From Cyclobacterium plantarum (lineage in GTDB: Bacteria > Bacteroidota > Bacteroidia > Cytophagales > Cyclobacteriaceae): 32,495 nt of DNA. The notes under the pieces are model-generated. The model was not told the DNA's origin, ran no database searches, and was given only the letters and a program-made list of their open reading frames with translations. This document shows, in pieces, positions 1-32,495 of the stretch. Location: contig NZ_JAANYN010000020.1 of assembly GCF_011290685.1 (NCBI RefSeq), positions 1-32,495 of the forward strand, read 5' to 3'. The position numbers and the translations under genes were made by a program. The first letter of the stretch is position 1. Every line of letters starts with the position of its first letter.

Positions 1-2
1 CC

Positions 3-65
3 GCCTGGCACGGAGCGGCCGGCAGCAAGGCCTGGCTCATGGTAGACGAAGTGGTGATGAATTGA
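3..65 (+). CDS. C-terminal end of an unidentified protein (partial)
   Basis: A short reading frame open from the left edge ends at TGA 63-65. Its last residues include AWHGAAGSKAWLMVDEVVMN. The residue mix is protein-like, whereas the other two forward frames give either an early stop or an arginine-rich string. Too little is visible to assign a family. It would be convergent with prfB, and the hairpin at 111-138 lies between the two stop codons. Confidence 0.35.
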   Translation, partial: AWHGAAGSKAWLMVDEVVMN

Positions 66-110
66 GATAAGGGGTGCGATAAAGAAGTTATTATGTGTGG
101 ATCTAAAAGT

Positions 111-138
111 AAAAAGGACCTGAAATAAACAGGTCCTT
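111..138 (-). terminator. Rho-independent terminator of prfB
   Basis: A perfect 9-bp stem (AAGGACCTG 114-122 with CAGGTCCTT 130-138) encloses a 7-nt AT loop. Read on the minus strand it is followed by a T run (113-111 plus the T-rich bases beyond). It lies 11 nt past the prfB stop codon. Confidence 0.75.
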
Positions 139-148
139 AGATTGAATT

Positions 149-1253
149 TTATCCTTTGTCTTTTACTTCCTCCTCACTTTGTGCAAGCAGATAGGCTTTT
201 ATGAAGTCATTTAGTCCTCCATCCAGTACAGTTTGTACATCTGAAGTTTCATGTGCTGTTCTGGCATCCTTCACCAATTTATACGGATGCAAAACGTAGT
301 TCCTGATTTGGGATCCGAAATCAATTTTCATTTTCCCGGATTCCACTTTGGCCCTTTCTTCATTCCGCTTTTCCATTTCCCTCTGGTATAACCTTGATTT
401 CAACATCTGCATTGCTTTTTCCCGGTTCCCAAGTTGAGACCTTTCTGCCTGGCAAACCACGACAATCCCGGTGGGTTTATGGGTGAGTTGAACTTTGGTT
501 TCCACCTTATTTACATTCTGACCTCCAGCTCCTCCTGATCGGGAGGTGTGGAATTCCACATCTGAAGGGTTGATCTCAATCTTGATGGTGTCATCTACCA
601 CGGGATAAACATATACGGAAGCAAAAGAGGTATGCCGCCTCCCTCCACTATCAAAGGGAGATATCCTCACCAACCGGTGCACGCCGGATTCTGATTTGAG
701 GAAACCATAAGCCAAAGGGCCTTCAAATTCCAGAGTCGCTGATTTGATTCCGGCCACTTCGCCTTCCTGCAGATCAACCTCTTTTACTTTGTAGCCATTT
801 TTCTCTCCCCACATGATATACATGCGAAGCAGAATGGATGCCCAGTCATTGCTTTCCGTTCCACCTGCTCCGGGATTGATTTCCAACATTGCATTCAATT
901 GGTCCTCTTCACTACCAAGCATTTTCTTGAGCTCCAGATCCTCTACTTTGTGTAAATTCTTTTGGTACTCAGCTGTTATTTCCTCTTCAGAAACCTCCCC
1001 GGCACTGTAAAATTCATACAATACATCCAGGTCCTGTACCCCGGTGTCTACATCTTCAAACTGACTGGTCCAGGATTTTCTTGCCTGTATTTGTTTCATC
1101 ATTTTTTCTGCTTCTTCCGGATCATTCCAAAAATCTGGCTGGGCAGAAATGGCTTCAAATTCTTCTATTTCCGCTTTCTTCCGGTCGTAGTCAAAGATAC
1201 CTCCTCAAGGCCAAAATACGGGCCTTCAAGTCTTTCAACTGATCTGTTGTCAT
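149..1253 (-). CDS. prfB: Peptide chain release factor 2, with programmed +1 frameshift
   Basis: RF2 reads UGA and UAA stop codons in the ribosomal A site and triggers peptidyl-tRNA hydrolysis. The gene is read in two frames. Frame 0 starts at ATG 1253-1251 and gives 20 codons ending RRYL before TGA 1193-1191. A +1 shift skips T1193 and continues with GAC at 1192, reading [12 protein letters not shown] onward to TAA at 149. The joined product is about 367 residues, normal for RF2. Visible hallmarks are the RF2-specific SPF stop-codon motif (about residues 198-200, within [12 protein letters not shown]) and the GGQ catalytic motif (about 243-245, within [16 protein letters not shown]). It is transcribed alone, with a hairpin terminator just downstream. 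An annotation starting at the internal ATG at 1102 would lose the first 50 residues. Confidence 0.96.
1190..1205 (-). promoter_or_regulatory. prfB +1 recoding site (SD-like AGGAGG, CTT TGA C)
   Basis: On the minus strand the order is AGGAGG (1205-1200), TAT, CTT (1196-1194), TGA (1193-1191), C. This is the classical RF2 autoregulatory site: an internal Shine-Dalgarno-like element three bases before a slippery CTT followed by a weak TGA-C stop. Scarce RF2 lets the ribosome slip +1 and make more RF2; ample RF2 terminates at the TGA. Layout and spacing match the well-known E. coli site. Confidence 0.93.
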
Positions 1254-1339
1254 AGTTGCTTTCTCTTGTTTTATGATTGAATATAAAAGTCAAATTTCGG
1301 CAATTTCCCTCAAATTACCTATTTCAACATTAAAATGGC

Positions 1340-1870
1340 CTATTGCTCCTTCCCCTCTTCCAATTCATCCAGGGCTATAACCTGCAATTTATTTTTACCT
1401 TTATTTTTGAATTTCCTATACCTCAGGGGCTGAAGCAACAAACCACCACCAATCAAAGACCCTGCGATAACCAATATCTCTGGTTCATAGCTGATAGTTT
1501 GGTCCGCATACAAACTATTGACCCCTCCTGCAAAAAGCAATAATCCTCCCGCCGCAATAGGCAACAGGCTCATATTGGACAAGGTTTGATTTCTGGGATC
1601 TTTGTCACGAACATCAATGGCCTCAATCTGATCAAGGGTCAATAAATTTTCCTCTAACACGATTACGCCCTGCTTGATCTCCCTGATCACATCCTCAATG
1701 TAATAGTCCAACCCCTTTTGAAGATACACGATGGATTTGCCTACTTCATAGGTTAGCCTGCTTTTTTCATTTTTTCCCCGCTGTAGGATCAGGTAATTCT
1801 GAGCTAACAAATCTGCATGGATCAGGCAAAACAACAGGATTACTGAAAAGGCACTTTTTTTGAACAGCAT
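1340..1870 (-). CDS. Hypothetical exported/membrane protein, 176 aa
   Basis: Not recognised as a named family. The N-terminus is a signal peptide (basic MLFKKS, hydrophobic core, then LLAQN, a typical cleavage region). The mature part begins with a short beta-rich segment (NYLILQRGKNEKSRLTYEVG), which could be a small folded domain. Two glycine-rich hydrophobic segments at about residues 100-118 and 131-146 look like membrane helices, followed by a basic tail (PLRYRKFKNKGKNK). It lies 37 nt downstream of ilvE on the same strand, so it may be co-transcribed with it. I infer an inner-membrane protein with a periplasmic N-terminal part; function unknown. Confidence 0.7.
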   Translation of the reverse strand: MLFKKSAFSVILLFCLIHADLLAQNYLILQRGKNEKSRLTYEVGKSIVYLQKGLDYYIEDVIREIKQGVIVLEENLLTLDQIEAIDVRDKDPRNQTLSNMSLLPIAAGGLLLFAGGVNSLYADQTISYEPEILVIAGSLIGGGLLLQPLRYRKFKNKGKNKLQVIALDELEEGKEQ

Positions 1871-1907
1871 AGGTAAAAATTATTCCACTTAGCTCGATTA
1901 GGAAGGA

Positions 1908-2975
1908 TTAAATTTTCATTATCCAACCATGATCATCAGCTACTTTCCCATATTTGATATCATCAAGCCGTTTTAAGACCCTGTCGGAAAAAGCTCCGGC
2001 TGCCTTCTCCGGCAACACATAATCCTTATTGTGAATATTGATCAGTCTGATAAACGCAACAGTAGCCGCCGTGCCCGTACCAAAAGCCTCTTCCAATCTT
2101 CCGGAAAGGAGCGCATCTTCCAGTTCAGAAACAGTCAAAAAACGTTCTTCGACAGGCATTCCCATCTCCTTTGCCAAAATCAACACACTATCCCTGGTAA
2201 TGCCTTTTAAAATGGTTCCGGTGCTGATTGGGGCTGTAATAAGGGTACCATCAATCACGAACATCACGTTCATGGTGCCACTTTCTTCTATGTATTGATG
2301 TGTTTTACCATCTGTCCAAAGCAACTGATCGTAACCTTCTTTCTGGGCTTTCCGTGCGGGAAAGAGGGAGCCTGCGTAATTACCTGCTGCTTTTGCCGCA
2401 CCGGTCCCCCCTTCAACAGCTCTGGCATACTGGGTTTCTACCTTCACTGCTACTGGTTTGGAATAATAATTCCCCACAGGGGAGGTAAGGATCATGAATT
2501 TGTAATTGTTGGATGGCCTTATTCCCAGATAATCATCCGCAGCAAATATAAAAGGGCGAATGTAAAGTGAGCATCCGGCTTGTTTGGGAATCCAATCCTT
2601 ATCCACCTCCAAAAGTTTCCTCATTCCTTCCATGAAAATTTCTTCCGGAACCTCAGGAATACACATCCTTTGCGCGGATTCATTCAGCCTTCGCTGATTG
2701 GCATCACCTCTGAAAACGAGAATTTCTCCCGCCTCATTTCTATAGGCTTTTAAGCCCTCGAAAACCGACTGCCCATAATGCAAGGTGGCATTGGCCGGAT
2801 TAATTTGTAGTGGACCATAAGGTTCTATCCTAAGATCCTGCCATTCTCCGTCTTTATACTCTGCCACAAACATGTGGTCACTGATGATTTGGCCGAAGGA
2901 CAGTTCATCAAAATTGGTAGTTTCCAATTTTGAATGCTTCGATTTATTGATATTGATCGTTAAAGTCTTATTCAT
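1908..2975 (-). CDS. ilvE: Branched-chain amino acid aminotransferase
   Basis: A PLP-dependent class IV aminotransferase that catalyses the last step of leucine, isoleucine and valine synthesis and the first step of their breakdown. At 355 residues it has the length of the BCAT type II (eukaryote-like) group. Visible signatures are HYGQSVFEGLKAYR (about 67-79), LYIRPFIFAADDYLG (about 137-151), KAAGNYAGS with the PLP-binding lysine at about residue 195, and EESGTMNVMFV near residue 230. The start ATG at 2975 lies 6 nt after the stop of the adenosyltransferase gene, so the two are surely co-transcribed. No other branched-chain gene is adjacent; the leuA-like gene is 12 kb away on the other strand. 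Confidence 0.95.
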   Translation of the reverse strand: MNKTLTININKSKHSKLETTNFDELSFGQIISDHMFVAEYKDGEWQDLRIEPYGPLQINPANATLHYGQSVFEGLKAYRNEAGEILVFRGDANQRRLNESAQRMCIPEVPEEIFMEGMRKLLEVDKDWIPKQAGCSLYIRPFIFAADDYLGIRPSNNYKFMILTSPVGNYYSKPVAVKVETQYARAVEGGTGAAKAAGNYAGSLFPARKAQKEGYDQLLWTDGKTHQYIEESGTMNVMFVIDGTLITAPISTGTILKGITRDSVLILAKEMGMPVEERFLTVSELEDALLSGRLEEAFGTGTAATVAFIRLINIHNKDYVLPEKAAGAFSDRVLKRLDDIKYGKVADDHGWIMKI

Positions 2976-2981
2976 AACTGG

Positions 2982-3530
2982 TCAATTCCCTGGCTTCCAG
3001 GTGATTTCACTTACATTTAATTCAACTGCCAATTGTCTGCTCAAAACAAAAAAGTAATCGGAAAGCCTGTTGATAAATTCCAGTACCAGCGCTTCCACGG
3101 TTGAGGCTTCCATCAAAAGGACAACACATCTTTCTGCCCTCCTGCATACCGTCCTTGCAATATGAGCTATGGAAACTACCGGATGTCCTCCAGGAATGAT
3201 AAAATTCCTTAAAACAGGCAGCTCAGCTTCCATGGCATCAATTTTATTTTCAAGGAATGCGATATCTTTTGCCGTAAATTCAGGTTTTCTGACCTGCGCT
3301 TTTTCCGGATCACTTGCCAAAAGGGCTCCTATCACAAACAACCTGTCCTGGATAAAATAAAGCTCGTCCTTACGCTTTTCATTGGCTTCCTGATCACGCA
3401 ATAAGCCAAGGTGAGCATTGAGTTCGTCTATGGTGCCATAGGCATCAATACGCAAGTGGGACTTGTTTACCCTGGTCCCTCCTAAAAGGGAAGTTTCGCC
3501 TCTATCTCCCGTTTTGGTGTAGATTTTCAT
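2982..3530 (-). CDS. ATP:cob(I)alamin adenosyltransferase (PduO/MMAB type)
   Basis: Transfers the adenosyl group of ATP to cob(I)alamin to make coenzyme B12. At 182 residues it is the normal length of a single-domain PduO-type enzyme. Family motifs are the N-terminal ATP-binding KIYTKTGDRGETSLLGG, RIDAYGTIDELNAHLG, the arginine-rich RTVCRRAER (about residues 128-136), and the C-terminal FINRLSDYFFVLSR. I place the start at ATG 3530 because KIYTKTGD is the normal family N-terminus; an upstream in-frame ATG would add 24 unconserved residues overlapping the ABC gene. It sits 25 nt downstream of the ABC ATPase stop and 6 nt upstream of ilvE. Confidence 0.93.
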   Translation of the reverse strand: MKIYTKTGDRGETSLLGGTRVNKSHLRIDAYGTIDELNAHLGLLRDQEANEKRKDELYFIQDRLFVIGALLASDPEKAQVRKPEFTAKDIAFLENKIDAMEAELPVLRNFIIPGGHPVVSIAHIARTVCRRAERCVVLLMEASTVEALVLEFINRLSDYFFVLSRQLAVELNVSEITWKPGN

Positions 3531-3555
3531 GAATTTTGATCTGAAGATGCGTGGA

Positions 3556-4272
3556 TTAGACCACTGATTTATCAACAATTGTAGGATTGGGATTGACTTC
3601 ATCTGATTCTACCAATCCATCCCTTAACCGGATTACCCTGTGGGCATAATGGGCAATATCATCTTCATGGGTAACCATGATAATGGTATTTCCCTTTTGA
3701 TGCAATTCATTAAATAAGTCCATGATATCATAGGAAGTTTTGGAGTCCAGGTTACCCGTGGGCTCATCAGCCAGGATAATACTCGGATCATTGACCAATG
3801 CCCTCGCTATGGCCACTCTTTGCCTTTGACCACCGGAAAGCTCATTCGGCTTGTGGTGGATTCTGTCATCCAAACCCACACTTTTCAAAGCAAGAAACGC
3901 TTTTTCCTCCCTTTCCGTTTTGTTATATCCCGCATAAATCAGGGGAAGGGCCACGTTGTCCAGACAAGTAGCCCTGGGAAGTAAATTAAAGGTCTGGAAA
4001 ACAAATCCAATTTCTTTGTTTCTGATCTCCGCCAATTCATTTTCACTCATATCGCTGACATCCTTGCTATTCAGAATGTACTGGCCAGAGGTGGGTGTAT
4101 CCAAACAGCCGATTATGTTCATTAAAGTGGATTTGCCCGATCCTGAAGGCCCCATAAATGCCACATATTCTCCCCTATCCACTTTTATACTTACAGATTC
4201 CAGGGCATGGACTTCCTCCGATCCCATGCGATAAATTTTCCGGATTTCCTTGGTTTTAATGATTTCTGGCAT
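3556..4272 (-). CDS. ABC transporter ATP-binding protein (LolD/MacB-type)
   Basis: A 238-residue ATPase subunit of the MacB/LolD/FtsE-like exporter group. Motifs in order are Walker [11 protein letters not shown]-loop [11 protein letters not shown], signature [15 protein letters not shown], Walker [14 protein letters not shown], and the H-loop in VTHEDD. The [10 protein letters not shown] segment after Walker A and the TGNLDS D-loop are typical of this group, which drives lipoprotein release or substrate extrusion from the periplasmic side. No permease is encoded next to it, so the partner must be elsewhere. The start is set at ATG 4272 ([14 protein letters not shown]); 14 further upstream in-frame residues do not look conserved. 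Confidence 0.93.
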
Positions 4273-4351
4273 AATAAAATAATTTAAAGTGTGAAGATAG
4301 GAGATTATGGCCAAAAACCGGAATCCTTAGTGTTAAATTATACCAATGGAT

Positions 4352-7129
4352 TCAGAAGTACTCCAGTTGCAATTCAGTTAAATCTTCCGGCCCTATCCAT
4401 TCCGCCATCAAAGCAAGGTTACTACTGGCGTATTGATCTAGTCCAATTATCCGGCAATACCTGACCAATTCAATCCATAACAAGGGATCCCTGTTAAATT
4501 GGCTAGCTTCCTGCAATAAGGCATACCTTTCCTCATCATCAGAAAGGGTTGCTAAGCCTGCCAGAACCAAAGGAGTTAGATAGGCATTTTGGGCAGCTGA
4601 AAAATCAGGATTGTCTTTTACACTATCCGCCCCCTTAATCTGGTTGACATAGTCAGTTAGAAAAGAGGCTTCCTCCTTAAAAACCTCCTGATCCAGGGTC
4701 AATTCCAACAAACTATCCAGCCGCTCATGAGAAAACCAGTGTCCTTTTTTCAGCAGCATTTCCCTTGCCAAAAAAGCCCGGTGAGCGCTTGTTTCCAATC
4801 CTTCAAGGGCAGGAAGCAGTTCCCTTCCAAGCATTTCCGGCAAGCTTGCCAGTGCCTGATAAAATTTGACCGTATCATTTTGGATCAATTGCCTTTCGCT
4901 GTCAAATCTCATCCAAACGGGAAAATCGACACCCTGTGTTCCTGATACAAACAGCGCTTCCTCTTGCATCCCGCCAAAATAAAGGTATGGCAAATGAGCT
5001 GAGGTAAATTGAGAAAAGCCCTTTAAGGCAGCCTGCTTCCACTCTATGGCAGCTTTTTTAAAATCCCCCTCCCTGGAAAGAACCCAGCCTGCAAAAGCAT
5101 GATAATACCCTGCATTCTTGTTGAAGCGAAAGGCCATGCCATTCAATCTTCTGAGCAAATCATTTACCCTGCCACTTTTATAGGCAAGTACCAAACCAGA
5201 TTCCCTGATACTTTCTTCCTGATTGAGGGAGGGCGCTTGCTTCTGGAGTAATGTGTCAATGATTTCAAAGTATTCAGCAGGCACATTGTCTTCCTTCAAA
5301 GCGGTAAACTGATTGCGCAACATGGCCTGGTTTACCAAATTCCCTCCCTGCCTGATGCTGTCAACAGGAAGATCAAACCCAGCCTCCTCACCTATGACAT
5401 TGGCGTAAGCCAGCAAGTTTATCTTATCTTTTAATGCAGCATTTTCAAAATCATTTTCCTTCACCTCTTTTCCATGAAAGATTTTAACCCCCAACTGATT
5501 GAGTCCTTGGGTGGACTCCTCCCCTTTCATGTTTGCCAAAACCCTTAATGCATCGTCCGGACGGTTCATTTGATGATAAATCAAAGCCAGGTTATTGGAA
5601 AGATAAGGATTTGAAGGGTAATAGGTTAATCCTTCTTCCAGGTAATAAATGGACTCATTCACCCGTTTCCGCTTTTCCAGCAACTCACTTAACAAAATAA
5701 TATCAGGTACCTGTGGATTCTCTTCAAAACTTCTCAGAAGCGTGTTTTGTGCCAATGTTGGTTGATTTTGGTCCAAATACAATTGGGCACTTGCAAAAAG
5801 TGCCTTTTCGTTTTTTCGGTATCTTTCAAAAGCATTTTCATACAGTACAGTAGCCTCTACGGGACGCTTGCTTGCCAGGTAATAATCGGCCGAAAATTGG
5901 GTGGAAGAAGTACTGAATTGTATGGCAACAATACCGTCGGCATATACCAGGAAAATCAATAAACTTAGAAAGCCTCCCAAACGCATATGGAAATAAGGGA
6001 AAAAGGGAGGCTTGTAAACAATTCTTTCCACGGCTGTGCCGCTGTTAAGAATACCTGAAAAATTCACCCAGATGTATAAGAAAAAAAGCAGGCCAAAACC
6101 CAATTGACTATAAATGAAAATGTGCTGCAGGAAATCCAGCATGGGTGTATTAAGGGTGACCTTACCTTTAAATATCAGCAGCAGGCACATGGCAAGTCCT
6201 GTCAGGTAAAATAATTTACCTACCCAGGCAAATGCAAAAGGTTGGGGATGGTTGTTGATTTTATGATGTACATCGAAGTATCCCACCAGCCCCACAATTA
6301 AAAGAAGAAGTTCAAATGGAGGAAGGGGCCAGCCACTAATGCTGCCGGTAATTTCCAAAAGCATTAATCCAAGCAGCATCAGGTAGGCGGTACCCAAAAC
6401 GGCAAAATGCCAGGCAATTTTAATGCCTACGCCGCGGTTCATCCTGGCCAATAACAGGTAAATCCCCGAAATCAATGATTGACCGGTATATATCAGATAA
6501 CCAGCAGCCATGCTCATGGCCATCAGGGAAATATTTTCTGAAAACAACAAGGTGGGATATGGTGCATTGGCAAGAAAAATCAATAGAACCAGGCAACCAA
6601 GCCCTGATCCGAAAACGACTAATGCGCGTTTTCCTAACGAAAGGTTTTCGAAAAAAAGATGGATCAAAGCTATAGGTAGCAATAAAAACACCAGGCAAAT
6701 CACAAGACCATAATTCGTCCCTACCCCTCCGATGTTAAGACTGTTTACACCACTTATGGTCAACATGAAAACCAACAAGCCGGCACCCAATAGGAAAGCA
6801 TTTCGCCTGACCAGGGTAATCAACCACACATATACCAACAATAAAAACCAGGTTATAATCCCAAGCCACTGGGTGAGAATAGGATATTGCTCGACTTCAC
6901 CAGCAACGAACCGCTCAAAAAGTAAAAAATTCTGTGTGTTTAACCGGATAAAACCAGTACCCGTATAAAAATCTCCAAGAGGTACCGTAATCGTTTCCAG
7001 GCCGGTGGCAATTGACAGTGGAAGTGTTTTAAACGCACCAAGGTCAAAGATCAATATACCGATCCCTGAAAGCAGGAGGACAAACAATACAATGGTCAGG
7101 ATGGTCTTTCTCCACAACTGTTGGTGCAT
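4352..7129 (-). CDS. Large polytopic membrane protein with C-terminal TPR region
   Basis: A 925-residue protein I cannot tie to a named family. About the first 400 residues hold roughly ten or more hydrophobic stretches (for example 10-30, 87-106, 112-130, 140-160, 168-187, 240-262, 303-322, 335-358, 385-403). From about residue 415 onward it becomes soluble and helical, with TPR-like repeats: A-x-LYENAFERYRKNEKALFASAQLYL, then segments with the YPSNPYLSNNLALIY pattern. The start codon overlaps the gatC stop (TAATG), which indicates translational coupling. I infer an inner-membrane protein with a large extracytoplasmic or cytoplasmic TPR platform, possibly for envelope assembly; the function is unknown. 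Confidence 0.85.
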   Translation of the reverse strand: MHQQLWRKTILTIVLFVLLLSGIGILIFDLGAFKTLPLSIATGLETITVPLGDFYTGTGFIRLNTQNFLLFERFVAGEVEQYPILTQWLGIITWFLLLVYVWLITLVRRNAFLLGAGLLVFMLTISGVNSLNIGGVGTNYGLVICLVFLLLPIALIHLFFENLSLGKRALVVFGSGLGCLVLLIFLANAPYPTLLFSENISLMAMSMAAGYLIYTGQSLISGIYLLLARMNRGVGIKIAWHFAVLGTAYLMLLGLMLLEITGSISGWPLPPFELLLLIVGLVGYFDVHHKINNHPQPFAFAWVGKLFYLTGLAMCLLLIFKGKVTLNTPMLDFLQHIFIYSQLGFGLLFFLYIWVNFSGILNSGTAVERIVYKPPFFPYFHMRLGGFLSLLIFLVYADGIVAIQFSTSSTQFSADYYLASKRPVEATVLYENAFERYRKNEKALFASAQLYLDQNQPTLAQNTLLRSFEENPQVPDIILLSELLEKRKRVNESIYYLEEGLTYYPSNPYLSNNLALIYHQMNRPDDALRVLANMKGEESTQGLNQLGVKIFHGKEVKENDFENAALKDKINLLAYANVIGEEAGFDLPVDSIRQGGNLVNQAMLRNQFTALKEDNVPAEYFEIIDTLLQKQAPSLNQEESIRESGLVLAYKSGRVNDLLRRLNGMAFRFNKNAGYYHAFAGWVLSREGDFKKAAIEWKQAALKGFSQFTSAHLPYLYFGGMQEEALFVSGTQGVDFPVWMRFDSERQLIQNDTVKFYQALASLPEMLGRELLPALEGLETSAHRAFLAREMLLKKGHWFSHERLDSLLELTLDQEVFKEEASFLTDYVNQIKGADSVKDNPDFSAAQNAYLTPLVLAGLATLSDDEERYALLQEASQFNRDPLLWIELVRYCRIIGLDQYASSNLALMAEWIGPEDLTELQLEYF

Positions 7130-7416
7130 TATTCCATTACCTTTGGAACGCGAAAGTAATCCGAATCTCTCTGAGGAGCATTTTTCAACCCTTTCTCATG
7201 ATCCAGGTGCTCACCTACCACATCCTCCCTCATGATGTTTTCTTCAGAAGACATGGTGATTAATGGTTCCACTTTTGAGGTGTCCAATTCATTCAATTTT
7301 TCTACCCAATCCAATATCTGGGTCATGTCTTTGGTCATTTTCTTTGCTCCCTTTTCGTCAAATTCGAGTCTTGCCAAATGAGCGATTTTCTTAAGGGAAT
7401 TGGTATCTAACTTCAT
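7129..7416 (-). CDS. gatC: Asp-tRNA(Asn)/Glu-tRNA(Gln) amidotransferase subunit C
   Basis: GatC is the small stabilising subunit of GatCAB, which converts mischarged Asp-tRNA(Asn) or Glu-tRNA(Gln) to the amide form. At 95 residues it has the standard length. It shows the family's N-terminal helix (KKIAHLARLEFDEKGAKKM), the central ILDWVEKLNELDTSKVEPL, and the conserved tail MREDVVGEH followed by NAPQRDSDYFRVPKVME. The start overlaps the plsC stop by 4 nt (ATGA) and the stop overlaps the next gene's start. As in many Bacteroidota, gatA and gatB are not adjacent. Confidence 0.95.
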   Translation of the reverse strand: MKLDTNSLKKIAHLARLEFDEKGAKKMTKDMTQILDWVEKLNELDTSKVEPLITMSSEENIMREDVVGEHLDHEKGLKNAPQRDSDYFRVPKVME

Positions 7417-8171
7417 GTATTCATTTTTTTAAATTCCATTGAGGCATTATCTTTCCATAACTGATCCTGGATGATTTGGAAGCATTTTTCTTTCAGCCAT
7501 CCTACATCCTTCTGATCCAAACCCTCCACAGCCACAGGGGGGTGGATGACCACTTTTACAGGTTTGTACCGCAACAAAAAACGGCCATCATCGGGCAAAA
7601 TTAAGTGATTGTAAGATAAAGTGATAGGAATTATCGGAATTTGTTTGTCCAAAGCCACTTTAAACGCTCCATCTTTGAATCTGGCCATATTCGGAGGTTG
7701 TTGGCTGGATATCCCGCCCTCCGGGAAAAATACAACACTGCTTTTCTGATCCAATGCTTCCTTTGCCTTCAATATGGATACTCCCCGGCTCTTTAAGCTG
7801 TTCCTGTTGACAGAGATATGCAGGTTTTTAAACATATATCCGAAAATAGGGACTTTGGCCAGGGAACTTTTACCAATAAAGACCAGGTCAAATGGAATCA
7901 ATCCCAGCACCGGGATATCCAGATAAGAAAAGTGATTGGAGACGATTACAAATTGGCTCCCTTTCCTGAAATGGTGCAGGTTCTCTATTTTCACCTTAAA
8001 AAACAGCAACCCAAAAAACACCTTTGACCAAACCCTGTTCAACTTTCTTCCCTGCGCTTTTTTATTTGGAAATTCTATGGTGAAAACGAAAACCGGAAAC
8101 AAAACCAAAAAAGTCATGATAAATACAATACTTCCATAAATGGAATAAATCCTTCTTATCACTTTATTCAT
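7413..8171 (-). CDS. plsC: 1-acyl-sn-glycerol-3-phosphate acyltransferase (PlsC family)
   Basis: A membrane-bound acyltransferase that adds the second acyl chain to lysophosphatidic acid in phospholipid synthesis. At 252 residues its length is normal. The N-terminus is a hydrophobic anchor (about residues 8-32). The HX4D catalytic motif is seen in SNHFSYLDIP (about 78-87), the glycerol-phosphate-binding FFPEGGISS at about 147-155, and IPIIPITLSYN follows as the third block. It is translationally coupled to gatC and lies 88 nt downstream of the nfeD-like gene. Other acyl acceptors (ornithine or aminolipids, common in this phylum) cannot be excluded. Confidence 0.9.
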   Translation of the reverse strand: MNKVIRRIYSIYGSIVFIMTFLVLFPVFVFTIEFPNKKAQGRKLNRVWSKVFFGLLFFKVKIENLHHFRKGSQFVIVSNHFSYLDIPVLGLIPFDLVFIGKSSLAKVPIFGYMFKNLHISVNRNSLKSRGVSILKAKEALDQKSSVVFFPEGGISSQQPPNMARFKDGAFKVALDKQIPIIPITLSYNHLILPDDGRFLLRYKPVKVVIHPPVAVEGLDQKDVGWLKEKCFQIIQDQLWKDNASMEFKKMNT

Positions 8172-8259
8172 AAAAACAAGGCGTTTGGATCCCGGAATCT
8201 AATTAAAACCAATGTCCCTGAGGGCTTAGAGATTGTTTTGGTATATGTGTCTTTGTTGT

Positions 8260-9627
8260 TCAACCCGTAATTTTTTTGACCCTCAGGGAAGTCCCTTCTG
8301 TACTGATTACCTGAATTTGTTCGCCCCTATCTATAAATTCTCCTCTGGAATAAGCATCATACATTTCGTCATCAATCAGCACTTTCCCGCTCGGCATCAA
8401 CCGGGTATGAGAGATGCCCTTTTTTCCCAACATTTCACTGCTATAAAAAGATGAGGTATATCCCTCCGTTTTTTGTTGGGTGGTGGACAAAGAAATTCTA
8501 CTAAAGCTTTCCCATTGATTGATTTTAGGAGTTAAGGTAAAAATTAATACAGTAGCCACAATTGCAGAAAGGATCACGGTCAATAAAGCGGCAAACAATT
8601 TCCCTGAACTTACAAAAGTAAAATCAAACTGTTCATTGGGGAGCATGCCCATGGTGAGTCCGGCCAATACACAGATTATTCCCAGGATGCCAAAAACCCC
8701 AAAACCCGGTACAACAAATATCTCCACGGCCAGCAGGATAATGCCCACTACAAAAATCACCAGTTCCAGGTTGCTGGCCAGACCGGTGAGGTAATAGGGG
8801 ATAAAATAAAGCAGCACTGCCAGGGCACTGGCAGCCAATGGAAATCCAATCCCCGGGGTTTGGATTTCAAAATAAATCCCTGCAAAAATGATCAGAATCA
8901 AAAAGCCACTTACGGCGGGATTCAGAAAAAAAGCGATGATATCCTCCACTACCGAGGGGGAATAATAATATATCTCAAAATTTTCGATACCGTTACGGGC
9001 TACTATTTCGTTGATGGAGGAAACTTCTGCTTCGCAAAATCCATGTTGAATCGCTTCTGATACAGAAAAGGTAACCACCTCCCCCTCTTTGGATATCCCT
9101 TCTATTTCAATATTCTCATCCACCATGGCTTCTGCTATTCGGGGATCGCGACCGGAGGCCTCAGCTGTACTCCGCATGATGGAACGCATGTAGGACTGGT
9201 ATTTGTCGGGAGCAGCTTCTCCGGTACCGCCCATCACTACCGTGGCGGCCCCGATACTGCCCCCTCTCGCCATGTATATGCTGTCACAGGCAATGGAAAT
9301 CAATGCACCGGCGGATGCGGCATCTTTGTCAATAAAGGAATGGATCGGGGTTGGAGATTCCAAAAACAGGGTACGGATTTCATCCGCATCAGTAACCGCC
9401 CCACCATAGGTATCCATGTGCACAATGATCATGGCCGCATTTTTATCCCGGGCATCCTCCAATGCCAGTTTTACTTTCCTCGTCATTCGGGGGTCTATAT
9501 CGCTTTTCATATCAAAAACATATACCGTTTTCAAAGAATCTGCCGGTTTTCTATCTTGAGCGAAAACTTCCATACTTCCCTGAAACCCTATGAATGCGTA
9601 AAGCATTAATCCAAATACCAATTTCAT
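8260..9627 (-). CDS. NfeD-family membrane-bound serine protease
   Basis: A 455-residue protein with a signal peptide (residues 1-24, ending VFAQD). A ClpP-like (SppA-type) serine protease domain follows: VHMDTYGGAV is the oxyanion-hole segment, and DKDAASAGALISIACD carries the catalytic serine. Next are four to five membrane helices between about residues 235 and 365. The C-terminal OB-fold NfeD domain (about 390-455) contains LGKKGISHTRLMPSGKVLIDDEMYDAYSRG. This is the long (NfeD1a-like) form that is normally paired with a flotillin or stomatin-like protein. No such partner is seen here. The gene reads toward plsC, gatC and the TPR protein. Confidence 0.92.
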   Translation of the reverse strand: MKLVFGLMLYAFIGFQGSMEVFAQDRKPADSLKTVYVFDMKSDIDPRMTRKVKLALEDARDKNAAMIIVHMDTYGGAVTDADEIRTLFLESPTPIHSFIDKDAASAGALISIACDSIYMARGGSIGAATVVMGGTGEAAPDKYQSYMRSIMRSTAEASGRDPRIAEAMVDENIEIEGISKEGEVVTFSVSEAIQHGFCEAEVSSINEIVARNGIENFEIYYYSPSVVEDIIAFFLNPAVSGFLILIIFAGIYFEIQTPGIGFPLAASALAVLLYFIPYYLTGLASNLELVIFVVGIILLAVEIFVVPGFGVFGILGIICVLAGLTMGMLPNEQFDFTFVSSGKLFAALLTVILSAIVATVLIFTLTPKINQWESFSRISLSTTQQKTEGYTSSFYSSEMLGKKGISHTRLMPSGKVLIDDEMYDAYSRGEFIDRGEQIQVISTEGTSLRVKKITG

Positions 9628-9657
9628 TTTCTGATAGATTTATTATTTCCGTTTGAA

Positions 9658-9694
9658 TATACCAATAAAAACAATGAAAGCCCGTATTGGTATA
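9658..9694. promoter_or_regulatory. 10-bp inverted repeat in a divergent promoter region
   Basis: TATACCAATA (9658-9667) and its exact complement TATTGGTATA (9685-9694) are separated by 17 nt. The repeat sits midway in the 145-nt gap between the divergent nfeD-like and LysM genes. Arm length and spacing suit a dimeric regulator's operator, or a hairpin in the 5' leader of either gene. No regulator gene is adjacent. Confidence 0.4.
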
Positions 9695-9772
9695 ATATGG
9701 AGTTGCAATTGATAAAATAAATATCAAATTTGCATCAAGTTTGGGTAATTATTGTCAGAAAACTGTAATAAC

Positions 9773-10984
9773 ATGAAGTACTGGATTTTGATTTTGGGGT
9801 TAATTGGTATCGCTTTGCCTTCTGAAGGCAATATATTGGTATCCATTGATTCGGTAGGAATAGAGCGTGAGGGGGAAAAATCCTATATCATCCATCAGGT
9901 AGAACCCCAGGAAACCCTCTTTGCGATATCGAGGCGATACGGCGCCCCCGTAGGGGATATTGTACAAAGCAACGATAACCTGAAAGCCGGTTTAAAATCA
10001 GGGCAGCGCATTCGGGTTCCTTTTGTGGAAAAGGTGATGGTTTCCAAAGATGCCAAAATTCACAAGGTAATCCCCGGAGAAACGCTTTTCTCCATTTCCA
10101 AAAGTTATCAGGTGGAGATAGAAGAATTGATGGAATGGAATGACCTGAAAGGAAATGACCTTAGCGTCGGCCAAGCCCTGATCATCAAAGGACTAGGGGA
10201 AAAAACGGAGCCTGTTGCCAAAGAAAAAATTGAAGAGACGGCAGAATTGGCCGATCAGACCGTGGCAGTAACTAATGAAAAGGTAAGCAATAAACCGGAA
10301 AAAATAAAACCGAAAAAAAACACTGAAGATACACCGGGTAAAAATGAATCCCCTGTGAGTGAAGCCAAGAAAACGCCCGACACCAAAAACCTGGTATCTC
10401 CTGAGGGCAACTGGATTTCACATCAGGTAGCTCAGGGCGAAACTTTGTTTGCCATAGCCAGAAAATATGATTCCCGGGTAGAGGATCTTATTCAGTGGAA
10501 TGGCCTTTCTTCCAATAATCTTTCCATAGGACAAACGCTCAAAGTGGGAAGGGAAGTCAACCCAAATATTCCTGTAAGTCAATTGCCGGCCCCTAAAAAC
10601 AATACTACAAAAGCAACACCAGAAAATCCTCGCCCGGAGAGAAAAAGCATTCCTTCTTCATCCGGAAGTTCTTCTTCGACTTCTTCCCGCACAAGCAATG
10701 TAAGTACCTCAACAGCATTCAGAAATGTCAAGGAAAGCGGACAGGCAGAGGTAATTGAAGGGACTGGTAACCACAAAAAATACCTCGCACTTCACCGGAC
10801 GGCCCCTGTTGGCACCATCATGAGGATCAGAAATGAAGAGAATGACGTTACTGTTTTTGCCAGAGTGGTGGGGGTACTTCCGGAAACCGGTGACAACAAC
10901 AAACTGCTGATCAAGGTTTCAAAGGCCGCTTTTGACCAGCTCAAAGCGGTTAATTCCCGCTTCAGGGTAGAGGTATCTTATTGA
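9773..10984 (+). CDS. LysM peptidoglycan-binding protein with RlpA-like C-terminus
   Basis: An exported 403-residue envelope protein. A signal peptide covers about residues 1-20. Three LysM domains bind glycan strands: about 38-84 (YIIHQVEPQETLFAISRRYG), 96-139 (HKVIPGETLFSISKSYQV) and 216-258 (HQVAQGETLFAIARKYDS). They are joined by lysine/glutamate and Ser/Thr-rich linkers (about 142-210 and 262-318). The last 80 residues (GTGNHKKYLALHRTAPVGTIMRI..) resemble the double-psi beta-barrel of RlpA-like proteins. The start is set at ATG 9773 because MKYWILILGLIG begins a signal peptide; a TTG at 9752 would put seven polar residues ahead of it. Likely role: cell-wall binding or remodelling. Confidence 0.88.
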   Translation: MKYWILILGLIGIALPSEGNILVSIDSVGIEREGEKSYIIHQVEPQETLFAISRRYGAPVGDIVQSNDNLKAGLKSGQRIRVPFVEKVMVSKDAKIHKVIPGETLFSISKSYQVEIEELMEWNDLKGNDLSVGQALIIKGLGEKTEPVAKEKIEETAELADQTVAVTNEKVSNKPEKIKPKKNTEDTPGKNESPVSEAKKTPDTKNLVSPEGNWISHQVAQGETLFAIARKYDSRVEDLIQWNGLSSNNLSIGQTLKVGREVNPNIPVSQLPAPKNNTTKATPENPRPERKSIPSSSGSSSSTSSRTSNVSTSTAFRNVKESGQAEVIEGTGNHKKYLALHRTAPVGTIMRIRNEENDVTVFARVVGVLPETGDNNKLLIKVSKAAFDQLKAVNSRFRVEVSY

Positions 10985-10994
10985 ATAAAATCTT

Positions 10995-11041
10995 AAAAAC
11001 CGGGACTTTTCACACCTTCTTTCCGGTTTTTCAACAGACCA
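10995..11041 (+). terminator. Possible terminator after the LysM gene
   Basis: A 9-bp stem (AAAAACCGG 10995-11003 with CCGGTTTTT 11033-11041) ends in a T run that also forms part of the stem. The loop is long (29 nt), which makes it weaker than the other terminators in the window. The remainder of the 205-nt gap to pdxA shows nothing I recognise. Confidence 0.45.
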
Positions 11042-11189
11042 ATCCGGTCAGGGCATATTGAATTTGCCAGTGATCCTGTTTTCAACCTGCCTTAATAGAT
11101 AGAAAGGAAGTTTGATAAGGGATAAAATTTTAATGATTAAATTGGCAGGAATAACATTTCAGCAACAGACACCCATGTTTTTATAGCGC

Positions 11190-12212
11190 ATGAATATTAA
11201 AAAAAACAAACCCGTAATTGGCATCAGCATTGGAGACATCAATGGAATTGGTGCGGAGGTAACCATGAAAGCCTTACAGGACAGCAGGCTGCAAAAAATG
11301 GTCACCCCGGTAATCTACGGACATGGTAAAGCCATTACCTATTACAGGAAAATAATGGAGATGAATGATTTCAATTTTATGCAGATAAAAAGTATAGAAG
11401 AAATCCACCACAAAAAAACCAACGTGATCAATGTGGTCCAGGAATCTCCTGAAGTCATGCCGGGCGTAGAGACCAGAGAGGCGGGCAATATGGCCCTGGC
11501 CGCCCTGGACCAGGCCATCGTAGACTTGAAAAGTCAACACCTGGATGCCCTGGTTACGGCTCCCTTAAATAAAAGCAATATCAACAGTGCGGAAACCCCT
11601 TTTATCGGCCATACAGAATACCTGGCAGATGCCTTTGAAACGAAAAAAAACCTGATGTTTATGGTTTCTGAAGACATGCGTATAGGCCTGGTTACGGGAC
11701 ATCTTCCGTTGAAATCTATAACAGCTAACATAACCGCAGAATCCATTAAGGCCAAGCTAAAAATCATGCTCAAATCTCTCACGCAGGATTTTGGTATTGC
11801 AAAACCGAAAATTGCGGTTTTGGGACTGAATCCACATGCAGGGGAGGATGGTCTTTTGGGAACCGAAGAACAGGAAATTATCCTTCCTGTGGTCAAAGAA
11901 TTTAAAGAGAGGGGGGAATTGGTCTTTGGCCCTTATCCTTCAGATGGATTTTTCGGTATGATGCATCAAAAGAAATTTGATGGGGTATTGGCCATGTATC
12001 ACGATCAGGGCTTGATTCCATTTAAAACAATATCCTTTGAAAACGGGGTGAATTTCACTGCTGGCCTACCCATCATCAGAACAAGCCCGGACCATGGAAC
12101 GGCTTATAATATTGCAGGTAAAAACGCTGCAAATGAAGGTTCCATGCGTACAGCCATTTTTCTGGCCCATGATATCATCCGGAGGAAAGGGGATTGGGAA
12201 GCAGGCAGTTGA
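11190..12212 (+). CDS. pdxA: 4-hydroxythreonine-4-phosphate dehydrogenase
   Basis: Oxidises 4-phosphohydroxy-L-threonine with NAD(P) in the DXP-dependent pathway to pyridoxal phosphate. At 340 residues its length is typical. Visible family blocks are the N-terminal PVIGISIGDINGIGAEVTMKAL, ALVTAPLNKSNI, the metal-binding PFIGHTEYLAD, VLGLNPHAGEDG, MYHDQGLIPFKT (metal and substrate residues), and RTSPDHGTAYNIAGK near the C-terminus. pdxJ, the next pathway enzyme, is not in the window. A new promoter probably separates it from the DUF177 gene 66 nt downstream. Confidence 0.96.
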   Translation: MNIKKNKPVIGISIGDINGIGAEVTMKALQDSRLQKMVTPVIYGHGKAITYYRKIMEMNDFNFMQIKSIEEIHHKKTNVINVVQESPEVMPGVETREAGNMALAALDQAIVDLKSQHLDALVTAPLNKSNINSAETPFIGHTEYLADAFETKKNLMFMVSEDMRIGLVTGHLPLKSITANITAESIKAKLKIMLKSLTQDFGIAKPKIAVLGLNPHAGEDGLLGTEEQEIILPVVKEFKERGELVFGPYPSDGFFGMMHQKKFDGVLAMYHDQGLIPFKTISFENGVNFTAGLPIIRTSPDHGTAYNIAGKNAANEGSMRTAIFLAHDIIRRKGDWEAGS

Positions 12213-12253
12213 AATTAATTTTGCCTGAACTTTATTAATCAGAAATTATTATC

Positions 12254-12261
12254 TAAATTTG
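12254..12261 (+). promoter_or_regulatory. Bacteroidota-type -7 box upstream of the DUF177-rpmF pair
   Basis: TAAATTTG matches the TAnnTTTG -7 consensus of Bacteroidota promoters and lies 18 nt before the ATG at 12279. No TTTG-type -33 element is evident at the usual distance, so the call is tentative. Confidence 0.4.
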
Positions 12262-12278
12262 CGGTCTTAAATCAGAAG

Positions 12279-12827
12279 ATGAAATTCATAAGGAAATTCG
12301 ATATCGACATCATCCGATTGAAAGAGGGGGAGCATCATTTCAATTTTGAGATTGGCAGGGAGTTTCTGGATCACTTTGAAAAAATCAAGGATGTGGTCCA
12401 CCAAATTGACCTTAAAGTTGATGTGTGCCTGGACAGAAAAACCAATCTTATCGAAGCGGATTTTTCCATTTCAGGTACGGTAGGGCTCACCTGTGACCGT
12501 AGCCTGGAAAAGTTTGAGCATGCCCTGGATGTAAAGAATAAAATCCTTTACAAATACGGTATGGAAGAAAAGGAAATCAATGAAGAGGTTTTCCAGATTA
12601 CTCCAGATACGCCAAGTATTAACGTGGCACAGCTGATATATGAATTTATCCTGCTGGCCATTCCGGCGAAGAAGATCCATCCGGACCACAGGACCGAAGA
12701 AGATGAATCAGCGGAGGATGACGGATGGATTGTCTACGCAGCTGGAAACGAAGCAGAAAAAGAAGACGATATAGCCGGCCAAAACCCGTTTTGGGAGGCT
12801 TTGAAAAAATTAAAAAATAACGAATAA
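12279..12827 (+). CDS. DUF177 (YceD-family) protein
   Basis: A 182-residue protein of the YceD/DUF177 family, which is almost always encoded just before rpmF and in other organisms is linked to 23S rRNA accumulation. Family features are the predicted beta-rich N-terminal half (FDIDIIRLKEGEHHFNFEIG), the central SGTVGLTCDRSLEKFEHAL, and the acidic C-terminal tail (DHRTEEDESAEDDG, then NPFWEALKKLKNNE). Only one cysteine of the usual CxRC-like site is present (LTCDRS). The gene ends 18 nt before rpmF; shared transcription down to the terminator at 13056 is very likely. Confidence 0.88.
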   Translation: MKFIRKFDIDIIRLKEGEHHFNFEIGREFLDHFEKIKDVVHQIDLKVDVCLDRKTNLIEADFSISGTVGLTCDRSLEKFEHALDVKNKILYKYGMEEKEINEEVFQITPDTPSINVAQLIYEFILLAIPAKKIHPDHRTEEDESAEDDGWIVYAAGNEAEKEDDIAGQNPFWEALKKLKNNE

Positions 12828-12845
12828 TCTAAAAATCACATAGAT

Positions 12846-13037
12846 ATGGCACATCCTAAAAGGAAAATTTCCAAAACAAGACGAGACAAAAGAAGGACAC
12901 ATTATAAATTAAATGCTCCCGGACTGGCTCAATGCCCCACAACCGGTGAATTTCACCTGCCTCACAGGGCATTTTGGTTGGATGGTAAATTATATTATAA
13001 AGGCCAGGTGATCATTGAAAAAGAGGTTTTGGCCTGA
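12846..13037 (+). CDS. rpmF: 50S ribosomal protein L32
   Basis: A 63-residue large-subunit ribosomal protein. The basic N-terminus [20 protein letters not shown] and the later [15 protein letters not shown] are diagnostic of L32. It has a single cysteine rather than the CxxC pairs of zinc-ribbon L32, so it is the zinc-independent form, as is usual in Bacteroidota. It follows the DUF177 gene closely and is followed by a strong terminator. Confidence 0.97.
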
Positions 13038-13055
13038 TTGATACAGGTTCAATTT

Positions 13056-13099
13056 AAAGCTGCCATGGAAATGACTTCTCTGGCAGCTTTTATTTTTTT
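13056..13099 (+). terminator. Rho-independent terminator of the DUF177-rpmF operon
   Basis: A perfect 10-bp stem (AAAGCTGCCA 13056-13065 with TGGCAGCTTT 13081-13090) with a 15-nt loop is followed by TATTTTTTT (13091-13099). It lies between rpmF and the convergent gene ending at 13118. Confidence 0.88.
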
Positions 13100-13117
13100 A
13101 AACAATCCAATTCCAAT

Positions 13118-14677
13118 TCATTTTTCCAAACGGGATTTTTCCAGAAATTTTTGCCGGATGACCTGCTGAACAGGTATGTTCCCGATTTTGCTTTCCAGCC
13201 AGGAAATGATGTCCAGGTATAAAAAAGCCCGTTTTTCAAAGGGGTGGTTTTCGTAGATTTTGAGTTTTTCCCTCAGGTCAATAAATGCACCTTTGAGCTC
13301 ATGGTCGTAAATCCGGCTTAGCTTTCTGACAAAACGCATCATTTCTTTTTGAACCTGGTGCAAGTCATCCATCTTGATCAAAAACCGATACACATTCCGA
13401 ATCTGCCCATCAAGCTTCTCATCCAGTCCTGCTTCATAGCTGGCGATAAGCTTCAGGATATGGGCAAAACATTGCAGGTCTTCCCGCAGGCCATCCTGGT
13501 TGTTTTCAATAACCTGATCCAGGTAAAAAATAGCCCTTTCATTGTCCCCATGGCCAAAATAAAGACAGGCTACTTTATAGTGCAACACCATCAGGTGGTG
13601 AATATCCAACTTATTTTTAATAGGTTCCATCTCCTTCATCAGGACCGGCACCAATTGCTTTACGCCCTCTGAAAATTCTCCCTTTAAAAAATGAATGTTG
13701 AGCAGGTTGGAATAAAGGTATAAAAATGCCAGAATCCGGCTATTGTCATCCATCACAAAGTCTCCTTGCTTCAGGCTTGCCCTGAATTCATCCAACACCT
13801 CCGAAAACCGACCGTAGTAACCCAAATAAAAAAGGGTATCCAGCAGGTAGTGATAAGCCTTCAGGTAATTACCGGTGGCCACCCGGATCATGTGTGGGGA
13901 TTGTTGGAACAAATCCACCCAATGCTGTGCTGCCCTGTAGCAAAGCGGGAAATCCTGGATAATATGAAAATACCACACCTGGGCCTGAAAAAGGTACATT
14001 TTCTCGTAAAAGCCCAGATCAGCAAGGGTGTAATCAGGCAAATTGCTTTGATAAAAATTTTCCAGTTTCCGTCTCCCCTCTTTGTCCTTGATGTACCCTG
14101 TTTTCAAATATATGCCGTACAATTGAAGAGAAAGGCTGGAAAAGCGATTTTTCAGATCTACCCGGTGAGAAAGTTCCGATGATTCCTGCCCAAGGAGCTC
14201 GGCCCTGTTTCTTATACTTCTGGTAATGTGCTGGGATTCGATCACCTTTTCCATCTCTACCACACGAAGCATCACGGTATCCAGCCCATACTGCCCGGCC
14301 ACATGCTTTGCTTTATCCAAAACCTTCAGACTTTGCATGTACAAGCCCTTATTAAACAAAATCCTGCCAAAATCAATCTGTTCATTCAGCTGGAGCTCTA
14401 CATTGCGGTCTGCATACAAGAGCCGAAGGGAGGTCAGCACCTGCTGGTACAAATGCCCCTTCATGTTCGACAACTGCTTTTTGCCTACCGGTGCTTTTTT
14501 TAACAGCAGGGCTTCATCATATTCATCCATTTTATCCAGCACATCAAAAAGCATCAGGAATTTGGCATTCTGATTAGATGAAAGCCTTTTGGCATACAGC
14601 TTGAAACTCCGCTTTTCAGAGGGGGACAAGCTGCCAATCAAATCAAAGAGAAAATCTTTTCTAAAATTGGATATCAT
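13118..14677 (-). CDS. Hypothetical cytoplasmic helical-repeat (TPR-like) protein, 519 aa
   Basis: Not assigned to a named family. There is no signal peptide and no membrane segment. The whole chain is rich in amphipathic helices with TPR-like spacing of aromatic and small residues (for example FGRILFNKGLYMQSLKVLDK at about residues 107-126, HYKVACLYFGHGDNERAIFY at about 368-387). The start MISNFRKDFLFDLIGSLSPSEKRSFKLY resembles conserved Bacteroidota proteins of this length. It stands alone and is divergent from leuA, with a 140-nt AT-rich gap between them. I infer a scaffold or regulatory helical-repeat protein; no catalytic motif is seen. Confidence 0.82.
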   Translation of the reverse strand: MISNFRKDFLFDLIGSLSPSEKRSFKLYAKRLSSNQNAKFLMLFDVLDKMDEYDEALLLKKAPVGKKQLSNMKGHLYQQVLTSLRLLYADRNVELQLNEQIDFGRILFNKGLYMQSLKVLDKAKHVAGQYGLDTVMLRVVEMEKVIESQHITRSIRNRAELLGQESSELSHRVDLKNRFSSLSLQLYGIYLKTGYIKDKEGRRKLENFYQSNLPDYTLADLGFYEKMYLFQAQVWYFHIIQDFPLCYRAAQHWVDLFQQSPHMIRVATGNYLKAYHYLLDTLFYLGYYGRFSEVLDEFRASLKQGDFVMDDNSRILAFLYLYSNLLNIHFLKGEFSEGVKQLVPVLMKEMEPIKNKLDIHHLMVLHYKVACLYFGHGDNERAIFYLDQVIENNQDGLREDLQCFAHILKLIASYEAGLDEKLDGQIRNVYRFLIKMDDLHQVQKEMMRFVRKLSRIYDHELKGAFIDLREKLKIYENHPFEKRAFLYLDIISWLESKIGNIPVQQVIRQKFLEKSRLEK

Positions 14678-14817
14678 ATATAAATGTAATCTATTTATTT
14701 GATTTACAGTGTTTTATAACTTTTTTATACTATTCAGGTATCGGACATATAAAGTTAATCGAATTTCAATGCCCACACTAAGGTTTTACATTGGTTTTTA
14801 ATAAAAACAAAACGAGC

Positions 14818-15990
14818 ATGGATGACAATCACGTATTGATCTTTGACACTACCTTAAGGGACGGAGAACAAGTACCCGGATGTAAATTAAACACCCCACA
14901 AAAGGTCGAAATCGCCCAGCGTCTTGAGGCTCTGGGAGTAGATGTGATCGAAGCGGGTTTTCCCATCTCCAGCCCCGGGGATTTCAAATCGGTGGTAGAA
15001 ATATCGAAAAATGTAACCGAACCCATTGTTTGCGGCCTCTCCCGAGGGGTAAAAAATGATATTGAAACAGCGGCAGAGGCCCTAAGGTATGCCAAAAGAC
15101 CAAGAATACATACAGGAATCGGCACCTCTGATTCCCATATCAAATATAAATTCAAAAGTAACAGAGAGCGTATTCTGGAATGGGCCGCTGAAGCGGTGGC
15201 CCATGCCAAAAAATTTGTGGAAGACGTGGAATTTTATGCCGAGGATGCCGGCCGGACAGAAAATGAGTACCTGGCAAGGGTGTGTGAAGCGGCAATCAAG
15301 GCCGGTGCCACGGTTTTAAATATTCCGGATACCACTGGCTATTGTTTACCCGATGAATATGGCGCCAAAATAAAATACCTCTGCGATCATGTCAAAGGAA
15401 TAGAAAACGTCATCATTTCCGCCCATTGCCACAACGATCTGGGTTTGGCTACCGCCAACTCTATTTCAGCTGTGATGAATGGTGCCAGGCAAATCGAATG
15501 TACCATCAACGGTATCGGTGAAAGGGCAGGAAATACTTCCCTGGAAGAAGTTGCCATGATCATGAAACAACATCCAAGGTTAAATGTCCACAATCGTATC
15601 AATGCCAAACTACTGAATCCGATTAGCCGCTTGGTTGCAGAAAGGATGGGTATGCTGGTACAACCCAATAAAGCCATCGTCGGCACCAATGCCTTTGCCC
15701 ACTCCTCCGGAATCCACCAGGATGGGGTGATCAAGAACAGGGAAACTTATGAGATCATCGACCCCCTGGAAGTGGGTGTGGATGAATCCATGATTGTGCT
15801 TACTGCCCGGTCTGGCAGAGCCGCATTGGCTTATCGCGCCCATAAAATAGGATACAACCTGACCAAACTGGAACTGGACAAGGTTTACCATATTTTTCTG
15901 GACCATGCAGATGTCAAAAAGGAAATCCTGGATACAGACATTCACGAAATCATAGCTGAAGCGGGAATCAATCAACATCAGGAGGTCTGA
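14818..15990 (+). CDS. leuA: 2-isopropylmalate synthase (short form)
   Basis: Condenses acetyl-CoA with 2-oxoisovalerate in the first committed step of leucine synthesis. The 390-residue product carries the HMGL-like TIM barrel: [18 protein letters not shown] at the N-terminus, [15 protein letters not shown] (metal-binding histidines), [13 protein letters not shown], and [12 protein letters not shown] in the communication region. The usual enzyme has about 500 residues, with a C-terminal leucine-binding domain; here the chain ends soon after the linker helices, so that regulatory domain is missing. The start is set at ATG 14818 ([16 protein letters not shown]); the alternative TTG at 14791 adds unlikely residues. 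A homocitrate or citramalate synthase activity is a less likely alternative. Single gene, followed by a terminator. Confidence 0.85.
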
Positions 15991-16002
15991 ACAATTCATC
16001 AA

Positions 16003-16029
16003 GGGGGATAAGCATCCCCCCTTTTTTTT
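16003..16029 (+). terminator. Rho-independent terminator of leuA
   Basis: A stem of GGGGGAT (16003-16009) with ATCCCCC (16014-16020) and a 4-nt AAGC loop is followed by C and eight T residues (16022-16029). Confidence 0.92.
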
Positions 16030-16210
16030 ACCCGGATAAAAAGGAAACCAAATGAAATTTTCCTTCCTTTTAAAAAGCACGTTTTGTCAGCTATCAGCCA
16101 ATCAACATAAAAAACTTGCAACTGGCCGGACAAATTTTTAATTTAATTAAAAAATTAAAATACTTATGATTTCGCCCAGCCACAATCCCTCTGTTTCAAT
16201 AAAAAACCGC

Positions 16211-17464
16211 ATGAGCCTTTGGCTGAAATTCAGCCTTCTGCCTATACTAATCTATTCCTTTACCCTTCCTTTAGCTGCCCAGCAATATGATATCCTGATC
16301 AAAGGTGGCCATTTAATGGACCCCAAAAATAACATTGATGAACCAATGGATATTGCCATTAAAGGGGAGCAAGTCGCTCTGGTCCAGAAAAACATAAGTT
16401 CTGAATTAGCCGTCCAGGTGATCGATGCCAGCGGCTTGCATGTTTGCCCCGGGCTGGTGGATATCCATACCCATAATTTTTACGGATTAGACCCCTACGG
16501 TCAATACAGCAATGGCTACAATTCCCTTCATCCCGATGGATTTACTTTTCCTTATGGTGTGACTACCGTAGTGGATACCGGAGGGTCCGGATGGAGAAAT
16601 TTCAGACAATTTAAGGAGCAGGTGATCGACCGGGTCCGGACCCGGGTATTGGCCATGCTCAATATTGTGGGCCATGGCATGAAAGGGTCGCCTTATGAGC
16701 AAAACCTGAATGATATGGATCCCAAAATGACGGCTATGGTAGCCCGACAATATGCAGATCATATCGTAGGCATCAAAGTAGCCCATTATTCCGGCCATCA
16801 GTGGGAACAGATTGATCGCCTGGTAGAAGCCGGGAAAATGGCCAACATTCCCGTCATGGTGGATTTCGGGGGAGCCAACCCTCCCCTTTCCCTGGAAACC
16901 TTGTTTATGGAAAAACTAAGGCCCGGAGATATTTATACCCACATATTTGGCGGGGGAGGCTTTGGCAGAGAGGCTATCGTCGATTTGGGAGGCAACCTCA
17001 GGCCTTTTGTCAAAACCGCCCAGGAAAGGGGAATTGTCTACGATGTAGGCCATGGAGGTTCTAGTTTTGCCTTCAAACATGCCATACCCGCCATGGAGCA
17101 AGGATTGAAACCCAACACCATCAGTACCGACAGCCATATGAGCAGTATCATGAGTGGTATGAAAAACATGAACAACGTAATGTCAAAATTCCTGAACATG
17201 GGCATGAACCTGAATGAAGTGGTTACCGCATCCACCTGGACACCAGCCCAGGTCATCAACAGGCCGGAATTGGGACATCTGAGTGTCGGTGCTGAAGCAG
17301 ACATTGCGATTTTGAATGTTCTTGAGGGCAATTTTGGTTTTACCGAGAAAACCGGAGAAGGAAAAATGAGGGGAAAGCACAAAATTGAAAATGAACTCAC
17401 CATTAAAGCCGGGAAGGTTGTTTGGGACCTGAATGGCCTCACCGCTCCCCTATGGGATGAATAA
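16211..17464 (+). CDS. Exported amidohydrolase/deacetylase-family metallohydrolase
   Basis: A 417-residue member of the amidohydrolase superfamily, in the dihydroorotase/deacetylase-like branch. A signal peptide (about residues 1-24, SLWLKFSLLPILIYS then AAQQYD) suggests periplasmic location. The metal site is visible in GLVDIHTHNFYG (HxH), in GIKVAHYSG (probable carboxylated lysine), in a later histidine in TYTHIFGGGG-like context, and in STDSH (catalytic aspartate). The N- and C-terminal beta-sandwich pieces (ILIKGGHLMDPKN; AEADIAILNVLEG) are normal. The start is set at ATG 16211 to give a clean signal peptide; ATG 16166 would add 15 polar residues. It lies 9 nt upstream of the metallophosphoesterase gene. 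The substrate cannot be read from sequence. Confidence 0.88.
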   Translation: MSLWLKFSLLPILIYSFTLPLAAQQYDILIKGGHLMDPKNNIDEPMDIAIKGEQVALVQKNISSELAVQVIDASGLHVCPGLVDIHTHNFYGLDPYGQYSNGYNSLHPDGFTFPYGVTTVVDTGGSGWRNFRQFKEQVIDRVRTRVLAMLNIVGHGMKGSPYEQNLNDMDPKMTAMVARQYADHIVGIKVAHYSGHQWEQIDRLVEAGKMANIPVMVDFGGANPPLSLETLFMEKLRPGDIYTHIFGGGGFGREAIVDLGGNLRPFVKTAQERGIVYDVGHGGSSFAFKHAIPAMEQGLKPNTISTDSHMSSIMSGMKNMNNVMSKFLNMGMNLNEVVTASTWTPAQVINRPELGHLSVGAEADIAILNVLEGNFGFTEKTGEGKMRGKHKIENELTIKAGKVVWDLNGLTAPLWDE

Positions 17465-17473
17465 AAATAAACG

Positions 17474-18505
17474 ATGAAAAGAAGACATTTCTTTCAAAAA
17501 GCGGGAGCGCTTTCCGCAGGAATTGGACTGGGCATCCATGAAGGTGTTCAGGCTGCCGGTAAAGGGGTAAATTATAAAAAACAGCCCTTTGCCGTAGGCA
17601 TCAATGACTATAAAATTGAATACCACGTACCGCAGCTGAAGCAGGCAGTAAAAATCATGCACATTACAGACACCCATCTTTGGCGGGACGATGAAAGAGG
17701 TGCTCCTTACCGGCAATTTAGTGGACGAATGGCCAAAGCATACAATGAGACGCGCCATTTCATGACCGGAAAACCTACACATCCTGAAGAAGCCTTTGAG
17801 CAAACACTGAAATTGGCACGGGAAGCGGGGGCGGATGCCATTACCCTGACCGGAGATTTATTCAGTTTCCCTTCTGAGGCTGCCATCGAATGGGCATATG
17901 AAAGGCTCGAATCACTGAATATCCCCTATTTTTATTCCAGTGGCAACCATGACTGGCACTACGAGGGCATGGAAGGAAGCTTGCACGAACTAAGAAACAC
18001 ATGGATAGAAAAACGCTTGCTACCCCTTTACAAGGGCAATGACCCCCTGATGTATGCTGAAATGCTGAAAGGAATTAATGTGGTCAATATTGACAACAGC
18101 TATTATGAAATTTTACCCGAGCAACTGAATTTTTTCAGACAAGAATTAAAAAAAGGCCTGCCTATGGTTCTGATGATGCACATTCCGCTTTATGCACCTG
18201 GCCGAAGCCTGGGATATGGCTGTGGTCATCCTGAATACAAAGCAGCCAATGACAAGAATTTTGAACTGGAACGCAGACAAAGATGGCCGGAAAAGGGCCA
18301 TAGCCAAACCACCATGGATTTTCACAAGGAGGTTTTTGACGCAGAAAACCTGCTCGGTATTTTTGCCGGACATATTCACCGGCAAACGATCGACTGGCTC
18401 AATAGCACCCCACAATTTCTCACCCAGCCCAATGCGGCCGGTGGTTACCTGGAAATTGACTTTTTACCCATGAAAACCGCAGACCAAAAGAAATTCAATG
18501 GCTAA
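17474..18505 (+). CDS. Tat-exported calcineurin-like metallophosphoesterase
   Basis: A 343-residue phosphoesterase. The N-terminus MKRRHFFQKAGALSAGIGLG fits a twin-arginine signal (RRHFFQK), implying export of a folded metal enzyme. The five metal-binding blocks are in order: DTHLW (residues 66-70), GDLFS (127-131), GNHDWH (157-162), MMHIPLYAPG (about 233-242), and GHIHRQ (about 300). Spacing is normal for the family. It forms an operon with the amidohydrolase 9 nt upstream, suggesting consecutive hydrolysis of one compound or cell-envelope derivative in the periplasm. It converges on the ArsC-like gene with only 9 nt between stop codons. Substrate unknown. Confidence 0.9.
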   Translation: MKRRHFFQKAGALSAGIGLGIHEGVQAAGKGVNYKKQPFAVGINDYKIEYHVPQLKQAVKIMHITDTHLWRDDERGAPYRQFSGRMAKAYNETRHFMTGKPTHPEEAFEQTLKLAREAGADAITLTGDLFSFPSEAAIEWAYERLESLNIPYFYSSGNHDWHYEGMEGSLHELRNTWIEKRLLPLYKGNDPLMYAEMLKGINVVNIDNSYYEILPEQLNFFRQELKKGLPMVLMMHIPLYAPGRSLGYGCGHPEYKAANDKNFELERRQRWPEKGHSQTTMDFHKEVFDAENLLGIFAGHIHRQTIDWLNSTPQFLTQPNAAGGYLEIDFLPMKTADQKKFNG

Positions 18506-18514
18506 ATGCGGTTT

Positions 18515-18865
18515 TCAAATCTTGCGCTTTATCGATGCTTCATCAAGCCCGGCCTGCATGCTTCCATCTTCGAAAACCAAAATGGGTCTTTTGATCATGC
18601 TGCTTTTTTCCTGTAATAAGGGAATGGCAGTAGCCTTACTTTCTGTCGCGGATTTTGCCTCATCGTCCAGCTTCCTGAATGTTGTCCCCCGCTTATTGAC
18701 AACCTGTTCCAATCCCAGTTCATCAATAAACTTCGCCAACAAAGCGGTATCGGGTTTTTGTTTCTTGTAGTCTACAAATTCGTAAGGTTTGCCTGCCTCT
18801 TCGAAAAGGGCAAAGGTCTTCTTCATCGTGTTGCAGTTCTTTATTCCGTAAATCTTGGTTTTCAT
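18515..18865 (-). CDS. ArsC/Spx-family (YffB-like) thioredoxin-fold protein
   Basis: A 116-residue ArsC-like protein. The opening KIYGIKNCNTMKKTFALFEE has the single active-site cysteine of the YffB/ArsC group, and the body contains RGTTFRKLDDEAK and the conserved KRPILVFEDGS loop. The family includes glutaredoxin-dependent arsenate reductases and uncharacterised YffB-type reductases; the wording of the motifs favours YffB rather than arsenate detoxification, and no ars genes are nearby. The start is placed at ATG 18865, since the ten upstream in-frame residues (asparagine/lysine-rich) are not family-like. Monocistronic. Confidence 0.87.
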   Translation of the reverse strand: MKTKIYGIKNCNTMKKTFALFEEAGKPYEFVDYKKQKPDTALLAKFIDELGLEQVVNKRGTTFRKLDDEAKSATESKATAIPLLQEKSSMIKRPILVFEDGSMQAGLDEASIKRKI

Positions 18866-18899
18866 GTGTTTATTATTATTTTTTATTTGCCACAACTTG

Positions 18900-18918
18900 T
18901 CCCGATCTTAAATCGGGA
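18900..18918. repeat. Small palindromic hairpin in an intergenic region
   Basis: TCCCGAT (18900-18906) and ATCGGGA (18912-18918) form a perfect 7-bp stem with a 5-nt loop. It lies 35 nt upstream of the ArsC-like start. Palindromes built on TCCCGAT are a frequent dispersed type in this group, as far as I recall; only one copy was found in this window. There is no T tract on either side, so it is not an obvious terminator. Confidence 0.4.
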
Positions 18919-19016
18919 GAATCTCGCATGATTAATATTCATCCCCGTGTGTCACCTCCGTCATGCTCGATTTCATCTTTTTTTCCTACTTAACAAATTT
19001 TAACAGGGAAATTTTA

Positions 19017-19024
19017 TAATTTTG
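19017..19024 (+). promoter_or_regulatory. -7 box upstream of the DUF4168-like gene
   Basis: TAATTTTG matches TAnnTTTG and lies 59 nt before the ATG at 19083, leaving a plausible AT-rich leader. No convincing -33 element is seen. Confidence 0.4.
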
Positions 19025-19082
19025 GAACGTTTATTGCAACTTTATTTAGAAAATCAATTACAGTAACAAAGTAAACCAAATC

Positions 19083-19559
19083 ATGACGTATTCAAAACTA
19101 TTTAATGCATCTCTTTTTTCCATATTGTTTTCCGCCTGCTTTGCCTTTGTAACCGTGGCACAGCAACAGGTTAATGACAATTTTACGGATGAAGAATACG
19201 AACAGTTTGTCAGCATCAATCAATCTCTTGCTCCCATGCAGGCAGAAGTGGAAACCAAAATGGTTGGTATCCTGGAAGATAAAGGGATGGAAGTTCCCAG
19301 ATTTCAGGAATTAATGCAAGCTCAGCGACAAGGCAACATCATGGATGCCACCGATGATCCTGAAGAAATAGCCACCTTTAACGAGGCAGGTCAGGAAATC
19401 ATGAAGGTACAGCAGGAGAGCCAGCAAAAGTTACAAAAACATATCACAGATAATGGTATGGAAATCAAGAAATTCCAGGAAATGTCCATGGCCTACAACC
19501 AGAGTCCTAAAGTAAAGGAAAAGGTGGATGCCAAAATGGAAGAGCTTGAAAACCAATAG
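19083..19559 (+). CDS. Secreted DUF4168-like protein
   Basis: A 158-residue exported protein. The signal peptide ends near residue 26 (FAFVTVAQQQV). The mature part is a charged helical protein with two related segments: FTDEEYEQFVSINQSLAPMQ, then a methionine/glutamine-rich second half ending KVDAKMEELENQ. The internal pattern (MVGILEDKGMEVPRFQELMQ and ITDNGMEIKKFQEMSMAY) looks like an internal duplication and fits the DUF4168 family. It is monocistronic, with a terminator 43 nt after the stop. Probable periplasmic or outer-membrane-associated helical protein; the function is unknown. Confidence 0.78.
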   Translation: MTYSKLFNASLFSILFSACFAFVTVAQQQVNDNFTDEEYEQFVSINQSLAPMQAEVETKMVGILEDKGMEVPRFQELMQAQRQGNIMDATDDPEEIATFNEAGQEIMKVQQESQQKLQKHITDNGMEIKKFQEMSMAYNQSPKVKEKVDAKMEELENQ

Positions 19560-19601
19560 TAGCTGCCATTTCCTGATTCAATCATTATTCAAAAGGAGTT
19601 T

Positions 19602-19632
19602 AAAAGGGGTTTAAATACCCCTTTTATTTTTT
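19602..19632 (+). terminator. Rho-independent terminator of the DUF4168-like gene
   Basis: A 9-bp stem (AAAAGGGGT 19602-19610 with ACCCCTTTT 19617-19625) with a 6-nt loop is followed by A and seven T residues. It sits in the 366-nt gap before the DUF5107 gene; the rest of that gap (about 19633-19925) is AT-rich leader with no ORF, clear promoter or repeat that I can support. Confidence 0.88.
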
Positions 19633-19925
19633 TCAAGCTAGAGTTCATTTTTTCCAATACCGGTCTTGGACAGTATTGATTGTTCAAATTTTCCGTTTCA
19701 GCTTAATTCCCAATTGTTGGCAATGGAATTTATTGAGAGGCTTTTTTTATATTTCAACTTGGGTAAACCTGTAACCCTAAACCTACAAACAAAAAATCTG
19801 CTCCTGTTTCTTTTTGCTGTGAGATAAAATCCGCTATTGGTCACTCTAAGCCGCCATTTTTATAATTACCGGGGTATTTTACATGGATTTTTGCTACATT
19901 CAAATCTAAACTCACCCGAAACTCA

Positions 19926-22900
19926 ATGAAAATAAACTATAGCTTTGCAGTGATGGGCCTGCTGTTCGCTCAGCTATGCTGGGGGCAGCAAGCGCAGGTA
20001 TCCCAGGAGCCCACTGCCTTTACCACCTATCCCTATTCAGATCCAAGTCCTGTGCCTTCATTGGCCTACAAACCGGATATTTATCCCTATTTTAAATTTG
20101 AAGGGTACAGCAAAGATCCGGTAAAAAAGGAATGGAACCTTATTACGCTGGAAAACGAGTACCTGAAAGTTACCATCATGCCTGAAATCGGCGGGCGTGT
20201 ATGGGGCGCAGTGGAAAAATCTACCGGTAAGGATTTTATTTACGAAAACGAGGTTGTCAAATTCCGAAACATTGCCATGCGGGGACCCTGGACTTCGGGT
20301 GGGATTGAATTCAATTTCGGAATTATCGGACATGCCCCTTCCACAGCATCGCCCGTTGATTACATCACCTATGAGAATGAAGATGGCAGTCTCACCTGTG
20401 TAGTTGGAACCATAGACCTGCCTTCCAGAACCCAATGGCGGGTAAAGATCAATTTACCCAGGGACAAAGCTTACTTTGAAACAGAGGGTATTTGGTACAA
20501 TCCACAGCCTTTGAGGCAGCCCTATTACAACTGGATGACGGCAGCGGCCCATGTGGGTGAGGATCAGGAATTTTTCTATCCGGGGCACATCGCCTTGCAG
20601 CACAGTGGAGCCCTTATGGATTGGCCCATGCAGGAGGGCAAAAAGGTTAGCCTTTATGCCAACAATGCCTTTGGCTCCAGTAAATCTCACCATATGGCGG
20701 GTTCCTTCCAAAACCATTTCGGTGGGTATTTTCACGAACAAGGGTATGGCTTTGGGCATTTTTCCAGTTACAATGACATGCCGGGAAAGAAATTGTGGCT
20801 TTGGGCACTTTCCCGCTCGGGAGGAATTTGGGAAGACCTGCTGACAGATGAAAACGGGCAATATATGGAATTTCAGGCCGGCCGGATGTTAAACCAATTT
20901 TCCCCTTCCTCCCGGCAACCCAGTCCCCTGACCAAAGCCGGTTTTGCACCGTATACCATCGACCGTTGGACGGACTATTGGTTCCCTGTCAAGCAGACCG
21001 GGGGTATCAGTGCAGTGAACCGATCCGGAGTCTTTCACGTGACAATGGCAAACCAGACCCTTGCCCTGTCCTTCAATCCATTTGAAACCATTGAAGAAGA
21101 ACTGGAAGTATACATCAATGGAGAGTTGGCACAGACCATTCTCCTTGAGGGTCAACCTATGGATGTTCTCAGGCATGAATTTAAAACAAATAAGCGTCTG
21201 GAAAAGCTGGAGCTGGTATTGAGATCGGAAAAAGTCTATTCCTGGGCAAAAGAAGACCCCATGAAACTGAACCGGTCCTTCAATAAGGAAGGAGCAGCCC
21301 CGCTATCAGAAATCGGAAAATTGTATTACAGTGCCCGGCAGGATTATTACAGCAGGGCCTATCCTGAAGCTCAGGCCAAATACGAAGAACTATTGAGCAA
21401 GGATCCCGCACATCCCCAGGCCAATATAGATTATGCCGAACTACTCTTTCGCTTTGGTCGGTACGAGGAGGCATTGGAACAAATAGCGCAGCCACTCGCA
21501 ACGGACTTCTTTGACCCTCAGGCAAATTTTGTAGCGGGAGGAATTTACCTGGCTCTGGGGCAGGCCATTGATGCACTGGAAGCTTATGGATGGGCAGCCC
21601 GGTCCATGGAATTCCGCTCGCCTGCCTATACCGCCATGGCAGAGATTCACCTGGCCGAAAAAAACCTGGAGCAAGCAGCAAACTATGCACAAAAAGCCCT
21701 TGATTTTAATGTACACAACATCATGGCTTTACAGGTGCTAGCCGTAAAACACCGGCTTTCCGGTGAAAAACAGCAAGCAGGAGAAGTGTTGGAAAAGCTT
21801 TGGGACATCGATCCCTTAAACCATTTTATCCGGTTTGAAAAGTACCTGAACGAGCCGAAGCCTCAGGCCATGGAGGAATTTCATGCCCTGATAAACAATG
21901 AATTTCCTTACCAGACCCATCTGGAACTGGCGGCCACTTACCTCAGGTACAAGCAAAGAGGTGATGCCCTCCAGGTATTGCAGCAAAGCCCTGATCATGC
22001 CCTGGTAGACCTGTGGAAGGCCTTTTTGGATGAACAAGGGAAAGAAGCTGCCATGGAAGCCATGTTGGAAAAATCCATTGCCTTTGTACTCCCCTACCGG
22101 AAGGAAACCCTGGACATGTTGAAAAACGCAGGGGAGGAAAGGCCTCACTGGAAGCTGGATTATTACCTGGCGCTAAACCTGATGGCTTTTAACGAAAAAG
22201 CGCAAGCAGCAGCACTTTTGACCGGGATCGGTGAAAAAGCGGATGAAGCCGTTTTTTACCTGAACAGACCCCTCTTGCTGGATGAAACCGGCACAACAAC
22301 CGATCACCTGGCAGATTTGAAAAAAGCTCTGGAAATGGATCCCTCCCAATGGCGCCATTGGCAGCAATTGGCCAGCTACCAGGCCGAAATAGGCCAGGAT
22401 CAGGAAGTCCTTTCCCTGTTGAAGGAGGCCGTCCGTAAATTTTCCGGAAATTATGTACTGGAAATGGATTATATCCGGGCACTGAACCGCCAGGGTGACT
22501 ACAAAAAAGCCATGGACTTGCTGGGTAAAATCCATGTCCTCCCCTATGAAGGAGCAGGTGAAGGCAGGGCTCTTTTCGAAACGGTCTACCTGAATGCTGC
22601 TTTGGAAGACATGCAAGGCAGCAAATGGAAAGCGGCCCGATCAAAATTGGAAAAGTCCCTTGAGTGGCCCGAAAACCTGGGGGTTGGCAAACCTTTCAAC
22701 ACCAACGAAACCATGCAGGATTATTTACTGGGGCTGGTGGCAAAAGCCCAAAAGCAACAGGAAATGTACCGCACTAAAATGCAAGCGATAATAGATGCCA
22801 CTGAAAACATGTCCCACAACCGTCCTGAACAATTGCTGGCTTTATTTGCCCTGGAAGAAATGGGCAGAAGTACCGAGGCTTCAGCACGCTGGGAGAAGAT

Positions 22901-23042
22901 AAAAAGTGAGGGGAATGAGGAAGTTGTGGATTTTATCGGAAGGTTTTACGGCGAAAGCCGGCAGCCTGCGGAATCCGGAACTCAAAATACCCGGCAGCAA
23001 CTGTTGGAAAAAGTGGCAAAGGTCAGTCAAAAATTACAATAA
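19926..23042 (+). CDS. Exported DUF5107-TPR protein, 1038 aa
   Basis: A large periplasmic protein. The signal peptide covers residues 1-20 (ending LCWGQQ). Residues about 55-400 form the DUF5107 domain, a beta-sandwich region related in appearance to galactose-mutarotase-like and glycoside-hydrolase folds. It contains TLENEYLKVTIMPEIGGRVWG, RGPWTSGGIEFNFG, and YYNWMTAAAHVGEDQEFFYPG. A beta-sandwich linker follows (about 410-460). From about 470 to 1000 a long array of TPR motifs is visible (for example AQAKYEELLSKDPAHPQANIDYAELLFRFGRYEEALEQ-like repeats). DUF5107-TPR proteins are typical of Bacteroidota carbohydrate-use loci. No SusC/SusD pair or glycosidase is adjacent, so it stands alone here. 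Carbohydrate binding or cleavage is inference. Confidence 0.9.
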   Translation: MKINYSFAVMGLLFAQLCWGQQAQVSQEPTAFTTYPYSDPSPVPSLAYKPDIYPYFKFEGYSKDPVKKEWNLITLENEYLKVTIMPEIGGRVWGAVEKSTGKDFIYENEVVKFRNIAMRGPWTSGGIEFNFGIIGHAPSTASPVDYITYENEDGSLTCVVGTIDLPSRTQWRVKINLPRDKAYFETEGIWYNPQPLRQPYYNWMTAAAHVGEDQEFFYPGHIALQHSGALMDWPMQEGKKVSLYANNAFGSSKSHHMAGSFQNHFGGYFHEQGYGFGHFSSYNDMPGKKLWLWALSRSGGIWEDLLTDENGQYMEFQAGRMLNQFSPSSRQPSPLTKAGFAPYTIDRWTDYWFPVKQTGGISAVNRSGVFHVTMANQTLALSFNPFETIEEELEVYINGELAQTILLEGQPMDVLRHEFKTNKRLEKLELVLRSEKVYSWAKEDPMKLNRSFNKEGAAPLSEIGKLYYSARQDYYSRAYPEAQAKYEELLSKDPAHPQANIDYAELLFRFGRYEEALEQIAQPLATDFFDPQANFVAGGIYLALGQAIDALEAYGWAARSMEFRSPAYTAMAEIHLAEKNLEQAANYAQKALDFNVHNIMALQVLAVKHRLSGEKQQAGEVLEKLWDIDPLNHFIRFEKYLNEPKPQAMEEFHALINNEFPYQTHLELAATYLRYKQRGDALQVLQQSPDHALVDLWKAFLDEQGKEAAMEAMLEKSIAFVLPYRKETLDMLKNAGEERPHWKLDYYLALNLMAFNEKAQAAALLTGIGEKADEAVFYLNRPLLLDETGTTTDHLADLKKALEMDPSQWRHWQQLASYQAEIGQDQEVLSLLKEAVRKFSGNYVLEMDYIRALNRQGDYKKAMDLLGKIHVLPYEGAGEGRALFETVYLNAALEDMQGSKWKAARSKLEKSLEWPENLGVGKPFNTNETMQDYLLGLVAKAQKQQEMYRTKMQAIIDATENMSHNRPEQLLALFALEEMGRSTEASARWEKIKSEGNEEVVDFIGRFYGESRQPAESGTQNTRQQLLEKVAKVSQKLQ

Positions 23043-23083
23043 TGCGCTGAATTCCTGGCGGATCGTGGATGAATAGCGAAATT

Positions 23084-23476
23084 TTAGCAGTCGGTATGCA
23101 TTACCTGAAGGGCCAGACCTCCTTTTGATGTTTCCTTGTATCGGGAACTCATGTCTTTTTGTTCCTGTTCGCAATAATTTTGAAGTTCAGTTGCATAATG
23201 AATGGGAAAAGGAAATGGCTGAATCTCCGGTAAAATTTGACTTTCGCTTTCTTGTTCTTCCTTTACAACAAACCCTCCCCCAATGGAATAGAAGTAAGAT
23301 TCATAAGTGCTGTTGTTTGTTAAAACAGCTTTGAACATTATCCCATTCGGGTGAAAATCTAAAAAATGCTTGTGGAATACGATGTCCTTTTCGAAATGAA
23401 ACGGAACAATTACATCCTTGTCCAGATGAAGTTTTGAGTTTGCTTTAATAAAATTGATTTTATCATCGATGGTCAG
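23084..23476 (-). pseudogene. Internal fragment of L-serine dehydratase (truncated at both ends)
   Basis: A continuous minus-strand frame with no start codon at its upstream end reads IDDKINFIKANSKLHLDK, then a stretch with EKDIVFH and DFHPNG, then SYFYSIGGGFVVKEEQE, then PFPFPIHYATEL. These are characteristic of the N-terminal half of single-chain [4Fe-4S] L-serine ammonia-lyase (SdaA-type), especially the DIxFH, HPNG and YYSIGGGFVV blocks. The full enzyme has about 450 residues; here only some 130 remain, with no N-terminal SSSHT region and no catalytic alpha domain with its cluster cysteines. The frame extends into the last bases of the neighbouring gene and degenerates before its stop. 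I read it as a gene remnant. The only internal ATG (23338) would produce an 84-residue piece. Confidence 0.72.
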
Positions 23477-25001
23477 GGTATTTATTGTTTTCCAAAATCA
23501 GAACACTGGGAATTTCGTCTATACCCCGGAGAAGCAGTTTCGTATATTCCATGGTATTGTGGGCATAAGAACCAAGTACGATGTCTTTGTCTCCGTCTCC
23601 GTCTAAATCGCCCACATCCATGGTCAACCATTTCCCCAAGGCCGCATCCGGGATAAACCTGGGTTGAAAAGTCATGTCCCCGTTATTTTCAAACAACAAA
23701 AACTGCTCTTCCGGATGGTCCAATTCATCATAAAAAGCAATCGTGGCCAGGTCCAGGTCCCCATCACCATCTATGTCAACGGCCATTGCTTTGGCTGCCC
23801 CATATTGGGGGTAAAACCAGGCTTCTTCAAATTTATCCACGCCCTTATTTTCATAGATGCGAAAACCATGATAGGGTTTAGCAACAGGTGAGTAGTCCCA
23901 ATTATCCCCGTTGCTTACAAGCAAGTCCAATGCGCCGTCACCGTTCAAATCCTGCAGTTCAAAATAGCTGGTTCCCATTACCGGAGAAAAGGAAAGCAAA
24001 ATTTTCTCCGCATCGAATTGGCCGTCTCCTTTATTGTAAAAAACGGACAGGCGTTCCCTTCCCTGGCAAAAAAGTGCCACGATATCCGGTTTTCCATCCT
24101 GATTCAGGTCACACACCTCTATTTTCCTGGCACCGGGCCCACCAAGTGTAAGCGGCTTTGCTTGCAGGTTTCCATCGCTGTAGATGGCAATGTTACCGCC
24201 ATTATGGCCATAGTTACTGATCAGAAGATCGGACTTGCCATCCATTTCCAAATCTTCCCATATACCAAATACCGGTCTGGCCAGCTGATCCAGGTTTTTA
24301 TTCCAACTGTTGGTATTTAAATCCATCTCATACAAGGCTCCCCGGGAAAGGTCGCTTGGAGCAATGGAGCCTATGGTTATGAAATTATATACATAAGGGG
24401 CCTTTTTGATGAACTGTACTGCCGGACTGCTGATGGGAGGAAGGGTAAACAGCGCATCATTTTGATCCTTTACATAGAGTTGACTGGACGTTGCATCGGA
24501 GATAATGAGTTCCCTTCTTTCTTCGTTGATCGCTACCAGGCTTATTTTGGGGCTTGTGATTCCTTCAATGAAAAGGGTTTTTGCCGTAAAGTTGGATAGG
24601 GCTTCGGGTTTTTGCTTTGGTTTTTGAGGGGCTAATTCAACCGGTGCCTCAGCAGCGTAAAAATCCATGATTGCCTGAAAGTCATCGCGGTTTATTTGCC
24701 TGCTTGCAGGATATACCCCAAGTTTTTTAATGATGCCAATCTCCTCTACCGTTTTTTCCTCCCAAACCCCAAGGCTATCCTGTGCGGCCTGATCTCCCAT
24801 TAAGGCGGCCATCTGCGGGAGAACATGCGCTTTCCATATCCCTTTAGGCAAAAGGGAAGGGGAAGGATAGACATGGCAGCTGCCGCAGTAGCTTTTGGCC
24901 AAAGCCTCGCCTTTTAAAAGCGTTTCCTGTTGTGCCTGCAGGCCGGTACACTGGAATCCTACCCACAAAACCAGGAAGGTGGATAAACGAAACAGAGACA
25001 T
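23463..25001 (-). CDS. Cytochrome c-type heme plus FG-GAP/VCBS repeat protein
   Basis: A 512-residue exported protein. The signal peptide covers about residues 1-23 (FQCTGLQAQQ). A short c-type cytochrome-like module follows, with the heme-binding CGSCH (in SYCGSCHVYPSPSLLP) and a possible axial methionine in HVLPQMAALMG. From about residue 140 it is a beta-propeller of FG-GAP/VCBS repeats with calcium loops: DLEMDGKSD, DLNQDGKPD, DLNGDGALD, DIDGDGDLD and DLDGDGDKD. This two-part plan is common in Bacteroidota, usually near carbohydrate or polymer-oxidising genes. Electron transfer coupled to an extracellular or periplasmic substrate is inferred. It converges on the DUF5107-TPR gene. Confidence 0.88.
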   Translation of the reverse strand: MSLFRLSTFLVLWVGFQCTGLQAQQETLLKGEALAKSYCGSCHVYPSPSLLPKGIWKAHVLPQMAALMGDQAAQDSLGVWEEKTVEEIGIIKKLGVYPASRQINRDDFQAIMDFYAAEAPVELAPQKPKQKPEALSNFTAKTLFIEGITSPKISLVAINEERRELIISDATSSQLYVKDQNDALFTLPPISSPAVQFIKKAPYVYNFITIGSIAPSDLSRGALYEMDLNTNSWNKNLDQLARPVFGIWEDLEMDGKSDLLISNYGHNGGNIAIYSDGNLQAKPLTLGGPGARKIEVCDLNQDGKPDIVALFCQGRERLSVFYNKGDGQFDAEKILLSFSPVMGTSYFELQDLNGDGALDLLVSNGDNWDYSPVAKPYHGFRIYENKGVDKFEEAWFYPQYGAAKAMAVDIDGDGDLDLATIAFYDELDHPEEQFLLFENNGDMTFQPRFIPDAALGKWLTMDVGDLDGDGDKDIVLGSYAHNTMEYTKLLLRGIDEIPSVLILENNKYPDHR

Positions 25002-25039
25002 CTTTGGCTTTAAAATAATGATGCAATCAACTTTTTTAA

Positions 25040-25251
25040 TCTGTCAATTCGCTTTTTCATCCCGAAATATAGTAGAAATTCTATAACCCACTGAACTTGC
25101 TTCAAAATCAGTCAAATGTTGGTATTGCTTTATCAGCACAAGGCTGGAAGGATGACCTGTCGCCAAGTCACCGGAATTTCCTGCATTGAAATCCCTCGCC
25201 GGGGAAAACAGGGCAGGCACTGCGCATCCTTCTCCTGCATCCGGGTTCAAA
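25040..25251. repeat. Possible dispersed intergenic repeat
   Basis: The 250-nt space between the heme/FG-GAP gene and the HEAT-like gene is denser in G+C than typical spacers here. On the minus strand it contains a 68-codon open frame whose wording (for example PALFSPARDFNAGNSGDLA and YQHLTDFEASSVGYRI) resembles strings I recall seeing repeatedly as spurious small proteins in Cyclobacteriaceae genomes. I judge it more likely a multicopy non-coding element than a gene. Only one copy is in the window, so this rests on recollection. Confidence 0.35.
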
Positions 25252-25764
25252 TTATCCGTTTTGGAGAATTCTTCTGATTCTAACTTTCACCGAGGCACTT
25301 GATTTTTCCAATGCATCCTCACAAATCAACCGAAACTCATTTTGTAACTCCGGGATTAGCTTTACAACTTCAAAATAAGCAGTAAATGCTGCTGCCTTAA
25401 CAAACTTTTTATCAGAAAAAAGTAAGGGCCGAATGCTGGGTTCCAGCTGTTCCGCTTGTTTTTTCGACAACGAAATTTTGGGAATTATTTGTAGGAAATG
25501 AAGCTGGCTTTCCCAATTCCTAAGTGTGGCTCCTCTTTTAAGAAGCTGTTCCAGATCATTCGCTGCTATCTCCCCACCCTTTTCAACATGATGCTTTAAA
25601 ATCCAGGTTGTTGAAACCTCCAGTTCATTGTTTTTTGCAAAGAGTGTAATTGTCAAAGGGATAAAAGATGTATCGGAACAGTTTGCCTCGTATACCTCTT
25701 TCAGGAGATTCGTATGGGTCCCGTCCCACTGTAAGTACAACTCTTTTAACACATTTTTTTTCAT
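25252..25764 (-). CDS. Hypothetical HEAT-like helical protein, 170 aa
   Basis: Unrecognised. No signal peptide or membrane segment. The chain is almost wholly alpha-helical, with HEAT/ARM-like units: NWESQLHFLQIIPKISLSK, FVKAAAFTAYFEVVKLIPEL and ASVKVRIRRILQNG at the end. The spacing of helix pairs (about 35-40 residues) supports a small solenoid. First gene of the accessory stretch that continues to 28.7 kb. A protein-binding scaffold role is inference only. Confidence 0.68.
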   Translation of the reverse strand: MKKNVLKELYLQWDGTHTNLLKEVYEANCSDTSFIPLTITLFAKNNELEVSTTWILKHHVEKGGEIAANDLEQLLKRGATLRNWESQLHFLQIIPKISLSKKQAEQLEPSIRPLLFSDKKFVKAAAFTAYFEVVKLIPELQNEFRLICEDALEKSSASVKVRIRRILQNG

Positions 25765-25849
25765 TGTTGTTGGCGTGTTTGGTTTCTATCATATCAGGTT
25801 AAAAGGTCAATCGATATTCAGCGGCTAGAAATATTGAATCGAAAGCCGT

Positions 25850-26452
25850 TCAACCTTTTTTATCAACCGGACTGTTCGGGCTGCCAATCAATTCCAGTGA
25901 GGTAATAGCCGTCCATCCAAAAACGATTCCAAACACCAATCGATGAGTAAGGGGCATTGACCACCAACCAAGGACAAAACCAAGCATTGAAAGCACCAGA
26001 ACAATGGCGGTGAAATTTGCTCTTTTCCGTACTCTTTTTTCTAAATGTGGATTGTATCCCAACCGGGATAGTCCGAATAGCCAAAAAGCAAGTCCAAAAC
26101 AAATAACCACAATATGTGCCTTCGAGACTGCGTTATCTGAAACGTCCATATCCATCGGAATGGCTGTCAAGGCAAAGCCTATCCCAAAAAGAGATAACAA
26201 TACCGCTAGCAACCTGTCACTTAATAACAAACCATACAGCATTCCAAAGGCAAAAAGCAACCCACCGACCAGCACAAAGCCGGTTAAATTCCACCATAGC
26301 GCATTTGGCTCTCCTATTGCCCCAAGTTTACTTACAAAGTCGTTTAAATAACTAAATTCTTTATTTGCTGCTCCGAATAGCACCAATGCACCTAGCAGTA
26401 TTCCAACAGCCACTAATCCGATATAGCCAACAATCGCTCTATTCGGCTTCAT
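25850..26452 (-). CDS. DUF998-type integral membrane protein
   Basis: A 200-residue protein with six predicted membrane helices (about residues 9-27, 53-77, 82-99, 110-128, 147-165, 170-187). The sequence NDFVSKLGAIGEPNALWWNLTGF after helix 1 is the typical DUF998 signature (a conserved LS-x-LG...P...N block). Function of the family is unknown. The spacers on either side (85 and 187 nt) suggest it is transcribed independently. Confidence 0.78.
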   Translation of the reverse strand: MKPNRAIVGYIGLVAVGILLGALVLFGAANKEFSYLNDFVSKLGAIGEPNALWWNLTGFVLVGGLLFAFGMLYGLLLSDRLLAVLLSLFGIGFALTAIPMDMDVSDNAVSKAHIVVICFGLAFWLFGLSRLGYNPHLEKRVRKRANFTAIVLVLSMLGFVLGWWSMPLTHRLVFGIVFGWTAITSLELIGSPNSPVDKKG

Positions 26453-26639
26453 ATTACTAAAAGGGGTTTGTGAAAATCAACCCTAAGGTAGTAAAACGGC
26501 CGCGAATTTAGGACATATCCTGCTTACATTTGACGGAGGACTACCCGGCTTCTGCCACGATTCAGGAAATAATGGTGCTTCCACAGTACATAGGGAGGGG
26601 TAACACTATTTTCCACAGCTAAATGGACAATTCATTCTT

Positions 26640-27149
26640 TTATGCTCTTTCCGGGATGTCCAGATTAGCACCCAAATTAAACGCTAAACGTTTTGCCTGC
26701 TCAACTGCCCTGGTTCTATTCGTATAAATGAAGGAAAACAAGGGAGTAGCATCACTCCCACACATCGCTAGCACAAACTCAGTAACGCTTCCCGTAAGCG
26801 TTGGACTAATTCCATTGGGCGTGTTGGTCTGAAGATAGGTGGTTGCAATTACTTTTACGGTGTGAATGCCAGGAAGACTGGCCCATTCACCAAATTTAAA
26901 TCCACAGACAGATACATATGTTTTCCATTTTCCTCCTGTAATATCAATAAGCGTCCCTTTGTAAGTAGTGACAATCAGTAGCCCTAGCAGCAGGGCTCCT
27001 ACTCCTACTCCGTATAACTTTTCCAGAGAAGCCTGTTCCTCCATAACGAGTGGACTCACTAAGGCAACCAAGCCTGCAACTATCAGCAGCGAGCCCAAAA
27101 GGTGGGGACCTGCAAACAGCTTTCTTCTTTTAAAGTTGAATCTTTTCAT
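26640..27149 (-). CDS. Hypothetical two-helix membrane protein, about 169 aa
   Basis: Unrecognised. A basic N-terminus (KRFNFKRRKLFAG) precedes two membrane helices (about residues 14-33 and 44-61). A soluble beta-rich domain follows (TLIDITGGKWKTYVSVCGFK, then FSFIYTNRTRAVEQAKRLAF), suggesting a bacterial PH-like or small sensor domain. I chose ATG 27149; an ATG at 27242 would extend it over a neighbouring gene remnant with an unlikely sequence, and ATG 27167 is also possible. It lies 187 nt before the DUF998 start; that 187-nt spacer holds nothing recognisable. Confidence 0.62.
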   Translation of the reverse strand: MKRFNFKRRKLFAGPHLLGSLLIVAGLVALVSPLVMEEQASLEKLYGVGVGALLLGLLIVTTYKGTLIDITGGKWKTYVSVCGFKFGEWASLPGIHTVKVIATTYLQTNTPNGISPTLTGSVTEFVLAMCGSDATPLFSFIYTNRTRAVEQAKRLAFNLGANLDIPERA

Positions 27150-27168
27150 CGTAAGTCCGCTTTCCATT

Positions 27169-27381
27169 TCAGGTGTGGTTTTCAATCTTCGTCGAAGGCA
27201 ACAACCTGGAATCCTCGAGGGCTGCGCTTCGGTGTCCTGCATTTTTTAAGTAATCTTCACTGTTGGCAAATCCCATAAATTTCGAAACCGATTTGTGCTC
27301 AACCAGCAAGATCGCATCCCATTTTTCCAGGTCAACCCATGCAATCCGGTTGGACCAGCGCTCACTGACAAACGCAACCAA
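27169..27381 (-). pseudogene. C-terminal remnant of a DUF1330-type protein
   Basis: A minus-strand frame of 70 codons reads WDAILLVEHKSVSKFMGF then AGHRSAALEDSRLLPS. These match the C-terminal half of DUF1330 proteins, where a WDxxxLVxYPSxxxF block is followed by HRTAALxDSRLI. The N-terminal half is absent: an in-frame TAG lies two codons before the first possible start (TTG) and the previous gene's stop is just upstream. I read this as a truncated gene. Its last codons run toward the start of the following membrane protein gene. Confidence 0.68.
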
Positions 27382-27393
27382 AAGCTACTTCAG

Positions 27394-27858
27394 TTAGTGT
27401 TCAATTTCCACGTCGAGTTGCCTTCCCTCTTCCGCCGCTTTTTTATCCAAACCGGTACCGATCGCCAGACCCAGGGCCAGTCCAAGTGGCAAACCTATGC
27501 CTAAAAAAGCCATATTCCCTAGGCTAATGCCAAAAGCTGCTCCAAGAGGAATCCCGAATGCAGCCATACCAACAGCCAGCCAGGTATTTCGATAGTGATT
27601 TTTGATGACCAGTTTCGACTCTTTCTCGATTTCTTCAAGAATAGCAGATTGCGATTTTCTTAGTTGTTTTTTCAATTGCTTTTCTGATCCGGAAACAGAG
27701 TTAATTTTATCAATTTCCCTATTAATAGCAATTACTGATTTCTCAGGAAGATCTTTTCTTCTCAATTCAGCCAACAGTTTATTGAATTGAGCGAGTGCTT
27801 TGGTTAGCTTGGGATGCTGATCCCTCTCTGGTATCTTCGTCAGTTCATTTAGTTGCAT
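27394..27858 (-). CDS. Hypothetical protein with coiled coil and glycine-zipper membrane region
   Basis: Unrecognised, 154 residues. The first 85 residues are charged and helical, probably coiled coil (KQLKKQLRKSQSAILEEIEK). Two closely spaced glycine-rich hydrophobic segments follow (about residues 95-112 and 115-136: AFGIPLGAAFGISLGNMAFL, then GLPLGLALGLAIGTGLD), with GxxxG spacing typical of helix packing. A short acidic tail follows. The ends are intact. It lies about 100 nt downstream of the DJ-1-type gene. Membrane anchoring through a tight hairpin is inferred. Confidence 0.65.
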   Translation of the reverse strand: MQLNELTKIPERDQHPKLTKALAQFNKLLAELRRKDLPEKSVIAINREIDKINSVSGSEKQLKKQLRKSQSAILEEIEKESKLVIKNHYRNTWLAVGMAAFGIPLGAAFGISLGNMAFLGIGLPLGLALGLAIGTGLDKKAAEEGRQLDVEIEH

Positions 27859-27960
27859 CTATCCAGTTTTTTTCAAATCCGCGAATAAATTTCCAACAAA
27901 TGGGAATAATGCCTCATTGGTATTCCGACAGTCCAACTGGCTGTTGATGGCCTACACATG

Positions 27961-28677
27961 TTATTCGGCAATAAAGCTATCATTATCCTTATCTTCAATC
28001 CAATTGTATTCAATTTCGAACGCAACATTTCGGGCAAATTCGATTCCATGCCTGTCTGCCAAAAACCCCAGGGCCATGTCCATACCAGCACTCACACCTG
28101 AAGAAGTGTAATATTTGTCATCCACTTTCCAACGTGCCTTTTTGTCCCAATTCACATTCGGACCCATTGATTCCACCCAGGAAAATGCCCGTTTATTCGT
28201 AGTGGCCTGCCTGCCATCCAAAAGACCGGACCTGGCAAGCAGCGCACTTCCCGTACAGACTGTCAATACATAGCTGCTCGCACCAGCTTTTTCCTTTATC
28301 TGCCCGATAAGCGATGGATTATCCACCTCCTTGCGCGTGCCCATGCCCCCTGGTATCAGTAGCAGGTAAGGATTAGCAGAAACCGTCTCCAATTTTTCGG
28401 TCAGGACTGATACCCCGTGTTTATTCTCAATTATCCCTCCATCAAGTGAATAGAATTTCAATGTATACAGGTCCGTAAGCCTTCCAAAAATTTCTACCGG
28501 ACCGAATACGTCCAGTGTTTCGTAATTGTCGAAAAGTAAAAAGGCAATTTCCATGGGATTACTTTTTGAGTCTTCAGTTATTTTTTCCTGGGCGAAAGAA
28601 CCGCCACTTGCGAAAATGGACAGGGCTACCATCCGTAGCTGCGGCAATAAAATGCCAGATTTTACAATTGCTTTCAT
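27961..28677 (-). CDS. Exported DJ-1/PfpI-family protein
   Basis: A 238-residue protein of the DJ-1/PfpI class I glutamine-amidotransferase-like superfamily. A signal peptide is likely at the N-terminus (about residues 1-30, ending SGGSFAQE). The core shows IAFLLFDNYETLDVFGPVE, LLIPGGMGTRKE, the nucleophile elbow VLTVCTGSALLARSGLLDG (catalytic cysteine), and ATTNKRAFSWVE, followed by YYTSSGVSAGMDMALGFLA. The wording is closest to the isocyanide-hydratase-like and transcription-regulator-like branch, but export argues against a regulator. Catalytic role unknown. Upstream (28678-28760) no promoter motif is clear. Confidence 0.85.
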   Translation of the reverse strand: MKAIVKSGILLPQLRMVALSIFASGGSFAQEKITEDSKSNPMEIAFLLFDNYETLDVFGPVEIFGRLTDLYTLKFYSLDGGIIENKHGVSVLTEKLETVSANPYLLLIPGGMGTRKEVDNPSLIGQIKEKAGASSYVLTVCTGSALLARSGLLDGRQATTNKRAFSWVESMGPNVNWDKKARWKVDDKYYTSSGVSAGMDMALGFLADRHGIEFARNVAFEIEYNWIEDKDNDSFIAE

Positions 28678-28761
28678 ACTTGATTTGTTAGTGGTTCTGA
28701 TTGGTAAATTAGTGAAAACAATTGATGAAAGGGTGTTCCATGGAAATTAAACGCCATTTCC

Positions 28762-28912
28762 GGGTACTTGGTAACGGTAAATTGTATGAGTAATGGCAGA
28801 TTGCGAAGAGTAATTTCCTGTCAAACCGCTACGCAGTTTAAACGGGTTACAAGCCTTGATATTTACCACTTTCCCTGCCATTACTTGTACAAAATGTTGT
28901 GCAACGTTTCTT
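28762..28912. repeat. Intergenic element bounded by an 18-bp imperfect inverted repeat (cassette-like)
   Basis: TTGTATGAGTAATGGCAG (28782-28799) is matched by the complement of CTGCCATTACTTGTACAA (28875-28892), with two mismatches in 18 bp. About 75 nt separate the arms. The outer flanks are TAACGGTAA on the left and TGTTGTGCAACGTTT on the right, the latter ending just before the helicase stop codon. This arrangement resembles attC-like or cassette-associated hairpins I know from Bacteroidota genomes, but canonical attC core boxes (GTTRRRY/RYYYAAC) are not evident. No T tract follows, so a terminator is unlikely. Confidence 0.55.
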
Positions 28913-28913
28913 A

Positions 28914-31898
28914 TTATCTGAATTTTAATAGTTGTATAAATCGAACAACCTTGTTAAATGCAATAGATGGAATTCCATCTGATAAATCCGCTATAATTAT
29001 TTCTTCTTGTTCAAGTATCGCAATAGCTAACTCCTTTGCATTTTCAACCTCAATTACCATGTTTTGAAGAGTTTTACTAAGATGAAGTACTGCAACTCTA
29101 TCGGTTAACCCTAATTCATAGAGAAATAATTTCATATTTGAATCAATACCATACTGCAAAAACAATGGCCAATTGAATATTAGTGAGTCTGGCACATATT
29201 CCTTGTCTTTAGCTATTTTAATACGTATAACAGAGGATGCAAGTGATTGTAAATTATAGGCAAGAAGGTTGTTTATTAAGCGAATTATCTTGTATACCTC
29301 TGTATTAAAGTCATGAGCTATTTGACTATACCAGTTACCTTCCATCCAAAGTCTTAATGCTTTGAGGACATCCTCATTTGATAGCTCATTTCCTTCTTTC
29401 ATCGTCCAAGCATTGAACTGTTGAAGTGCATTTTGAAATTCTTTGGATGAAAGTAGTCCATCTATTATCAAATAGTTTATCCAATCCTCGTCTAAAGGTG
29501 AATTGAATTCCTTTGTCCAAACCTCATTTTCAAAATCAAAAATTTCAGTTATTGATTTGAAACTCCTAAGAGAAGTTCCAGATAGCCGAATTTCTGCAAA
29601 GGTCCCTTCTTCAATATAACTTCTTATTTTATTGGCACGTAATTGAAATATCTGTTCTTGCGTTTTCTTTTCATCTTCAGTTGCCTGATGATAGCTTAAT
29701 GTATTTGATAGCATGTTACCAACTGCTTGCTCTAGGTCTTCTGGGTCAATATCTTCAGATAGTAGGTCAATGAGTGAAATATCAATTGAATCCAACCATT
29801 GAAGAAATTCTTCATTTTGTGCATCAAGGATTTCATTAGTAAGTTTAATTCCTTTACGACTCAAAACGCCAGTAATATCACTTACTAGATTGTATAGCAT
29901 CCCATAAACCTCTTCCACTCCTTTGTCAAGAATCAATTGTTTAACGATATCTTTGTCCCGTGCATGTGGAACAATTATTAAACCTTTGGTTTCTTTTCCA
30001 GCACGACCAGCTCTACCAACTAAGTTTTTTAAACTTCGAACAGACATTTCCTTAAGAGCATTTCCATCATAACGCTGTGTGGAGTGCAAAACCATTGTAC
30101 GAATAGGAAGATTTACCCCTTCAGCCAAGGTTGTATTACAGACTACTAGCTTTATTTTTTCATCTCGTAAAGCATTTTCTACTACTTCGCGAACGTCTTG
30201 AGGAAGGTCTCCATGATGAAAAAGTGCTCCTACTTGAACCAATCTGGTAAGCAAGTAATCTTGTCCAAAAACTTCACTGAAATATTCCTGAAGATTTGTT
30301 GATAGCATTGCATCTGCATAATTGAGAGGATTATTAACAAGAATATGTTCATTGACCTGCCTTATTATCTCTTCACATAAATCTTCAACACCACGATGTC
30401 CTCGCTTTTCAGTTGTAAATAATGCCACAGCACCTGAAGGGAGTGCTCGTAATGCAGTAGCAACTGAAACGCTTTTGATTGCTGTTGTTGATTTCAGTTC
30501 TTCTTCCTTTTTATATTTTAAAGAATCTGAAACTAAGTATTTGAACAAATCATAGCGTTGCGGATAACTTGAAAGAGGATTAACAATCAGATTGTAATTA
30601 CCTTTCGTAGCTTTTTCCAAAAACCCATATTCGAGTTGAGTTGGTCTGTAGTCTGATTCAATAACTGTTTCATCTGAACCGCCTAACCAGCTATTAATAG
30701 TGCTGATATTGGGAATTATGGCAGAAATAAAGACGAACCTTCTACCTGGCTTATCATGAGATTTAAGCCTTGATAGCAATAACTCATAGCTTAACCCTCT
30801 CTGTTCATCATCAAGTAAATGACCTTCATCACAAATTATCGTATCAAATGTGTCAAGAATCTCAGGTAATGCATCTTCAACAGCCAACATTTTTTCAGGC
30901 GTTGAAACCAATAGGCTTACGGACTCTATTGCCCCTCGCTCATCAGTACTTGGCAAATGTCCACCATAAATACTCTTAGTAGAAATACCCAACCTTCGAA
31001 GATGAGTCCCCATGCTTTGATTCAATTCAGCAGCAAGGGACCGAAACGGTGCCAAGTATAGTGTCCTGTGTTCTGGGTTTATTTTCCATGAATTATAGAT
31101 TACTAATTCACTTATAGCAGTTTTTCCTGCGCTTGTTGGCATTTGAAGTGAAATAGTTTGCTCACTTAAAACTCCAGAAGTTAAAGCTCGTTTTTGAGAA
31201 GGAAAGAAACTCCAAAAAGGTACAGAACGTTTAATACAATACCTTACAAAAGGCTTCCAATGCTCTCTATCATCTTTATACTTTAACAAATCGAACCAGA
31301 TATTATCTCTTTGAAATTTCTTTAGGATTGCCAAAGCAAGTATACAAGAGTGGTAACTTTCAGCATTATTTTCTTCCAAACTAATTTGATTATTTATTTC
31401 TCTCTCTAATGCTTTTAACTGTTCGTCTTCTCCATCAGATAAAAAACTTTGAAGTTGCAGCCCAAACTCGTTATCTAAATTTATTTTACGAGCTAGAAAT
31501 CCAATTATAAATTTATCTGTAATAGATTCATAATCTGCCTCATTAAATTTGCGTGCTAGTAATAAAGCAGATGCAGAAAAGTCAGATAAATAATACATGC
31601 CTGATGCATATAACATATTGTCATGAAAACTAATTCCTTGAAATGTTTCTCGTTTACCTTCTAGCGAAAAAATAACTAAACCACTACCTATAGCAAGTAT
31701 ATCTTTCTTTTGCTCTTCTGAAAATTTGTTTTGTTTCAATACGTCAAATGCTCTACAAAACAAGGTGATATAAAAATCATCAAAAATTGGGAGGAATGAA
31801 TAATTCGCACGATCATCTTTAGGCAAGTCAAAATCTTTAAATGCTTGCCAAGATTCCGATTGTGCAATCCAAAGGTTCAATTGTTTGGTTAGACTCAT
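28914..31898 (-). CDS. Ski2-like superfamily 2 helicase, probable HamB (Hachiman defence)
   Basis: A 994-residue helicase. About 235 residues of helical N-terminal region precede the motor. The motor motifs are FFPSQKRAL (Q-like, about 231), PTSAGKT (motif I, 254-260), APFRSLAAEL (Ia), STPEKM (Ib), DEGH (II, 357-360), SAIIP (III, 392-396), TLAEGVNLP (V, 590-598), and LVGRAGRAGK (VI, 626-635). The DEGH box and the GRAGRAGK motif place it with Ski2/Mer3-type SF2 enzymes. The last 350 residues lack known motifs. The start overlaps the stop of the upstream nuclease-like gene (ATGA, 31898-31895), implying coupling. Nuclease-then-Ski2 helicase is the HamA-HamB order of the Hachiman anti-phage system. 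Visibly AT-richer than the rest of the window, pointing to transfer. Confidence 0.8.
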   Translation of the reverse strand: MSLTKQLNLWIAQSESWQAFKDFDLPKDDRANYSFLPIFDDFYITLFCRAFDVLKQNKFSEEQKKDILAIGSGLVIFSLEGKRETFQGISFHDNMLYASGMYYLSDFSASALLLARKFNEADYESITDKFIIGFLARKINLDNEFGLQLQSFLSDGEDEQLKALEREINNQISLEENNAESYHSCILALAILKKFQRDNIWFDLLKYKDDREHWKPFVRYCIKRSVPFWSFFPSQKRALTSGVLSEQTISLQMPTSAGKTAISELVIYNSWKINPEHRTLYLAPFRSLAAELNQSMGTHLRRLGISTKSIYGGHLPSTDERGAIESVSLLVSTPEKMLAVEDALPEILDTFDTIICDEGHLLDDEQRGLSYELLLSRLKSHDKPGRRFVFISAIIPNISTINSWLGGSDETVIESDYRPTQLEYGFLEKATKGNYNLIVNPLSSYPQRYDLFKYLVSDSLKYKKEEELKSTTAIKSVSVATALRALPSGAVALFTTEKRGHRGVEDLCEEIIRQVNEHILVNNPLNYADAMLSTNLQEYFSEVFGQDYLLTRLVQVGALFHHGDLPQDVREVVENALRDEKIKLVVCNTTLAEGVNLPIRTMVLHSTQRYDGNALKEMSVRSLKNLVGRAGRAGKETKGLIIVPHARDKDIVKQLILDKGVEEVYGMLYNLVSDITGVLSRKGIKLTNEILDAQNEEFLQWLDSIDISLIDLLSEDIDPEDLEQAVGNMLSNTLSYHQATEDEKKTQEQIFQLRANKIRSYIEEGTFAEIRLSGTSLRSFKSITEIFDFENEVWTKEFNSPLDEDWINYLIIDGLLSSKEFQNALQQFNAWTMKEGNELSNEDVLKALRLWMEGNWYSQIAHDFNTEVYKIIRLINNLLAYNLQSLASSVIRIKIAKDKEYVPDSLIFNWPLFLQYGIDSNMKLFLYELGLTDRVAVLHLSKTLQNMVIEVENAKELAIAILEQEEIIIADLSDGIPSIAFNKVVRFIQLLKFR

Positions 31899-32495
31899 TG
31901 TAAGTGGTTTAGCATTGCGTTATAAGTTTCTTCATATGCACTTTTAAGCTCTCGCATACTGATAACAGAAACTTCTATTTCATCATCATCCTTTTGAGTT
32001 TCCTTAGCTATTTCATCTTCAACAAGGTCATGATCTATGATGGCAATTGCATGAAATTTCTTATGATAAGTAGGGTTTTCGTCAAGAAATCGGTAACGAT
32101 TTATTGCCTCTCGCAATCGAGGTTTTCCATCTGTAGCAAGCCTATCGTGTATCCAATTAAGTGTTTTAGCCAGACGTTTTGTCTTATCATCTAATGCGCC
32201 ATTTATGGCATTTTGTATTGGTGCTGAATTACTTGCAGTAGCTTTCATTTTTGACTCTACCACTTCAATTCTATCATTATCCGAAGGCGTATGTTCATGA
32301 CGATGAAATACGACCACATCAGAACCGTGACAGGGTTTATTTTTATCCCCTTTCCATCGCCATTTTCGAGGACCGACAAACCAAATTCCGTCTTGTTGAC
32401 CCTTGTTTTTTAATAAAATAATTGAACAAGGCACTTTTTCAATAACTAAAAAGCAGGTATATTGACAGCGTAAGCAGAAAGTTATGGAAAAGCGG
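31895..32495 (-). CDS. PD-(D/E)XK nuclease-like protein, probable HamA (partial at window edge)
   Basis: The upstream (N-terminal) part runs off the right edge: the frame stays open from GTG 32434 to 32495 with no stop, so the true start is outside the window. In the visible 199 or so codons a PD-(D/E)XK-type core is seen: GSDVVVF (candidate metal-binding Asp, residue 39 from the GTG) and, about 20 residues later, RIEVVESKMKA (Glu-x-Lys, residues 60-62). Helical segments follow (NAINGALDDKTKRLAKTLNW) and then HAIAIIDHDLVED. The D...ExK layout and position directly before a Ski2-like helicase fit HamA (DUF1837). A different helicase-associated nuclease is the main alternative. Coupled to the helicase by a 4-nt overlap. 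Confidence 0.62.
   Translation of the reverse strand, partial: RFSITFCLRCQYTCFLVIEKVPCSIILLKNKGQQDGIWFVGPRKWRWKGDKNKPCHGSDVVVFHRHEHTPSDNDRIEVVESKMKATASNSAPIQNAINGALDDKTKRLAKTLNWIHDRLATDGKPRLREAINRYRFLDENPTYHKKFHAIAIIDHDLVEDEIAKETQKDDDEIEVSVISMRELKSAYEETYNAMLNHLQ

Follow-up and report, generated by a model that had tools for sequence, protein, structure and literature searches.

The right-hand part of the window (the entire contig C12, 32,495 bp, from a 6.17-Mb draft assembly of 37 contigs) very probably carries a Hachiman operon whose subtype is covered by existing profiles and which has lost its function in this strain through insertion of an IS1595-family element directly after codon 88 of hamA. 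Sequence comparisons support the assignment of both genes to Hachiman, with hamA encoding the HamA nuclease and hamB the HamB helicase. The hamB gene (28914..31898, minus strand) is an intact ORF for a Ski2-like SF2 helicase of 994 aa, but the C12 copy of hamAB is most likely inactive. The window ends where the contig ends, within a repeat, and hamA is split by the inserted element.

The piece of hamA present on C12 is the 3′ part (31895..32421, minus strand), corresponding to about residues 86–260 of the Zobellia barbeyronii homologue. It ends at 31895, overlapping the start of hamB by ATGA, and holds a D...ExK core (SDVVVF...VESK) that is also found in HamA of Z. barbeyronii. The Pfam family HamA/DUF1837 (PF08878) matched this piece at 32.1 bits (cutoff 25) and the Z. 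barbeyronii protein at 38.5 bits; the PADLOC HamA profile PDLC00160 matched the piece at 158.7 bits over profile positions 103–262, and none of the NCBIfam models matched it. Similarity to the solved HamA (8vx9_A) was weak (phmmer, E 0.01), with the ExK motifs two columns apart and the register unsettled. A single-sequence structure model of Z. barbeyronii HamA (mean pLDDT 38) was too poor to confirm the PD-(D/E)XK fold.

The missing 5′ part was located at the end of contig C31. Genome-wide searches with HamA profiles recovered the two pieces, C12:31904-32377 (profile 103–262) and C31:578733-579014 (profile 8–98, with a stop inside), and one further gene, of another subtype, on contig C36; no intact hamA of the C12 subtype was found elsewhere in the genome by these searches, and at the C12/C31 locus the gene is not complete. 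C31 is 579,075 bp long and ends 61 bp past the 5′ piece, which scored 31.5 and 29.7 bits with PADLOC HamA profiles and matched no Pfam family. The two pieces are 79% (C31, residues 1–89) and 80% (C12, residues 86–260) identical to HamA of Z. barbeyronii. Among 196 family genomes, PDLC00160 matched three, including this one. The initial annotation had described an upstream gene with a D...ExK core, coupled to the helicase by ATGA, had read the pair from its order and coupling as HamA-HamB, and had proposed profile and structure searches along with recovery of the sequence beyond 32495. Its reading of the pair is borne out by the matches to HamA (PF08878, PDLC00160) and by those to HamB given below.

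In the Hachiman system of PMC12278908, damaged DNA is sensed by HamB, which sets HamA free to degrade all DNA; neither active site is dispensable, and HamA residues 30–63, 102–117 and 159–199 dock on HamB. By analogy, intact homologues of the C12 pair should act in the same way, HamB surveying DNA and recognising damage, whereupon HamA would be activated and DNA degraded. In this strain the insertion would part the N-terminal, HamB-binding portion of HamA from its D-ExK catalytic core, and because the two are separated a functional HamA from the split gene is unlikely and HamB would be left without an effector. Defence by the C12 copy has presumably been lost. An open frame starting from a GTG at 32434, within the end of the insertion sequence, does retain the D...ExK core and is still coupled to hamB by ATGA. 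Translated, it might yield a shortened HamA that includes the catalytic core, so complete loss of HamA activity is unproven. That such a C-terminal HamA is made and serves with HamB as a working or altered effector nevertheless seems improbable: the product would lack the first ~85 residues, and in the solved complex residues 30–63 belong to the docking surface, according to the same paper. With inactivation by insertion as the preferred reading, the locus would represent a natural loss of a DNA-degrading defence, with a transposon in the effector gene, an intact sensor helicase, and a second Hachiman subtype in the same genome.

The upstream ORF is incomplete at 32495, as the initial annotation stated, but the window edge is not the whole reason: its first ~24 residues come from insertion-sequence DNA, namely one end of the IS1595-family element (32422..32495, minus strand) within which C12 stops. 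Mere cropping of the nuclease at the window end was ruled out, since the contig itself ends within this repeat. The last 74 bp of C12 recur at five further places and the terminal 76 bp of C31 at five or more, as judged from 40 of 51 candidates for the latter; all of these places are contig ends. Opposite ends of one repeat sit on C31 and C12, each present at no fewer than six sites (12 of 12 at contig ends), and the element ends read TTGAAC...GTTCAA. A related genome (G008) carries a copy that matches the end at 97% identity over 77 bp and encodes a transposase with the domain PF12762 (DDE_Tnp_IS1595, 88.7 bits). The six left ends in the present genome encode 22–23 C-terminal residues of that transposase at 91% identity, and the element was assigned to the IS1595 family on these two grounds. 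A search of this genome recovered no complete copy; C3, C35, C15 and C22 hold transposase matches that are partial or more distant.

An 8-bp target-site duplication, TTATTTTA, lies next to the element at 32414..32421 (minus strand) and again beside the insertion on C31 (L014:8993-9000). Duplications of 8 bp are typical of the IS1595 family. When the 8 bp beside each of the six left ends were compared with those beside the six right ends (a 6 × 6 matrix), a perfect partner was found once for each left end, and that of C31 was C12, through TTATTTTA. The nearest non-partner of C31, on C13, differs by one mismatch, and without the hamA homology the duplication by itself would be weak evidence for joining C31 to C12. 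The two hamA pieces map onto the uninterrupted hamA DNA of Z. barbeyronii with an overlap of exactly 8 nt (L028:5478-5485). Independent evidence that C31 and C12 adjoin comes from two other genomes (G003 and G006), in which the outer flanks of the two contigs are neighbours.

Since the assembly is a draft of 37 contigs, with the C31–IS–C12 junction read from contigs and comparison and no spanning read, hamA might be intact in the cell and the break an artefact of assembly at a repeat. This is very unlikely, as on both contigs the repeat end falls within the reading frame of hamA, on C31 the frame reaches a stop at most three codons past the junction, and the 8-bp duplication flanks the element.

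The helicase motifs PTSAGKT, DEGH and LVGRAGRAGK reported in the initial annotation are present in the 994-aa ORF. The PADLOC profile for HamB1 (PDLC00194, 2023 database) matched it at 1093 bits over positions 2–990 of 995, against 335 bits for the second-best HamB profile. The top PDB match was HamB (8vx9_B, E 1.4e-45), to which the Walker A motif PTSAGKT, the DEGH box and GRAGRA all align. The aspartate of the DEGH box aligns with residue 431 of 8vx9_B, whose mutation abolished defence (PMC12278908). Identity to HamB of Z. barbeyronii is 79% across 995 aligned columns. The idea that the helicase is instead a DNA-repair protein or belongs to another defence family (Hel308, BrxHI, SngC) is highly improbable, since the matches on that side (NCBIfam PRK02362, 160.7 bits against a cutoff of 887; Hel308, 136.8 against 1200; SngC, 103, and BrxHI, 54, in PADLOC) stand against 1093 bits over nearly the full HamB1 profile, a coupled HamA gene, and the same gene pair in Z. 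barbeyronii.

It had also been suggested that the system is a divergent variant, set apart by N- and C-terminal regions of the helicase without recognisable motifs. The near end-to-end match to PDLC00194, which covers both regions, rules this out, and judging by the alignments they are ordinary parts of HamB: the helicase core starts near residue 229 here and near residue 305 in 8vx9_B, which is longer (1174 aa). When the helicase was used as a query against 59 genomes (this one and 58 relatives), 48 matched, the best outside this genome being G013 with 27% identity over ~430 residues; the remaining matches were short and confined to the helicase core. None of 181 plasmid records reached 80% coverage (best, 33% identity across 73%).

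The locus is a genuine but broken Hachiman operon of a profiled subtype, and its remaining interest is an apparent cassette context. The hamAB genes lie between hairpin repeats and may travel as a swappable gene cassette. The flank to the left of hamB, a DJ-1/PfpI gene and the bases after it (27876..28770), was found at high identity in two of ten other genomes searched, G003 and G006, where it lies beside the C31 flank with neither metal genes nor hamAB between. The C12 flank, which extends to 28770, and the C31 flank, from L014:4991 downward, directly abut in G003 and are separated by 1,087 bp in G006. As the flanks adjoin in these genomes, the metal genes and hamAB are extra DNA relative to them. 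Beside the site, G003 has ~0.9 kb that does not match C31. The site is empty in G003, reading ATACAAATG^TTGCAAGTACC, and in G006 it reads ATACAAATG^TTGTGG followed by a different insert. On the far side the sequence is ACCG^TTACCAAGTACC here and ACCGCTTGCAAGTACC in G006, which lacks a clean G^TT at this junction. As read, the junctions appear compatible with capture of cassettes at one attachment site.

One attC-like hairpin (el3; 28766..28902, minus strand) lies 11 bp downstream of hamB; it scored 108 bits with the covariance model R1 and is itself one of the five elements on which the model was trained. Another is found on C31 (L014:8533-8664), ~70 bp upstream of hamA and in the same orientation as el3, and a further related hairpin precedes hamA of the C36 operon by ~40 bp; the R1 search found none after hamB of C36. 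As single-stranded DNA, the C31 hairpin region folds better than 199 of 200 shuffled sequences (z −3.0). Two Rfam matches in L014:8300-9076, to one microRNA family, scored 22.4 and 19 against a gathering score of 90 and were taken as chance.

Searching 17 sources with R1, a model of five elements only, gave 18 matches below E 1e-4, five of them the elements used for training; matches of lower significance, up to E 1, were mostly the same elements on the opposite strand. At E < 1e-4 the hairpins are uniformly oriented within arrays, with nine of nine on the plus strand of contig C11 and five of five on the minus strand of contig C1 of G003. In an alignment of all 18, which was fitted to the model and hence biased toward its structure, 84.6% of cells pair. 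Two-sided changes were seen in 21 of 31 pairs, compared with 15.6 in shuffled alignments (2 of 500 reaching 21) and 5–10 in slid structures.

Both arrays are downstream of a tyrosine recombinase gene, which on C11 lies at C11:902976-904148 (L113:17976-19148), with the first hairpin ~5.7 kb further on; the G003 copy is 92% identical. Two group II intron maturases, with identical scores, are encoded ~500 bp past two of the hairpins on C11. The C11 recombinase scored 195.9 bits with TIGR02249 (cutoff 265), and its top PDB match was the XerC-like 4a8e. It has 20 residues where IntI (2a3v) has 63, so that the additional domain of integron integrases, a defining feature of theirs (PMC9668308), is absent. 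Together with ~30 bp beyond it, the 3′-terminal stretch of the recombinase gene is found again at the site of hamAB, where this shared sequence ends in ...ATACAGATG^TTG. In 18 further regions, picked from places matched by this attI-like sequence, six hairpins (E ≤ 0.001) were found in five regions and none in the other 13, and partial recombinase matches were found in four. All six hairpins share the strand of the attI-like match. Two of them are on the wrong side, one in L134 and one in L130, where a second hairpin lies on the other side; this argues against a uniform architecture. No description of this array was found in a non-exhaustive search of the open-licence PMC literature.

From these comparisons, hamAB in this genus can be viewed as a cassette of an integron-like platform, consisting of ~130-bp attC-like hairpins and a Xer-type recombinase without the integrase domain, that would move defence, metal-resistance and toxin-antitoxin-like genes; the IS1595 element would then have hit a cassette-borne defence gene. 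The case for and against this reading is evenly balanced, given the absence of the integron-integrase domain from the recombinase, the 13 of 18 regions without hairpins, and the hairpin gaps in Z. barbeyronii and at C36. Cassette mobility of hamAB is likewise suggested by the sequence arrangement. If the hairpin arrays are recombination sites for a Xer-type recombinase, cassettes could be captured without the integrase domain that is regarded as defining integrons, and defence genes in these marine bacteria would gain a route of transfer.

Co-oriented hairpins between genes, variable content at a single site and a tyrosine recombinase at one end are common to this arrangement and to integrons and CALINs, as are left junctions that agree with G^TT. 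It differs in the terminal box, which is GTTGTGC here and GTTRRRY in canonical integrons, and, for integrons, in a recombinase that lacks the additional domain and falls below the TIGR02249 cutoff. Bacteroidota are already known to carry integrons, and cassettes for phage resistance have been described (PMC8618304).

The only named record found with a close HamB is Z. barbeyronii. In strain KMM 6746 the genes hamA (L028:5222-6004) and hamB (L028:6001-8988) have the same order, ATGA coupling and PADLOC profiles as the C12 pair, with 79–80% protein identity for both. There hamA is uninterrupted (260 aa) and coupled to a hamB of 995 aa, whereas the C12 gene is split. The DNA match between the two covers only hamAB and ~110 bp before it; Z. 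barbeyronii has a weak hairpin match upstream of hamA (E 0.065) and none downstream of hamB. The solved Hachiman structures (8vx9, 8vxa, 8vxc and 8vxy; PMC12278908) share the HamB core motifs and a D-ExK HamA, and differ in the length of HamB (1174 aa, against 994 aa here) and in the weak HamA similarity noted above. The second hamAB pair of this genome, on C36 (L003:8735-9577 and 9574-11778), follows a type I restriction operon and consists of intact, coupled genes. Its HamA scored 196 bits with the Pfam HamA family, and a hairpin of the same family precedes it. It belongs to a different Hachiman subtype, with a HamB of 734 aa that is 25% identical to the C12 HamB over 124 residues.

The insertion sequence that splits hamA, an IS1595-family element, is present in at least six copies in the source genome (G000), each interrupting the assembly, and the contigs with such breaks are C1, C6, C12, C13, C15, C16, C22, C31, C34 and C37. 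Matching target duplications pair the contig ends C31-C12, C1-C13, C34-C37, C6-C15, C6-C34 and C22-C16.

Immediately before hamA on C31 is a cassette-like unit, a run of metal-related genes (L014:5150-8403) in which Pfam identified a MerT with an HMA domain, a CsoR-type repressor with an HMA domain, and a DsbD-like protein; the first gene of the run appears ArsR-like by eye. Two predicted hairpins, side by side, form the end of the unit.

A second HamA-HamB pair, intact and of another subtype, is carried on C36 of G000 (L003:8735-11778). It is preceded by a type I restriction-modification operon, with a single attC-like hairpin separating the two.

The hairpin array on C11 of G000 (C11:902976-948819, covered by regions L113-L116) consists of nine attC-like hairpins, all co-oriented, behind the Xer-type recombinase. 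Its cargo includes a DarT-like protein paired with an ADP-ribosylglycohydrolase, along with a UvrD-like helicase, a zeta-toxin-like kinase and an AraC-type regulator. In the relative genome G003, a different recombinase, with 33% identity to that of the array, occurs on contig C1 in two copies (L119:6657-7490 and L119:10397-11230), equally spaced from two hairpins. Within the C11 array, two reverse transcriptases of group II introns (L115:6404-7660 and L115:12371-13627), which scored identically, are both situated about 500 bp 3′ of low-scoring hairpins; attC-targeting group II introns are known.
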